Made by a program: the position numbers and the translations under genes. The notes beneath the pieces were generated by a model. It was not told the origin of the DNA. It was given only the letters and a program-made list of their open reading frames with translations, and made no database searches. A stretch of DNA of 64,000 bases from Pirellulales bacterium (GTDB lineage: Bacteria > Planctomycetota > Planctomycetia > Pirellulales > UBA1268), in the NCBI GenBank assembly GCA_018401745.1, contig JAGYJY010000019.1:1-64000 (forward strand). Reading direction: 5' to 3'. Below are positions 1 through 64,000 of the stretch, in pieces. Each line of letters begins with the position of its first letter. The stretch's first letter is position 1.

Positions 1-271
1 GATAGGCCGCAAAGGGGCGAAACGGTCCGTAGCTTGCGAAGCCCACCAGGCTCTGCGGCTCGCCGTCGAAGCAGCCGAGCACTGGAAGGCCTGCCGCCTG
101 CTTGGCCTCCAGCCAAGCCGTCACCGTTTCCAGAGACCGCGGCTCGTATTCAAAGAGCGCCGTCGAGGTGAGGATCACCTCGTTGAAGATCTCCCGGATC
201 GCAGGCACATGCTCGATCCCGCATGGCCGCAGCGCAGGCGACGAGGCTGCTGCGGCATCCGCCTCACCCAC
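1..271 (-). CDS. GNAT N-acetyltransferase, phosphinothricin/methionine-sulfone type (partial)
   Basis: Partial gene running off the left edge. The 90 visible codons, not called as a long ORF, give the N-terminal half of a GNAT acetyltransferase of the phosphinothricin/methionine sulfone type: REIFNEVILTST near residue 27, FEYEPRSLETV near 40, and GFASYGPFRPF near 80. Family members transfer acetyl from acetyl-CoA to the amine of phosphinothricin, methionine sulfoximine or related amino acids in the cytoplasm. The start is uncertain: the first in-frame candidate is GTG at 269-271, inside the last codons of the sulfatase gene, which would couple the two translationally. The acetyl-CoA-binding second half lies outside the window, so activity cannot be judged. 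Confidence 0.75.
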   Translation of the reverse strand, partial: MGEADAAAASSPALRPCGIEHVPAIREIFNEVILTSTALFEYEPRSLETVTAWLEAKQAAGLPVLGCFDGEPQSLVGFASYGPFRPFAAY

Positions 272-1913
272 GGTCGCCCTCGCTCTCAGACGGCCCTGCC
301 GGATCTGGATCGGTGGCGAGCTTCCAACACTCCTCAGCAATCCTGCTCCACGCGGCCTCAAGCTCCCCAACCCGCCCGGGCATCTCTGCCGCGAGGTCGG
401 TCGTCTCGCAGCGGTCTGTGGCGAGGTCGTAGAGTTCCCAGGGCTCGTCCTTGGCCGCCACGAGCTTGTGATCGCCCACCCGCACCGCGCGGTGCCCATC
501 GTGACACCACCAGAGCACCTCATGCACCACAGCGTCGTCAGCGAGCGCGGTCTTAAAACTTCGCCCCTGCAGCGGTGGCATCGCCACACCGCCATACGCC
601 GCTGGTGGCTCAACGCCTGTCACCTCAAGCACCGTGGGCGCGACATCGACCAGGTGCACCATTGCATGCCGCAGCTCGCCCGACGCCTGCAGGCCTGCTG
701 GCCAGTGCACGATCAGCGGCGTGGCAATGCCTCCTTCGTGGGTCCAGGTTTTGTGTCGCCGAAACGGCGTGTTGGCCGTGGTCGACCAGCCAGGGCCCAG
801 GCAGAGAAACGTTTTCCGTGAGCCTGCGGCTGCAGCGGGATCGTGGCCTTCGCCGCGGATCATCATCTCCGCCGACGCCCCGTTGTCGCTGGCAAAGATC
901 ACGAGCGTGTTGTCGAGCGCCTCCATCGCCCGCAGCTGGTCGAGCACCTGACCGATCTGCCGGTCCATCACATCGACCATCGCGGCGTGGATCGCCATCT
1001 TCATCGCCTGAAAGGCCTGCTGCTGGGCCGTCAGGCTGTCCCACGGAAGCGGCCGATTGACCTCCTGCGGCCCAACCGTGGGCAGCACATCGTCGAAGGC
1101 ATAGGGCGGGCCGAGATCCTGCTCCACCGCGGAGAGCGGGCTCGTCACAAAGCCGTGGCCATGCAGCCACTCGTAGCGAACCTGCCGGGCCTTCTCCCAG
1201 CCTTCACGGTAGACCTCGCGGTAGCGGTCGATTGCCTCCTGCGGCGCGTGCAGCGGGAAGTGGGGCGAGGTGAAGGCGATGTAGTGGAAGAACGGGGCAT
1301 CGGCATGGGTGGCGGCATGGTCCGTCAGACAACGAACCGCATGATCCCCGATCGCGTCGGTGATGTAGAAGTCGTCAGCGGCCTCGATCGGCTCACCATC
1401 TTCCCGCACACCCTCATGGTCGAAGAAGTTGCTCTGCCCACGGCCCAGGGCGTCGAACGAACGATCAAAGCCCTGCTGCCGCGGATCGCCGTCGATGTGC
1501 CATTTGCCGGAGTGGTAGCAGCGGTAGCCAGCATCTCCAAGCATCTCGGCAAGCAGTGGCGACCAGGCGGGCCGGCCGGAGCGACCGCCCCCTTTGAGGG
1601 CCGGCGTTTCTGCGGTGGCAGGCAGCGCATCGCGGCCCACCGACTGGGCATAGAAGCCTGTGAGGAGCGCCGCGCGGCTCGGCCAGCAGCGGGCGGTGTT
1701 GTAGGCCTGCGTGAACCGCACGCCTCCGGCAGCGAGGCTGTCGAGGTTGGGTGTTGCCACCTCACCGCCGTAGCAGCCGATGTCGGAGAAGCCGAGGTCG
1801 TCGGCCAGGATCACCACCACGTTGGGTCGCGGCTCGGCCGCCCTGAGGCCAGCCCCTCCGATGCCCATCGCGATTGCCGCAATCCACCACCCCCGCATGC
1901 CACATGTCATCAT
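264..1913 (-). CDS. Secreted Cys-type sulfatase (arylsulfatase family)
   Basis: About 549 residues. A short N-terminal signal peptide (GWWIAAIAMGIGGAGLRA) precedes PNVVVILADDLGFSDIGCYGG, the metal-binding start of the alkaline phosphatase/sulfatase fold. The CWPSR pentapeptide near residue 76 is the CxPSR signature in which Cys is converted to formylglycine. Later motifs include GKWHIDG, the C-terminal metal ligands in FASDNGA, and HEGG. The family cleaves sulfate esters, in planctomycetes usually from algal or host polysaccharides, outside the cytoplasm. The ATG at 1913 is chosen because AGGAG lies 8 bases before it; an in-frame ATG at 1931 is possible. Its end overlaps the putative acetyltransferase start. 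The natural substrate cannot be told from the sequence. Confidence 0.93.
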   Translation of the reverse strand: MMTCGMRGWWIAAIAMGIGGAGLRAAEPRPNVVVILADDLGFSDIGCYGGEVATPNLDSLAAGGVRFTQAYNTARCWPSRAALLTGFYAQSVGRDALPATAETPALKGGGRSGRPAWSPLLAEMLGDAGYRCYHSGKWHIDGDPRQQGFDRSFDALGRGQSNFFDHEGVREDGEPIEAADDFYITDAIGDHAVRCLTDHAATHADAPFFHYIAFTSPHFPLHAPQEAIDRYREVYREGWEKARQVRYEWLHGHGFVTSPLSAVEQDLGPPYAFDDVLPTVGPQEVNRPLPWDSLTAQQQAFQAMKMAIHAAMVDVMDRQIGQVLDQLRAMEALDNTLVIFASDNGASAEMMIRGEGHDPAAAAGSRKTFLCLGPGWSTTANTPFRRHKTWTHEGGIATPLIVHWPAGLQASGELRHAMVHLVDVAPTVLEVTGVEPPAAYGGVAMPPLQGRSFKTALADDAVVHEVLWWCHDGHRAVRVGDHKLVAAKDEPWELYDLATDRCETTDLAAEMPGRVGELEAAWSRIAEECWKLATDPDPAGPSESEGDRG

Positions 1914-1994
1914 CGCCCTGTCTCCTCTCATTCACACCGTCCGTCGCCATCAGACGCCGCCCACGCTTCGGATTCTCTGCGCTGTCGCGAAGGT

Positions 1995-3122
1995 TTACGG
2001 GGCTGTGGCCGCCGCTGGTGCTGCCGCCGCTGGCGACACCGCAGTGGTCCCGTTGATCGTCGTCTGCTCGCTCTCCACCACAGCATCGGGCAGGTGGTAA
2101 AAGCCAAAGGCGAGGATCAGATACATCGTCAGCAGGAGCAGGCCTTCGAGCCAGTTGGAGCTGCCGTCCTCGATCAGCTCGCGGGTCACCAGCGCCGCCA
2201 ACACGATCGCCACCACCTCAAAGCTCGTAAACGCCAGGTTCATCGGCTGGCCGAGGGCCAGTCCGGCGAGCACAAGCAGCGGTGCAATCAGGAGCACCAT
2301 CTGGATCGTGGAGCCGACTGTCACGCCCAGCACCAGCTCCGAGCGACCAGCTCGGGCAAAGCGAATCGCCGTGAGCACCTCCCCAATGCCGCCCACGCCA
2401 CCGAGCAGCACGATACCGCTAAACGTGTTGGAGAGCCCGAGCAGCTTGGCGGTCGGCTCGAGGGCTCCGGAGAGGATGTCGCTCACCAGGCCGAGCACGA
2501 CCGCAGCGATCGCCAGCAGAATCAGGCTTCGCCACATCGGCGTTGCGGGCGGCTCCTCGCCTTCTTCTGGCGGCCCTGCTGTCGAGATGCTCTGCTGCTT
2601 GCTGCCAAACACCGTCACCAACACGTTGACAACGTAGACGGCCAGCAGCACCACCGCGATCTCAGTCGAGAGATCGCGGGTGCCCTCGGGGGTGCCGATT
2701 TGAAACACGGCCGGCACCACGAAGCAGAAGGCACACAGCAGGAGCATCGAGCCCGACACGCGAAGATTTCGCCGGTCAAACTTCTGCGGACCGTATTTCA
2801 AGCCACCGATCACCAGCGAGGCCCCAAGCCCCACGAGCAGGTTGACGAGAATGGAGCCGGTCAGGGATGCCTTGACGACCGCGGAGAGCCCATTGGCCAG
2901 AGCCACGGCCCCGATGATGAACTCCGGCAGGTTGTTGAGCGATGAGTTGAGCAGGCCGCCGATCGTTGGCCCGAGCTTGGCGGCGATCCCCTCGGTCGAC
3001 GAGCCCATCAGTTCCACCAGCGGAACCACCGCGGCGAGTGCCATACAAAACACGAGCACCGGGTTTGCTTCCATCCATTGCAGAAGGAAGGCCGCCGGGA
3101 CAAAAACAAGCATCCATCGCAT
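1995..3122 (-). CDS. CaCA-superfamily cation/proton antiporter (CAX/ChaA type)
   Basis: An integral membrane protein of 375 residues with about ten hydrophobic segments in two halves separated by an acidic loop (PPEEGEEPPATP near residue 190). The first half carries NSSLNNLPEFIIGAVAL, the alpha-1 repeat with the GNxPE-like core of CAX exchangers. The second carries GGVGGIGEVLTAIRFARAG in the alpha-2 position, where the usual GN-P-E is reduced to G-G-E. The family exchanges Ca2+ (or Na+/K+) for protons across the cytoplasmic membrane. It is transcribed divergently from the phosphatase at 3360. Ion specificity cannot be fixed from sequence. Confidence 0.88.
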   Translation of the reverse strand: MRWMLVFVPAAFLLQWMEANPVLVFCMALAAVVPLVELMGSSTEGIAAKLGPTIGGLLNSSLNNLPEFIIGAVALANGLSAVVKASLTGSILVNLLVGLGASLVIGGLKYGPQKFDRRNLRVSGSMLLLCAFCFVVPAVFQIGTPEGTRDLSTEIAVVLLAVYVVNVLVTVFGSKQQSISTAGPPEEGEEPPATPMWRSLILLAIAAVVLGLVSDILSGALEPTAKLLGLSNTFSGIVLLGGVGGIGEVLTAIRFARAGRSELVLGVTVGSTIQMVLLIAPLLVLAGLALGQPMNLAFTSFEVVAIVLAALVTRELIEDGSSNWLEGLLLLTMYLILAFGFYHLPDAVVESEQTTINGTTAVSPAAAAPAAATAP

Positions 3123-3210
3123 CGTGGCTACGGCTCCGAGGGTGGGGATGAGCCGGGAAAAAGCCGGCGACGCGGTTGTGAACGAAAAGCGGTTGCGACC
3201 AGCTCGTTCC

Positions 3211-3224
3211 CTGGCAGCTGCCAG
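3211..3224. repeat. 14-bp perfect palindrome in a divergent promoter region
   Basis: CTGGCAGCTGCCAG is self-complementary and lies in the 237-bp space between the divergently transcribed antiporter and phosphatase genes. It could be an operator for either, but no second copy was found in the window and palindromes of this GC content also arise by chance. Confidence 0.3.
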
Positions 3225-3359
3225 CAGTGTCTATCGCGTCGTGGCGACCCCGGTGTGGGCCGGGTATCGTCAGACCACGTGAGACTGCAGCAGGGGCATT
3301 GTGGTCGCGATTGCGTCAGCATGCCACCTGCGGCATCTTCTTGCCCACCTGATGAAAGG

Positions 3360-5057
3360 ATGACCCCCATGATGCAGGCAGCCTTCTTCCTTCTCCTCGC
3401 CGTGCTCGCCGCTGCCCTGCCCGCTGCCCAGGGGGCCGATGTGGTGCCTGCGGAGGGCTGTGCCGCGGCGCCATTCGGCGACGACATGCCCGCGCTCGAC
3501 GGCTGGGCGACGGGCCCCTGGTGGACCAAGGAGGCCAAGGGCTGCCCCTTTCCGCTGACCGTGCCGCGGGATGCGGTGATCGCCTTTGCCATCTACTGTG
3601 TCGACGTGCCGCCGGCAGGTGGCGATGCCACGCTCAAGCTGACCGCACAGCTCTTTCCGCTCAAGCCCGGCGAGACGATGGAGGCGAGCCTTGAGGTCGA
3701 CCGCGGCAACGGCTGGGAGCCGGTGGCCACGAGCCCAGTCAGGTATCCAGGCTGGGATGCCCACTTCCGCGTCAACGGCTGGGATGCCTCCCGCACCATT
3801 CCCTACCGCGTGCGGCATGGCGAGTCGGCCGTCTTTGCGGGCAGCATCCGCCGCGATCCCCGCGAGAAGGAGCGGATCAGTGTCGGCGTGATGAGCTGCA
3901 ACTCCTCACAAACCCCCGGCTCGCGGAAAGAACTCGTCGACAACCTCAAGGCCGCCGACCCCGACCTGCTCTTCTTCGCCGGCGACCAGACCTACCGCCA
4001 CACCCAGCACACCGTCGGCTGGATCGAGTTTGGCCTGCAGTTTCGCGACGTGCTTCGCGACCGACCGGCAGTGACCATTCCCGACGATCACGACGTGGGC
4101 CACCCAAACCTGTGGGGGGCAGGCGGCAAGCGGTCTCTGGAGAAGACCGGCTCCGACGGCGGCTACTACTACCCCGCGGCCTACGTCAGCATGGTGGAGC
4201 GGCAGCAGACCTGGCATCTGCCCGATCCGGTCGACCCGCAGCCTGTCGAGCAGGGCATCGGCGTCTACTTCACCCGGCTGGTCGTCGGCGGCGTGGACTT
4301 CGCGATCCTCGAAGACCGCAAGTTTAAGACCGGCCCCAAGGGCACGATCCCGCAGCTCGGCCCCCGGCCCGACCATATCACCGACCCAGCCTACGACCGC
4401 TCGGCGATCGACCTCGATGGCCTGGAGCTGCTCGGCGAGCGGCAGCTGGCCTGGCTTGCCCGCTGGGCGGACGACCGCGAGGGCGTGCGGGCCAAGGGCG
4501 TGCTTTCGCAGACAGCCTTTTGCGGCGCGGTGCATCTGCACGGGGATCCGAGCAACCGGCTGCTGGCCGACCTCGACTGCAACGGCTGGCCGCAGTCGGG
4601 CCGCAATGCCGCGCTGCGATTGATCAAGCAGGCGGGGGCCGTGCATCTCTGTGGCGATCAGCATCTGGCCGTGGTCGTGCAGCACGGCATCGACGACTAT
4701 CGCGACGGCCCCTACGCCTTCACCTCACCGGCCCTGATCAACACGATCTACGGCCGCTGGTGGCATCCTGAGGACGAGCAGCCGGGGGCCAATCCCGTGC
4801 CCGGCAGCCCGCTGCCCTGGACGGGCGACTACGAAGATGGCCTGGGCAACAAGATCACGATGCTCGCCTATGCCAATCCCGCAGACCGCAGCGACGAGAC
4901 CAAGCGGGCCGACGGCTTCGGCGTGGCTGTCTGGGACTTCCCGCACGAAGCGGTTGAGTTTCACTGCTACCCGCGGTTTGTGACCGAGGTCGCCGGCATC
5001 CCCCAGGAGTTTCCCGGCTGGCCGGTGATCGTGCCGCTGGAAAAGCCCGGTGGGTGA
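3360..5057 (+). CDS. PhoD-like secreted metallophosphatase
   Basis: About 565 residues from the ATG at 3360, with an N-terminal signal peptide (MMQAAFFLLLAVLAAALPAAQG). An N-terminal beta-sandwich is followed by the metallophosphatase core: ISVGVMSCNSSQTP near 180, FFAGDQTYRH near 210, IPDDHDVGHPNLWG near 245 and a C-terminal AVHLCGDQHLAVVVQHG near 425. These aspartates and histidines match the metal-binding set of PhoD-type alkaline phosphatase/phosphodiesterases, which release phosphate outside the cytoplasm. An ORF continues upstream to 3078, but that part is shadow coding without a signal peptide. The last part of this gene is duplicated near 9.7 kb. Confidence 0.88.
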   Translation: MTPMMQAAFFLLLAVLAAALPAAQGADVVPAEGCAAAPFGDDMPALDGWATGPWWTKEAKGCPFPLTVPRDAVIAFAIYCVDVPPAGGDATLKLTAQLFPLKPGETMEASLEVDRGNGWEPVATSPVRYPGWDAHFRVNGWDASRTIPYRVRHGESAVFAGSIRRDPREKERISVGVMSCNSSQTPGSRKELVDNLKAADPDLLFFAGDQTYRHTQHTVGWIEFGLQFRDVLRDRPAVTIPDDHDVGHPNLWGAGGKRSLEKTGSDGGYYYPAAYVSMVERQQTWHLPDPVDPQPVEQGIGVYFTRLVVGGVDFAILEDRKFKTGPKGTIPQLGPRPDHITDPAYDRSAIDLDGLELLGERQLAWLARWADDREGVRAKGVLSQTAFCGAVHLHGDPSNRLLADLDCNGWPQSGRNAALRLIKQAGAVHLCGDQHLAVVVQHGIDDYRDGPYAFTSPALINTIYGRWWHPEDEQPGANPVPGSPLPWTGDYEDGLGNKITMLAYANPADRSDETKRADGFGVAVWDFPHEAVEFHCYPRFVTEVAGIPQEFPGWPVIVPLEKPGG

Positions 5058-5116
5058 AGCAGCCAACAGGCTGACTGCATCTCGCTCGCCAGGCATGCGG
5101 CGGATCCGCACTGAAC

Positions 5117-5187
5117 GGGACGGGTCTTCGGGTGCCGAAGGCACCTCGGCAGAGCCGAGGCCGCTGTGCGGCCCGAGGACCCGTCCC
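5117..5187. repeat. Cloverleaf palindromic repeat, copy 1 (inverted orientation)
   Basis: A 71-bp element 60 bp after the phosphatase stop. Outer 16-bp arms at 5117-5132 and 5172-5187 pair with each other (one G-T type position). Between them lie three perfect hairpins: TGCC-gaa-GGCA (5133-5143), a 17-bp stem-loop with CCTCGGC/GCCGAGG arms (5144-5160) and CCGC-tgt-GCGG (5161-5171). Relative to copies 2 and 3 the small hairpins are in swapped order, so this copy is inverted. Confidence 0.9.
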
Positions 5188-5440
5188 GCTTGCACCTCCC
5201 GCCTGAGGATAGCCCGGCCAATGGCACTTCCTCACGCATCGCCCGACTGATGAGCGGCTCGTGAGTCGCGTGCTGCTGTCTCCCGGGTGAGCACCAGGCC
5301 TTTCCCCGCCCGCCTTCTCCCTCCGAGGTGGCGTTTTTCTCGTGCCCGCGCAGACCGTGTCCCAGTCGGCCTTTCCCCGGGGCTTCGACACCCCGTGTCC
5401 GACGCCGGTCAGTTGAGGGCCGAGCCGAAGCGATGGCGAG

Positions 5441-5542
5441 TGAGATACCGCCGAGTCGCGGGCGGGCGGACGCAGGGGTGGCGGGGTCACTCGGGCCGCC
5501 TGCCGCAGCGCAGAGCAGCCGCTCGATCTCATCAAGCATCAA
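5441..5542 (-). pseudogene. IS91-type transposase fragment
   Basis: The minus strand reads LDEIERLLCAAAGG followed by PATPASARPRLGGIS, which matches the segment preceding the catalytic HH-motif region of planctomycete IS91-like transposases (a Y2 rolling-circle family). Only about 34 codons survive, with no start or downstream part in frame. Related pieces lie at 7545, 8915, 9074, 15489 and 55851. The call rests on remembered family consensus. Confidence 0.55.
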
Positions 5543-5798
5543 GGCCGCGCTCGGCAAGCTTGCCGCAGATCCTTCTGAACTCCTGGCCGAAGTGGAACCG
5601 GCCGGGTTTCAACTCCTGCCGGTCGGTGGCGACCATGCCGCTGCCGTCTCCCTGCTGCCCGCCCTCCACAAGGATCCCTTCGACAGGATGCTCATCGCAC
5701 AGGCAAAAACGGAGCCCCTTCTGCTGCTGACAAACGATGCTGCCCTCGCGGCGTATGGCGATTGTGTGAAACTCGTGGGTACGCAACCCCCGCGCTAA
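5538..5798 (+). pseudogene. PIN-domain (VapC-like) toxin, C-terminal fragment
   Basis: From IKAALGKLAADPSEL to the stop, about 86 residues match the second half of type II PIN toxins, including LPALHKDPFDRMLIAQA with the conserved DPFDR acidic site and LLLLTNDAALAAYG with the TxD site. The first 45 or so residues, with the first catalytic Asp, are missing. Upstream sequence is instead an antisense IS91 fragment, so the gene is 5'-truncated at about 5538. An open frame from 5328 passes through unrelated sequence and should not be called as a gene. Confidence 0.7.
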
Positions 5799-5912
5799 GT
5801 GCCGCCCACGAGACCAGTGGGAGCCCGAGACCGAAGGACGTGCTCCCCCAGCGACCGGGTTTTCCGTCGACGCGAGTGTCCGGATCACGCTCCTCGACCG
5901 CGACGTGCCGAG

Positions 5913-6491
5913 CTATTTTCGGAGTCTCGCGAACTTCCGTCCCTTGAGGGCGTTGTCTTGGACATACGGCACACCACGCTCGACCTTGCCCTTGTGTCGC
6001 GGTGTCCTCGGCTTGGTCGGAAGCACGATCGTGCCATAGTGCCTGCAGAACTCGGCGAGCTTCGGATCAAACCAGTCGGCCTTGATGACGGCTGCCTTGA
6101 GGTTGTCGACCACGAGCGTGTGAGCGACACCACCGAAGTGCTCGAAGGCGTTCTCAAGGCAGCCGATGAAGTCGTCAGTCGACTGTGTAAATACAGCCTC
6201 GCTGTAGCCCTTGCGGGAATGTGAGAGCACGACCCGCAGGACATGCGTCCGCCGCCGCTTGCCATCGCTCCCGACAACGGGAGCCCCCGTGCCGAAGTCG
6301 ACTTGAGCCTCAAACCCAGGCGACACTTCCATCCGCCGAAACGGAACCGGCTTGGCGGCCATCCGGGCGTACCGAGTTACCGTCCCGCGGTCGATTCCCA
6401 GCCGCCGAGCAATCTCACGAAACGACAGTCCCGCAGATCGTAGCGATTGAATCGCCTGAATCATCGTCATCTTCATTCCATTCGCCATCAC
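5913..6491 (-). mobile_element. IS21-family transposase IstA remnant
   Basis: 192 residues resembling the N-terminal part of IS21 IstA: helix-turn-helix FREIARRLGIDRGTVTRYAR near residue 25, then VPFRRMEVSPGFEAQVDFGTGAP (first catalytic Asp) near 55, VVDNLKAAV (second Asp) near 130 and GKVERGVPYVQDNAL (Glu) near 170. Intact IstA is about 500 residues. Here the second DNA-binding region between YARMAAKP and VPFRRM is absent, an in-frame loss of very roughly 60-70 codons. The C-terminal half and the IstB ATPase gene are also missing, so the element cannot move by itself. Confidence 0.75.
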
Positions 6492-6659
6492 AGGCCTCCT
6501 TCCGCGGCACTGCCGCTAGAAGACCTGTAGCTCGAAATGCTCCGTGAAGATGGCGGGTTTTCAACTGCCGATCAGTGGCTGGTTTTGAAGTGCGGATTGA
6601 CAACCAATAACCACCGTTACGCCGCCAGGGTCGGGCGAGATCTGCGAGTTACGCCCAAT

Positions 6660-6932
6660 TCAAATCGACGCGAGCAAACGCTCGTATTCGGCATGCGTGC
6701 CAATGAAGAACCAGATAATCGTGTCGGGCTTGGTGCGCACCCCTACGGCCCGGTATGACGCTGAAATCCGGACTGACCAAACAGGCAGCGTGGGATGCAC
6801 CTGCTTGAACTGCAGGCTTGGATGAGCCGGATCCGCCATGAATTGGCGGTAGGCGAGTTTGGCCCGGGCCTAAACGGACCTTGGCAGCCCGTCGTGGTTA
6901 CGCCAGAACGACTTGCTCCCGCGTGATTTCAC
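6660..6932 (-). pseudogene. RelE/ParE-like toxin with premature amber stop
   Basis: Read from GTG at 6930-6932, overlapping the antitoxin stop by GTGA. The frame gives SKSFWRNHDGLPRSV, then TAG at codon 21 (6870-6872), then ARAKLAYRQFMADPAHPSLQFKQVHPTLPVWSVRISASYRAVGVR and WFFIGTHAEYERLLASI before the natural stop. Both sides match one continuous RelE-type mRNA interferase of about 90 residues. A single CAG-to-TAG change explains the stop. The lesion would leave the antitoxin unopposed. Not a long ORF, so easily missed. Confidence 0.72.
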
Positions 6933-7147
6933 AAGCGGGCTGGGTCGAGGTCCGGGCACTCGCCGCGATCGTCTTCAGCGATCACTTCGGCAACGAGTTT
7001 TGCGAGCGAATCGGCATGAGTTTCACTGACGCTCCGCCACTCCTGATCCTCCTCAAGTTCGTAGAGCACGAACCGTGCCACAGACTCCTGCTCGACTTCC
7101 GGCAACTGCCGAAGCTTTGTGATCGCATCTTCAAGCAGCTTGATCAT
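6929..7147 (-). CDS. Antitoxin of a RelE-type toxin-antitoxin pair
   Basis: 72 residues from the ATG at 7147, which has GGAGG nine bases before it; the longer frame to 7180 lacks a site. The protein (MIKLLEDAITKLRQLPEVEQESVARFVLYEL, ending ECPDLDPARL) resembles small antitoxins paired with RelE/ParE-like toxins, which neutralise the toxin by direct binding. It overlaps the downstream toxin frame by four bases (GTGA), the usual coupled arrangement. The partner toxin has a stop at codon 21, so this may be an orphan antitoxin. Confidence 0.7.
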   Translation of the reverse strand: MIKLLEDAITKLRQLPEVEQESVARFVLYELEEDQEWRSVSETHADSLAKLVAEVIAEDDRGECPDLDPARL

Positions 7148-7253
7148 TGCATGGCGCCTCCGGAAAACCGCGGGCGACACCTGCGGCCCATCACTCTTGA
7201 GAAAGAGTATGGCCGCCCGTGATCCCCATCAAGAATGATAAACGACTGCGGGT

Positions 7254-7532
7254 GAGGTATTCGATTCGCAGTGGGCGATGTTGGCCCGGCAGGGCAAGCA
7301 GCCCCGCTGGGAGAAAGACCACCTGATTCAGACCCAGGAGCATCGCAGCCGCCAGATCCGGAAGGTGCTCGCCAAGAGCGACCGGGTGGAACTGCTCGAG
7401 GTCGACTTCCCCGCGCTCGTGGCCGATCCGCAGCCGGCGCTCGCCCGGCCGGCCGAGTTTCTCGGGGGGGCCTTCACCAACAGCCCCGCGGTCGCCGCCT
7501 GCGTCAAGCCAGCGCTGCACCGGCAGCGGTGA
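7254..7532 (+). pseudogene. Sulfotransferase-family C-terminal fragment
   Basis: Reads EVFDSQWAMLARQGKQPRW, then RVELLEVDFPALVADPQPALARPAEFLGG and VAACVKPALHRQR. This pattern matches the last 90 residues of bacterial PAPS-dependent sulfotransferase-like proteins. The N-terminal PAPS-binding P-loop half is absent, so it is a remnant and not a working enzyme. It lies between the antitoxin region and an antisense IS91 fragment. Confidence 0.5.
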
Positions 7533-7544
7533 CGCCCTCGCCGC

Positions 7545-7697
7545 GACGCCCGGCCGCGTGGACTTGCGGCCGCGGCCGGGTCCAACCCAGTTGGCCGCCT
7601 TATGCCGCGGCAGCGCGTAGCGGATGAGAGCGATCCGGCCGCCAGCACCGCGGCTCACGGAGAGCCGCTCGAGCGCGAAGGGCGGACGTGCACAGTA
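7545..7697 (-). pseudogene. IS91-type transposase fragment
   Basis: The minus strand reads YCARPPFALERLSVSRG, then RIALIRYALPRHKAANWVGPGRGRKSTRPGV. This is a C-terminal segment of planctomycete IS91-like transposases, downstream of the catalytic tyrosines. No other part of the transposase lies in frame around it. Confidence 0.6.
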
Positions 7698-8017
7698 TCT
7701 CAGGAGATGTTCGAGACTCTAGTCATTTTTCCGACGGCGGCGGATCCAACGGCAAGTGGGTGATGTGGAACACGCAGTCGCAGTGGACGGGCGACTACAC
7801 GGCTGCCGGCGTGACCGGAATCGACCTCTTCGCGAACGTGAGTTCTGGAACCAGCCCGGTCGATATGCGGCTGGCCTTCAACGGCCCTGGCGGCTGGTTC
7901 TACTCGGATCCTCAGAGCGTGGGCAGCGGCTGGAACAGTTACTCGTTTGCGTTGACGGACACCGCGTTTACCTACACGTCTGGCAGCGGCGGCACGGGCA
8001 GCCCTGAGGCGGCGTGA
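7698..8017 (+). pseudogene. Secreted PEP-CTERM-type protein, internal fragment
   Basis: About 105 residues rich in Gly, Ser and Thr (KWVMWNTQSQWTGDYTAAGVTGIDLFANV, then RLAFNGPGGWFYSDPQS and GWNSYSFAL). This resembles the beta-sandwich body of planctomycete PEP-CTERM surface proteins. There is no signal peptide and no C-terminal PEP anchor, and the 5' edge abuts the IS91 fragment, so it reads as a leftover piece. Family assignment is by general resemblance only. Confidence 0.4.
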
Positions 8018-8362
8018 GGGGCAGGAGCGTGGCGAGGCGGGAAACCGGGCCGCCCGTCCCGCTGGCCTGCGGCCGTGAAAACGGCCCGGCCGCCCGATTT
8101 TCTCCGAGGATAGAGGCCCGCGGTCGGCTGCTCCGACCGCCGGCCAAGCGGTTTTTCGTCTGGCTGCCGCCCAGGTCGTTGCTGAGGAACTACCCGCAAT
8201 CGACATCCACAGCCTCTGACCGCTGCCGGACGCCAGGTCACGACAAAGCCGCGAGGCCGCCAATCGCGCGGGTCCAGCCCCGGCCGCCGGGCGGGGCACC
8301 AGCCACGGGCAGCCGGGAGATTGGCTATCCTTTATGATATTGTCAGAACACAAGGAGCTGGC

Positions 8363-8587
8363 ATGGAAAAGATTCAAGACCTCTACAGCACGCGCGTGCG
8401 GCCCATGCCGCCGGCCAAGCGACTGCAATTGGCCCGACTGATCCTCGACGATCTCGCACCGACCGACCAGGCCTTGGATATCAGCGACGAATGGACCGAC
8501 GACGACCTCGCCGACGCCGCCTCTGCATCTGCCCGCCACGCTGACCAATCGATGAAGGGCAACGGAGCCCACGATGAATCCAGGTGA
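8363..8587 (+). CDS. Antitoxin of a MazEF/PemIK-like module
   Basis: 74 residues from the ATG at 8363, with AAGGAG six bases upstream; a TATGAT -10-like hexamer is at 8333-8338. The protein begins MEKIQDLYSTRVRPMPPAKRLQLARLILDDL and has an acidic tail, typical of short antitoxins whose C-terminus wraps the toxin. Its stop lies 14 bases inside the downstream toxin gene, so the pair is translationally coupled. The N-terminal fold is not clearly an AbrB or RHH domain, so the subfamily is left open. Confidence 0.72.
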   Translation: MEKIQDLYSTRVRPMPPAKRLQLARLILDDLAPTDQALDISDEWTDDDLADAASASARHADQSMKGNGAHDESR

Positions 8588-8903
8588 GGTTATTTGGATT
8601 GACTTTCCAGGTATCGTTCAAACGAAGCGGCGTCCCGCCGTCATCCTCTCGTCTGCGTCGTATCACTCGACGCGTCCAGATGTCATCGTCGGCCTGATCA
8701 CCAGCCAAACTACCAAAGCCTCCGCACCGACCGACCATGTCCTGCAAGACTGGCAAGCTGCCGGCTTACGCGTTCCTTCCGCATTCCGCGCTTTTCTCGT
8801 GACGCTTCCGCAGTCATCGATTGTCAGCACGATGGGCGCACTCTCACCGGCGGACTGGACTCAGGTGGCATCCCGCGTCAAGCTCGCGATGGACTTGGCG
8901 TAG
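8574..8903 (+). CDS. MazF/PemK-family endoribonuclease toxin
   Basis: 109 residues: MNPGEVIWIDFPGIVQTKRRPAVILSS, then VIVGLITSQ, and LRVPSAFRAFLVTLPQSSIVSTMGALSPADW. This is the PemK/MazF fold with the conserved RPAVILS strand and the PS-A-F-L segment. Family members cleave mRNA at short sequences in the cytoplasm until bound by the antitoxin. Length matches the usual 105-120 residues and no lesion is visible, so this module is probably functional. It overlaps the antitoxin gene by 14 bp. Confidence 0.85.
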   Translation: MNPGEVIWIDFPGIVQTKRRPAVILSSASYHSTRPDVIVGLITSQTTKASAPTDHVLQDWQAAGLRVPSAFRAFLVTLPQSSIVSTMGALSPADWTQVASRVKLAMDLA

Positions 8904-8914
8904 CGACGCCATCG

Positions 8915-8990
8915 CCCAGGCTCGGCCGCCCTTTGCGCTCGAACGACTCTCCGTGACTCGCGGCCGCGGCAGGGACTGGCTCCGTTTGTG
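8915..8990 (+). pseudogene. IS91-type transposase fragment
   Basis: The plus strand reads ARPPFALERLSVTRGRGRDWL, the same segment seen at 7545-7697 but on the other strand and cut off after about 22 codons. Only the match to that fragment supports it. Confidence 0.45.
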
Positions 8991-8996
8991 TCAGCA

Positions 8997-9050
8997 AACG
9001 GTGCCTGTCCCTTTTGCCCCCCTTTTGGCCGGAAGGGGTCAGGCACGTTT
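8997..9050. repeat. Inverted repeat with GTGCCTG arms
   Basis: AACGGTGCCTGTCCC at 8997-9011 pairs with GGGGTCAGGCACGTTT at 9035-9050 around a T- and C-rich loop. A second small hairpin (CGTTTG/CAAACG, 8983-9000) overlaps its left end. The structure interrupts pieces of the IS91 transposase. Confidence 0.5.
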
Positions 9051-9073
9051 TCCCGAGAGAAAACGAGCCAGAC

Positions 9074-9211
9074 CCCGAGGGCGGCCAGATCGGCCTGGTT
9101 GATCGGTCGGGCCGGCGGGGCGTCACGCTCTGCGTCGTCGGCAGCCGGCACGAACACGCCGTTGGTCAAGCAGGCATGCAGATGCACATGGTGGTTGAGA
9201 GCCGAGCCGAA
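9074..9211 (-). pseudogene. IS91-type transposase fragment (HH-motif region)
   Basis: The minus strand reads FGSALNHHVHLHACLTNGVF, then VPAADDAERDAPPARPINQADLAALG. The NHHVHLHA motif is the HUH-like metal-binding site of Y2/IS91 transposases. The frame then enters unrelated sequence. The same region, from another lineage, is present at 15610-15790. Confidence 0.6.
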
Positions 9212-9339
9212 GGCGGAGCGGTTCGCCACCAGCCGATCGCAACGTTCGTCAACAAGAACGCGAATCGTGGGCATGCCCGGTCGAGCGGCGATGGGCGTCC
9301 TCCGGGAGGCCATCGCGGAGGCGATGAGGGCGAAGACCG

Positions 9340-9400
9340 ACAAGCACGGGATTCGTCGTGGCCTCGGCTGGCGGATCTCGTCCCGCCGCCGCGGAGGCTC
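9340..9400 (+). pseudogene. IS91-type transposase C-terminal scrap
   Basis: About 12 codons (LADLVPPPRRLVYPS) match the LADLVPPPRKH-type motif near the C-terminus of IS91-like transposases. Too short to be certain; listed because it sits among other pieces of the same gene. Confidence 0.3.
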
Positions 9401-9424
9401 GTCTATCCGTCGCCGTCGGCGATG

Positions 9425-9600
9425 TCACACCGTGAATCGCTTCAGTTCCGAGATATGGTCGAAGTGCGGATCAATCGACCACACACGCCATTCGTTTCTC
9501 AACGCGACCGCAGCGATGACCAGATCAGGCAACGGAAGGACGTGGCCTCCGGCTCTGAGAGCACGCCCGTGTTGCGCGGCAGCACGCCAATCATCCCAGC
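9425..9600 (-). pseudogene. PIN-domain (VapC) toxin, C-terminal fragment
   Basis: The minus strand ends WDDWRAAAQHGRALRAGG, LPLPDLVIAAVALRNEWRVWSIDPHFDHISELKRFTV and a stop. The PDLVIAAVAL and DPHFD motifs are the third and fourth acidic positions of VapC PIN domains. The N-terminal half with the first Asp is missing. Confidence 0.65.
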
Positions 9601-9604
9601 CTGA

Positions 9605-9676
9605 GTGCCGCACGGCCATCTCTGAGCGTGACGCAGCCCTCGCCGCCAAGGACGCGCTTGTCGCACAGCAGAACCA
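9605..9676 (+). pseudogene. Possible IS66-type transposase N-terminal coiled-coil scrap
   Basis: The codons AISERDAALAAKDALVAQQNQQL form a short coiled coil like the leucine-zipper start of IS66 TnpC. The frame then runs directly into the duplicated phosphatase end. Only about 24 codons, so weakly supported. Confidence 0.25.
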
Positions 9677-9924
9677 GCAGCTGGCCTGGCTTGCCCGCTG
9701 GGCGGACGATCACGAGGGCGTGCGGGCCGACGGCTTCGGCGTGGCTGTCTGGGACTTCCCGCACGAAGCGGTTGAGTCTCACTGCTACCCGCGGTTTGTG
9801 ACCGAGGTCGCCGGCATCCCCCAGGAGTTTCCCGGCTGGCCGGTGATCGTGCCGCTGGAAAAGCCCGGTGGGTGAAGCAGCCAACAGGCTGACTGCATCC
9901 CGCTCGCCCGGCATGCGGCGGATC
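9677..9924 (+). pseudogene. Duplicated, internally deleted 3' end of the PhoD-like phosphatase gene
   Basis: Nearly identical to the end of the gene at 3360-5057 plus its downstream 50 bp. The copy carries LAWLARWADDHEGVRA joined directly to DGFGVAVWDFPHEAVE and runs to the same LEKPGG stop at 9875. About 410 bp between the two GCGGGCC occurrences of the original (near 4490 and 4905) are missing, so a 7-bp microhomology marks the deletion joint. Similarity continues through the 3' flank to the GGATC at 9924, then stops just where the kinase gene ends. Confidence 0.9.
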
Positions 9925-9926
9925 TT

Positions 9927-12143
9927 CTAATACTTGTTGAACAGGCGGCTGAGCGGCCAGTCGGCAGGCAGGCGGCTGCCGAAGTCGATCGCCAGCACGC
10001 GGTTTGACTCCCAGGGAACGGCGATGATCGAGCCGTAGGGCGTGAGCACGGCTCCCCAGTAGCCGCCGGTGATGCGGCTGCCGGGCAGCAGGTCGGCTGT
10101 GTCGGTGGCGGGATTGATCACCAGCACCTCGCCCGGCTTGCTGGGCACGCTGTAGATGCGGCCATCACCGCCGAGCACACTGCCGATGTAGCGATCGCGG
10201 GGCACCTCGATGAAGCTGATCGCATCTGTCGCTGGATCGAGCACGATCACCCGGCCGGTCATCGAGGCTCCCGAGTAGATCTTGCCGTTGGGAGCGAGCA
10301 CACCGCCGTAGGCTTTGCTGGCGTCGTCGCCGAGGTCTTCGACGAGAAAATCGATGCTGCGGCTGGCCGGATCGATCACCATGATCTGCCTGGCCTGATC
10401 GGGCATGCAGTAGATTCGGCCATTGGGGGCGAGCACACCCCCGGCATACTTGTAGGGAGCATCAGAGAGCTCACCAAACCGCACGCATTCCTGGGTTGCC
10501 GGATCGATCTCCACCACGTGCGTGGCTGTGGAGGGAATCGCATAGATCTTGCCGTTGCCAGCCACCACGCCCCCCCAGTAGGCGATGTCGCCAGAGTCTT
10601 CCCCAAACGCACGCACCTCATCGGTGGCCGGGTCGATCCTGATGAAGTGCGTCGCCTGATGTGGAATCAGATAGAGGCTGCCGTCGGGGGCCAGCACCCC
10701 GCCGAAATAGTTGCCGCCGGAAAGCAGTGGCGAGGTCAGCTGCCTCGTCGCTTGGCTTGCTGGGTCGATCACCAGCATCGTGCCTGCGGGTGAGGGCAGA
10801 CAGTAGACCTCGCCGCTTGCCGCCACCACCGCACCGCCCTGCTGATCGTAGTCGCGGCCCAGCCGTGCAAAAAACTCAAGCTTCGGCGAAGCGGCCGTCT
10901 TCGCGGGCAGGGCTGATGCGACCGCCGCGAGCACGTGTGTCAGCGGCCGCTCTGCGGCATCCCAGGCGGGCAGGCCCATCACCGCCATCTCCGGACGCAG
11001 GGCGTTGCGGAGCGAGCGAGCATTGAGAGCGAGCACGGCCGCTGCCAGGCCCACCACCAGCATGGCCACCGCGAGGCGACGAAACACGCGGTGGCGGTGG
11101 CGTCGCTCCGCGCTCCGCAAGGCTCTGCCAAAGGCCACAGCCGTGGAAAACCGCTCGGCTGGGTCGGCAGCAAGCGCCCGGCGGCAGACCGCCTGCAGCG
11201 GGCGGGCGAGGGGCCGCTCCGTCTTCTGCGAAGAGACCAGGCCTCGACCGTTCGGCTTCCCAGGCTGCTCCGGGAGGGTTCCCACGAGGCCCTCGTAGAG
11301 CACGACGGCCAGGCTGAAGATGTCGCTGCGATAGTCTGCCGGTGTGCCGTTGCACTGCTCGGGGCTTGCATAGACGAGCGTGCCCAGGCTGCCCCCTGGG
11401 GTGTCGGGAGGCAGGGCGATGCCAAAGTCGGTCAGCCGGGCCCGGCCGTGCTCATCGATGAGGATGTTGGCCGGCTTGATGTCGCGGTGCACGATGCCAC
11501 GGCTGTGGGCGTGGGCCAAGGCGTCGGCGACCTGGGCGATCCAGTCGATCAGCTCTGCGACGGTGGCCGATCCTTCTCGGCAGGCATCCGCCAGGCTGCC
11601 ACCCTCGATAAACTCCGACACGAAGAAGACCGTTCGGCCCTGCCGACCCACATCGTAGGTGGGCACGATGCCGGGATGGCCTAGCCCGGCGACCCGCTGC
11701 GCTTCCTCCAGCAGCCGGTCCGCTGCCTCGTCGCTGAGCTGCCGCGGGATTTTGACCGCCACGGTCCGCTGCAGCTCGAGATCTCTCGCTCTCCACACCT
11801 GTGCCGAGCCGCCCTCGGCAACCAGCGTTTCGAGGCGGTAGCGGCCTGCAAGCAGCGGCGACGCCAAGGCCGTGTGAAGCGGCCCGATCAGGCCGGTGGC
11901 TGGCGATGAGCCGTCGCCATCTCCTGATGCCGGGCCGTGGGGCTCTTCCAGATCATCCAGCGGCGCCTCAAGCCAGGCGGTCTGCTCGAGAGCCTCAAGC
12001 CGGCGGCGAAGCTCTCCCTCCAGGCTTGGCCACTCCCGGCAGAGCTCCTCGACGGCAACCTCACGCCCCTTCGCCCGCAGCTCCTCCCACCGCAGGATCA
12101 GGTCGAGCAGCAGCTCCTCGTCGACTGGTGCGGGGGTCATCAT
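9927..12143 (-). CDS. Membrane Ser/Thr protein kinase with C-terminal beta-propeller
   Basis: 738 residues from the ATG at 12143, which has GGGAGGG five bases upstream. Residues about 100-345 are a Hanks-type kinase: VAEGGSAQVW glycine loop, VAVKIPR lysine, HRDIKPANIL catalytic loop, DFGIA and YASPEQ. A basic stretch and one transmembrane helix (LAVAMLVVGLAAAVLAL, about 358-374) follow. Residues about 435-715 hold six or seven repeats of the form GGVLAPNGKIY...VIDPAT, a sensor-like beta-propeller expected outside the membrane. The N-terminal 90 residues look like the anti-sigma-type helical region of planctomycete kinases. The gene overlaps the sigma factor gene by 83 bp, so the two probably act in one signalling pathway. 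Confidence 0.92.
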   Translation of the reverse strand: MMTPAPVDEELLLDLILRWEELRAKGREVAVEELCREWPSLEGELRRRLEALEQTAWLEAPLDDLEEPHGPASGDGDGSSPATGLIGPLHTALASPLLAGRYRLETLVAEGGSAQVWRARDLELQRTVAVKIPRQLSDEAADRLLEEAQRVAGLGHPGIVPTYDVGRQGRTVFFVSEFIEGGSLADACREGSATVAELIDWIAQVADALAHAHSRGIVHRDIKPANILIDEHGRARLTDFGIALPPDTPGGSLGTLVYASPEQCNGTPADYRSDIFSLAVVLYEGLVGTLPEQPGKPNGRGLVSSQKTERPLARPLQAVCRRALAADPAERFSTAVAFGRALRSAERRHRHRVFRRLAVAMLVVGLAAAVLALNARSLRNALRPEMAVMGLPAWDAAERPLTHVLAAVASALPAKTAASPKLEFFARLGRDYDQQGGAVVAASGEVYCLPSPAGTMLVIDPASQATRQLTSPLLSGGNYFGGVLAPDGSLYLIPHQATHFIRIDPATDEVRAFGEDSGDIAYWGGVVAGNGKIYAIPSTATHVVEIDPATQECVRFGELSDAPYKYAGGVLAPNGRIYCMPDQARQIMVIDPASRSIDFLVEDLGDDASKAYGGVLAPNGKIYSGASMTGRVIVLDPATDAISFIEVPRDRYIGSVLGGDGRIYSVPSKPGEVLVINPATDTADLLPGSRITGGYWGAVLTPYGSIIAVPWESNRVLAIDFGSRLPADWPLSRLFNKY

Positions 12144-12840
12144 CGCCGCCCTCCCCGAGGGGCGAGCCGGCAAGCGATCTGTTCGCCTCTGGCCCGAGGG
12201 TGTTGTGCAGCATCTCGCGTGCGGAAAACCATCGTCGCTTCACCGTCCGCAGCGACACGCCGAGCATGTCGGCGGCCGCCTGCTGCGAGAGCCCCTGATA
12301 GTAGAGGAGCGTGACCACCTCCCGCTCGACATCCGGCAGACGCTCGCAGGCCTCGTGAAAGGTGGTCCAGGAGGTGAGATCCTCCGGCTCCCCGTCGCGA
12401 TCGAGCGCAGCCCCCACCTCGTCGGCTGGGCGATGGTCGGTGTGGTGGTTGGCCGCCATGCCTTGGGGGCCGAAGTAGTGGCGTTTGAGGTCGATGAGCT
12501 CCCGGCGAATCTGTGTGCCGGCAAGGTTGAGAAAGTGTCGGGCCGACTCCACCTCCACCTCGGCGAGCGAGCGATACAGTCGCAGCAGCGCGTTTTGTTG
12601 GACATCATCGGTCGCCTCCCACCGCCGCAGCTGCGGATACTGCCGCAGCATCCGCCGCGTGAGCCGCAGCAGCCGCTCATTGGCATGCTCGAGGATCGCC
12701 TCGCGGGCCTGCACACCGCCGTTCCGCAATGCCGCCACGAGACGCTCCAGCTGAGCGTCGCGATCTTCCTGCGCTGCCTGCGCTGCCTGCGATTCGCTCG
12801 CTGTTGCTGTGCCACGAAGCGTGACGGGCCCAACTGCCAT
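12061..12840 (-). CDS. ECF-type RNA polymerase sigma factor (planctomycete kinase-linked type)
   Basis: 259 residues. Region 2 covers about 45-115 (LLRLTRRMLRQYPQLRRWEATDDVQQNALLRLYRSL) and region 4 about 165-215 (LPDVEREVVTLLYYQGLSQQAAADMLGVSLRTVKRRW, the -35-binding helix-turn-helix). It directs RNA polymerase to its own promoter set. The last 40 residues (SPLGEGGDDDPRTSRRGAAARPDPAVGG) are low-complexity and encoded by the sequence that also carries the kinase ribosome-binding site and N-terminus. Translation of the two is therefore likely coupled, and the kinase may control the sigma factor by phosphorylation. Confidence 0.9.
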   Translation of the reverse strand: MAVGPVTLRGTATASESQAAQAAQEDRDAQLERLVAALRNGGVQAREAILEHANERLLRLTRRMLRQYPQLRRWEATDDVQQNALLRLYRSLAEVEVESARHFLNLAGTQIRRELIDLKRHYFGPQGMAANHHTDHRPADEVGAALDRDGEPEDLTSWTTFHEACERLPDVEREVVTLLYYQGLSQQAAADMLGVSLRTVKRRWFSAREMLHNTLGPEANRSLAGSPLGEGGDDDPRTSRRGAAARPDPAVGGAAGEGA

Positions 12841-13065
12841 GCCGCATCCTTCGCACTGGGGGAGTCCCTCCTAGGATACCTTCGCATGGCCCGCGGGGCA
12901 TATCTGCTTTTGATGAGTGCGGAAGCGGGGCGCCCAAGGGGCCGCGAGCGTCGTCATACCCTCACAGACCCCTCGCTATGCGCGGCCAAGCCGCGCTTGC
13001 TCTCACGGTGAAGCCGCGAGACGCGTCACGCGAGACGCTTCCTCCGCACGCTGCCTGACTGCAGC
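12841..13065. other. Intergenic region upstream of the sigma factor gene
   Basis: 225 bp without a gene. It holds GC-rich short hairpins, for example GCGCGGCC-aa-GCCGCGC near 12978, and an imperfect direct repeat CGCGAGACGC near 13015 and 13030. The sigma-kinase promoter should lie here; no convincing -35/-10 pair was found, as expected if it uses an ECF-type promoter. Confidence 0.4.
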
Positions 13066-13500
13066 CTAAGGCAGCCACGCATCCTCTAGGAGCTGCTCCA
13101 GCGGAAAAGGCTGGGTGGCGGGGAACTGGTCGATCGCGAGGCCGGTCTCCTTGCTCGCCAGGCTTGTTGCGTCGGCAAATGCGAGCAGCGTCGCTTCGTG
13201 CAGGAACGGCTTCAGACTGGGGCAGTCGTGCAGGAGATCCCGGATGCGGAGCCGTTGCTCAAGGATGGATCCGCGCCATGAGCTTGATCGGTGTTCGGGC
13301 TGACATTGCCATTTGAGAAGGTGCGCGAGGAGGATTTTGAGGCGACTGATCAGCTCCTGGCGATCTCGACGGCCCATGGTCTCAAGCTCCTCAACAAGGT
13401 GCTCGACATCCACCTCCTGAAACCGCCCCTGTCGCAGCAGTTCTGCGGTCTGCTGCGTCCACGCGTGAATGTCGCGTTGGTACAAGCCGGCTGGCGTCAT
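13066..13500 (-). CDS. DUF29 family protein
   Basis: 144 residues from the ATG at 13500 (MTPAGLYQRDIHAWTQQTAELLRQGRFQEVDVEHLVEEL). The order LYxxDxxxW near the start, D-EHLVEELE near 35, RLxxLLxHLLKW near 55 and a helical end is the DUF29 pattern. Function is unknown; DUF29 genes are common in cyanobacteria and planctomycetes and often lie in accessory regions. An ORF continues 21 codons upstream, but the family normally starts at the MTP-type position. Confidence 0.82.
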   Translation of the reverse strand: MTPAGLYQRDIHAWTQQTAELLRQGRFQEVDVEHLVEELETMGRRDRQELISRLKILLAHLLKWQCQPEHRSSSWRGSILEQRLRIRDLLHDCPSLKPFLHEATLLAFADATSLASKETGLAIDQFPATQPFPLEQLLEDAWLP

Positions 13501-13668
13501 GGGTCGATCCTCGTTGCTCGCAATCATGCTGCGTGCGGCAATGCCGCTCGCATGGCTCAGCACATCTGCATTCTCGCCAGCGGAAACAACGGCGGCAACC
13601 GCGACTCACCTTCGCTTCGGCGGCGGTCGATCGGGACTCACATGGCCCTTGCGGAAGATGGTGGCACC

Positions 13669-13825
13669 GCTGCAGCCGTCAACGATACCGACTTGGGCTA
13701 CCTCTCCTGGGTCGTGGGCGACGCCGGCTACACCCTGGGCTCCGTCGTGGCCGTCCCCGAGCCAACCACGATGAGCCTCGCACTCCTCGCTGCCTGCGGC
13801 CTCCTCAGCCGCCTTCACCGCACCG
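13669..13825 (+). pseudogene. C-terminal end of a PEP-CTERM surface protein
   Basis: The frame reads NDTDLGYLSWVVGDAGYTLGSVVAVPEPTTMSLALLAACGLLSRLHR. VPEPTT followed by a hydrophobic stretch and basic residues is a textbook PEP-CTERM sorting signal, recognised by an exosortase that attaches proteins to the envelope. No gene body of normal length precedes it, so it is a remnant. Its end runs into the convergent VapC stop codon. Confidence 0.65.
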
Positions 13826-14210
13826 CGGGGCGGACATCGGTGTGGCGGACGTCATCACCCTTGAAGAGCAGCACGTCATCGGCAGCGACCGCGGCGGCGT
13901 AACTGAAACAGTCGCCAAAGTTGAGACGGGCCGGATGGCCGCTCCCCTTCCCAAAGTCTCGATAGGCCTGGCGGGCGAGGATTGCCTGATCAACGCTCAC
14001 GGGGCTGATCTCGACCCCCAGTTCCTTCAGCAGCGTGTCGAACATTCTGCTCAGGACTGGGTCTCTTTGAGCATCAATGACGACGCCCGCCTCGACGAAT
14101 GTCGCCGCCGACATCTGCACCTGGTCAGCCTGCAGAATCGCGTCGAGCAACAGGTCCGCTTCGGGCTCTGCCTGCAGAATCGCGATCAGCGCCGAAGTGT
14201 CCACAATCAT
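13815..14210 (-). CDS. VapC-family PIN-domain ribonuclease toxin
   Basis: 131 residues of the Rv0301/Rv0623-linked VapC type: MIVDTSALIAILQAEPEA (first Asp), SAATFVEAGVVID (Glu), ARLNFGDCFSYAAAVAADDVLLFKGDDVRHTDV (second and third Asp). All four acidic positions are visible, so the nuclease should be active against tRNA or rRNA when freed from its antitoxin. Its ATG overlaps the antitoxin stop by ATGA. Length is normal for the family. Confidence 0.9.
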   Translation of the reverse strand: MIVDTSALIAILQAEPEADLLLDAILQADQVQMSAATFVEAGVVIDAQRDPVLSRMFDTLLKELGVEISPVSVDQAILARQAYRDFGKGSGHPARLNFGDCFSYAAAVAADDVLLFKGDDVRHTDVRPAVR

Positions 14211-14458
14211 CGCGGCAGCCCATGCTCATCGTAGAGCGTCTCACTGACCACATGGAGCGACAGCCCTTCAGTCTTGCCAAGGTGTTCACGCATCCGCCTC
14301 AGCAGGTCCGTCACCCGATCTCGCCGGCTGCTGCCGGCTGTCCTGCGACGCGCGAGGGCTTCGCGGAGGGCGGTGCTGACCGCATCGGTGACCGTGGCCT
14401 GCTCAAGCGCGGCGAGTTCACGGGCAAGCGCATGCGTGAGCTCGTTTTTAATGTTCAT
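14207..14458 (-). CDS. VapB-family antitoxin (Rv0623-like)
   Basis: 83 residues from MNIKNELTHALARELAALEQATVTDAVSTALREAL, the typical N-terminal DNA-binding region of Rv0623-type antitoxins, followed by RDRVTDLLRRMREHL and a C-terminal toxin-binding arm ending LYDEHGLPR. It binds and inhibits the VapC encoded directly downstream (ATGA overlap) and normally represses its own promoter. The sequence 14470-14505 carries repeated CTACC/GGTA boxes around GTATAC that could serve as the operator. Confidence 0.88.
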   Translation of the reverse strand: MNIKNELTHALARELAALEQATVTDAVSTALREALARRRTAGSSRRDRVTDLLRRMREHLGKTEGLSLHVVSETLYDEHGLPR

Positions 14459-14613
14459 TCCCATGCCACAAGGCTACCAGTCTACCTCTTTGGTATACAA
14501 GGGTAGAAAAAGGTTCCCCGTCGCGTGGCGTGACGCCAGAGGAGTATGGTTGCCTCCTCACAACGGTCTACAGTTATGATCGTGGTTCATGCTGCCCACA
14601 CCAGAGGCCTCCC

Positions 14614-15264
14614 ATGCGACGTGTGCTTGGAATCGCTCTCACTGCTGTTGTTGTCACGGCTCTTGCCATGGTGATCGTGCCGCGGGCCTGGACTGCGGAG
14701 GAGGCCGACGTGAAGGGACAGCCGGACAAGCCGTGGATGGTTTCCGAGGCGTCGCTGCCGGAGGGCTTTCCGCCGCCGGGCCCAGTCGGCGAGGTGATCG
14801 TCAAGACCTACCCGGCCCACAGGCTCGCCCGCGTGACGGCCGAGGGGGGCAGCAACGGGATGTTCATGAAACTCTTTCGCCACATCGAGCGGAACGACAT
14901 CAAGATGACGGCGCCGGTCGAGATGAGCTGGCAGCAGGAAGGCGAGAAGCCGTCGCGTGATCCCGATGCGATGGCCTTCCTCTACGGCAGCACCGCGATC
15001 GGCGAGCCGGGTGCCGACGCGGAAGACCCTGGCGTCGTCGTTGAAGACATCCCGGAGATGCAGGTCGTCTCGATCGGCCTGCGGGGCGGCTACGACGCCA
15101 AGACCTTTCGCCGCGGCCACGAGCAGCTCGAGGCCTGGCTCGCCGAGCACCCAGAATGGAAGCCCGCCGGTGGCCCACGAACCCTCGGCTACAACAGCCC
15201 GTTTGTGCCCAACTTCTTCAAGGTCTCCGAGGTGCAGATCCCGGTGACCCCTGCCGGCTCGTGA
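14614..15264 (+). CDS. SOUL haem-binding family protein (secreted)
   Basis: 216 residues from the ATG at 14614, with a signal peptide (VLGIALTAVVVTALAMVIVPRAWTA). The SOUL pattern is clear: VIVKTYPAHRLARVTAEGG, FMKLFRHIERNDIKMTAPVEMSW near 95, FLYGS, and the end GYNSPFVPNFFKVSEVQIPV. SOUL/HBP proteins bind haem or related tetrapyrroles; the role of bacterial secreted forms is not known. The upstream in-frame ATG at 14530 lies before the signal sequence and is not preferred. The gene is isolated in orientation from its VapBC neighbour. Confidence 0.85.
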   Translation: MRRVLGIALTAVVVTALAMVIVPRAWTAEEADVKGQPDKPWMVSEASLPEGFPPPGPVGEVIVKTYPAHRLARVTAEGGSNGMFMKLFRHIERNDIKMTAPVEMSWQQEGEKPSRDPDAMAFLYGSTAIGEPGADAEDPGVVVEDIPEMQVVSIGLRGGYDAKTFRRGHEQLEAWLAEHPEWKPAGGPRTLGYNSPFVPNFFKVSEVQIPVTPAGS

Positions 15265-15488
15265 GTTGATGCCGGTCCCGGGTGCCACAACCGTCTCCCC
15301 ATTCGCAAAGCCAGCCACAAAGCCAGTCACCGTGCCGCGTGTCACCGTGCCGCGTGTCATCCGTGACGTGTCGTGCGAGCGGGGCTTTCGCGTCGCGTGG
15401 TTGGCGTCACAGCAGCCTAGCGTGGCGTGACCGTCGCCCCCATGCCCGCCGGTCGCGGCCGCTTGGCGACGTTGCCTTTGCGCCAAAG
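15265..15488. other. Intergenic region with short direct repeats
   Basis: No gene seen. It includes a tandem GTCACCGTGCCGCGT motif (15328-15358) and further GTGTC repeats. The right part grades into an IS91 transposase remnant. Confidence 0.4.
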
Positions 15489-15788
15489 ACGCCGCTCCAC
15501 AAAGTCGTCTCCGAGAACCTCGAGAGCTGGCTCGAATGGCGAGAAGCGGCCGAGAGCCGCCCGCCCGCGGCTCGGCGGCATCTGCTTCCTGCACCTTCCT
15601 GCACCGCTTCGGTTCGGCGCTCAACCATCATGTCCACCTCCGGGCCTTGAGTCACCGACGGCGTCTTCGTGCCGGCTGCTGCCGACGCTGTGTGTGACGC
15701 TCCGGCGTTCCTGCCGTCCCGGCTGATCACCCCGGCTGACCTGGCCACGCTCACCGAGCGGGTCCGCCGAAATGTTGTTCAGCGACTT
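15489..15788 (+). pseudogene. IS91-type transposase fragment with internal deletion and frameshift
   Basis: Starts in the family N-terminus (TPLHKVVSENLESWLEWREA), jumps to the middle (RPRLGGICFL), then reads SALNHHVHLRA. After a frame change near 15655 it continues VTDGVFVPAAADAVCDAPAFLPSRLITPADLATLTERVRRNVVQRL. The order is right for one gene, but large blocks are missing and at least one frameshift is present. It is the largest of the transposase pieces in the window. Confidence 0.65.
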
Positions 15789-15820
15789 GTGTCGACGAGA
15801 GTTGCTGAAGCCGGCATTTG

Positions 15821-16021
15821 CTTGATCTTCGGCTCGCAAAGGCCCTCGACATTTCGGAGGAGCCGGAGCATGTTCGGGAACGCTATGGCAAGGGAGATGC
15901 CAACCGTTTTGGTGACGGTGCTCCCCGGAATCTTGAGCACTTTCTCATGGCGCGCCGGCTCGTCGAGGCTGGTGCCCGCATCGTCACCCTCAACTTCGGC
16001 CGTTGGGACTTCCACAAACGC
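15821..16021 (+). pseudogene. DUF1501 protein fragment
   Basis: About 67 codons (LAKALDISEEPEHVRERYGKGDANRFGDGAPRNLEHFLMARRLVEAGARIVTLNFGRWDFH) match the middle of DUF1501 proteins, which are Tat-exported sulfatase-fold proteins of planctomycetes. Start, active-site regions and C-terminus are missing. A full-length DUF1501 gene of a different subtype is at 22375. Confidence 0.7.
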
Positions 16022-16126
16022 GATCACGGTCATGGCCAGAGCCTCCGGCGGGTGCTCGTCAGCCTACCGGTCAGCCGACGCCGCTAAGCCGGAGAACGCT
16101 GAAGACACACTCTGATTTGCGGGGTT

Positions 16127-16161
16127 TTGACATGCCATAAAGACGGGAATATATTTTCCCG
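16127..16161 (+). promoter_or_regulatory. Consensus sigma-70 promoter with overlapping operator palindrome
   Basis: TTGACA at 16127-16132, exactly 17 bases, then TATATT at 16150-16155. The -10 box is the centre of the perfect inverted repeat CGGGAA-tatatt-TTCCCG (16144-16161). The VapB start codon ATG is at 16163, where transcription should begin, so the mRNA is predicted to be leaderless and the palindrome is the likely VapBC autorepression site. Confidence 0.75.
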
Positions 16162-16162
16162 C

Positions 16163-16408
16163 ATGAAGACCACCGTTGATCTTCCAGACGATTTGTTTAT
16201 CGCGGCCAAGAAGCGGGCTGCGGAACTCCGTCAGCCGCTGCGGGCTCTCATCGAGCGCAGCCTCCGGGCGGAACTTGGGCGAGCCGCCGGCCCGCCCGCC
16301 GGCAAGCCACGCACCATCCGCTGGGTCACGGTCGCCGGCGGGTTGCCGCCCGGCGTGGACGTGTCTGATCGGGCCCTGATGCACGAGTGGCTGCGGCAGC
16401 AGCGATGA
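16163..16408 (+). CDS. VapB-type antitoxin
   Basis: 81 residues: MKTTVDLPDDLFIAAKKRAAELRQPLRALIERSLRAEL is a ribbon-helix-helix DNA-binding domain, followed by a toxin-binding tail with RTIRWVTVAGGLPPGVDVSDRALMHEWL. The start codon abuts a palindrome and strong promoter, and no Shine-Dalgarno sequence is present, consistent with leaderless translation. The stop overlaps the VapC start as ATGA. The ORF extends to 16127 but that part is promoter. Confidence 0.88.
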   Translation: MKTTVDLPDDLFIAAKKRAAELRQPLRALIERSLRAELGRAAGPPAGKPRTIRWVTVAGGLPPGVDVSDRALMHEWLRQQR

Positions 16409-16839
16409 TCGCGATCGACACAAACCTGCTGATCTACGCTCATCGGTCCGGCACCCCGGAGCATGTCGACGCACGCCGTGCGATCGAGTCGGCGTTGAAT
16501 GCGCCGGGAGGTTGCGGCGTTGCAACGCCGAGCGTGGCGGAGTTTTTCAGCATCGTGACCCATCCGACCGCGACCGGGAACCCGTCGCCCCCGGACGTGG
16601 CAGCCGAGTTCTTGCAGTCGTTGCGAGAGAGCGGTGTGGATGATCTCACGCCCGGGCCCGGATTTGCGGCGCGGCTCGCTCGGATGGCGGCCAACCTGGG
16701 GGTGACAGGGGCGAGGGTGTTCGATCTGCAGATCGGGCTCTGTGCCCTCGACGGCGGCGCTACGTCCGTGTGGACGCACGATGGCGGTTTCGTGAAGATC
16801 CCCGGCCTCTCGGTCCACGACCCGCTCACGGCGGCTTGA
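16405..16839 (+). CDS. VapC-family PIN-domain ribonuclease toxin
   Basis: 144 residues from the ATG at 16405. MIAIDTNLLIYAHRSGTPEH carries the first Asp, ATPSVAEFFSIVTHP the Glu, GARVFDLQIGLCALDGG the third acidic site, and VWTHDGGFVKIPGLSVHDPL the final Asp region. It matches the TTK-linked VapC subtype and appears intact. Co-transcribed with the antitoxin by ATGA overlap. Expected to cleave structured RNA when the antitoxin is degraded. Confidence 0.9.
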   Translation: MIAIDTNLLIYAHRSGTPEHVDARRAIESALNAPGGCGVATPSVAEFFSIVTHPTATGNPSPPDVAAEFLQSLRESGVDDLTPGPGFAARLARMAANLGVTGARVFDLQIGLCALDGGATSVWTHDGGFVKIPGLSVHDPLTAA

Positions 16840-16879
16840 GGGCCCAAAGGATCGCCCGGCCAACGGCGCCTGCTCGTCG

Positions 16880-16937
16880 AGAGCACCGGGATCTCCGAGC
16901 CGCTGCCGGTGGCCGATGCCTTCGAGCGAGCCACAGC
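16880..16937 (+). pseudogene. CobW/G3E GTPase fragment
   Basis: RLLVESTGISEPLPVADAFE matches the LIESTGISEPLPVA motif of CobW-family metallochaperone GTPases. Only about 19 codons remain and no P-loop is present. A fossil piece rather than a gene. Confidence 0.5.
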
Positions 16938-16970
16938 ACCGTTGGAGTCGGTGGACGAAGAGGTGTGGCG

Positions 16971-17072
16971 GTGATCCCCCTCTGTCTCGACACCTCGGCA
17001 TTCAGCCGGCTGATGCGCGGACAACCGAACCTCCAGGAACGGCTCGAAGCAGCCGACGAGATCCTGCTGCCC
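16971..17072 (+). pseudogene. PIN-domain toxin N-terminal fragment
   Basis: From GTG 16971 the frame reads VIPLCLDTSAFSRLMRGQPNLQERLEAADEILLP, the first 34 residues of a VapC-like PIN domain with the first catalytic Asp. It then ends in unrelated sequence. It does not join the C-terminal PIN fragments at 5538 or 9425, which lie far away. Confidence 0.6.
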
Positions 17073-17240
17073 GAGTCGGCTGACAGAACCACGTCAATGC
17101 TGCGGCAGATAACCCGCACCACGTGCGTGTCTGCCTGCGGTTTCTCTTGGGATGGCCTCGTGTGGGGACTATCATAAGAAGCTCTTCGGGGATCAGGGAC
17201 CGTGTCTTCGCACGAAGCCGTTCAGCTCAGGGTTGCTCTC

Positions 17241-20200
17241 ATGAATTCGTTGTTCTTCTCGCTCTGCAGCTTTCAGTTCTGTCGTACCGCTCCGGCCGCC
17301 GCATGCCGAGCAGGCGTGCTGGCTGTGCTCATGACCTCTGCAAGCAGCTTTGCTGCCGCGGCTCCCAGCTGGCAGCAGAAAGCGGAGCCGCAGCCGGTGG
17401 CCACGGCGGCCCCCGACGCCGCTGAGGTCGTCCTGCCCGAGCCGGCCAATGCCCCCTGGATCTGGGGCCCCGACGACAACACCAGCTATCGACTGAGCAA
17501 GGCCTTCGCTGGCGGCTGCGAGCGGGCGGTGCTCGTGGCAGCTGGCGACAACCGGATGCAGGTCATGATCAACGGCACGGTGGTCGCAGAGAGCACCGCC
17601 TGGGATCAGCCTGTCGCTGTCGATGTCACCGACGCCCTGACCGATGGCGACAACGAACTCACGGCCATCGTGGCCAACGAAGGCGGCCCCGCCGGCTTCA
17701 CCTGCCGGCTGGTCATGACCGGGGATGGGAAAACCCGCGTTGTTGCCACCGACGACACCTGGACCGCATCCATTGCCCGTCGCCCTGAGAAGGCCGTCGA
17801 CGTTCGCCTGGTCGCCAAGGCCGGTGGCCAGCCCTGGGGCGATGTGCTCACCCGCGCCACGGCGGCACCGCCGCCAGCCGGCTTCGCCGTGCCTGAGGGC
17901 TTTGCCGTGGAGCGGCTCTTCGTCGTGCCGCAGGATGAGCTGGGCAGCTGGGTCTCGCTGACCACCGATCCCCAGGGCCGGCTGATCGCCAGCGACCAGG
18001 GCGACAAGGGACTCGTGCGGATCACGCCCGCGGCCCTCGATGGCTCGACAGAGACCATCGTGGAGAAGATCCCCGCTGAGATCACGGGCGCTCAAGGCCT
18101 GCTGTGGGCCTTTGACGCTCTCTACGTCGTCTGCAACGGCGGCACCGGCAGCGGCCTCTATCGCGTGACCGACTCCGATGGCAACGACACGCTCGACCGG
18201 GTCGAAAAGCTGCGAGCCTTCAATGGCGGCGGCGAGCACGGCCCGCACAACATCCTGCTCTCCCCCGACGGCGAGAAGCTCTTCATCATCTGCGGCAACC
18301 ACACCGAGCCCCCCTTTGACGTCACCAATGTCACCGACCCGCAGATCATGGGCGGCATCCGCGAGTCGCAGCGGCGAGTGAGCCTCGGCGACGATGCGAC
18401 CAGCCGCCTGCCGGCCAACTGGGATGAAGACACGGTGATCGCCCGCATGTGGGACGGCAACGGCCATGCTGCCGGCAGGCTTGCTCCAGGCGGCTTCATC
18501 GTGAGCACCGACCCCGATGGAAAAACCTGGGAGCTGTGGAGCGCTGGCTACCGCAACCCCTACGACTTCGCCTTCAATGCCGACGGCGAACTCTTCGCCT
18601 ACGACGCCGACATGGAGTGGGACTTCGGCACGCCCTGGTATCGCCCCACCCGCGTCAACCATGCCACCAGCGGCAGCGAACTCGGCTGGCGGAGCGGCAC
18701 CGCCAAATGGTCGCCGAGCTTCCCCGACAGCCTGCCAGCGATTGTTGATATCGGCCCAGGCTCACCGGTGGGTGCGGCCTTCGGCTACGGCACGAAGTTT
18801 CCCGCCAGGTATCAGAAGGCCTTCTATATCTGCGACTGGACCTTCGGCACGATGTATGCGATCCACCTTGAGCCGGATGGCGCAAGCTACGCAGGCACGA
18901 AGGAGGAGTTTGTATCGCGGACGCCCTTGCCGCTGACCGACATGACCGTTGGCCACGACGGAGCGATCTACTTCACCGTCGGCGGCCGCGGCGGTCAGGG
19001 CGAGCTCTACCGCGTGACCTACCATGGGGACGCATCGACCGATCCGGTCGACGCCCGTGACACGCAGGGAGCCTCCGAGCGGCAGCTCCGCCGGGAGCTT
19101 GAGACCCTGCACCAGCCGGTGGCCGATTCCCGCGGTGCGATCGACAAGGCCCTGCCTTTCCTCGGCCACCCCGACCGCTTCATCCGCTACGCCGCCCGCA
19201 TCGCCCTTGAGCATCAGCCGGTCGAACTCTGGCAGGAAGAGGCACTCGCCTCGACAGAGCCTCGTGCCCGCATCACCGCGGCGGTGGGCGTGGCTCGGCA
19301 GGCGGAGCCCGCGGCGCAGCCGGCGGTGCTCGAAGCCCTCGAAGCGATCGACCCCACCGATCTCGACACCGCCACCACCATCGAACTCGTGCGGGCCTAC
19401 GAGCTGGCCCTGGTGCGGCTCGGCGAACCCTCGGATGCGTGGAAGCAGCGAATCGCCTCCCGGATCAGCCCGGTGTTTCCGTCGGGCTCGTTCGACCTCG
19501 ACCGAGCGGCCTCGAGCCTGCTGGTGGCCGTGCGGGCTCCCGGGATCGTGACCACGCTCGTGGGCATGCTCGCCCAGCCGACCGATTCGGCGGAGGCGAC
19601 CAACCTCGCCCCCAACGAGGAAGAGCTGCAGCAGCTCGATCCAGCGGAATGCGGGCTACGGCTCAGCCGTCCGCGAGGCCCTGGAGAAGCGGGGCGACCT
19701 GCTGCAGATCCACTACGCCTACGCGGTTCGCACGGTGAATGAGAAGGAGCACTGGACCGACGCCGACCGCAGCGGCTACTACGCCTGGTTCGGCCGGGCC
19801 CGCGAGTGGGTCGGTGGCAACAGCTACCGCAAGTTTCTGCTGAACATCGAAAATGAAAACCTGGCCACGCTCAGCGACACCGAGAAGATGGCCCTGGAAA
19901 CCCTCGGCATCCGTCAGCCCTACACCCCACCGCCGCTGCCGAAGCCCGAGGGCCCAGGCCGCACGTGGACGACCGAGGAGGTGCTGGCCCTGGCCGAGAA
20001 GAGCCTGAATCGCGGCCGCAACTTTGAGCATGGCAAGCGGACGTTTGCCGCGGCTCGCTGCGTGGTCTGCCATCGCTTCGGCGAAGATGGCGGGGCCACC
20101 GGCCCTGACCTCACCCAGGCTGCCGGCCGCTTCCAGCTGAAGGATCTGGTGGAAGCGATGGTCGAGCCGAGCAAGGTGGTCTCCGATCAGTACAAGGCGA

Positions 20201-20463
20201 GCATCGTGCAGACCGTCGACGGCAAGGTCGTCTCTGGCCGGATCGTCGCGGAGTTCCCCGACCGGATCGTGGTCGTTACCGACCCGGAGGATGCCACGAA
20301 GTTTGTGGAGGTGGCGAGGGAGGAGATCGAGGAGCTGCTGCCGGCCACGCAGTCGCTGATGCCAGCAGGCCTGCTCGACACGCTCAGCGAGGAAGAAGTG
20401 CTCGACCTGCTCGCCTATACCCTCTCGCGGGACAAGTCCAATGATCGTCGCTTCAGGAAGTAG
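17241..20463 (+). CDS. Secreted PVC-type dehydrogenase/haem-binding protein (frameshifted)
   Basis: About 1073 residues if one extra base near 19635-19640 is ignored; as sequenced, one frame runs to 19742 and the rest is in another frame from before 19690 to 20463. A signal peptide (to about residue 40) precedes a jelly-roll-like region (WIWGPDDNTSYRLSKAF). A PVC-type beta-propeller with FAVPEGFAVERLF, AQGLLWAFDALYV, HGPHNILLSPDG and GYRNPYDFAFN follows, then HEAT-like helices. A C-terminal cytochrome c module has CVVCHRFGEDGGATGPDLT and the conserved ATQSLMPAGLLDTL end. The frameshift separates NEEELQQL from QRNAGYGSAVREALEKRGDLLQIHYAYAVRTVNEKEHW. First gene of an operon with PSD1 and DUF1501 partners; probably extracytoplasmic sugar or polysaccharide oxidation. 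Confidence 0.85.
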
Positions 20464-22375
20464 CCTGCGGTCGGCGGTGGTAGCGGCGGTGCTGGCCGCC
20501 ACCACCGCGGCGGCGGCTGAAGAGCCTGCAGCCGCGATCGACTTCGCCCACGAGATCGTGCCGCTGCTCGAGAAGTGGTGCGGCGAGTGCCACATCGGTG
20601 ACGCCCGCCAGGGCGGCTTTTCGATGAACACCCTCGAGGCAACTCAGGCGGGCGGCGACTCGGGGCTTGCAGGACTCGTGCCGGGCAAGGCCGACGCCAG
20701 TGAGATCATCCGCCGCATCACCAGCACCGACCCCGACGAGCGGATGCCTTCAGACGGTGAGCCGCTGCCGGCTGCGGAGATCGAACTGCTCGCTGCCTGG
20801 GTGGCGGCCGGCGGCAACTGGGAGCCCGGCTTTTCTTTTGAGAGCACACTCTGGGAGCCGCCGCTGGCCCTCCGGCCGGTCACGCTTCCGGAGCCGATCA
20901 ACGGACGCGAGCACCCGATCGACCGGGTGATCGACGCCGTGGCCCGTGCGCAAGGCCGCGAGCTGCTGCCTGCTGCCAGCGACCGTCAGTTCATCCGTCG
21001 CGTATCGCTGGATCTCACGGGCCTGCTGCCGTCGCCGGAGGAGGTCGAGGCGTATGCCGCCGACGCCAGCCCCGGCAAACGCACCGCGCTGGTCGAGCGG
21101 CTGCTTGGTGACGAGCCTCGCGCCCGGCTTCGCTACGCCGAACACTGGCTGACCTTCTGGAACGACCTGCTCCGCAACGACTACACCGGCACCGGTTTCA
21201 TCACCGGCGGCCGCAAGCAGATCACCAGCTGGCTGCATCAGGCGCTCGTCGACAACACGCCCTACGATGCGTTTGTGCGGGAGCTGATCGCGCCGTCGGA
21301 GGCCTCCCGCGGCTTCATCGACGGCATCGTCTGGCGGGGCACCGTCAACTCCAGCCAGACCGTGCCGATCCAGTTTGCCCAGAACGTCGGCCAGACCTTC
21401 CTCGGCATCAACCTCAAGTGCGCGAGCTGCCACGACTCCTTCGTCGACCGCTGGACGCTGCAGGAGACCTACGACCTGGCTGCCGTGATGGCGGCCGAGC
21501 CGCTCGAGCTGCACCGCTGCGAGAAGCCGACGGGCGTGATGGCGAGGCCCGGCTGGATGTTTTCAGACCTCGGCCAGGTCGACCCGGCTGCCCCGCCGGA
21601 GGAGCGGCTTACCCAGCTGGCTGCCCTGATCACCCACCGCGACAACGGCTGGCTCTCCCGCAACCTCGCCAACCGCATCTGGGCCCGCCTGATGGGCCGC
21701 GGCATCGTGCACCCAGTCGACGCCCTTCGCACACAGCCCTGGAACGAAGACCTGCTGGAGCTGCTGGCGGCCGACCTGGTCGAGCACGAGTGGGACATCA
21801 AGCATCTGCTCCGCACGATCTGCACCTCCGAAGCCTACGCAGCGGTCACGCCGGCTTTCGAACGTTCCGCCAGCAGCAGCGACCGCTTCGGCCCGCTGCC
21901 CCGACGGCTCACCGCCGAACAGTTTTTCGACTGCCTCTGGCAGCTGACGGGCACAGCGCCTGAGAAGCCCGACGGCGAAGTGAAGCGGCCGGCGGCCGCA
22001 GGCGACGAACCGGCCATGGTGCGGGCGGCGCTGGTGAAGTGCACGCCGCTGATGGCAGCCCTCGGCCGGCCCAACCGCGATCAGGTGGTCACCAGCCGGC
22101 CCACCGAGCTCACCACACTTGAGGCGATCGAACTGGCCAACGAGCAGAGCCTGGCAGATCAGCTCGCCGAGGGTGGTGAGAAGATTCTCGCTGAGCATGG
22201 GCCGAGCCCAGAGCCGATCGCTGAGTGGCTCTTCGCCGCAGCCCTCAGCCGGCCGCCGACGCCGCCGGAGCTCGCTGCGTGCCTCGACCTGCTTGGCCAA
22301 CAGCCAACCACCCAGACCGTCGCCGACTGCCTCTGGGCGGTGATGATGCTGCCGGAGTTTCAGTTGATTCGATAA
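20441..22375 (+). CDS. PSD1/DUF1549-DUF1553 cytochrome-like secreted protein
   Basis: 644 residues with a signal peptide. An N-terminal planctomycete cytochrome C (PSD1) domain has LLEKWCGECHIGDARQGGF (CxxCH) near 48. A DUF1549 domain follows with FIRRVSLDLTGLLPSPEEVEAY near 190 and a second haem motif LKCASCHDSFVDRWT near 325. The DUF1553 region has NRIWARLMGRGIVHPVDALR, ICTSEAY and LPRRLTAEQF. The role is unknown; these proteins are always paired with DUF1501 proteins and are thought to act in the periplasm or paryphoplasm. It overlaps the preceding gene by 23 bp and the next by one base (TAATG). Confidence 0.93.
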   Translation: MIVASGSSLRSAVVAAVLAATTAAAAEEPAAAIDFAHEIVPLLEKWCGECHIGDARQGGFSMNTLEATQAGGDSGLAGLVPGKADASEIIRRITSTDPDERMPSDGEPLPAAEIELLAAWVAAGGNWEPGFSFESTLWEPPLALRPVTLPEPINGREHPIDRVIDAVARAQGRELLPAASDRQFIRRVSLDLTGLLPSPEEVEAYAADASPGKRTALVERLLGDEPRARLRYAEHWLTFWNDLLRNDYTGTGFITGGRKQITSWLHQALVDNTPYDAFVRELIAPSEASRGFIDGIVWRGTVNSSQTVPIQFAQNVGQTFLGINLKCASCHDSFVDRWTLQETYDLAAVMAAEPLELHRCEKPTGVMARPGWMFSDLGQVDPAAPPEERLTQLAALITHRDNGWLSRNLANRIWARLMGRGIVHPVDALRTQPWNEDLLELLAADLVEHEWDIKHLLRTICTSEAYAAVTPAFERSASSSDRFGPLPRRLTAEQFFDCLWQLTGTAPEKPDGEVKRPAAAGDEPAMVRAALVKCTPLMAALGRPNRDQVVTSRPTELTTLEAIELANEQSLADQLAEGGEKILAEHGPSPEPIAEWLFAAALSRPPTPPELAACLDLLGQQPTTQTVADCLWAVMMLPEFQLIR

Positions 22376-23814
22376 TGGAGCCCACTGCTATGCGAAGCCG
22401 ACGCGATCTGCTCAAGAGCCTCGCCGCTGCCACCACAGCGACACTTTCGCTGCCGGAGCCGCGGGCGCGGGCCAGCACCGCAGGCCAGCCGATCGAGCAC
22501 CCAGAGCCCACGGCGGATGCGATCATCCTGCTGTGGATGGCCGGCGGCATGGCTGCCCCCGACAATCTCGATCCCAAGCGGTATCAGCCGTTTGAGAAGG
22601 GCCTCGCCGTGGCCGACGTGATCAGCACGTTCCCGGCGATCCCCACGGCGGTCGATGGCGTTGAGATCTGCCAGGGGCTGGAGGAGATCGCGAGCGTGCT
22701 CGACCGCGGCACGCTGCTCCGCTCCCACGTGCAGCCCGACCTCGGTAGCATCCTGCATTCGCGGCACCAGTATCACTGGCACACCGGCTACGTGCCGCCG
22801 CAGACGGTCGCCTGCCCGCACATCGGGGCCTGGATGAGCCGCGTGCTCGGGCCCCGTAATCCCGTGATGCCAGCCTTCATCAACATCGGGCAGCGGCTGG
22901 AAGGGATCGGCGAGAACGAAGAGATCAAGGCCTTCACCACCGGCGGCTTCTTCGGCAGCGAGTGTGGGCCGATGAACCTGCCCTATCCCGACCAGGCCGC
23001 CGCTGCGGTGCGGCCGCCCAAGGGCATGCAGCCCGACCGCTTTGCGTCTCGCTACGACCGCTTCAAGCAGCTGCTCAAGGCCTCGCCCCACGGTGCGTAC
23101 ACCAGCGACTTCCATCAGGAGTCGATGCTCCGCAGCCTCGACAACGCCCACCGCCTGCTCTCGGCCAAGGAGCGGGAAGCCTTCGACATCTCGCGTGAGC
23201 CCCAGGAGGTTCGCGAGCGGTACGACACCGGCCGCTTCGGCCGCGGCTGCCTGCTCGCCCGCAGGCTCGTTGAGCAGGGTGCCCGCTTTGTCGAGGTGAC
23301 CACCGAATACGTGCCCTTCCTCCACTGGGACACCCACGAGCGGGGCCATGAGACGGTGGCGCGAATGCACGCCGAGATCGACCGGCCGATTGCCACGCTG
23401 ATTCGTGATCTTGAGGCCCGGGGTCTGCTCGACCGCACGCTCGTGGTGATCGCCAGCGAGTTCAGCCGCGACATGATCACCGAAGGCCAGCCCGGCTCCA
23501 CCGCCACCGATCAGGCCAAGAGTCCGAAGGATTTTCTCCAAGAACCCAGCCACTACGGCCAGCATCGCCACTTCACCGGCGGCTCCACCGTGGCCCTCTT
23601 TGGCGGAGGCGTGAAGCGGGGCTTCGTCTACGGCAAGACCGCCGACGAGCGGCCCTGCATGGCGATTGAAAACCCGGTCTCCGTCAGCGATCTGCATGCC
23701 ACGCTGTTCACGGCGATGGGCATCTCACCTCGCACGGTCTACGACATCGAGAGCCGCCCCTTCTACGCCACCGAAGACGGCGAGGGCCGCGCCGTCGAGG
23801 CGATCTTCAGCTAG
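22375..23814 (+). CDS. DUF1501 protein (Tat-type signal, sulfatase fold)
   Basis: 479 residues from the ATG at 22375; an ATG at 22390 with GGAG upstream is equally plausible. The N-terminus RSRRDLLKSLAAATTATL has the twin-arginine form of an exported protein. The DUF1501 core follows: LLWMAGGMAAPDNLDPK near 55, LHSRHQYHWHTGYV near 125, ARRLVEQGARFVEV and HWDTHERGHE near 320, VVIASEFSRD near 360, and HATLFTAMGISP near 445. It belongs to the alkaline phosphatase-like superfamily and probably forms an exported complex with the PSD1 protein encoded just upstream. Its stop codon lies inside a dispersed repeat. Confidence 0.92.
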   Translation: MEPTAMRSRRDLLKSLAAATTATLSLPEPRARASTAGQPIEHPEPTADAIILLWMAGGMAAPDNLDPKRYQPFEKGLAVADVISTFPAIPTAVDGVEICQGLEEIASVLDRGTLLRSHVQPDLGSILHSRHQYHWHTGYVPPQTVACPHIGAWMSRVLGPRNPVMPAFINIGQRLEGIGENEEIKAFTTGGFFGSECGPMNLPYPDQAAAAVRPPKGMQPDRFASRYDRFKQLLKASPHGAYTSDFHQESMLRSLDNAHRLLSAKEREAFDISREPQEVRERYDTGRFGRGCLLARRLVEQGARFVEVTTEYVPFLHWDTHERGHETVARMHAEIDRPIATLIRDLEARGLLDRTLVVIASEFSRDMITEGQPGSTATDQAKSPKDFLQEPSHYGQHRHFTGGSTVALFGGGVKRGFVYGKTADERPCMAIENPVSVSDLHATLFTAMGISPRTVYDIESRPFYATEDGEGRAVEAIFS

Positions 23815-23896
23815 CTGTCCGTGGAAAAAGCCATCCATAGCCTTTTTCCACTCACGCGCTGCATCCTGCGGCAGCAGATGTGTTCCACACTCTGCT
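23814..23896. repeat. Dispersed 3' repeat, family B copy 1
   Basis: Begins at the stop codon of the DUF1501 gene (TAGCTGTCCGTGGAAA). It contains a hairpin with GGAAAAAGC and GCCTTTTTCC arms (23823-23852) and a second part GCATCCTGCGGC...GTGTTCCAC...TCTGCT. It matches the sequence after the baeRF3 gene almost base for base in these blocks. The hairpin with its T run may also end transcription. Confidence 0.75.
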
Positions 23897-24019
23897 GAGA
23901 AACAGCTGGCTCTTGCCTGAGAGCACGGCCGCCGCGAATAGTTTTCACGCGACCGGCAGCCGGGATGCCACCGTTCCTCACGCCCTTTCTGGTTGCAAGG
24001 GCGAACCAGGAGACGTCTC

Positions 24020-25246
24020 GTGGCATCATTCATGACCGCACCGCTGGCAATGGCGGGCATTCGGGAGCGGCAGCTTTCCTTGGCAGCTCTGCGGGAGCTG
24101 TTCACCCATCCCCAGCCTCCCTGCCTGACGCTGCTGATGCCAACCTACCGCCGCCCCCCCGACAATGCTGTCGACCGCGGGACGTTCGCTGGCCTGGTCG
24201 ACACACTGAGCGATCAGCTGGCCGCCAACGGCCATCGCCACGACCGCGACCGGCTGACTGCTCCGCTGCGGAGCCTGGAGTTTGATCCCGACTTCTGGCA
24301 GCACACACTCGACGGCCTGGCGGTTTTTGCCCAAGACGGCGAGGCTGACCTGTTTCGCGTGCTCAAGCCACTTCCGCTTCGAGCGATTGTCGCCGACCAT
24401 TTCTCCACAATGCCGTTGATCTCGCTGGCCACGGGCATCGAAAGCTTCGACGTGCTCGCGCTCACCAGTCGCACCGCCCGCATCTACAGCGGCACGTCTA
24501 AAGCCCTTGAGCCGGTCGAGCTCAGCCCGACGCTCCACAGCAGCCTGCACAACGCGGGCGAACTTCTTCGCATCGACATCATCGATGAGGAGTCTCTCGA
24601 GCCTCACCGGGTGCGAGTCTCAAGCGGTAGAGGCCGCACGCTCCACGGCGGATTTCGCGGGAGGCAAGAAGACATTGATGCCGACACGGAACGGTTCTTC
24701 CGTGAGGTCGATCGGGTGGTTCTCGAGCAGGTCTCACAGTCTGACCAGAGGCCACTGTTTCTCGTGGCCTTGGGGGAGCATGCCGCAGTGTTTCGGCATG
24801 TGTCAAAAAATCCCGCTCTCAGCCAGAGTATCCCTCGCGATCCCTCGCGGCTGACGGCCACCGAGCTGATCCAGCTCGTTGAGCCACTGCTGGCCGCCGC
24901 GCAGCGCGAGCGGGTAGAGCGGCTGATCGTGGCCTACGCCAAAGCGGTTGAGCACGGCCGCGGCTCGGGCGACCCCGCTGAGATCGCCCGCATGGCGATT
25001 GCGGGGCAGGTGGCCACACTGCTCGTGGAAGAGGGCCGATGTGAGCCTGGGCGTTTTGATGCAGCGACTGGCGAGATCGGCTGGGAAGCCTGCCTCGGAA
25101 AACGCCCACAGCCGTCGCTTCCGTGCGTTCCCGATCTCATCGGCACCATCGCTGAAAAGGTTCTCCTGCTCGGCGGCGAAGTCGTCACACTGCCGAGGCT
25201 CGCAATGCCCAACGAGAGCGGACTCGCAGCGATTGCCCGTGGCTAG
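24020..25246 (+). CDS. baeRF3-type eRF1-like (archaeo-eukaryotic release factor superfamily) protein
   Basis: 408 residues from GTG 24020, chosen because AGGAG lies eight bases upstream; an ATG at 24032 is in frame. The order LAALRELFTHPQPPCLTLLMPTYR at the start, LTAPLRSLEFDPDFWQHTLDGLAVF near 75, PLISLATGIESFDVLALTSRTARIYSG near 130 and FLVALGEHAAVFRHVSKNPAL near 260 matches the bacterial baeRF3 family. Such proteins are related to peptide-release factor eRF1 and are suspected of acting on ribosomes, but their function is not established. No haem, metal or membrane signals are seen. Confidence 0.75.
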   Translation: MASFMTAPLAMAGIRERQLSLAALRELFTHPQPPCLTLLMPTYRRPPDNAVDRGTFAGLVDTLSDQLAANGHRHDRDRLTAPLRSLEFDPDFWQHTLDGLAVFAQDGEADLFRVLKPLPLRAIVADHFSTMPLISLATGIESFDVLALTSRTARIYSGTSKALEPVELSPTLHSSLHNAGELLRIDIIDEESLEPHRVRVSSGRGRTLHGGFRGRQEDIDADTERFFREVDRVVLEQVSQSDQRPLFLVALGEHAAVFRHVSKNPALSQSIPRDPSRLTATELIQLVEPLLAAAQRERVERLIVAYAKAVEHGRGSGDPAEIARMAIAGQVATLLVEEGRCEPGRFDAATGEIGWEACLGKRPQPSLPCVPDLIGTIAEKVLLLGGEVVTLPRLAMPNESGLAAIARG

Positions 25247-25369
25247 CTGTCCGTGGAAACAGCCATCCATGGCCTTTTTCCCAGCTGAAGCGACGCCCCA
25301 AAAAGCCGAGGTTTTGGGGGGTCGCCGGTCGCCGCATCCTGCGGCGGCAGACGTGTTCCACAGTCTGCT
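25246..25369. repeat. Dispersed 3' repeat, family B copy 2
   Basis: Starts at the baeRF3 stop codon with TAGCTGTCCGTGGAAA and shares the hairpin (CATGGCCTTTTTCCC) and the GCATCCTGCGGCGGCAGACGTGTTCCACA...TCTGCT block with the copy at 23814. An extra 40-bp insert with CCCCAAAA/TTTTGGGG arms splits it. Confidence 0.75.
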
Positions 25370-25507
25370 CGCTGTCCACAAAATATCCGTGACCCGCCAA
25401 CGCCTCACCTCCAATCGCAGGCTGCCCGCCCACAGGCAAGAACGCTTCCTGATGCCGTCTCACAGCAGGTAGGATCCTGGGATTCCTCCCTCTTTGAAGA
25501 CTCCGCG

Positions 25508-26698
25508 ATGCCCCACGACGATCCTGCCTCTGCTGCCGTCTCGACCGACCCCCTCTTTGCCAGCTGCCCCGACCGCCACAGCACCGGCTCTGAAAAGTGG
25601 GATCACTGGGCCGAGAAACGCGCGGCGGATGGCCGCGAGATCCTGCCGGTGTGGGTGGCCGACATGGACTTCCGCGCTCCACCGGAGGTGCTCGAAGCGC
25701 TGCATGCCCGCGTCGAGCACGGCGTGTTTGGCTACACCATCGACCCGCCAGGCTTCGCACCGGCACTCGCCGATCACTTGGCCCGTGTGCACGGCTGGCA
25801 GATCGACCCCGCGTGCGTGGTGGGTACGCCCGGCGTGGTGACGGGGCTCGCGCTCGCTGCCCGCATGCTGACCAAACCGGACGATGAGATCCTCACCTTC
25901 ACGCCGATCTACCCGCCCTTCCTCTCCCTGCCGCAGGCTGCCGGCCGCCGCAGCCTGCGGGTCGCGCTCGCCCGACGCGAGCACAGCTGGGAGGTCGACT
26001 TCGATGCTCTTGAGAAAGCGGTCACGCCCAAGACAACCATGCTCTGGCTCTGCCATCCGCAAAACCCGACCGGCATGGTGCACACTCGCGAGGAGCTGCT
26101 GCGGATTGCAGAGTTTGCTGCGAAGCATGGCATCCGGGTTGTCAGCGATGAGATCTGGAACGACCTGATTCTCGACGGCTCAGAGCATGTGCCCTTTGCC
26201 AGCCTCGACCATCCGGCGGCCAGAGACGCGATCACGCTCGTCGCCCCGAGCAAGACCTGGAACGTCGCGGGCCTCGACTGTGCTGCCGCGATTCTCCCGG
26301 AGGCGGGCATGAAGGCTCGCTGGAGGCCGTCCGGCGGTGGCCTCGTGCCGATGGTCAATCCGCTCGGCTACGCTGCGGCCGAGGCCGCCTGGCTCCACGG
26401 CGATCCCTGGCGGCGAAAGCTCCTCGGCCTCCTGCGGCACCACATGCAGCTGGTGGGCCAGACGATCGAACAGATCCCCGGCCTCTCCTGGATCCCGCCG
26501 CGGGCCACCTATCTGGCCTGGATCGACTGCCGCGAGACCGGTATCGCCGACCCCCAGGCAGCCTGTGAAGCCGCAGGCCTCGGCACCTCCAACGGCCAGG
26601 GCTTCGCCGGCCCCGGTTTCGTCCGCATCAATACCGCCTGCCCCACGCCGATGCTCGCAGAAGCCCTCCGCCGCCTCCACGTCGCCTTTGTGAAGTGA
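25508..26698 (+). CDS. patB: MalY/PatB-type PLP-dependent C-S lyase or aminotransferase
   Basis: 396 residues, fold type I. It opens with RHSTGSEKWDHW and LPVWVADMDFRAPPEV, the PatB/MalY signature, followed by GVFGYTI near 80, CHPQNPTGMVHTREEL near 185, VVSDEIWNDLI near 215 and the PLP lysine in VAPSKTWNVAGLDCA near 255. The closing motif is FVRINTACP. Family members are cystathionine beta-lyases (cystathionine to homocysteine, pyruvate and ammonia) and related C-S lyases in methionine metabolism. It stands alone on its strand with a cloverleaf repeat about 50 bp downstream. Confidence 0.88.
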   Translation: MPHDDPASAAVSTDPLFASCPDRHSTGSEKWDHWAEKRAADGREILPVWVADMDFRAPPEVLEALHARVEHGVFGYTIDPPGFAPALADHLARVHGWQIDPACVVGTPGVVTGLALAARMLTKPDDEILTFTPIYPPFLSLPQAAGRRSLRVALARREHSWEVDFDALEKAVTPKTTMLWLCHPQNPTGMVHTREELLRIAEFAAKHGIRVVSDEIWNDLILDGSEHVPFASLDHPAARDAITLVAPSKTWNVAGLDCAAAILPEAGMKARWRPSGGGLVPMVNPLGYAAAEAAWLHGDPWRRKLLGLLRHHMQLVGQTIEQIPGLSWIPPRATYLAWIDCRETGIADPQAACEAAGLGTSNGQGFAGPGFVRINTACPTPMLAEALRRLHVAFVK

Positions 26699-26746
26699 CG
26701 CCAAGGCTTCCCCCGCCCGCTGTCTTCTCCCCACGAGCGAAGAAAC

Positions 26747-26817
26747 GGGACGGGTCCTCGGGCCGCGAAGCGGCCTCGGCGAAGCCGAGGTGCCTGCGGC
26801 ACCCGAGGACCCGTCCC
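26747..26817. repeat. Cloverleaf palindromic repeat, copy 2
   Basis: Perfect 16-bp outer stem (26747-26762 with 26802-26817). Three inner hairpins: CCGC-gaa-GCGG (26763-26773), CCTCGGC-gaa-GCCGAGG (26774-26790) and TGCC-tgc-GGCA (26791-26801). Every base outside the three 3-base loops is paired. It lies 48 bp after the PatB stop. Confidence 0.92.
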
Positions 26818-26882
26818 GCTTGCGCCCCCGGCCGCAGACCGCCGCGAAGCGGCGGACAGGCCGTCCTTAAACCCGCAAGCGA

Positions 26883-27020
26883 GGGGTGAGCCCGGGGCTG
26901 ACCCTCCGGCGTATAGGAGCGAGCGACGCCCGGAGGGCCAAAGCGAAGCGGATATCCGAGCGAGCGAGGGCCTGGATGGCCCGCAGTGAGCGTCCGGAGG
27001 GGCAGCCCCGGGCTCACCCC
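26883..27020. repeat. Long imperfect inverted repeat
   Basis: The arm starting GGGGTGAGCCCGGGGCTG at 26883 pairs over about 27 bp with the arm ending CAGCCCCGGGCTCACCCC at 27020, with one or two mismatches. The 80-bp centre holds further short palindromes and GAGCGAGCG repeats. It lies between PatB and the FKBP gene. No second copy was found in this window. Confidence 0.65.
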
Positions 27021-27085
27021 GAGCGACCCCACCGCAACAAAAACCCTTGGTGCCCGTGGCGTGCCAGGTGTACCCTGTTCGGCTT

Positions 27086-27112
27086 CGGCCGCGTGTGCGG
27101 CCGGCTTTTTTT
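27086..27112 (+). terminator. Rho-independent terminator-like hairpin in the FKBP leader
   Basis: CGGCCGC-gtgt-GCGGCCG followed by GC and seven T. It lies 18 bases before the FKBP ATG, so it either stops read-through from upstream or acts as an attenuator in the FKBP leader. Confidence 0.7.
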
Positions 27113-27130
27113 GTTTTGGGAGTCGATGTG

Positions 27131-27628
27131 ATGCGTTCGATCCGTTTCGGGGGTTGCAGCCTTTGGGCGGTCGCCCTGTTTTCTGCTTGCCTCTCAGTTT
27201 CAACCCTCGCTCCGGAGATGACCGTGGCTGACGAACCACTTCCGACGATGCCAGACGGTGCCGGCAAGGCCGACGCCGACGCCCCCACCGAGTTCACCGC
27301 GACCGACTCGGGCCTCAAGTATCGCGTGCTTCGCAAGGGCACCGGCACGAAGCCCGCGGCGTCGAATCAGGTCGAGGTCAACTACCACGGCTGGCTCGAC
27401 GATGGCAAGGTTTTTGACTCGTCGTACAAGCGTGGCGAGTCGATCTCGTTCCCACTCAACCGCGTGATTCCCGGCTGGACCGAGGGCATGCAGCTCGTCG
27501 GTGAAGGCGGCATGATCGAACTGCTGATCCCGTCGGATCTTGGCTACGGCCCCCGCGGCACTCCCGGCGGCCCGATCCCCCCCAACGCCACGCTGCACTT
27601 CTTGGTTGAGCTGATCGAGGTCAAGTAA
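27131..27628 (+). CDS. Exported FKBP-type peptidyl-prolyl cis-trans isomerase
   Basis: 165 residues from the ATG at 27131 with an N-terminal signal-like segment (LWAVALFSACLSVS). The FKBP domain covers about 60-165: TDSGLKYRVLRKGTG, VEVNYHGWLDDGKVFDSSYKRGE, RVIPGWTEGMQLVGEGG, IPSDLGYGPRGTPGGPIPPNATLHFLVELI. It catalyses proline isomerisation during folding of exported proteins. The frame is open upstream to 27047, but that stretch contains the terminator-like hairpin and is not preferred. A cloverleaf repeat follows 33 bp after the stop. Confidence 0.9.
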   Translation: MRSIRFGGCSLWAVALFSACLSVSTLAPEMTVADEPLPTMPDGAGKADADAPTEFTATDSGLKYRVLRKGTGTKPAASNQVEVNYHGWLDDGKVFDSSYKRGESISFPLNRVIPGWTEGMQLVGEGGMIELLIPSDLGYGPRGTPGGPIPPNATLHFLVELIEVK

Positions 27629-27661
27629 GCCCGCGGCGGGAGAAGCGGGACCGCAAGAAAC

Positions 27662-27732
27662 GGGACGGGTCCTCGGGCCGCGAAGCGGCCTCGGCACAGC
27701 CGAGGTGCCTCCGGCACCCGAAGACCCGTCCC
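27662..27732. repeat. Cloverleaf palindromic repeat, copy 3
   Basis: Same orientation and three-hairpin layout as copy 2: outer arms 27662-27677 and 27717-27732 (one G-A difference), hairpins CCGC-gaa-GCGG, CCTCGGC-aca-GCCGAGG and TGCC-tcc-GGCA. It lies between the convergent FKBP and ThuA-dehydrogenase genes. Confidence 0.9.
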
Positions 27733-27810
27733 GCTTGCATATCCGCTACGGCAGTTCTGCCTCCGGCACCCGAAGACCCGTCCCGCTTGCATATCCCGCT
27801 ACGGCAGTTC
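27706..27810. repeat. 52-bp tandem duplication including the cloverleaf right arm
   Basis: 27706-27757 is repeated at 27758-27810 with a single extra C near 27797. The unit starts at the TGCC hairpin of copy 3, includes its right outer arm and ends in GCTACGGCAGTTC. The second unit forms the apparent C-terminal coding end of the minus-strand gene. Confidence 0.9.
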
Positions 27811-30800
27811 TGCGGTGATTGCCATCACGATCGGGTGCCGTGGAGTCGTTGCCCTTGGCGAGTTCGACTGAGCGGATCAGCTCCGCTCGCTGCGGCTCGA
27901 TCGCGAGATACCGCAGCTGGCGGCCACCCCGCAGCTCAAACGCATACTCGCTGCCGGGCACGTCGATGCGGCGGACATAGTCGACCAGATGCTCGCCATT
28001 GACGAGCGGGTGCTCTTCGACTTCGCCGTCGTCGTAGTGCAGCCGCACCGTCATCGAGACAGAGCCATTGGGCGTGGCGGGCGAGCCCCAGCCGGAGATG
28101 CCTCCCAGGATGTGAATCGCCTTGGCAGGTGAGGAGAGCGGCAGCGACACGCTCGAAGGCATCGTCGGGGGGACCTCTCCAATCGGGCCGTTGAGCATGA
28201 TCACGTTGGGCACAGAATCGCCGACCGGATCGACCAGCTGGAAGGGCACGCCCTTGAAGGTCTTGGGGCCCCAGTCGTCAAAAACGACCGTCTCCCCGCG
28301 GTTGTTGACGTCGTAGAACATGCCGCGGGTGCTAACCACCGTGGCGGCCTTGGCCAGCGGCAGCGGCAGATACGTGCCCTTCGCCGTGAGAAACGCGATC
28401 AGGTCGGCAAACTTCGCCGGAGGAATCTGCTTCTCAAAGCCGACCGGCATCAGCGAGTTGCTCGAGGGGAGAAACTCGTCGATCTCCTCCCGCTGAATCG
28501 CAAACCGCTTCGCCTCTGCGTCGACAATCTCGATCGCCGTGCGGCTCTCAGACGCCAGCAGGCCCGTGACCACCTTGCCGTCTTCGGTGATCACGGTGTA
28601 GGCCCGGTAGTTGCCTTCCACCGAGCGGTTGGGGTCGAGGATGTGGATCAGCAACTCCTGCGGCGGATGCACCGCCATCCCGGTGAGCTCCGGGCCCACC
28701 TGGCCGCCTTCTCCCGAGTGCCTGTGGCACTTGCCGCACTGCTCTTTGAAGATCGCCTTGCCGCTGGTGGCGTTTCCGCCGGCGAGCACGATCGGCAGGA
28801 GCTCATCGATCACCTTCTGGCGGTCGGCGTCTGGCAGACCACCGCCTGAGGCGATCATCGCGCGGGCCCGCTCACGGACCTTCTCATCGGGATGCTCAGC
28901 AAGCCGATTGCGTTCCACCAGCGGCAGATCGGTGAGCCGCACCGTGCCGTCTTCGATCAGATCCACGAGCACACTCACCCACTCGCTGTTGCCCACGGCC
29001 ACCCGGAAGGCGGCATCCCGCACTGCCGGCGGCAGCGTCGTGGCTCGCTCCACCAGTGCCTCAGCCACCCCCTCCCCCTTGGAGAGTCCAATCGCCGCAA
29101 GCAGGCCTTCGGCAAGCTCCGGGCTTGTGCGGGCGTCAATCAGCTCGAGCACCTCAAGCGCCGCCTCGCCGTCTGCCGGCCGCATGCTCACCAGCCGTGC
29201 CGCCGCCTCGCTGCGGGCCTCGCCGGCTGCCGACGCATCTTCAATCACCGCCATCAGCGCTGCGACAACCTGATCCATCGCATCGTCAAGCACATCGCTG
29301 CCAGACCGCTGCACAAAAGCAATCAAATCGCCCTGGCTCGCCACGGGGAGCCGGGCCATCAGGCCCACGATCGCCTCCTGGCTCTGCTTGCCAAAGGCAA
29401 TGGCCTCTCCCTTCGGCCAGCCTCGGGAGAGCCCCGCCACCACAGCGGCGGCCACTGCAGGCGGCGCATCGGCAAGATGAACGACAAGCCGGTCGACCTC
29501 GTCGGCCTTCCCTCCCCGGGCCACATGCTCGGCAACCCGCTCCACCAGCGCGATCCGCTTGGGATCGACCGCGGCATCCGCCGAGACGAGCCCCGGCAGC
29601 ACATGCTCAGCCTGCACCGCCGCCGCAGCGGTCGCCGCATCGCTCAGCACCGGATCATCAAAGGTGCGACGGTCGGCAAGCATGTCCATCACCAGCCGGC
29701 CTGCTTCTGCCGACGAGGGCCACTCCGAGAGGGCCTCAAGCACCGCCAGGCGAACCAGCGGCGCGATGTCGTGGGCCACGTCTGATTGGGCCAGCGGCAA
29801 AAAGATTTCTTCGGTGCGGGGCAGCGCCTTGACGGCATTCATCCGCACGCCGCTGGAGGGATGCTCAACCGCCGCCACCACAGCCGCCACGGCGTCGGCA
29901 TCGGCATGCTCGCCCTCGAGCAGCCCGAGCGATTTCAGCGTCCAGATCGCATGGATCGCGGCTGGATTCAGGCCGATGCCATCCACCGAGCGATCCTGCA
30001 CAAGCCTGATCAGGGCTGCCGCCACATCCCGGCCGCCATCGGCTCGACCTGCCGCCCGATCGATCAGCGCCCGCTGCGCGAGCGTTCGCCAGAGCATGGT
30101 GCTGTCGGCAAGCGCCGCGACCAGTTCGTCGGCGGTGGCGTCGGCGAGGGTCGTGCGTTCGCCTGCGGCTGCCCCGTCATGCGTCATTCGCCAGATGCGA
30201 CCATGCGTCTTGTCGCGAAGCGGCGTCTCGTAGGCGTTGCCCTTGCCGTTTTCAAAGCCCTCCGGCGTCGGGTTGTGCTGCACGATGAAGTTGTACCAGT
30301 CGACCACCCACAGGCTGCCGTCCGGGCCCACCTCGGCGATGATCGGCGCGGTCCACTCGTCGTCGCTGGCAAGCTGGCTGTAGGCCATCCGGCTGCGGAA
30401 GCCTGCCCCCGAGGGGCTGATCTCAAACGCCGCGACCACGTGGCCCGTCGGCTCGCAGACAAACGCTGTGCGGTTCCAGTACTGCTCTGGAAACGCCCGG
30501 GCGGTGTAGAGCCGGTGGCCAGCGGCGGCCGTGAAGCGGCCGTGGTGATCGACCTGCCGCACGGGCGCCTTCCCGTCGACCGCCCCCTCCCGCGGTGCGA
30601 TCTCCATCTCCGGATCGCCGGCGATGCCGCGGAGCGTGGTGGCGGTCCAGCCCCGCACCCGCTCATACACCCGGTTGGCCAGCGGCATGTGCTCGCTCGG
30701 GTTGCCATTGGCGGTCGAGCCAAACACCAGGCCTTCCTCGCTGAAGCCAAAGCCCCAGGAGTTGTTGTTGGTGCTGCGGAGAAACTCGAGCTTCGAGCCG

Positions 30801-32194
30801 TCGGGCAGGAAGCGGAAAAAGCCTTGGCCGAAACGGATCCGCTCCCCGCCCACGCTGCCTTCGAAGCCGGAGTAGCCCACCATGCCATACACCCAGCCGT
30901 CGAGGCCCCAGGTGAGGTTGCTGGGCCCTGAGTGGGTGTCGCGGGTGCCCCAGCCGGTCGAAAGCACCTCGCGGCGGTCGGCCTGGCCATCACCATCCTC
31001 GTCGGCGAGGAACAGAATCTGCGGCGCCTGAGCCACGATCAGCCCGCCGTCGTGCGGCAGAATCGAGGTGGGGATCGAGAGGTTTTCGGCAAACACCTCT
31101 CGCGTGTCGGCCAGGCCGTCGCCGTCGCGATCGCTCAGCCGCACAATCCGGTCGCGGCCTCGGCCCTCGCCAGGCAGCACGATCTCGTTGGGATAGTCGA
31201 CGCTCTCGGCGACATACAGGCTGCCATCAGCAGCGAAGGTGATCGCCAGCGGCTTGCCTGCCAGCAGCGGCTCGCTGACAAACAGCTCCGCATGGAAGCC
31301 CTCGGGAGTGATCACATGCTTGAGCGACTCCTCCGCAGAGAGCGGCTTCTGCATCGTGGTGATCGGATCGCCCACGGTGCCCCACTGGGCGTCGGGCACG
31401 TAGAAGGGCACCTTCGCAGGCTGATAGGCAAACGGCTCAAGCCCTTCCGACACAGCGACCGTCATCTGCGGATGGTCAATGAAGGGGCCGGCCTCAGCCG
31501 GATCGGCACCGGCGGCATAGCGGATCCCCCGCTCGAGCAGGTTTTGAAACCCGGGATGGCTCCAGGTTCGCTGGTCGTGGCCCCAGGCGGTGTAAAACAC
31601 GCGGCCTTTGCCCTCGCTGCGAACCCAGGTCCAGGGCTCGCGGTGGCCATCCTCTTCGCGGACCTCAAGCACCGTGCGGCCACGGTCGTTGTGCAGCCGG
31701 TGCACGTAGGTCTCATCCCAGCTCTCGAAGCCCTCAAAGCCCTGCATCACCGGGTGGTCAGCGGCCACGATCTCCGTACGAAACTCACCGGTGCCATGCC
31801 GCTCAAACTGGGCTCCCACCAGGTCAATCCAAGCTGGAGAGTCGCGAAAGCAGAAGCTCGCGCAGTGCAGGGGCACGAGGCCACCACCACCGCGGACATA
31901 CGCAAGCATCGCCGCCTCGGCATCTCCCGGCAGGCTGTCGATGTTGGCAAACACGGCCAACGCGTCGTAGCCGGCGAGCGTCTCGGCAGAGAGATCGCCG
32001 AGGTCGTCGGTGTAGACCATCTCCACGCCCCGGTCGGCCAGCAGACCCTGCACCTGGGCAAAGCGTTCGGCCGGACGGTGATGCCCCTCATCACCGAGAA
32101 ACAGCACCTTCAGCGGCTCCGCGGCCATGCCAGCTGACTGGAGTGACAACGCGGCAACAGCCACCAGGGCGGCGAGCGAAAAACGAAGACGCAT
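27746..32194 (-). CDS. ThuA-like/PVC dehydrogenase/HEAT/cytochrome c giant secreted protein
   Basis: About 1482 residues from the ATG at 32194 with a signal peptide. Residues about 25-240 are a ThuA-like (glutamine amidotransferase-fold) domain (VLFLGDEGHHRPAERF, VPLHCASFCF, WGHDQRTWSHPGFQNLLERGIRYA). Residues about 300-680 are a PVC-type propeller dehydrogenase (ITPEGFHAELFVSEPL, DRDGDGLADTREVFAENLSIPTSI, HSGPSNLTWGLDGWVYGMVGY, VDWYNFIVQHNP). HEAT-like helices follow, then a cytochrome c motif CGKCHRHSGEGGQVGPELTG near 1235 and a C-terminal jelly roll. The last 20 residues come from the cloverleaf repeat. One base too many near 27833 explains this; without it the protein would end STAPIVMAITAELP at 27799. 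Likely secreted carbohydrate oxidation, co-transcribed with the Gfo/Idh gene. Confidence 0.9.
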   Translation of the reverse strand: MRLRFSLAALVAVAALSLQSAGMAAEPLKVLFLGDEGHHRPAERFAQVQGLLADRGVEMVYTDDLGDLSAETLAGYDALAVFANIDSLPGDAEAAMLAYVRGGGGLVPLHCASFCFRDSPAWIDLVGAQFERHGTGEFRTEIVAADHPVMQGFEGFESWDETYVHRLHNDRGRTVLEVREEDGHREPWTWVRSEGKGRVFYTAWGHDQRTWSHPGFQNLLERGIRYAAGADPAEAGPFIDHPQMTVAVSEGLEPFAYQPAKVPFYVPDAQWGTVGDPITTMQKPLSAEESLKHVITPEGFHAELFVSEPLLAGKPLAITFAADGSLYVAESVDYPNEIVLPGEGRGRDRIVRLSDRDGDGLADTREVFAENLSIPTSILPHDGGLIVAQAPQILFLADEDGDGQADRREVLSTGWGTRDTHSGPSNLTWGLDGWVYGMVGYSGFEGSVGGERIRFGQGFFRFLPDGSKLEFLRSTNNNSWGFGFSEEGLVFGSTANGNPSEHMPLANRVYERVRGWTATTLRGIAGDPEMEIAPREGAVDGKAPVRQVDHHGRFTAAAGHRLYTARAFPEQYWNRTAFVCEPTGHVVAAFEISPSGAGFRSRMAYSQLASDDEWTAPIIAEVGPDGSLWVVDWYNFIVQHNPTPEGFENGKGNAYETPLRDKTHGRIWRMTHDGAAAGERTTLADATADELVAALADSTMLWRTLAQRALIDRAAGRADGGRDVAAALIRLVQDRSVDGIGLNPAAIHAIWTLKSLGLLEGEHADADAVAAVVAAVEHPSSGVRMNAVKALPRTEEIFLPLAQSDVAHDIAPLVRLAVLEALSEWPSSAEAGRLVMDMLADRRTFDDPVLSDAATAAAAVQAEHVLPGLVSADAAVDPKRIALVERVAEHVARGGKADEVDRLVVHLADAPPAVAAAVVAGLSRGWPKGEAIAFGKQSQEAIVGLMARLPVASQGDLIAFVQRSGSDVLDDAMDQVVAALMAVIEDASAAGEARSEAAARLVSMRPADGEAALEVLELIDARTSPELAEGLLAAIGLSKGEGVAEALVERATTLPPAVRDAAFRVAVGNSEWVSVLVDLIEDGTVRLTDLPLVERNRLAEHPDEKVRERARAMIASGGGLPDADRQKVIDELLPIVLAGGNATSGKAIFKEQCGKCHRHSGEGGQVGPELTGMAVHPPQELLIHILDPNRSVEGNYRAYTVITEDGKVVTGLLASESRTAIEIVDAEAKRFAIQREEIDEFLPSSNSLMPVGFEKQIPPAKFADLIAFLTAKGTYLPLPLAKAATVVSTRGMFYDVNNRGETVVFDDWGPKTFKGVPFQLVDPVGDSVPNVIMLNGPIGEVPPTMPSSVSLPLSSPAKAIHILGGISGWGSPATPNGSVSMTVRLHYDDGEVEEHPLVNGEHLVDYVRRIDVPGSEYAFELRGGRQLRYLAIEPQRAELIRSVELAKGNDSTAPDRDGNHRRTAVAGYASGTGLRVPEAELP

Positions 32195-32259
32195 CGGGAG
32201 GCTCCACACAAAAAAGGTTTGAGGGCTGAATGCTCGCACCGCGAGCGGAAAGGCGGAGG

Positions 32260-33396
32260 TCAGCCGCTGAAAGTCCACTCCGGGAGCTTTTTGATCGCGC
32301 CGCCTTCCATCGCACTTTCGTGGGCGAGCAAGCCGGTGCAGGTCCAGTTGGCACTCTGTCGGGCATTGGGATAAGGATCGCGGCCCTCCACCAGTGCCGT
32401 CACAAACTCATGCACGAGGTGCGGATGGCTGCCGCCATGGCCGCCGCCCTGCGTAAACGAGAGATGCTGATGATCGTCTGCATCATAGACACCACCGGTG
32501 GTAAATCGCTGGATCGGCTCGGGCAGCAGATGGGCGAAGTCGGGCACGGCCACCCGCTCGGGAATCTCCGGCTCCGGTTTCTTGGCGGTGTGGATCACCG
32601 GCTCCTCCCCCTCGCAGAGCTGCCACTCGAAAGTCTTTTTCGAGCCATACACATCAAAGCTCTCGCGATACTGACGGGCCGTGTCAAACAGCGAGCGGAT
32701 CACGCGGGCCACGACAGGGCTCTGCCGCAGCTTCACGTGCGCGCTCTCAATGGCAAACGGTGAGCCGTAGCGGCCGATCAGCTCCTCACGGATGCGGCCG
32801 GATCCGAAGCAGCTGACCTCTTCGGCGTCGAGCCGCTGCAGGGCCAGGCAAGGGCCAACACAGTGGGTGGCGTAGTGCATCGGCGGCAGGCCGGGCCAGT
32901 AGTCGGGCCAGCCATCCATGTCCTGCTGGTGGCTCGCCTGCAGAAACTGAATGTCGCCCAGCTCACCGGCGTCGGCCATCTGCTTCACAAACAGAAACTC
33001 GCGGGCATAGACGACCGTCTCGGCCATCATGTATTTCAGGCCGGTCTTCTCGCTGAGATCGACGATTCGCTTGCAGTCTTCAACGCTCGTCGCCATCGGC
33101 ACGGTGCACATCACATGCTTGCCTGCCTCCAGGGCCGCCAGCGACATCGCCGCATGATCGGGAATCGGCGAGTTGATGTGGACCGCGTCAATCTCCTTGT
33201 TTGCCAGCAGCTCGGCATAGCTGGTGTATCGCTGCTCAACGCCATACGCATCGCCAACCTGATCGAGTTTGTCTTGTGACCGCTGGCAGATGGCCACCAG
33301 CTCTGCATGCGGATGCCGCTGGTGGATTGGAATAAACTCAGCACCGAAGCCGAGACCAACGATGGCGGTACGAACAGGTCGAGACGCGTCTGGCAT
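32260..33396 (-). CDS. Gfo/Idh/MocA-family oxidoreductase lacking the EKP lysine
   Basis: 378 residues. The Rossmann start RTAIVGLGFGAEFIPIHQRHPHAELVAIC binds NAD(P), and the second domain contains HQQDMDGWPDYWPGLPPMHYATHCVGPCL near 165. Where most relatives have CEKPLA, this protein has HVMCTVPMATSVEDC, so the usual catalytic Lys is absent; a known sub-group shares this change. Substrate is probably a sugar or inositol derivative. It is upstream of the ThuA-dehydrogenase gene with 65 bp between, so the two likely work on one substrate. No signal peptide, so cytoplasmic. Confidence 0.9.
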   Translation of the reverse strand: MPDASRPVRTAIVGLGFGAEFIPIHQRHPHAELVAICQRSQDKLDQVGDAYGVEQRYTSYAELLANKEIDAVHINSPIPDHAAMSLAALEAGKHVMCTVPMATSVEDCKRIVDLSEKTGLKYMMAETVVYAREFLFVKQMADAGELGDIQFLQASHQQDMDGWPDYWPGLPPMHYATHCVGPCLALQRLDAEEVSCFGSGRIREELIGRYGSPFAIESAHVKLRQSPVVARVIRSLFDTARQYRESFDVYGSKKTFEWQLCEGEEPVIHTAKKPEPEIPERVAVPDFAHLLPEPIQRFTTGGVYDADDHQHLSFTQGGGHGGSHPHLVHEFVTALVEGRDPYPNARQSANWTCTGLLAHESAMEGGAIKKLPEWTFSG

Positions 33397-33518
33397 GGCA
33401 TCCTCTTCGAAACGTGTAGACGGCGATACCCTGGAAACTCACCCGAACCCACTACTCTGCCCGGAAAAGCTTGTCACGTCCATCGCCAACAGACACTCCA
33501 GCGGGATCCCAGACGCAT

Positions 33519-34679
33519 ATGTCGACAGTTCACTCCCGCCAGCGTTGCTATCTCGACCATGCCGCGGCCACACCGATGCTGCCCGAGGTCGCCGAGGCGA
33601 TGCAGGATGCCGCCGCTGTGTACGGCAATCCATCGAGCCCCCACGCCTCCGGCCGCGAGGCTCGCCATCTGCTGGAGGCGGCTCGCGAGCGAATCATCGC
33701 TGCTCTCGGCGGCTCCTGTAGCGGCCCTCGGCGAGACCGGCTGCTGTTTACCTCCGGCGGCACCGAAGCCAACCAGATGGCGATCGCGGGCCTTTCCACC
33801 TCCGGCGACACCCCTGCTCCCCTGCTCCACTCGGCCCGCGACCATGCCGGCACGGTGGCCGCCGCCCGCCAGCTCGCCGCAGCCGGCAGGCGGGTGATAG
33901 AACTGACGCTGGATGCCCAGGGCCTCCTCGAGCGATCGCATCTCAGCGACGCATCTCAAGGGGTGCTTTCCACGACCCTCGCCTGCAGCCAGACGGGAAC
34001 CCTCGAAGACGTCGCCGCTCTCGCCGCTGCCTTCCCGCAGCTGCTGATCCACGTCGACGCCGTGCAGGCGGTTGGTCGCGTGCCCGTAAAGCCCACAGCG
34101 ATGGCCGCTGCCTCCCTGGCTCTCGCTGCCCACAAGCTTGGTGGGCCTCGCGGTGTCGGTGGGCTGTTTCTCCGCGAGGCAACCCACATCGCCCCCCTCC
34201 TTCCAGGCTCACAGGAACGGGGCCTGCGGGGTGGCACGGAGCCGGTTGCTCTGGCGGTCGGGTTTGCCGTGGCGGTCGAGCATGCGGTGACGCGGCAGGC
34301 CGCGGAGGCGCAGCGGCTGGCGGGCCTCCGGGATCGCTGCGAGCGGGCGCTTGTTGAGGCTGCCCGCACAGCCGGCATTGAAGCGGTCGTGGTTGGCGAA
34401 GGGGCCGCTCGCGTGCCCCACATCAGCGTCGTGGCCCTGCCAGGCCGCAACCGTCAGGCGACCGTGATTGCCGCGGACCTGGCCGGCATCTGCCTCGCCA
34501 GTGGAACCGCCTGCTCGAGCGGGTCGAGCGAGCCGTCGCCTGCGCTCGTCGCGGCAGGACTCCCAGCGTCCCTGATCGATTCGGCCATCCGCCTGAGCCT
34601 GGGCTGGTCGACAACCGCCGAAGACATTGACCGAGCGATCCAGGCATTTCAGACACATCTCTTCTGCCGACGAGCGTGA
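33519..34679 (+). CDS. Cysteine desulfurase (NifS/IscS class)
   Basis: 386 residues from the ATG at 33519. Motifs of the class V aminotransferase fold are present: CYLDHAAATPMLPEV near 9, YGNPSSPHASGREARHLLEAAR, LLFTSGGTEANQMAIAGL near 75, HVDAVQAVGRVPV near 185, the PLP lysine in ALAAHKLGGPRGVGGLFL near 210 and the sulfur-carrying Cys in LASGTACSSGSSEPSPAL near 345. It removes sulfur from cysteine for Fe-S cluster or thio-cofactor assembly. No IscU/SufU scaffold gene is next to it. Upstream in-frame ATG at 33471 overlaps the divergent promoter space and is not preferred. Confidence 0.92.
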   Translation: MSTVHSRQRCYLDHAAATPMLPEVAEAMQDAAAVYGNPSSPHASGREARHLLEAARERIIAALGGSCSGPRRDRLLFTSGGTEANQMAIAGLSTSGDTPAPLLHSARDHAGTVAAARQLAAAGRRVIELTLDAQGLLERSHLSDASQGVLSTTLACSQTGTLEDVAALAAAFPQLLIHVDAVQAVGRVPVKPTAMAAASLALAAHKLGGPRGVGGLFLREATHIAPLLPGSQERGLRGGTEPVALAVGFAVAVEHAVTRQAAEAQRLAGLRDRCERALVEAARTAGIEAVVVGEGAARVPHISVVALPGRNRQATVIAADLAGICLASGTACSSGSSEPSPALVAAGLPASLIDSAIRLSLGWSTTAEDIDRAIQAFQTHLFCRRA

Positions 34680-34757
34680 CGCGACTGCCATGCAGCGGTA
34701 TAGTGTCCGGCTTTACGTTCGTTCAGTTGCCGGGGGATCGAGGGAACCACGACCACC

Positions 34758-35660
34758 ATGCTGACTCCCACCATGCTGACTTCCACCAGCCATGGTGACA
34801 CCAGCGGTCATACCCCAAGCGGACATCATCGTCGCATGGTTCGCACCGAACTCGATCTTCTGGGCCTCGGCATCACCTCACTTCTCGCCGACGAACCGTG
34901 CCACTACAGCCCACTGGTGCTGGTTGGATCACCGGTGGCAACCTCGGCCGTCTTGCAGGACATCCACCAGCACTGGCAGCGTCTGCACAACGAGCGGGTC
35001 GCCAAAGGCGTTCGCAGTCTCTTCATCGATCCCCAACGGCTCGCCCGAGATCTCGAGTCGGCTGCCGGCGATGGGCTTGATAGTGTCCATCGCCGCTGGG
35101 TTTCCGCCGCCCTCGTGTTGATCGACGGGATCGAGCAGCTTTCGTCGCAGGGCCAGCTCACCGCCTTGCCCCATCTGCTCGACCGCGTCAGTGAGTCCGG
35201 CAGCCGCCTGATCTGCAGCCTCTCACAGGAACCAGGAAGTCGGGGCGACCTCACCGCAGCCATCACCTCACGACTCGGGGAAGGACTGGTGGTGACCGTC
35301 CGGGATGCGACGGGCCTTCCCGCACCTGCCGAACCCGCAGCGGGAACACCGCAGCCAACGCTCCGCCGCATCCTTTCGGCCACCGCCCGCCACTACGGCC
35401 TCATGCCGGCCGACCTCGTAGGAAGCTCACGACGGCGAACCATTGCCCTGGCACGTGGCATCGCCATGCACCTGGCTCGGCAGCTGTGTGGCGAAAGCCT
35501 GGCGGGCATCGGCCGCCGCTTCAACGGACGCGACCACACCACCGTGTTGCATGCGATTCGTGTCACGCAGGAACGGATCGAACGCGATCCGGTCATCGCC
35601 GACGATTTTGAGGCAATCCTCAGAGCCCTGGGAAACCGTGCCGCAAGGCACCCGAGCTGA
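34758..35660 (+). CDS. dnaA: DnaA-like replication initiator with degenerate AAA+ domain
   Basis: 300 residues, far shorter than the usual 440-500. The C-terminal DnaA domain IV is complete (about 205-290): LRRILSATARHYGLMPADLVGSSRRRTIALARGIAMHLARQL, then IGRRFNGRDHTTVLHAIR, the DnaA-box-binding signature. The AAA+ part is only partly recognisable. SPLVLVGSPVATSAVLQDI stands where [20 protein letters not shown] is expected, so Walker A Lys-Thr is lost. VLIDGIEQL replaces the Walker B LLIDDIQFL. The lid and RELEGAL region are absent. It probably binds DnaA boxes without ATP switching. It lies immediately before the oriC-like region and dnaN. The N-terminal start is ambiguous (ATG 34758, 34773 or 34836). 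Confidence 0.85.
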   Translation: MLTPTMLTSTSHGDTSGHTPSGHHRRMVRTELDLLGLGITSLLADEPCHYSPLVLVGSPVATSAVLQDIHQHWQRLHNERVAKGVRSLFIDPQRLARDLESAAGDGLDSVHRRWVSAALVLIDGIEQLSSQGQLTALPHLLDRVSESGSRLICSLSQEPGSRGDLTAAITSRLGEGLVVTVRDATGLPAPAEPAAGTPQPTLRRILSATARHYGLMPADLVGSSRRRTIALARGIAMHLARQLCGESLAGIGRRFNGRDHTTVLHAIRVTQERIERDPVIADDFEAILRALGNRAARHPS

Positions 35661-35730
35661 CTGTCCTGTCCTTGGAAGAAGTCAGCCATGGCCTTTTCTC
35701 CACTCAAGCGACGGCTGTTTTCCACAGACG
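35660..35730. repeat. Dispersed 3' repeat, family B copy 3 (diverged)
   Basis: Directly after the dnaA-like stop: CTGTCCTTGGAAGAAGTCAGCCATGGCCTTTTCTCCACTCAAGCGACG, then TTTTCCACAGACG. It matches the copies at 23814 and 25246 with scattered changes and places a DnaA-box-like TTTTCCACA at its end. Confidence 0.55.
35718..35726 (+). promoter_or_regulatory. DnaA-box-like site TTTTCCACA
   Basis: One mismatch from the TTATCCACA consensus. The best match in the interval. Confidence 0.55.
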
Positions 35731-35772
35731 GACGGCCGGATTGTCGGTTCCTCGTCGGAAAGATGCCGCGGC

Positions 35773-35808
35773 CACTGTGGAGATCACTGTGAAGCTCACT
35801 GTGAAAAG
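35773..35808 (+). repeat. Three tandem 12-bp repeats in oriC candidate
   Basis: CACTGTGGAGAT, CACTGTGAAGCT and CACTGTGAAAAG follow each other without spacing. The 12-bp period and the constant CACTGTGRA core resemble iterons bound by replication initiators. Confidence 0.7.
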
Positions 35809-36169
35809 AGCCGACACCTGGGCGTCGGCACCGTGACGGGCTGGACTGCAGCCGCGGCCCACACACAAAACCATCACAGGGGATTCAGGAATCACGAGCC
35901 ACGGCTGACGCCGCACGCACCTGATTCCGGCATGTCCGCTGGCAGCTTCTCGACGGCGTCCTCGCACCGCGTCAACAGGCCTCTCCACACAAAGCCGACT
36001 CTGTTTCAACATGCTTTCAACCGTTTTTCCCCATCGAGCTGATCGGTAAAAACCGTTTTTCTCTCGTGAAAAAGAGGCTTTTTGTGGAGTCGGCGGCTCA
36101 CAGTGCTGTCAACCGCTGCCGTCGCCGCTGACGCGGGTGGCACTCGCGTCCTTCGCAGAAGCCGACATG

Positions 36170-36240
36170 CCCTCCTCTTACTATCTGCTCTCTTTCTAAA
36201 ATTCAAAAAGAAAAGAGAAAAGAAGAAGAAGGCAGGCAGG
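36170..36240 (+). other. Pyrimidine/purine switch tract, possible DNA unwinding element
   Basis: About 28 bases almost purely C/T (36170-36197) turn into about 40 bases almost purely A/G (36198-36240). It is the most A/T-rich stretch in the interval. Its halves can pair as a hairpin with CTCTTTCT/AGAAAAGAG arms. Confidence 0.5.
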
Positions 36241-36348
36241 CCACCGGTGGCGAGTTTCGTGTTTCCCCACCGGTGCCCAAGGCCCTGAAAAACGGGTATA
36301 TTGGAGGCTTGAAACAACGGGAAATGCCCGAGAGGTCGCAAAATATCC

Positions 36349-37464
36349 ATGAAAGTACGCGTCACGCGTGAGCCGCTGCTGGCGGCCATCCAGAGCGCTG
36401 CGGCGGTCGTGCCATCCCGCTCGCCGAAACCAGTGCTGACCAACGTCAAGTTTGAAGCCCAGGCGGGGCGGGCCATTGTCTCGGCCACCGATCTTGAGGT
36501 CGGGATTCGGATCGAGCTTGATGGTGTTGAGGTGGACGCACCTGGGGCTGTGCTCCTGCCCGCCTCACGGCTTTCGGCCATCGTGCGTGAGGCTGCAGCT
36601 GGAACCGTCTTTGAGATTTACTCCGATGACACCGCAGCGGTGGTCAAGGCGCCTCGCAGTCAGTTCCGCCTGCCGGGTGAGGATCCGCTGGAGTTTCCTG
36701 CGGTGGCGACCTTTCCGGAGGAAGCCTGCTTCGAGCTCACCACCCCGCTGGTTCGCGAACTCGTCAAAAGAACCGTGTTTGCGACTGACAACGAGTCGAG
36801 TCGCTATGCCCTCGGCGGTGTGCTGATTGAACTGACGGCCAAGGGCGTGATCGGTGTGGGCACCGACGGTCGACGGCTGGCGAAGATGGAAGGGCCGGTT
36901 GCAACGGTGGGTGGAGATCCAGCCGATGCGCAGCCGATCGTGCCGTCGCGGGCGATGCAGCTGGTGGAGCGCTGCCTCGCCTCCGCCGAAACGCCTGTGC
37001 ACATCGCCGTCCATTCAGCGGAGATTCTCATTCGCACTGGGTCGACAACGGTCTCGGCTCGTCTGGTTGATGGGCGGTTTCCGCGGTGGCGGGATGTGTT
37101 TCCTGAGCGGCCTGAGGCAATGCGGGTGAGCCTGGTGGTGGGGCCTCTGCTGGGAAGTGTTCGTCAGGCGGCGATTGTCACCAGCGACCAGTCGAAGGGT
37201 GTCGATTTTTCATTCGAGCCCGGACAGCTGGTGCTCTCCGGGCGGTCGGCCGAGAGCGGTGAGAGCCGCATTGAGCTGCCGATTGAGCACGCTGGCGAGA
37301 CGGTTCGCATCAAGCTCGATCCGCGATTTGTCAGCGACTTCCTCAGGGTGCTCGACCCAGCCACGACGATTCAGGTTGAGCTGACCGACTCGCAGAGCGC
37401 TGCGGTCTGCCGTACCGACGATGGCTATGGGTATGTGATCATGCCGTTGGCGGTTGACGCGTAG
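36349..37464 (+). CDS. dnaN: DNA polymerase III beta sliding clamp
   Basis: 371 residues, normal length, three repeated clamp domains: MKVRVTREPLLAAIQSAAAVVPSRSPKPVLTNV at the start, RTVFATDNESSRYALGGVLIEL near 140, VGTDGRRLAKMEG near 170, and the end DDGYGYVIMPLAVDA (usual Y-MPMRL end is here YVIMPLAVDA). It forms the dimeric ring that tethers polymerase III to DNA. It follows the oriC-like region and precedes dciA by one base, so the two are co-transcribed. A TATATT hexamer (36297-36302) before the gene may be its -10 box. Confidence 0.95.
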   Translation: MKVRVTREPLLAAIQSAAAVVPSRSPKPVLTNVKFEAQAGRAIVSATDLEVGIRIELDGVEVDAPGAVLLPASRLSAIVREAAAGTVFEIYSDDTAAVVKAPRSQFRLPGEDPLEFPAVATFPEEACFELTTPLVRELVKRTVFATDNESSRYALGGVLIELTAKGVIGVGTDGRRLAKMEGPVATVGGDPADAQPIVPSRAMQLVERCLASAETPVHIAVHSAEILIRTGSTTVSARLVDGRFPRWRDVFPERPEAMRVSLVVGPLLGSVRQAAIVTSDQSKGVDFSFEPGQLVLSGRSAESGESRIELPIEHAGETVRIKLDPRFVSDFLRVLDPATTIQVELTDSQSAAVCRTDDGYGYVIMPLAVDA

Positions 37465-40416
<2,952 letters not shown>

Positions 40417-40493
40417 GCAGCTTCATCGAGATCCCATATTCATCCTGTAGCCTTTCCCCGTCCGCTTGTTGAAAAACCCTTCCGAGGAGCCCC

Positions 40494-41699
40494 ATGGCCA
40501 AGAAGACCGTCGCCGACATCGATGTTTCCGGAAAGACCGTGCTCGTCCGCGTGGACTTCAATGTGCCGCAAGACGACACGGGTGCCATCACCGATGACCG
40601 CCGGATCCGGATGGCGGTGCCGACCATCTCGAAGATTCTCGAGGGCGGTGGCAGGGTGGTGCTGATGTCGCATCTCGGCCGTCCGGGCGGAAAGGGGTTT
40701 GAAGAGGCCTTTTCTCTGGCGCCGGTGGCACACAAGCTGGCGGAGCTGCTTGGCCGCCCGGTGACCCTGGCCGGCGACACGGGCGGCAGCGACTCGCAGG
40801 CGAAGGCAGCGGCTCTCGGTGAGGGCGGGGTGCTCTTGCTGGAGAATGTGCGGTTTAACAAGGGTGAAAAGAAGGGCGACGACGCCGACTACATCGCTGG
40901 TGTGGCCGGTCTTGCCGACATCTACGTCAACGATGCCTTTGGAACATGCCACCGCACCGAGGCGAGCATGTATGGCATCCCCAAGGCGATGAAGGAGGCC
41001 GGAAAGCCGGCGGTGGTGGGCTTCCTCGTCGAGAAGGAGATCCGCTATCTCGCCGACGCGATCGCAAGCCCGCAGCGGCCGTTCGTGGCGATCATCGGCG
41101 GCAAGAAGGTTTCCGACAAAATCCAGGTGATCAACAACCTGCTGTCGGTCTGCGATTCCGTGCTGATCGGTGGGGCGATGGCCTACACCTTTTCTCTCGC
41201 CAAGGGTGGCAAGACCGGGAAATCCCTCGTGGAGGCCGACAAGGTCGAGCTTGCGAAGGAGCTGCTGGCCAAGGGAGGTGAGAAGCTCGTGCTTCCCACC
41301 GACACCCACTGTGCCGACGACTTCTCCAGCGATGCGGCCAAGCAGGTGGTCGCTGCTGGTGAGATCCCTGACGATTTCGAGGGTCTCGACATCGGTCCTG
41401 AGACGGCTGCCCGCTACGGCGAGATCATTCGGGCGGCCAAGACCATCGTCTGGAACGGACCGATGGGCGTGTTTGAGATGCCCCCCTTCGATGCAGGCAC
41501 CAAGGCTGTGGCCGACGCGGTTGCCGATGCCACTGCCGACGGCGCTGTCACCATCATCGGTGGTGGCGACTCAGCCGCAGCGGTGGAGCAGCTTGGCTAC
41601 TCCGAGAAGGTGAGCCACGTGTCCACCGGCGGTGGAGCGAGCCTGGAGATGCTTGAGGGCAAGGCGTTTGACTCAGTCGACCTGCTCGATGATGCCTAA
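40494..41699 (+). CDS. pgk: Phosphoglycerate kinase
   Basis: 401 residues. [15 protein letters not shown] near 18, [25 protein letters not shown] near 60, [17 protein letters not shown] near 115, [16 protein letters not shown] near 175 and the nucleotide-binding [35 protein letters not shown] near 360. It interconverts 1,3-bisphosphoglycerate and 3-phosphoglycerate with ATP formation in glycolysis and gluconeogenesis. It stands 77 bp after gyrB and has no gap gene beside it. Confidence 0.97.
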
Positions 41700-41847
41700 A
41701 AGAGACGGCGTCTGAACCGGTGGCGGCCCCGTCGCCTCGGCAGCCATAAACCGACCCTCGCTGCTGGCTTCCCGTAAGATGGATTCCAGCAGGGCGACGA
41801 CGTGAGTCGTGGCGGAGGCCGAGGCTGTTCGTACCGAGGGGCAGGCG

Positions 41848-43077
41848 ATGCAACGGGAGAATCACCCAGCAGGGCCGGGCCGCTGTCAGGTCGACGGCAG
41901 CCCGCAGGCTGCGGTTGGAGACTGGGTCTGGCTCAACGTGGCCGACTTGCAGCTGCTGATCGACGCCCTCCGGCATGACGGCCGCCGGGTCGTGGGGCCG
42001 CAGGTGGCGGATGCTGCGGTCGTCTATCGCGACCTCGAGCGGGCAGCCGACCTGCCCCGCGGCTGGATCGACGAGCAGGATGGCGGCCACTACCGACTGC
42101 GGCGCGATGAGGCCGCCGGTGTCTTTGACCACGTCGTCGGCCCGCACTCGCTGAAAAACTTCCTCTTCCCGGCCCGGGAAACAATCGGCCGCTTTCTCCG
42201 CGAAGATGGCACGTGGCGGCAGCTCGACGACCTGCCGCCGGAGCCGCCGCTAGCGGTGATCGGGGTGCGGGCCTGCGACCTCGCGGGGCTGGCCATCCAA
42301 GACCGAGTCTTTCTCGGAGGTGAATCGGTTGATCCTGGCTACCGCCGCCGCCGTGAGAGCCTGTTTTTGGTGGCCGTCAACTGTCGCCGAGCGGCTGCCA
42401 CCTGTTTCTGCCACTCCACCGGCTGCGGACCTGCGGTGTCGGCGGGATTTGATCTGGCCCTCACCGAGAGAGACGGACGGTTTGCTTGCGAGGTGGGCTC
42501 CGAGCGTGGGGCTGCGGTGCTTGCCACGGTGTCGGCTGCCACGTCTCTGCTGGCATGCAGCCACGACGAGGTGTCGGCTGCCCGCGGGCAGCCGGCGGCC
42601 CTTGAACAGGCGATGCACGCCCGTCAGGAGGAAGCAGGGCAGCCCAAGCCCCGCAGCCTCAACACGGAAGGGATCCGCGATCTGCTGTTTGACAACCTTG
42701 AGCATCCGCGCTGGGAGGAGGTGGCCAGCCGTTGTCTTTCCTGCACCAACTGCACGCTCGTCTGCCCCACCTGTTTCTGCTCGAGCGTCGGTGAGGTGGC
42801 CGACCTCTCGGGCGATGCCGTTGAGCGGGAACGACACTGGGCGAGCTGCTTCACGCTTGACCATGCCCGCATGCACGGCACCAGCGTTCGCAGTTCGACC
42901 GCCTCCCGCTATCGACAGTGGCTGACCCATAAGCTTGCCGGCTGGATCGATCAGTTTGGCACCAGCGGCTGTACTGGCTGCGGCCGCTGCATCACCTGGT
43001 GTCCGGTGGGGATCGACATCACTGAAGAGGTGGCAGCGATTCGCGACACCGCGGGGCAGAAGGAGAGCCCGGCATGA
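41848..43077 (+). CDS. NiFe sulfhydrogenase beta subunit-like Fe-S protein
   Basis: 409 residues from ATG 41848, with GAGGGG six bases before it; a GTG at 41809 is the alternative. It ends with two 4Fe-4S clusters of ferredoxin type: SRCLSCTNCTLVCPTCFC near 310 and SGCTGCGRCITWCPVGIDI near 385. The middle part has additional conserved Cys (CFCHSTGCGPAV). This matches HydB/HyhB of group 3b hydrogenases and AsrA of sulfite reductase. It passes electrons between the hydrogenase pair and the flavin subunit. First gene of the four-gene operon; stop overlaps the next start (ATGA). Confidence 0.85.
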   Translation: MQRENHPAGPGRCQVDGSPQAAVGDWVWLNVADLQLLIDALRHDGRRVVGPQVADAAVVYRDLERAADLPRGWIDEQDGGHYRLRRDEAAGVFDHVVGPHSLKNFLFPARETIGRFLREDGTWRQLDDLPPEPPLAVIGVRACDLAGLAIQDRVFLGGESVDPGYRRRRESLFLVAVNCRRAAATCFCHSTGCGPAVSAGFDLALTERDGRFACEVGSERGAAVLATVSAATSLLACSHDEVSAARGQPAALEQAMHARQEEAGQPKPRSLNTEGIRDLLFDNLEHPRWEEVASRCLSCTNCTLVCPTCFCSSVGEVADLSGDAVERERHWASCFTLDHARMHGTSVRSSTASRYRQWLTHKLAGWIDQFGTSGCTGCGRCITWCPVGIDITEEVAAIRDTAGQKESPA

Positions 43078-43973
43078 TGCCCGCCGTCGGATGCCCAGCC
43101 GTGGTGCCCACCGCTCCCGCTGGCGATCCCTGGAGGTCGCACACGGTGCGGATCGAGGGGATCGTCGAAGAGATCCCGGGGGTGCGAACCTACGACCTGC
43201 GGTTTCTTGATGAGGCCGTGGCTCGGGGGTATCGATTCGCCCCTGGGCAGTTCAACATGTTGCACCTGCCAGGGATCGGCGAGGCGGCGATCTCGATCAG
43301 CTCCGATCCTGCCGATCCTGCGCGGCTGGCCCACACGGTGCGGGCCGTGGGCAATGTGACCGATGCCCTGGCTCGCCTGCAGCCTGGCGAGACGCTGATG
43401 CTGCGGGGTCCATTCGGCGGGCCGTGGCCGCTGGCAGATCGCACCGGCCGCGACATCGTGCTGGTGGCTGGCGGCCTCGGCCTCGCATCGCAGCGGGCGG
43501 CGATTTGTGAACTCGCCCGGCAGCGATCGCAGTATGCGTCGGTGACCGTGCTCCACGGAGCCAAAGAGCCCGCAGGCCTCCTCTACACCTGTGAGTATCG
43601 GGCATGGCAGGAGGCGGGGCTTGAGGTGCGGTCGATCGTTGATGGCCCTCCGGCTGGCGGCGGGGCGGCTGCGTCGCCGGGCTGGGATGGCCGCGTGGGG
43701 CTCGTCACCGATCTGCTGGAGGAGCTGACAATCCTCTCAGGGCAGGCAACGGTGCTCTGCTGCGGGCCGGATCCGATGATGACGGCGGTCGCCCGCACGG
43801 CGATCCGCCGTGGCGTTGCTGCGGAGGAGATCTTCCTCTCGCTTGAGCGAAACATGGCCTGCGCGGTGCGGCACTGTGGGCTCTGTCAGTTTGGACCGGT
43901 GTTTGTCTGTCAGGACGGGCCGGTGTTTCCGTTTGCTGCCATCGAACGCTTCCTGGCGGTTGCCCACCTTTGA
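43074..43973 (+). CDS. NiFe sulfhydrogenase gamma subunit-like FAD/NAD(P)H oxidoreductase
   Basis: 299 residues of the ferredoxin-NADP reductase type: YRFAPGQFNMLHLPGIGEAAISISS binds FAD (near 60), DIVLVAGGLGLASQRAAI binds NAD(P) (near 125), and CCGPDPMM is the nicotinamide site. The C-terminal AVRHCGLCQFGPVFVCQDGPVF carries Cys ligands of a 2Fe-2S cluster. It corresponds to HydG/HyhG (AsrB-like), the NADPH-reacting subunit. Co-translated with the upstream and downstream genes. Confidence 0.88.
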   Translation: MMPAVGCPAVVPTAPAGDPWRSHTVRIEGIVEEIPGVRTYDLRFLDEAVARGYRFAPGQFNMLHLPGIGEAAISISSDPADPARLAHTVRAVGNVTDALARLQPGETLMLRGPFGGPWPLADRTGRDIVLVAGGLGLASQRAAICELARQRSQYASVTVLHGAKEPAGLLYTCEYRAWQEAGLEVRSIVDGPPAGGGAAASPGWDGRVGLVTDLLEELTILSGQATVLCCGPDPMMTAVARTAIRRGVAAEEIFLSLERNMACAVRHCGLCQFGPVFVCQDGPVFPFAAIERFLAVAHL

Positions 43974-43985
43974 GGAGACAGCCCT

Positions 43986-44843
43986 ATGAGCACCATGAGC
44001 ACTGAGAGCGCCATGAGCACTGAGAGCACCGAGAAGCCGCAGCAGGCCAAGCCAAAACTCGCGGTCTACAAGTTTGCCTCCTGCGACGGCTGCCAGCTCC
44101 AGCTGCTCGATGCCTGCGGAAAGCTGATGCAGCTGGCTGATCGGGTAGAGATTGCACACTTTCTCGAGGCCTCAAGCCGGGTTGAGCCCGGGCCCTACGA
44201 CCTGGGGCTCGTCGAGGGATCGATCTCCACCGCGGAAGACATCGAGCGGATTCATGCAATCCGAAAGGAATGTCGGTTTCTGGTGACGATCGGGGCCTGC
44301 GCCACCTCCGGTGGCATTCAGGCGCTTCGCAACTGGGGGCAGATCGACGACTTCCTTTCGGCGGTCTATGCCTCACCTGAAACCATCAGTTCGCTTGAGA
44401 AGAGCACGCCGATCGCCGACCACGTGCCGGTCGACTTTGAGCTGCGGGGCTGCCCGATCGATCCGGGGCAGCTGCTGGAGCTGATCACGTCGGTGGTGCT
44501 TGGCCGTCGTCCCAAGCTCCCTTCGCAGAGCGTCTGCGTGGAATGCAAGAGCCGGGGCACCGTGTGCGTGGCTGTGGCCCGCGGGGTGCCCTGCCTGGGG
44601 CCGGTCACGCAGGCTGGCTGCGGTGCGATCTGCCCGGCCCACGATCGCGAGTGCTTTGGCTGCTACGGTCCGGCCGAGGCGGTCAATCTGGTGAGCCTGA
44701 CGAGCTTCTACGAGCAACAGGGAGCGCCGCGTGACAAGCTCACAAGGCTTGTGCGGGGCATCAACGGCTATGCCCAGGCCTTTCGTGAGGAGAGCAACCG
44801 CCTCGAGGCCACCGCCGACGGCGGTGCGAAAGGAAGGCCATGA
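43986..44843 (+). CDS. NiFe hydrogenase small subunit, group 3b type
   Basis: 285 residues. The proximal cluster motif [13 protein letters not shown] near 33, [17 protein letters not shown] near 98, [16 protein letters not shown] near 157, and further Cys pairs ([41 protein letters not shown]) give three Fe-S clusters. The N-terminus has a repeated MSTES segment. It corresponds to HydD/HyhS and relays electrons from the NiFe site. It overlaps the large subunit gene by ATGA. Confidence 0.92.
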
Positions 44844-46169
44844 CAGAGACCCGCCGTTTCACCGTCAAGCCGCTCTCTCGCGTTGAGGGGGAGGGGGCCC
44901 TGCGGGTTCGCGTGCAGGGCGACGCGATTGAGATTGCCGAGTTCAACATCTACGAGCCGCCCCGTTTTTTTGAGAAGCTGCTGGTGGGCCGCGAGGTGCA
45001 CGAGGTGCCCGACATCACCGCACGGATCTGCGGCATCTGTCCGGTCGCCTACCAGATGAGCTCCTGCCAGGCGCTTGAGAAAGCCCTGGGCATCGAGGTG
45101 ACGCCGGAGATCCGCCTGCTCCGCAGACTGCTCTACTGCGGCGAGTGGATCCAGAGCCATGCCTTGCATGTGCATCTGCTTCACGCCCCCGACTTTCTCG
45201 GTTTCGAGAGCGGCCTGGCGATGGCCGCCACGCACCCGCAGCTGGTGGAAAACGGCCTCAGGCTCAAGGCGCTGGGAAACCGGCTGTTGGAAGTGGTCGG
45301 CGGACGGGCTGTGCACCCGATCAACGTGACGGTGGGAGGCTTCTACAAGGCTCCCGCGGCGTCGGCGATCCGCGGCCTGCTGCCAGAGCTCGCGTGGGGG
45401 CTGGATACCTGTCTTTCGCTGCTGGAGACGGTGGCCCGATTTGAGGTGCCCCAGCTCGACGTGCCCTATGAGAGCGTCGCGCTGCAGCACGAACGCGAGT
45501 ATCCGATGAACGAGGGCCAGATTCTCTCCAGTGGCAGTGAGCACACCGCTCCGCTGCGAATCGAAGTGGAGGAGTTTTCGCGTCACTTTGCCGAGCGGCA
45601 GGTGCCGCACAGCACGGCCCTGCACAGCCTCCGACTCCCAAACGAAACTGCCTATCTCACCGGGCCGATTGCCCGGATGAACCTCTGCCGAGACCAGCTG
45701 CCAGCCCGGGCCGCCGCCGCTGCCGAGGCGTGCGGGCTCGAGTGGCCGATCCGAAATCCCTATCGCTCGATCGTGGCCCGCGTGGTGGAAATGGTGGCAG
45801 CCTGCGAGATCGCCAGCGGGATTGTTCGCGAGGCCGCCGGCGAGATCAGTCCGTGCCGGGTCGCGTATCAGCCGAGAGCCGGCAGCGGCTGCCATGCCAC
45901 GGAGGCTCCTCGCGGCCTGCTCTACCATCGCTACAGGCTTGACGACCAGGGCCTGGTCGCCGAGGCCACGATCATTCCTCCGACCTCGCAAAACCAGGCC
46001 CAGGTGGAGGAGGATCTCCGCGGCCTGCTGCCGAGTGTGCTGGCCTTCGACGATGCTGAGGCCACGCGACGATGCGAGATGCTGATTCGCAGCTACGATC
46101 CCATGCATCAGCTGTGCGACCCACTTCCTGACCCTCTCAGTGGAGCGGTGCACACCAGACCGCGCGTAA
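44840..46169 (+). CDS. NiFe hydrogenase large subunit, group 3b type (frameshift at L2 motif)
   Basis: The L1 motif [16 protein letters not shown] near 65 and the rest to about residue 420 are normal. At 46097-46106 the sequence reads GATCCCATGC, giving [15 protein letters not shown] in frame. With one base removed it gives [16 protein letters not shown] and stops at TAA 46167-46169, 442 codons. That is the correct L2 motif (DPCxxC) that supplies two Ni ligands and the length of the family. As sequenced, the frame runs on to 46336 through a terminator hairpin. Either an assembly error or a mutation that destroys the active site. With the other three subunits it would oxidise or produce H2 with NADPH, possibly also reduce sulfur. 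Confidence 0.88.
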
Positions 46170-46200
46170 AAAAGCCGCGGTGGCCCGAAGGCCACCGCGG
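46168..46200 (-). terminator. Intrinsic terminator (minus strand), 11-bp stem
   Basis: Read on the minus strand: CCGCGGTGGCC-TTCG-GGCCACCGCGG followed by C and six T. It is ideal for ending the nrdJ transcript and overlaps the natural stop of the hydrogenase operon on the other strand, where its hairpin may also act. Confidence 0.85.
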
Positions 46201-46505
46201 ACTCGCGGAATCGAACTGCTGTTTCCTGTGCGACGGAGTAGGTCGCTGCGAAAATGATGCGGGGCAGGTCGTGCTGAGCACGGCCGGTCATTGGCTCCGG
46301 ATCAACGCTGTAGTTTTGGCTCCTCCGAAGGACTGAAACGAGCGTTCTTTTTTCGGACAAGGTGAGGTTTCGTCATTCCAAGCCGCTCGGCTGTTGGAAT
46401 TTTGTCCCCACCGCGCATTTGCTATGGCCGGCGGAGTCGCCCACGGGTGGTCCGGCTCGGCCTGGCCTCCTCTCGCTTGCTTCACCGCGGCGGCTGTGGG
46501 CTCCC
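46201..46505. other. Intergenic region between convergent hydrogenase and nrdJ genes
   Basis: About 305 bp. The open plus frame here (to 46336) arises only from the hydrogenase frameshift. No RNA gene, repeat or promoter was recognised. Confidence 0.5.
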
Positions 46506-49613
<3,108 letters not shown>

Positions 49614-49682
49614 GAGGGGCTCCGGGAAACGATGAGAAGGAAACGGCGTGGCACGGGGCCAAGGACGTCGTCACCCACAGAA

Positions 49683-49710
49683 AGTATACTTGCGTATAGC
49701 ATTCAAGCAA
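49683..49710 (-). promoter_or_regulatory. Probable nrdJ promoter
   Basis: On the minus strand TTGCTT (49705-49710), 16 bases, then TATACT (49683-49688), about 70 bp before the nrdJ ATG at 49613. Confidence 0.6.
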
Positions 49711-49841
49711 GCGCGGTTAGCGAACAGGGGTGGCCGAAGACTCTCACCGGGATCGTGGCGGCACAACCACCTGCGGCAAGCATCATCACTGGTGCCCCAC
49801 GGGCACCGGCCCCCAGGCCGAAAAAGCAGCTCCTTCTGCAA

Positions 49842-49855
49842 ATATCGCAAGATAT
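49842..49855. promoter_or_regulatory. Possible NrdR-type operator palindrome
   Basis: ATATC-GCAA-GATAT, followed by AGTGG, partly resembles NrdR boxes (ACACTATATATAGTGT). It lies about 230 bp from the nrdJ start, farther than usual, and only one clear box is seen. Confidence 0.25.
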
Positions 49856-50114
49856 AGTGGCAATCTGTTGGCCGACCACTTCATATGGCCGGGGCGTGAA
49901 TGTAACGGTCCGGCAGGAGGCGTCAAGCGGTTTTTGTGAGGAGACGATTTGCACCGAGAAAGAGACGATCCGTGTTCGTCTGGAAGAGAGGGTGACCCCG
50001 TCGGGAGTTGTGCCGGGGCCGAGGTGGCGGCAGCCCGTAGGAGGGGGAACAGGCTCCCCACCCTGCGAGACGAGAGGTTTTCGCATGCCGCCGAGGATCG
50101 ATTAGACTGCGAGG

Positions 50115-50654
50115 GTGTCTTCCCCAAAGCCAACACCGCTGGACTCCCTCCGAGAACGGCTCCGCGCTGTCAGCCTGCGGTGCACCGCTGCCCGGCTGAC
50201 GGTGCTGCAGCACCTCGTCGACAACAGCGGCCCCAAGACACATGCCGAGGTGTCCGACGCCCTCGCCGACAAAGGCTTTGATCGGGCCACGATCTACCGC
50301 AACCTCACCGAGCTGACCGAGGCTGGGCTTGTGGCGCGAGTCGAGCTAGGGGATCACGTCTGGCGGTTTGAGCTCCGCGGAAAGGATGCGGCCGGTCGGC
50401 ACGAGGAGAGCCATCCGCACTTTGTCTGCACGAGCTGCGGCGAGGTGTCGTGCCTCGACGATGTGACCGTGGCGATCACACCCAAGGTGGCCGCCGCAGC
50501 GAAGCCGCTGCCCGCCGCTCGTCAGAGCAAAAAGGCAGCAGGCAAAGGCTCGACATCGCCTTCGGCACGGCCGCGGCGAAAGAGTTTCAATGAGATTCCC
50601 CAGGTGACCGAAGTGCTGCTGAAGGGCCGCTGCGGCAACTGCGAGGAGCACTGA
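50115..50654 (+). CDS. Fur-family metal-responsive regulator
   Basis: 179 residues from GTG 50115. The winged helix (LRCTAARLTVLQHLVDNSGPKTHAEVSDALADKGFDRATIYRNLTELTEAGLVARVELG) is followed by the dimerisation domain with HPHFVCTSCGEVSCLDDVTV and a closing CGNCEEH; CxxC pairs form a structural zinc site. A Lys/Ala-rich insert (residues about 130-160) is unusual. Whether it senses iron, zinc or peroxide cannot be decided, although a Fur-box-like palindrome lies before hemP 2.7 kb downstream. deoC follows after 7 bp. Confidence 0.9.
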   Translation: MSSPKPTPLDSLRERLRAVSLRCTAARLTVLQHLVDNSGPKTHAEVSDALADKGFDRATIYRNLTELTEAGLVARVELGDHVWRFELRGKDAAGRHEESHPHFVCTSCGEVSCLDDVTVAITPKVAAAAKPLPAARQSKKAAGKGSTSPSARPRRKSFNEIPQVTEVLLKGRCGNCEEH

Positions 50655-50661
50655 GTCACGC

Positions 50662-51375
50662 ATGCCCGCTCACCCGACGGTTGCCGACGTTGCGGCCAAA
50701 CTCGACCATGCGGTGCTCAAGCCGCAGGCCACAGAGGCCGATCTCGCCGCTGCTGTGGCCATGTGTCGCAGCCGAGAGGTGGGCTGCCTCTGTGTGCGGC
50801 CGGTGGACGTAGCGGCGGCCGCCAGGCAGCTCGCCGGCAGCGGCGTTGTGGTGGCGAGCGTGGTGGGCTTTCCGCACGGCGGCCACCGCTCTGATGTGAA
50901 GGCCTTCGAGGCAGCCCGGGCGATTGCTGATGGTGCCCGTGAGCTCGACATGGTGATGAACGTGGGGGCCTTTCTCTCCGGTCACACGGGCCTTGTGCAG
51001 AGCGATATCGCAGCCGTGGTCGCGGAAGCGAAGGTGGCGGAAGAGCCGGTGCTCGTGAAGGTGATCCTCGAGACCTGCCTGCTCTCGCTTGATCAGGTGG
51101 CTGCGGCGTCGCTGCTTGCCGAAGAGGCCGGTGCCGATTACGTGAAAACCTCCACCGGCTTCGCTGCCCATGGAGCGACGCCTGAGGCGGTGGTCACCAT
51201 GCTCGAGACGGTCGGGGGCAGGCTTGGGGTGAAGGCCTCAGGCGGCATTCGCACCTGGACGGAAGCCGTGCGGTATCTCGAGATGGGCTGCGGTCGGATT
51301 GGCGTTGGCGATGCCGCGACGATTCTCGACGGGGCAACGGCGGCACAGCAGCGGCCCTCGTCCGAAGCCTACTGA
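50662..51375 (+). CDS. deoC: Deoxyribose-phosphate aldolase
   Basis: 237 residues. KLDHAVLKPQATEADL near 12, CVRPVDVAAA, VVGFPHGGHRSDVKAFEA near 70, RELDMVMNVGAFLSG near 95, VKVILETCLL near 130 and the Schiff-base lysine in GADYVKTSTGFAAHGATPEAV near 155, then VKASGGIRTW. It splits 2-deoxyribose-5-phosphate into glyceraldehyde-3-phosphate and acetaldehyde in nucleoside catabolism. Seven bp after the Fur-family gene, so probably co-transcribed; metabolic link unclear. Confidence 0.95.
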   Translation: MPAHPTVADVAAKLDHAVLKPQATEADLAAAVAMCRSREVGCLCVRPVDVAAAARQLAGSGVVVASVVGFPHGGHRSDVKAFEAARAIADGARELDMVMNVGAFLSGHTGLVQSDIAAVVAEAKVAEEPVLVKVILETCLLSLDQVAAASLLAEEAGADYVKTSTGFAAHGATPEAVVTMLETVGGRLGVKASGGIRTWTEAVRYLEMGCGRIGVGDAATILDGATAAQQRPSSEAY

Positions 51376-51432
51376 GCGTTCCGCAGGGTGCGTGCTCAAG
51401 GGTGCATGCCAGAGCCCGCCGTGCTGGCAGCC

Positions 51433-52410
51433 TCACCCCGCCCGGTCTGCGAGCGGAACCGCGGCGCGGCGGAGGTGCCGCGGGCGGATCACCTGGGTGG
51501 CCCAGCCGAGCCGTTCCAGCAGCAGGATCACGTAGTAGGTCCCATCGACTTCCCACCAGCGGTGCTGCACGCTCGCGCTGGACGGGTCGTGGTGATGGTT
51601 GTTGTGCCAGCCCTCACCCATCGCCACCAGGCCCACCAGCCAGTTGTTGCGGCTGTCTTCGCCAGTGGCATAGCTGCGGTAGCCGAAGAGGTGGGTCAGG
51701 GAGTTGACGCTCCAGGTGATGTGCCACACCAGCACCGTGCGGACAAACGCTCCCCACACCAGCCAGCTTGCTCCCAGGCGGGTGGCCTCTTGCCAGCTGC
51801 CACCAGTGAGAAAACCAACGGCACACCCGGCCGCGGCAAAGCCGATCGCATGCGCCGCGTAGATCCAGAGGATCGCAAACGGGTTTCGCTCCAGCCAGCG
51901 GTAGTAGTCGTCGGCGAGGATGTCGCGGGCATACTTGTCAAAGAAGGCGTAGGTGTGGCGGCCGGGGGCTCGGCGAAAGAGCCAGCCGGCGTGGGACCAG
52001 CCGACGCCATCCCTCGGGGAATGGGGGTCGAGGGTGTCGTCGGAGTGCACATGATGGAGGCGGTGGTTGGCGACCCACCGAGCGGGCGTGTCTTCCAGCG
52101 AGCACAGCGCGAACGTGGCCAGCACCCGCTCAACGCGGCTGGAGAGCTTGAGGCTGCGGTGGGAGAGCGCTCGGTGGTAGCAGAGATTGATGCCGAGCGT
52201 GCCAAACACAATCACACCCCCGAGCGCCAGGGCCAGCCCCGACCAGCTGAAAAACCCCGGCAGCAGGGCGATGCAGGCCAGCAGGTGCACCGCTGTGATC
52301 GGCAGCAGGTATTCCCAGTGGGTTGACGGACGGGCAGCGGCAGAGTCGGTGGTCTGAGGCACGGTGGCGTTCCCTGAGGCAAAGGGCGGGTGAGACGAAA
52401 GCGTCGTCAC
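51433..52410 (-). CDS. Membrane fatty acid (acyl-CoA type) desaturase
   Basis: 325 residues with four hydrophobic segments. Histidine boxes of delta-9 desaturases are present: CYHRALSHRSLK near 78 (HxxxxH), WVANHRLHHVHSDD near 112 (HxxHH), VWHITWSVNSLTHLFG near 230 and GEGWHNNHHHDPSSA near 265 (HxxHH). The di-iron enzyme inserts a cis double bond in saturated acyl chains, using O2 and reducing equivalents. Convergent to deoC with 57 bp between the stops. Confidence 0.93.
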   Translation of the reverse strand: MTTLSSHPPFASGNATVPQTTDSAAARPSTHWEYLLPITAVHLLACIALLPGFFSWSGLALALGGVIVFGTLGINLCYHRALSHRSLKLSSRVERVLATFALCSLEDTPARWVANHRLHHVHSDDTLDPHSPRDGVGWSHAGWLFRRAPGRHTYAFFDKYARDILADDYYRWLERNPFAILWIYAAHAIGFAAAGCAVGFLTGGSWQEATRLGASWLVWGAFVRTVLVWHITWSVNSLTHLFGYRSYATGEDSRNNWLVGLVAMGEGWHNNHHHDPSSASVQHRWWEVDGTYYVILLLERLGWATQVIRPRHLRRAAVPLADRAG

Positions 52411-52511
52411 CCATGCGGGACCGGGCGAGTCGCCCCAGGCATCGACAGCCTTAGGGTAGCCGTTTGCATGCCCCCTCCGCCAGCGACAAAAAAGCGGAAC
52501 TACTTGCAGAG

Positions 52512-52715
52512 CTACTTATAGAGGATGAGTTTGCCGCTGCGGGTCTGTCGCAGGCGGTACAGCTCTCCCTGATGCAGGATCAGCCGCTCGTTGCTGCCTT
52601 CAAGGAGCGTCCGCGAGTCGAGTGGCGGAAGCTGATGGTCGCCTGTGCCGGTCGGTTGACCCCCTGCATCCCGGTGCGGCTTCTCGGGGGGCCGCTCGTC
52701 TGATGTGGGATTCAT
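52512..52715 (-). CDS. hemP: HemP-family hemin uptake protein
   Basis: 67 residues from ATG 52715. The C-terminal half PLDSRTLLEGSNERLILHQGELYRLRQTRSGKLILYK is the HemP pattern (LDSRtLl.g..e..I.H.g..YrLR.Tr.gKLILtK). HemP proteins are small and usually lie with haem uptake genes under Fur control. The N-terminal half is a polar linker. A 7-1-7 palindrome lies 86 bp upstream. An in-frame extension to 52778 has no support. Confidence 0.8.
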   Translation of the reverse strand: MNPTSDERPPEKPHRDAGGQPTGTGDHQLPPLDSRTLLEGSNERLILHQGELYRLRQTRSGKLILYK

Positions 52716-52800
52716 GGGGAAACACTTCGGCGGGACAAAAAAGATCGAACCGGCCGGAACGCCGCAACGCGATGGCAACTCGCGTTGGCTGACTTCTTGA

Positions 52801-52815
52801 TACTGAGTCTCAGTA
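52801..52815. promoter_or_regulatory. Fur-box-like 7-1-7 palindrome upstream of hemP
   Basis: TACTGAG-T-CTCAGTA is perfectly symmetric with the 7-1-7 geometry of Fur-family operators. It lies between hemP and the divergent phosphatase gene and could control either. Confidence 0.5.
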
Positions 52816-52974
52816 AAGACATGAACATCATCGGCGTTTCAGACGATGGCGTCAATCCCTCCGTAACACGGCAGACGGAATCTGCCGCCGCGATGCGGCC
52901 ATACGGGAGGTTCTGCACATCGGCCACCCTCGCTCGACCGCGCGTCGAAGCCATCTGGCGGCGATGCTACAACG

Positions 52975-54312
52975 ATGCAGTTGTGGGGTGTTTTCACGCG
53001 TGTGTGGAGGGCTGGTGTTGTGGTGAGAGAAGCTGTTGTGGTCGGGCTGGTGGCGATTGTGGCCAGCTGCGTGAGCGGGGCCTGCCCAGCTGCTGAGGCT
53101 GCAGTCACCGGCCCGATGCTCGGGGCGGTCGATGAACACTCGGCCCGGGTCTGGCTGCGGCCCGGCGGCGAGGCTGAGGTCACGCTGACGATTCGCGATC
53201 CCGACGGCCTGCCGGTCTTCGAGGAGACAAAAAAGGCCGCGGCGGAGCACGACTTCTGCCTGCACTGGCAGGCCGGCGATCTCAAGCCGGCGACTGGCTA
53301 TGCCTACTCGTTTACCTGGCACTCCGGGGGCGGCGAGGCGGCTCCCGTCGGTCCCTGGCCCCTGCAGACGGCGCCGCCGGCAGACCTGCCTGGCCGGGCC
53401 TGCCTGGCCTTCGGCTCCTGCGCGTCGGAGAAGTTTCCGGCGATCTGGGAGCGGATGGCTGTGGAGGGCGTTGAAGCGGTGCTGCTCTGTGGCGACACGC
53501 CCTACATCGACACCTCGGATCTGGCGACCAATCGGCGGCGGCACCGGGAGTTTCTCGCCCAGCCGGGCCTTGCCGAGCTGATCCGCACCCGCCCCACGCT
53601 TGGCACCTGGGATGACCACGACTTCGGGGCCAACGATTCCGATGCCACCAAGGTCGACCGGGAGACGATCCGGCAGGTGTTTACCGAATATCGGGCCCTG
53701 CAGTCGTTTGGCGAGAACGGCGAGGGCATCTACACGAGCTTCCGTCGCGGGCCGGTGGAGGTCTTTCTGATCGACGCCCGCTACTTCTCCCAGGCTGGCC
53801 CCTCGCCAGTCGATCCGACCAAACCGACGCTTCTCGGCAGGCAGCAGTGGGAGTGGCTCAAGCGTTCACTGGCCGGATCGACGGCCCCCTTCAAGATCCT
53901 CGCCACTGGCATGGTCTGGCACGACAAGCCCAATCGGGAAAAAGACGACTGGCAGACCTACGCCCATGAGCGGGAGGCGGTCTTTGACTTTCTTGCGGAG
54001 CACACGATCAGAGGTGTCGTGCTTCTCGGTGGCGATGTGCATGTCTCCCTGCGGCTTGAGCACCTGCCCGCCGAGCGGCTTGGTTTTCCGGTCTTTGAGT
54101 ATGTCGTCTCCCCGCTGCACGACTCGGTGATCCCAAGCCTGGTGCCCAAGAACGACGCGAGGCTTCGCTGGTCGGCGACGGAGCCCAACGTGTTTCTGCG
54201 GATGGTGGCCGACACGACCGGCAGCGTGCCCACGCTCACCTCGACCTGGATCCAGCTCGACGGCACACGGCTCCACGAGCATGTGATCCGGCTGGAGCCA
54301 GCGGCCGAGTAG
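52975..54312 (+). CDS. PhoD-like alkaline phosphatase/phosphodiesterase (secreted)
   Basis: 445 residues from ATG 52975; a GTG at 53023 would shorten the signal peptide region (VVVGLVAIVASCVSGACPAAEA). An Ig-like N-terminal domain (GPMLGAVDEHSARVWLRP) precedes the PhoD metallophosphatase core: LAFGSCASEKFPAIWERM near 145, VLLCGDTPYIDTSD near 170, LGTWDDHDFGANDSD near 210, EVFLIDARYFSQ near 265, LGRQQWEWLKRSL, and VVLLGGDVHVSLRLEHL near 350. The metal ligands are complete. It releases phosphate from diesters or phospholipids outside the cell. Only distantly similar to the enzyme at 3360. Confidence 0.9.
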   Translation: MQLWGVFTRVWRAGVVVREAVVVGLVAIVASCVSGACPAAEAAVTGPMLGAVDEHSARVWLRPGGEAEVTLTIRDPDGLPVFEETKKAAAEHDFCLHWQAGDLKPATGYAYSFTWHSGGGEAAPVGPWPLQTAPPADLPGRACLAFGSCASEKFPAIWERMAVEGVEAVLLCGDTPYIDTSDLATNRRRHREFLAQPGLAELIRTRPTLGTWDDHDFGANDSDATKVDRETIRQVFTEYRALQSFGENGEGIYTSFRRGPVEVFLIDARYFSQAGPSPVDPTKPTLLGRQQWEWLKRSLAGSTAPFKILATGMVWHDKPNREKDDWQTYAHEREAVFDFLAEHTIRGVVLLGGDVHVSLRLEHLPAERLGFPVFEYVVSPLHDSVIPSLVPKNDARLRWSATEPNVFLRMVADTTGSVPTLTSTWIQLDGTRLHEHVIRLEPAAE

Positions 54313-54339
54313 GTGCGACATTTCTTTCGCTCCTCGACC

Positions 54340-54432
54340 GACAGATTCCTCGGCAGCCGGGGCCATGGGAGCGATCGCGGTCGTCATCGCGGCATGCTCG
54401 TGGCGGTGCCGGCGCTTGGTGGCCGGTCGCCG
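54340..54432 (+). pseudogene. Possible PEP-CTERM-like C-terminal anchor remnant
   Basis: The frame ending at 54438 reads SAAGAMGAIAVVIAACSWRCRRLVAGRR, a hydrophobic stretch followed by basic residues after PRPTD, like a degraded PEP-CTERM end. No gene body precedes it. Confidence 0.25.
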
Positions 54433-54469
54433 CTGACCGATCAAAAGGCTGTCTGAACCGCCCGAAGAG

Positions 54470-54609
54470 ATGTCGAGCGGCTGCGTCAGGCCGCTGTCGG
54501 AATAAAACGCATAGTAGGGCGAGCTACTGATATTTCTTCCATCGACCCAGATCGTGTTGCCGTATGCCAGCGGTGTCAGCAGCATTCCGCAAAGAGCTAA
54601 CAGCAACAT
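54470..54609 (-). pseudogene. N-terminal fragment of a secreted surface protein
   Basis: From ATG 54609: LLLALCGMLLTPLAYGNTIWVDGRNISSSPYYAFYSDSGLTQPLDISSGG. It has a signal peptide and the start of a beta-rich surface protein but continues into unrelated antisense sequence of the phosphatase gene. Probably the 5' end of a lost gene. Confidence 0.4.
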
Positions 54610-54746
54610 GCGTGCATATCGCGTTTGTGCATTTTGTCACATCCTTTGAAATGACGCAGGTGAAGTGAGCAGGTTTGATCTGTTCCAATCGAACAGGAAA
54701 CACCCAAGCTTTCCCTGTCCCAGTCGCCGCAAGGTATTCCCACGGC

Positions 54747-55742
54747 ATGGACTTTCTCAAGATCCATATGATTTGTCTCAAATGCTTCCCGGTTTTCTTT
54801 GGCCTTTGCCTGCTCCCCGCGACCCGAGCAGCCGACCCCGTTCGAACTCCCAATGTCGCTCCGAAGGAGGTTCAGGATTTGCTCACGATTGACAACGGAA
54901 CGATCCGGGTCGGGATCGATCGTGAGATGGGTGCCTCCATCACCTGGCTCTCCTCGAAAGGCTATCCGAAGAACATGGTCAACATCCATGACCCGGGCCG
55001 CCTCATCCAGCAGTCTTACTATGCAGGCAGGAGCCTCGACCGGAGCGCCGACGGTCAGAGCAAGTCATGGAACCCATGGGCCTGGAATCCGATCCAGGGA
55101 GGCGGGGTCGGCTCGTGGGCGCGGGTAACGAGGTTCGAAAAAAGGAACGGCCAAAGTCTCTACGCCGAAACCGTACCGAAGCTGTGGGATATGCCGGACG
55201 AAGAGGCCGAGGCGATCATGCGGCAGTGGACCGGTTTCGATGAGGATCTACCGGATGTGCTCGAGGTCCGTTGCGAACTGCTCTGCCAACGAAAGCCGGG
55301 AGATCGCTGGGGACCTGCTCTGCCCCGACACCAGGAGGTGCCGGCTCTTTACTTCACGCGGAACTTCAGTGAATTTCAAAGTTACCTCGGCGAAGGAAAA
55401 TGGAGGATGGAATCGCAGCCTCCCGGTCCTCCCTGGGGAAAAGCGGTTCCTCCGCGAAAAGCGATCGCCTGTTTTGAAAAGGGCGGAGAGGGCATTGCTG
55501 TTTTCAGCCCGACCGCAACAGAGCACTGGAACTTCGGTCCTCATGCAGGTGGAAGCAGCCCCGACCCCATGGCGGCACCCTGTGTGCACCTCGCTCCGAT
55601 TTCAAAAGTGAATCTCGGCCCGCGTTCCACGCTTGGCTATCGCTACTGGATTGTGGCCGGAACCAAAGACTCCATTGTGAAACGACTCGATGAGCTGTGG
55701 GAGAAATACTCGGAGGAATCTTTCGAGCTGACAAATCCTTAG
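54747..55742 (+). CDS. Secreted protein of unknown function, mutarotase-like N-terminus
   Basis: 331 residues from ATG 54747, with a signal peptide (ICLKCFPVFFGLCLLPATRA). The start of the mature part, LLTIDNGTIRVGIDREMGASITWLSSKGYPKNMVNIHDPGRLIQQSYYAGRSLD, resembles secreted proteins with a galactose mutarotase-like beta-sandwich; VPALYFTRNFSEFQSYLG and the end YRYWIVAGTKDSIVKRLDELWEKY follow. I do not know a tested member. Codon use is visibly less GC-rich than neighbours (many AAA, TTT, GAA), which suggests acquisition from another phylum. It is complete and has no operon partner. Confidence 0.7.
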   Translation: MDFLKIHMICLKCFPVFFGLCLLPATRAADPVRTPNVAPKEVQDLLTIDNGTIRVGIDREMGASITWLSSKGYPKNMVNIHDPGRLIQQSYYAGRSLDRSADGQSKSWNPWAWNPIQGGGVGSWARVTRFEKRNGQSLYAETVPKLWDMPDEEAEAIMRQWTGFDEDLPDVLEVRCELLCQRKPGDRWGPALPRHQEVPALYFTRNFSEFQSYLGEGKWRMESQPPGPPWGKAVPPRKAIACFEKGGEGIAVFSPTATEHWNFGPHAGGSSPDPMAAPCVHLAPISKVNLGPRSTLGYRYWIVAGTKDSIVKRLDELWEKYSEESFELTNP

Positions 55743-56098
55743 TCCTTCTCCGACTCCACAGGAACGGCTCAAGGCTTCCCCCTGCGAACCAGTATCCGCA
55801 GCCGTCCAGCCTCGTACTGCGAGGCATTGTTCGCAAAAGTCCAGTCGCTGGCACACGAGATCGAGCGACTGCTCTGCGCTGCGGTAGGCGGCACGAGAGA
55901 CGCCGCCACCCCCGCATCCCTCTGCGGTGGCGCTTTTCTCGCGTCGGCGGAAACTGCGTCGCAGTTTGCCGGTCCCGGGGCTTCGGCGGCTTGCGACCGG
56001 CGTCGCACCTCAACCCTCGACGGCCAGGTCGAAGGGGAGCTGGTGGGGGCCGGTGGCGATGACGGTCCAGCCGGGGCGACCCCAGGCATGCCGCCGAC
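55743..56098. other. Region without an intact gene, with an IS91 scrap
   Basis: About 355 bp. Contains the transposase scrap at 55851 and, on the minus strand near 56018-56095, a short coding-like end (GRPGWTVIATGPHQLPFDLAVEG and stop) of unknown origin. Confidence 0.4.
55851..55925 (+). pseudogene. IS91-type transposase fragment
   Basis: The plus strand reads AHEIERLLCAAVGGTRDAATPAS, the same segment as at 5441-5542. It shows that the same mobile element left traces in both accessory patches. Confidence 0.5.
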
Positions 56099-56362
56099 TT
56101 ACTCGTAATGGCTCCATAGGCGGAGCACTTTGACGATTTTTTCGGCGTCGATGACCTCATAGACAAGGCGATGCTGGATGTTGATCCGGCGGGAGTATGC
56201 ACCCTTGAGATCCCCGACGAGTCGCTCGAATGGCGGCGGGCGGCGAAAGGGGTTCTCCGCGAGCAAGGTCAGGAGGCTTTCCGCCTTGGGCCGCAATCCT
56301 GCGGCAGCAATCCGGCGGGCGTCCTTGCGGGCCTGCCTGGTGAACACGATCTGCCAACTCAC
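56099..56362 (-). CDS. yoeB: YoeB-family mRNA interferase toxin
   Basis: 87 residues from GTG 56360-56362 (VSWQIVFTRQARKDARRIAAAGL), which overlaps the antitoxin stop as GTGA; an ATG start at 56383 is possible. Later motifs NPFRRPPPFERLVGDLKGAYSRRINIQHRLVYEVIDAEKIVKVLRLWSHYE are highly typical of YoeB/Txe, with the C-terminal W-HYE. It cleaves mRNA on the ribosome. Complete and probably active. Confidence 0.92.
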   Translation of the reverse strand: MSWQIVFTRQARKDARRIAAAGLRPKAESLLTLLAENPFRRPPPFERLVGDLKGAYSRRINIQHRLVYEVIDAEKIVKVLRLWSHYE

Positions 56363-56601
56363 CAGCCTGGTTCCCGGCTGCACTCACCCGGGGGCGTGGC
56401 CAACCCTTCGCGGATCGACTCCCGCATCCCGGGAATGGAGAGGAGATGGAGGGTTTCCTGAATGGCATCCCAGTCTTCAGCGGATACCAAGACCGCGCTG
56501 TGCCGCTCACCCGCAATCAACAGGGGTTCATGCGACGCCGCAGCCTCGTCGATGAGCCGATGCAGGTTGTCGCGGGCGTCGTTGGCTGAAACGGGCGTCA
56601 T
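56359..56601 (-). CDS. yefM: YefM-family antitoxin
   Basis: 80 residues from ATG 56601, with GGAGG eight bases upstream. MTPVSANDARDNLHRLIDEAAASHEPLLIAGERHSAVLVSAEDWDAIQETLHLLSIPGM is the Phd/YefM fold; the rest is the toxin-binding tail. It inhibits YoeB and represses its own promoter. ORF extends upstream to 56718 but without a ribosome-binding site. Confidence 0.92.
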   Translation of the reverse strand: MTPVSANDARDNLHRLIDEAAASHEPLLIAGERHSAVLVSAEDWDAIQETLHLLSIPGMRESIREGLATPPGECSREPGW

Positions 56602-56726
56602 CACCACCGCCTCCAGAGGGCTTTCCTGGCCTAGCATACTCCCAGAGCCGTCCCGCCGCGGCTCCGTTTCGCCTTTCGGGCCGCCCCCGGCCTTGCCGAG
56701 TGTGTGCCTAAAAAGCATGCTTTGGC

Positions 56727-56906
56727 ATGCGGTTCGAATGGAAACCCGAGAAGTACCCGCTCCAATCGATCGCCTTCGTCGTCCTCGATGAATACATCTT
56801 TCTGGTGCCGTTCGACGTTGCGGGCGATGTGATCCATCTGCGGACCATCATTCCCAGCCGCAAGGCAACGCGGCTGTACCTGCAGGAAAAAAGGAGCCGG
56901 CCATGA
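56727..56906 (+). pseudogene. Small toxin-like gene with internal deletion
   Basis: 59 residues: MRFEWKPEK joined to YPLQSIAFVVLDEYIFLVPFDVAGDVIHLRTIIPSRKATRLYL. The family I recall (toxin with ...DGYVYLVPFV...IFLKTIIPSRKATKKYL) has about 90 residues, with roughly 30 between the FEWDPEK start and the YVYLVPF core. An in-frame deletion is therefore likely. The stop overlaps the next frame as ATGA, as in an intact TA pair. Below the usual ORF length cut-off, so easily missed. Confidence 0.55.
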
Positions 56907-57001
56907 AACGCCCTACCTCTCGGCTGAATCAGCACGAGAAAGAGATCATCGAGGCATTCGACCGCGACGAATTCGTTCTTCGAGCGGCAAAACCGGCTTG
57001 A
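56903..57001 (+). pseudogene. Truncated antitoxin partner
   Basis: 32 residues, MKRPTSRLNQHEKEIIEAFDRDEF then a tail that is the antisense of the nucleotidyltransferase fragment. The junction is at about 56973. It is the likely antitoxin start of the preceding toxin-like gene, cut off by rearrangement. Confidence 0.45.
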
Positions 57002-57305
57002 GCCAGTCGATCCGAACCACGCCAAATCGGAAGGCCGTCATGTGGTGCTGAACGAACTCCCGGATGACGGTGTCGGCGTCGAGCGAGAATCCGCGGCGAA
57101 TCAGTTCATCGAGCAGCCCAGGCAGCGCCACCTGCGGCACGGACAGAAGGATGTCTACATCCTGTGTGAAACGGGGGCGGCCGCGGAGCATCGTCGCGAG
57201 TCCGCCGAGCAGTGCATATTCGACGCCACGCTCGACAAAGACTTCGCTGAGCGTCTCGACGGCCGTCACCAGATCGCCCGCAAGCGACTCAGTGGGTTCG
57301 GGCAT
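56946..57305 (-). CDS. Nucleotidyltransferase-like protein, C-terminally truncated
   Basis: 119 residues from ATG 57305: VFVERGVEYALLGGLATMLRGRPRFTQDVDILLSV has the GG-x-A...R-T-D-D core of MNT/AbiEii-like nucleotidyltransferases, followed by HHMTAFRFGVVRIDWLKPVLPLEERI. The family normally continues about 60 residues; here the end (RRGRMPR) belongs to foreign sequence after 56973. Such proteins pair with a small partner and serve as toxin-antitoxin or defence modules. The truncation probably inactivates it. It overlaps its partner gene by 17 bp. Confidence 0.65.
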   Translation of the reverse strand: MPEPTESLAGDLVTAVETLSEVFVERGVEYALLGGLATMLRGRPRFTQDVDILLSVPQVALPGLLDELIRRGFSLDADTVIREFVQHHMTAFRFGVVRIDWLKPVLPLEERIRRGRMPR

Positions 57306-57531
57306 GTCGCACCACGAACTGGCTGATCGCCTCCCGGGCGGCCCGCTCCTGCCGCTCTTGCTCCGCTTCGAGATGGGCTCGTTTCGGTGACCTCGCCAGC
57401 AAGATCGCCCCCCCGGCGAGGGTCGATCGAATCGCCCGCATCCGCTCCTCGGGCGAGGCGGTGCGAAAGCGGGCAGCCTCCTCGGCGATGACCGCGGAGT
57501 CGCTCGGAAAACGGAGGACACCGATGACCAT
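57289..57531 (-). CDS. Small partner of a nucleotidyltransferase
   Basis: 80 residues from ATG 57531: VLRFPSDSAVIAEEAARFRTASPEERMRAIRSTLAGGAILLARSPKRAHLEAEQERQERAAREAISQFV. This helical, charged protein resembles small proteins encoded just before nucleotidyltransferase genes; function unknown. It is the first gene of the pair and appears complete. Confidence 0.6.
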   Translation of the reverse strand: MVIGVLRFPSDSAVIAEEAARFRTASPEERMRAIRSTLAGGAILLARSPKRAHLEAEQERQERAAREAISQFVVRHARTH

Positions 57532-57869
57532 GGCGTGGCAACGCTCGCAACCGGGATTTGAAACTCTGTAGGAAGTATACGAACCAAACGGTGCCAGCCA
57601 CCAACTCTGGGCCACAGCCCTTGGCGAGGCCCGCGGGCCTGAAGCCCTTTGAGTAGCGTGGAGCAGGTGGATGATTCGGGGCAGAAAAGCTGCCAGCTTG
57701 CCCACCTGCGTGGCCGAACGCCTGTCGGCGGCTTGCGACCGCACAGCGGCCTCTGCGAGGGGCCTCCGGCCTCCCGAATCCCGTCCCGTTTGCCTTCGGT
57801 TGCGGATCTCGATTGACGCGGAACGCAACGCTCGACGTCGGGTCGGGCGGAGGCATTCGGCGGTAGACG
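57532..57869. other. Region without a gene
   Basis: About 340 bp. It has the palindrome GGCCCGCGGGCC near 57632 and the degenerate cloverleaf repeat at 57739. No promoter or RNA gene was recognised. Confidence 0.4.
57739..57789. repeat. Degenerate cloverleaf repeat, copy 4
   Basis: CCGC-aca-GCGG (57739-57749), CCTCTGCGAGG, a decayed GGCCTCCGGCC hairpin and the right outer arm CCCGAATCCCGTCCCG. The left outer arm is missing. Same order as copies 2 and 3. Confidence 0.6.
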
Positions 57870-57964
57870 TCACGCCGGTGGATGCTGATGCGTTCCCCCT
57901 TGAACGCGACACCATTGAAGGCACTCGGAGGAATCCGGGTCTCAGAGGCATTGAGGCTGTTCAT
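57870..57964 (-). pseudogene. Phd/YefM-type antitoxin N-terminal fragment
   Basis: From ATG 57964: MNSLNASETRIPPSAFNGVAFKGERISIHRR, similar to the first 31 residues of Phd-type antitoxins (ASE.R.P.S.FN.VAYKGER..I.R). The rest is unrelated sequence. Confidence 0.5.
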
Positions 57965-58126
57965 GGGAGGGGCCTGCGAGGCGACGTGTACGATTCGCGC
58001 GACTCGTTCATTTCGGCAGAGTCTGGGCTGGGCGGCAAGTGAGTCGCAAAGGCCGTCTTGCCCGCACGCTTGCCCGTCTCGCCGCTGCCGCCTGGCGTGC
58101 GGAAGTGCCATTGACCCGGCTACTCC

Positions 58127-61100
58127 TTAGGAAGGGGGCTGCGGCCACGCTGCCTGCTCGACCATCTGAAGCGAACCGACCTCTCTGCTGCGGGCTGCCG
58201 GCTGCTCGGCGGCGATGGCCGCGAATGCCGCGGCGAGTGAGCTGGCTGGATCGGTGCGGATGTCGGTGCCGTCGGTGGGCATCATCGCAATGCCCGTCCT
58301 GGACGAGGGGGCGGAGATCACGATCCGGTAGGGCTCGCTGGTGGTGCTCGTGCCATCGACGGCGGAGATCCGCAGGTAGTGCCGGCCGGCGTTGAAGGTC
58401 GTCGTCAGGACTCTGCTGCCGCCCGTGCCCGAGCCGCTTGAGTGGACCGATCCGTTGGGCAAGACGAGCTGATGCCGGAGGGCCGGACCGGAAGGCCGCA
58501 CGATCCGGATCGTGTAGGAGCCAGAGGCCGGGATGTCGATCGCCCAGTAGTCGACGTCACCGGAGGTGTTGATCAGGTCTTCGGCCGATTCGCCCAGGGG
58601 GATCAGCGTCGCGGTCTCGCGGGTGTCGCCCGCCCGATCCGGCGGGGCAGGCAGATCAGGCTCGGGCTCGGGCTCGGGTGCTGGCGGAGGCGGCGTGACT
58701 GGCTCGGGCTCCGGTTCCGGCGGCGGCGGCGTGGCTGGCTGAGCTCGGTTCGGGCGGGTGGCGGCTCGGGTTCGGGCTGAGGCTCGGGTTCGGGCGTTGG
58801 CGGCGGCACCGGCTCTGGTGTCGGCTCGGGCTCGGGAACCGGCGCCGGCTCTGGTGTCGGCGGCAGGGGCTCGGGCTCAGGAGCTGGAGAGCCGACCGGC
58901 GGATTCACCGTCAGCGTGTAGGGCTCGGTCGCGGAAAATCCGCCCCCCTCCACCCGAACCCGGATGTCGAGCTGCTGGCCAGCCCGCAGCGTGGCGGTCA
59001 CGACCCGGTCGCGGAGCGATGACCCGCTCGATGATGAACTGCCATTGGGCCGGAAGGCGGCCAGGCTGTAGTTCCGCGGCAGGTCGTGCAGACGGACCTC
59101 ATACACGCCGTCGATTGCCGCAGTCATCGTCCACCAGTGTTCACGCCCCTCTGACTGCATCGTGGCCTGCACCGAGAGCGTGGCCGGCAGGAGGCCGGCT
59201 GTTTTGCGGGTGTCGCCAGGCAGACCCGAGCCGGGCTCGGGCACCGGAGCGGGTGCCGGCGGCGGTGGGGTGGGCTCGGGAGCGGGTGCCGGCGGCGGTG
59301 CGGGCGGAGGCAGCACGGGTGCCGGCGGCGGCGCAGGCGATGGCGTCGGCGACGCTCCGAGCGGCAGCCCGTCGCCGAGGATTTCCAGCCGGTAGGGCTG
59401 CGTCTCGCTCGGCGTCCCGGAGGGGTTCGCCCAGACCTTCACAAAGTATTGCCCCGGGTCCCAGTAGTGGAACCTCCCCAACTCGCTGAGCTCGTCCCGG
59501 TTGCCCCACTGCTGTCCTGACCAGAGGAGTGACGGAGTACCTGAGTACATGTAGTAGAGGTCGATGTCGTAGTTGCTCGGCAGATTCGTCAGCCGGACCT
59601 CAGGCAGATCGAGCTGCTCGGTGAGTGAAAACGTCCACCAATCGACGTCGTCGGCGGAGTCGAGCAGTTCCTCGACCACGAAACTCGCCGGCAGGGGCGT
59701 GGCCGTGGCCATCGTGTCGCCCGCGAAATCGGGGCGGGAGGGCGTGGTGAAGGTCAGCGGCTCAGACTGCTCGGAGCCCCGCCGCCGGCCGATGGTCGTG
59801 GCATAAACCGTGTAGCTTGTTTCCGGCTGGAGGCCCTGCAGCGTCGCGGAGGTGGCCCCTCCGGCCACGAGCGCGGCCGGCTCACCGGTCGCGAAGGTGA
59901 GCTGCACGCCGACCACTTCGCTCGCGTCGACGGGCAGATCCCATGTCACCGTGGCCCGGCTCCACCAGGCAGCGTCGGCCTGGAGGTTGGTTGGCGGGGG
60001 CGGCGGCTCGCCGGAGTCGGCGGCCACGCTGAGCACCGCCGCGAGCGGATCGACCAGGCCCCAGCCGAAGTCGTCATCGCGGCCCGGCACGCCGAGATCC
60101 TGGGCCGTCTCCTCCAGGATGCCTGGCACATACACGCTTTCGCCCAGCGTCGCGGCTCGGGCATGCACCATCGCGGCGACCGCGGCCACGTGGGGTGTGG
60201 CCATGCTCGTGCCGTTGTAGGCGGCGTAGCGGTTGCCCGGGATGGTTGACCAGATGCCGGTGCCCGGTGCCGCGATATCGACCCACTCGTTGCCGGTTGA
60301 GAAGCTGGCCGCAGTGTTGAGCGGTGTGGTGGCTGCCACCGCCACCACCCCGTCGTAGGAGGCCGGGTAGGCCCGCGGTGAACCCCACAGCCGGCTGTTG
60401 CCGGCCGCCGCGACCACGGTCACGCCCCGCTGCACGGCATAGGTGACGGCCATCTCCATGGCCATCGAGGGGCTCGTGCCTCCCAGGCTCATGGAGATCA
60501 CCTCGGCGCCGTTGTCGGTGGCCCAGACGATCCCCTCCGCCACGGCGCCGGCCGAGCCGCCGCCGTCGTCGCCGAGCACCTTGACCGGCATGATCCGCAC
60601 ATCGGGCGCCACGCCCGCGATGCCCAGGCCGTTGTTGGCCGTGGCGGCGATCGTGCCAGCCACGTGGGTGCCGTGGGAGTGGCCGTCGTTGCGGCCGTCG
60701 CCACGGCCGCCCGAGAAGTCGGCGCCCGGTCCGAACAGGCCCGCCAGATCCTCGTGATAGGCGACGCCCGTGTCGAGCACCGCCACGTTGACACCGGCCC
60801 CGGTCGTGACCGGCCAGATGCTTTCAACCTGGAGCCGGTCAAAGGCCCAGAGGTCGCTGCGGTAGGTGTCGTCAGAAGTGGCCAGCGGCCCCGCCTCGAG
60901 GGGCTCAAGGTACAGCTCCACGCGATTGTCGAGCTCCAGGCTGACGAGGTTTGGTCGGTCGTTGAGGGCCGCGATCGCGGCGGTGGCCGCCGCCCGGCCG
61001 ATGTGGGTCGACCGCTCGATCACCGGCCGGCCATCGTGGTCGAGCACGGCAACAAGGGTGGTCGTCTCATCATGGCCGAGCCCACCCAGGATGCTCTCCG

Positions 61101-61308
61101 CCGACAGGTCCTGCGAACCCAGTTGCGGTGTTGCCCAGGGGGCGGCGGAGAGCATGGCCCGAGGGTCAAGCCGTTCGACCGCGAGCGCCATCCCGCGGCG
61201 GGCTCGGTTGCGGATTCGGTCAAGGCCGCGGCGGGCCTGCCGGCTGACGGGCTCAGCCCCGCGGAGTGAACGACCGGCGGCGGCATCGGGGCCAGGGTGA
61301 GCATTCAT
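58127..61308 (-). CDS. Surface-anchored S8 subtilisin-like serine protease (frameshifted)
   Basis: About 1060 residues if one missing base near 58740 is restored. The N-terminus carries the planctomycete LEPR-like motif LAVERLDPRAMLSAA (near 45). The subtilase domain has Asp in NVAVLDTGVAYHEDL near 180, His in GHSHGTHVAGTIAAT near 215 and Ser in YNGTSMATPHVAAVAAM near 380. A fibronectin-like domain and three pre-peptidase C-terminal-type beta domains follow, joined by Pro/Glu-rich linkers. As sequenced, the main frame ends at 58603 in an Arg-rich tail; shifted by one base it reads ATPPPPEPEPEPVTPP, then DTRETATLIPLGES...VDYWAIDIPASGSYTIRIV, and stops at 58127. ATG 61308 has AGAGG before it. 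Predicted to be exported and to act at the cell surface. Confidence 0.88.
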
Positions 61309-61544
61309 GGGGCACCTCTTCATGCGTGGTGGCGAAGCGGAGGGGATGGTGGCGGCGGCTGCAGCACGGTGCTGCAGCTGGTCGCCTCGTCGCTTCGTCG
61401 CTTCGTGCCATTGGTATGCCCGTCGATACGCAGCCGAAAACCGCCGCCGCCGAGAAAAAAATCGGCTCCAGGCCGATGGTTGGGGCGGATTTCACCAGGG
61501 AGCGGCGTTTTCGCCGGGCGTGAGGCGGATGGCCTCCCGGGCTG
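61309..61544. other. Upstream region of the subtilase gene
   Basis: 236 bp with no gene. Has CTGCAGCACGGTGCTGCAG (a strong palindrome, 61365-61380 region) and CGTCGCTTCGTCGCTTCGT short tandem repeats near 61395. The subtilase promoter should lie here, next to the array at 61545. Confidence 0.4.
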
Positions 61545-61605
61545 TTCATGGCCCCTTCATGCCGCGTTCATGAGCTGTTCACGGCCGGTTCAGCTCCCGT
61601 TCATG
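61545..61605. promoter_or_regulatory. Six TTCA(TG) half-sites at exact 11-bp spacing
   Basis: TTCATG at 61545, 61556, 61567, TTCACG at 61578, TTCAGC at 61589 and TTCATG at 61600. One DNA turn between copies is the arrangement bound by dimers of OmpR/PhoB-type regulators, and such a regulator is encoded 1.5 kb away. Lies between the kinase end and the subtilase start. Confidence 0.7.
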
Positions 61606-61660
61606 GGCTCGGCCGGCAGGTGGCGGCTCGGCCGGCAGGACACTTAGCAGCGGTCACTGT

Positions 61661-63058
61661 TCAGCTGCCAGGCAGCATCGCCTCGAAGGTGGCTCCGCCG
61701 CCGGGTGTGGGCCGATGTAGGATCTCGCCGCCATGGCCGCGGAGGATCGTCTGGCAGAGGGCCAGGCCCACCCCATGGCCTCCTTCCCGGTGGCTGCTGA
61801 AAAACCGCTCGAAGAGATGCGGCACGTCGTCCGGCGGCACTCCCGGGCCGTGGTCGATCACGGCCACCCGCACCGCCTCCGCATCCCGGGCAGCTGCGAT
61901 CTCGATCCGCCCGCCGGCGGGGCTGTGGGCGACGGCATTGGCGAGCAGATTCACAAACACCTCGCGAAGCAGTTCGGCATCCCCGGTGACAATCGTGCCG
62001 GCCGGCGGCAGATCGATCCTGATACCGCGTTCGGCCGCCCGCGGGAGCAGCTGTTCGGCCGCCGCCTCCAGGATTGGCTCGAGATCGACCGGCTGCAGGC
62101 GGGCCGGATCAACGGCCGCCGACCGCGAATAGGTGAGGAGGGTCTCGCAGAGCGACTCGATCCGACGGGCGAGAGCGGCCACGCGGCGCAGCGACTCCGC
62201 CGAGTCGGCCGGGGATCGGTCTCGCGAGCCGGCCACGTCGGCTTCGAGCAGGATGCCGTGCACTGGGTTTAAGAGCTGGTGGGCCACGTCGGCATTGAAA
62301 CGAGCCTGGGCCCCCCGTATCTGGTCGAGCCGGTCGAGCATGGCGTTGAGGGTGTCGGCGACATCGACATATTCGGCATCGGCCCGGGTCAGGTCGATCC
62401 GTTCGTCGAAGCGGCCGGCCTGGATCTGACGGGCTGTGGCCCCGATGCGGGTGAGCGGCGCGAGCACCTGCACAAACAGCAGCCAGCCGATGCCCAGCAG
62501 GAGCGGCGCCCACACAAGAAACGTCCAGGCCTGGAAGGCCGCCGTGCGACGGCGGGCCGCGACCAGGTCGGCCAGCGGCGTGCCGGCGACGATCAGCGTG
62601 TTGGCGGGGCCCGCCGTGGCGGCCAGGCGATAGCGGCCGGCGACGGTCCAGAGCGAGTCGCGGTGGTGCTCCCAGCCCGGCTCCCAGGCCAGGTCGCCCG
62701 GCAGGTCGAGAGCAGCCGTGAGCGTGCCGTCGGCCTGCCAGACTCCGGCGAACCACCGCAGCGGCGGCAGGCCCTGCGGCGAGCTGCCCGCCACGAGGGT
62801 CACCACCGTGGTCGGGGCGGCAGGCATCGCGGGGAGGAGAGCGGCCGCCCGCCCGGCCTGGCCCAGAATGCCCGGGTCTGCCTGCTCGGCCGCCTTGAGC
62901 TCTGCCAGCCGCGACCACACCGCGACATCGAGGTCGCGGGCCAGGAGCTCCGCGGCGGCCCGGTAGTGGACGACCCGCAGCCCGATCGTGCTGAGCAGAA
63001 ACAGCAGGCCAAACCAGAAGAAAAACCGCCGCTTCAACGACCGCCGCCGCTCAGCCAT
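61661..63058 (-). CDS. Sensor histidine kinase
   Basis: 465 residues. Two transmembrane helices (about 12-30 and 175-198) flank an extracytoplasmic sensor region of about 145 residues. A HAMP domain (LAPLTRIGATARQIQAGRFDERIDLTRADAEYVDVADTLN, about 200-245) precedes the dimerisation helix FNADVAHQLLNPVHGI (phospho-His near 262). The ATPase domain has EVFVNLLANAVAHSP (N box), VIDHGPGVPPDD (G1), LFERFFSSH and GGHGVGLALCQTIL (G2). It phosphorylates the response regulator encoded just upstream (8-bp overlap). Signal unknown. Confidence 0.94.
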   Translation of the reverse strand: MAERRRSLKRRFFFWFGLLFLLSTIGLRVVHYRAAAELLARDLDVAVWSRLAELKAAEQADPGILGQAGRAAALLPAMPAAPTTVVTLVAGSSPQGLPPLRWFAGVWQADGTLTAALDLPGDLAWEPGWEHHRDSLWTVAGRYRLAATAGPANTLIVAGTPLADLVAARRRTAAFQAWTFLVWAPLLLGIGWLLFVQVLAPLTRIGATARQIQAGRFDERIDLTRADAEYVDVADTLNAMLDRLDQIRGAQARFNADVAHQLLNPVHGILLEADVAGSRDRSPADSAESLRRVAALARRIESLCETLLTYSRSAAVDPARLQPVDLEPILEAAAEQLLPRAAERGIRIDLPPAGTIVTGDAELLREVFVNLLANAVAHSPAGGRIEIAAARDAEAVRVAVIDHGPGVPPDDVPHLFERFFSSHREGGHGVGLALCQTILRGHGGEILHRPTPGGGATFEAMLPGS

Positions 63059-63774
63059 CGATGATGAATCCCTGACCGCGAAGGGTGGTGATCAGCTCAC
63101 GGCCGAGCTTCTTGCGGAGCCGAAGCACGACCACATCCACGATGTTGCTCACGGCGCCGCCCGCCGCGCCACCGCTTTCCGGCCGGGGGGGCCGGATGGC
63201 CGCCGCGAGCGTGTCGCGGGAGACAAGCTGGCCCCGCCGCCGGGCCAGGCAGCCCAGCGCCGCAAACTCCTGGGCAGTGAGCGGAATCCGAACTCCGTTT
63301 CGGCTGGCCGCATGGGAGCGGAAGTCGATCGTGACCGCCCCGATCTGGACAGCCGTGGTCACCTCCCCCGCGGTTCGCCGCAGCACGGCCCGGATGCGGG
63401 CCAGCAGTTCGTGGAGCCCGAAGGGCTTCACCGAGATAGTCGTCGGCTCCGAGATTGAGCGCCTCGATGCGGTCGTGCTCGTTCCGCTTGGCCGAGACCA
63501 CGATCACCGGCACGCCGCTGTGCTGCCGCAGCTTTTCCAGGACATGCTCGCCGTCGAGCCTGGGGAGCCTGAGGTCAAGCAGCACGACTGCAAACTCCAG
63601 CCGGCCGGCGGCCTCCAGGCCGGCCAGGCCATCGGCCACCTCAACCACCTCGAAGCCCGCCTCTCGCAGCCCCTGGGCCAATGCTCGGCGAGCCGCCAGC
63701 TCATCTTCGATGATGAGCACCCGGGGCAGGCCGGCGGTCGCCGTGGAGGCCGAGGTGAGTGGGGCGTCGGACAT
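63051..63774 (-). CDS. OmpR/PhoB-family response regulator (frameshifted)
   Basis: 240 residues if one extra base near 63431 is ignored. The receiver domain has PRVLIIEDELAARRAL near 20, FAVVLLDLRLPRLDGEHVLEKL (phosphoacceptor Asp near 65), VPVIVVSAKRNEHDRIEALNLGADDYL. There the frame changes (GEALRAP in sequence, VKPFGLHELLARIRAVLRR expected). The winged-helix effector domain has GAVTIDFRSHAASRNGVRIPLTAQEFAALGCLARRRGQLVSRDTL and ends VVVLRLRKKLGRELITTLRGQGFII. Alternative ATG at 63789. With its kinase it likely controls the subtilase through the 11-bp array. Confidence 0.88.
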
Positions 63775-63880
63775 GCCGACATCGTACATCCCGATGGTGT
63801 GCAGCGGGTGACCGGCCGTGGGCCGCCGTCGCCGGTCGCCCTGCCGAGGCAGACGCTTCTTCGCACGCAGCCTGGCCCGG

Positions 63881-64000
63881 TCAGGTGGCTGCGTGCGGGC
63901 TCTCCTGCAGGCACTCGCGGAAGGACCGCTGCAGGCGGCTTTCGAAGCGGTAGGGGTTCCAGGCAACGGCGATCGTGCGGGTCGGTTTGCGGCCTGAGAG
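63881..64000 (-). CDS. Unidentified protein, C-terminal end (partial)
   Basis: Runs in from the right edge; 39 codons are visible: [37 protein letters not shown] and stop TGA at 63881-63883. The RTIAVAW strand followed by a helix resembles the end of a LysR-type effector domain, but this is only a guess. It would be transcribed toward the response regulator, from which it is separated by about 105 bp. Confidence 0.4.

Follow-up and report, generated by a model that had tools for sequence, protein, structure and literature searches.

Tandem 11-bp TTCA half-sites beside LEPR-type surface hydrolase genes in uncultured planctomycetes: a probable operator for an OmpR/PhoB-family response regulator

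In this study, a 64,000-nt stretch of contig JAGYJY010000019.1 from a Pirellulales bacterium (the window) was analysed. The genome to which it belongs is a MAG of 2.88 Mb in 28 contigs and 74% complete. As the original prediction had described, an OmpR-type two-component system was found on one side of a short repeat array and a gene for an LEPR-type subtilase on the other, though the response regulator gene of the window is frameshifted (Table 1). The TTCA cores of the array were located on the plus strand at 61545, 61556, 61567, 61578, 61589, and 61600, in exact 11-bp steps with zero deviation, in agreement with all six positions predicted earlier. The flanking subtilase and kinase genes are both on the minus strand; relative to the subtilase gene, the TTCA cores are therefore on the non-coding strand, and the repeat reads TGAAC-N6 in the subtilase direction. 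The end of the array is approximately 235 bp upstream of the likely subtilase start codon (61308).

Table 1. Positions of the array and the neighbouring features in the window
Feature	Position	Strand	Basis or sequence
S8 subtilase of the LEPR type (VERLDPRAML), with fn3 and a weak PPC, proposed target	58603..61308	-	Pfam
CGTA, 113 bp past the array, weakly supported candidate -10 element for the subtilase promoter	61427..61430	-	
Hairpin ATCGGC-CTGGA-GCCGAT followed by seven T, between array and subtilase	61454..61477	-	
Six 11-bp units, proposed regulator operator	61544..61610	+	GTTCATGGCCC CTTCATGCCGC GTTCATGAGCT GTTCACGGCCG GTTCAGCTCCC GTTCATGGGCT
Sensor histidine kinase, 465 aa, with HAMP, HisKA, and HATPase_c	61661..63058	-	Pfam, orthologs, model, fold match
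OmpR/PhoB-family response regulator, split in two frames	63051..63774	-	

The kinase was predicted to have two long membrane-type helices and a periplasmic sensor. Its core fold matched the cores of HprS and CusS, with the kinase core alone being matched among the best results of the fold search. The regulator gene, which is intact in relatives, had one extra base in the window near 63432-63440 (minus strand), resulting in the frameshift; a true mutation and an error of MAG assembly are both possible. In the linked regulator, the winged helix is of the OmpR type and its recognition region is conserved; the ending of this domain around SN-V-VDV and LRLRKKLG, followed by RGQGFII, is common to the window's protein and the corresponding regulators of relatives. 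No array was present before the regulator gene in the 15 loci scanned, and the regulator-kinase pair thus seems not to be autoregulated through the array, which counts against the pairing of this regulator with the array.

The hairpin between the array and the subtilase gene is likely the terminator of the regulator-kinase operon. A hairpin with a T run (AAAAGCC..GGCTTTT) was also observed between the array and the LEPR gene in two other loci (L065 and L066), where it may be an attenuator or the mere end of the upstream transcript. Past the stop codon of the subtilase gene, an ORF at 58127-58603 (minus strand) resembles the C-terminal PPC-like repeat of the subtilase, a likeness suggesting that the gene is frameshifted in its repetitive tail. 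Elsewhere in the window, two adjacent small ORFs at 56099-56718 (minus strand) appeared, upon reading of their translations, to be of the YoeB toxin and YefM antitoxin types, and a 52-bp unit was found at 27706-27813 in two head-to-tail copies with a 98% match.

Matches to four units, with 3 mismatches or fewer, would be expected 0.07 times in the 64-kb window, and the chance expectation for six units in the 2.88-Mb genome, calculated from the TTCA base rate, was 1.3e-9. A search of this genome for further tandems showed no second array of at least four exact units, and the array of the window was also the only one detected with three TTCAY units. A profile of 153 units gave the family consensus G-TTCA-[T/C]-G-N3-C; the weight-matrix scan covered the retrieved loci.

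Arrays with at least four exact 11-bp units were detected in 27 of 72 genomes of the same GTDB family, all genomes compared being draft MAGs that are mutually related. By name, the related contigs are from uncultured Planctomycetota, many of them from lakes. As controls, the reversed pattern was found in 1 of the 72 genomes, a 10-bp spacing gave one match (a perfect repeat), and a 12-bp spacing gave matches in 16 genomes, mostly near-perfect tandem repeats. Among 231 genomes sampled from other families of the order, 5 had matches, which in three of these genomes were near-perfect repeats. The arrays of relatives consist of 2 to 7 units; degenerate arrays occupy the same place in five genomes (G031, G067, G072, G035, and G064), and just two half-sites are kept in G068 and G081. 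Identity between adjacent spacers was 37% in the 11-bp arrays, versus 39% expected from column composition alone and 87% in the 12-bp control repeats. Retention of the core and the period while the spacers drift fits protein-binding half-sites.

Thirty-five of the 39 exact array places adjoin a gene for an LEPR-type surface protein (29 assigned by script motif; L053, L065, L092, L093, and L110 by reading of the sequence or by homology; and 1, in G078, reversed). In 34 of these 35, TTCA is on the non-coding strand of the LEPR gene, and none of the script motif matches had the opposite orientation. The five places off this rule were L060, L069, L089, and L104, which are without an LEPR gene, and L105, with reversed orientation. 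No NCBIfam model matched the LEPR family name, and no relevant paper was found for it in the literature search. Eight target proteins were typed, namely three GH18 chitinases with CBM2, one GH5 protein with CBM2, one GH5+GH9 protein with CBM2 and CBM3, two S8 subtilases, and one DUF1996 protein with a weak GH17 match. The original prediction had staked itself on conservation upstream of orthologous subtilases; consistent with this, the array precedes another LEPR subtilase beside an orthologous kinase (G030, L067).

The commonest order was response regulator, kinase, array, and hydrolase, and in most loci the kinase gene ends just before the array. In G001, the regulator and LEPR genes diverge from the array. 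Eight loci had an array and an LEPR gene with no adjacent kinase. Conversely, two regulator-kinase pairs (L057 in G010:C5 and L137 in G059:C123) had neither LEPR gene nor array and were faced by a convergent gene; the genes that they control may be located at other places in G010 and G059. The array-bearing loci without a kinase, together with the bare kinase pairs, indicate that the array travels with the hydrolase gene.

In GH18-type loci, CGTA was observed 45–48 bp or 35–37 bp past the array in 14 of 14 cases, the two distances differing by one 11-bp unit; CGAYC-like bases precede this CGTA by 16-17 bp. In GH5 and subtilase loci, CGTA was at 113–116 bp; in the window it occurs alone, the upstream block of the chitinase loci being missing. 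The CGAYC/CGTA arrangement resembles promoters of ECF sigma factors, such as Bacillus sigma-W. TGAAC of the array was considered as the ECF -35 element and rejected, as 35–48 bp to CGTA would misfit a 16-17-bp spacer.

The kinase clade (tblastn E below 1e-39) was present in 33 of the 72 family genomes. Exact arrays were found in 23 of these 33 genomes versus 2 of the 39 others (two genomes with simple repeats being omitted from the count), with Fisher p = 5.6e-9, a value that is indicative only since the genomes are related. The two genomes having arrays with no detected kinase of the clade were G070 (51% complete) and G083 (87%). Of 24 family genomes tested, 23 had a gene for a PhoB-like regulator, irrespective of the presence of arrays. 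These results indicate that the arrays track the linked kinase clade and not the near-universal PhoB-like regulator. The dedicated circuit proposed in the original prediction is borne out to the extent of this association; the array is not specific to subtilases, as it adjoins several kinds of LEPR hydrolase genes, some without an adjacent kinase.

From these comparisons of sequence, the array is probably a multi-half-site operator for an OmpR/PhoB-family regulator, most likely that of the adjacent kinase, controlling an LEPR-type surface hydrolase. The kinase would sense an envelope or extracellular signal and phosphorylate the regulator, dimers of which would occupy consecutive 11-bp half-sites in head-to-tail order; judging from the spacing, with two half-sites per dimer, up to three dimers could be accommodated at the array in the window. 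The bound regulator would then switch the downstream LEPR-type hydrolase gene, with activation appearing more probable than repression, and the hydrolase, presumably exported, would act as a surface enzyme. As the arrays of relatives serve chitinases and cellulases, the whole would constitute a sense-and-secrete switch whose enzyme can be exchanged.

Alternatively, the array could be bound by another, unlinked OmpR-family regulator, its place beside the kinase reflecting only the ancestry of the locus. Such a regulator would account for the eight loci pairing an array and an LEPR gene with no adjacent kinase, and a first look revealed approximately 20–40 candidate regulator loci in the family genomes; however, the co-occurrence with the kinase clade is strong, and most genomes with unlinked arrays hold a linked copy elsewhere, so that the multi-locus regulon of one regulator explains them. 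We therefore consider this alternative improbable.

Slightly less probable still is a role of the arrays as PHO boxes, through which the PhoB-like regulator would act when phosphate is limiting, with the adjacent two-component genes as bystanders. In other families of the order, the coding strand just upstream of pstS bears two or three TTCAY units with the 11-bp period (L260, L263, L264, L266, L268, and L269), which are likely the PHO box of these planctomycetes; in G242, which belongs to another family, four such units at 11 bp were found upstream of a PhoD phosphatase gene (L232:1500-1543). The PHO boxes of Streptomyces are likewise composed of 11-nt units, GTTCACC (PMC4415409). Within the family, by contrast, none of 15 pstS loci had TTCAY units in approximately 1.5 kb searched on each side, the PhoB-like gene is present with or without arrays, and the typed targets are hydrolases rather than phosphate genes. 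A PHO box of the PhoB-like protein is accordingly disfavoured.

The probability is negligible that the array has no regulatory role and is a tandem repeat arisen by chance or in the manner of a microsatellite, or a part of the kinase 3′ end: TRF reports it as a weak tandem repeat, it overlaps the kinase stop codon in some relatives, and near-perfect repeats make up a few other places with TTCA at 11 bp (L060 and L089), but the spacers vary freely around a fixed core and period, the array is conserved across genera, and it follows LEPR genes even without the kinase. A microsatellite origin was rejected on the spacer identity test, and an element of the kinase 3′ end by the existence of arrays without a kinase and of two LEPR-less kinase loci without an array.

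Returning to an operator of the linked regulator, a wider reading, possible but doubtful, is that it defines a regulon specific to this family of uncultured freshwater planctomycetes. One sensor-regulator-operator unit would be reused with exchangeable surface enzymes, the half-site would be a repurposed form of the PHO-box-like code seen before pstS in sister families, and the array would stand in helical phase with an ECF-like promoter, CGAYC-N16/17-CGTA. In the open papers searched, no report of a defined operator for planctomycete LEPR surface hydrolases was found, and the literature search on 11-bp tandem operators of the OmpR family returned nothing useful. The array provides a searchable motif for polymer-degrading enzymes that are switched together, and it connects LEPR hydrolases with a single, uncharacterised family of kinases. 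It also supplies a short DNA probe for a purified regulator, usable even with organisms that are uncultured.

Among known systems, the nearest arrangement is that of creBC-creD and blrAB, in which a tag, TTCAC-N6-TTCAC, is located in the gap between kinase and target (PMC4689548, PMC3660660). In both cases, an OmpR-family regulator and a kinase are followed by an 11-bp-period direct repeat before the target, which is creD there. The TTCA core, the period, and the place agree with the cre tag, whereas the fifth base is more often T than C, the number of half-sites is 2 to 7, the strand relative to the target is opposite, and the target is a hydrolase. By score, the linked regulator is not a CreB ortholog (123 bits, cut-off 273), nor is the kinase a CreC ortholog (116 bits, cut-off 356). 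The best NCBIfam models were CopR/CzcR for the regulator and CopS/CzcS for the kinase, which, together with the HprS- and CusS-like kinase core, recalls systems of the HprRS/CusRS type; the scores of 154 and 176 bits are well below the cut-offs of 279 and 293, placing the pair outside CopRS/CzcRS, and unlike in heavy-metal systems, no metal-resistance target was seen beside the array.

Two-component control of a chitinase is known from Streptomyces ChiS-ChiR, with direct repeats in chitinase promoters; the protein that binds these repeats is DasR, and for ChiR no binding could be shown (PMC6097792). The likeness to this system lies in the arrangement, a two-component pair together with direct repeats in chitinase promoters. 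With the Pho regulon (E. coli PhoB and Streptomyces PhoP), the array shares tandem 11-nt direct-repeat units, the Streptomyces GTTCACC being close to GTTCAY (PMC4415409); it differs in targeting LEPR hydrolases, with the pstS loci of the family being devoid of units. With 135 bits against a cut-off of 296, the linked regulator does not score as PhoB, and the separate PhoB-like gene, with approximately 250 bits, is likewise under this cut-off. Two attributes of OmpR/PhoB-type tandem operators, 11-bp direct repeats and a linked OmpR-family winged-helix regulator, were found. The module thus stands outside the Cre and Pho systems as such, and its array probably works like theirs.
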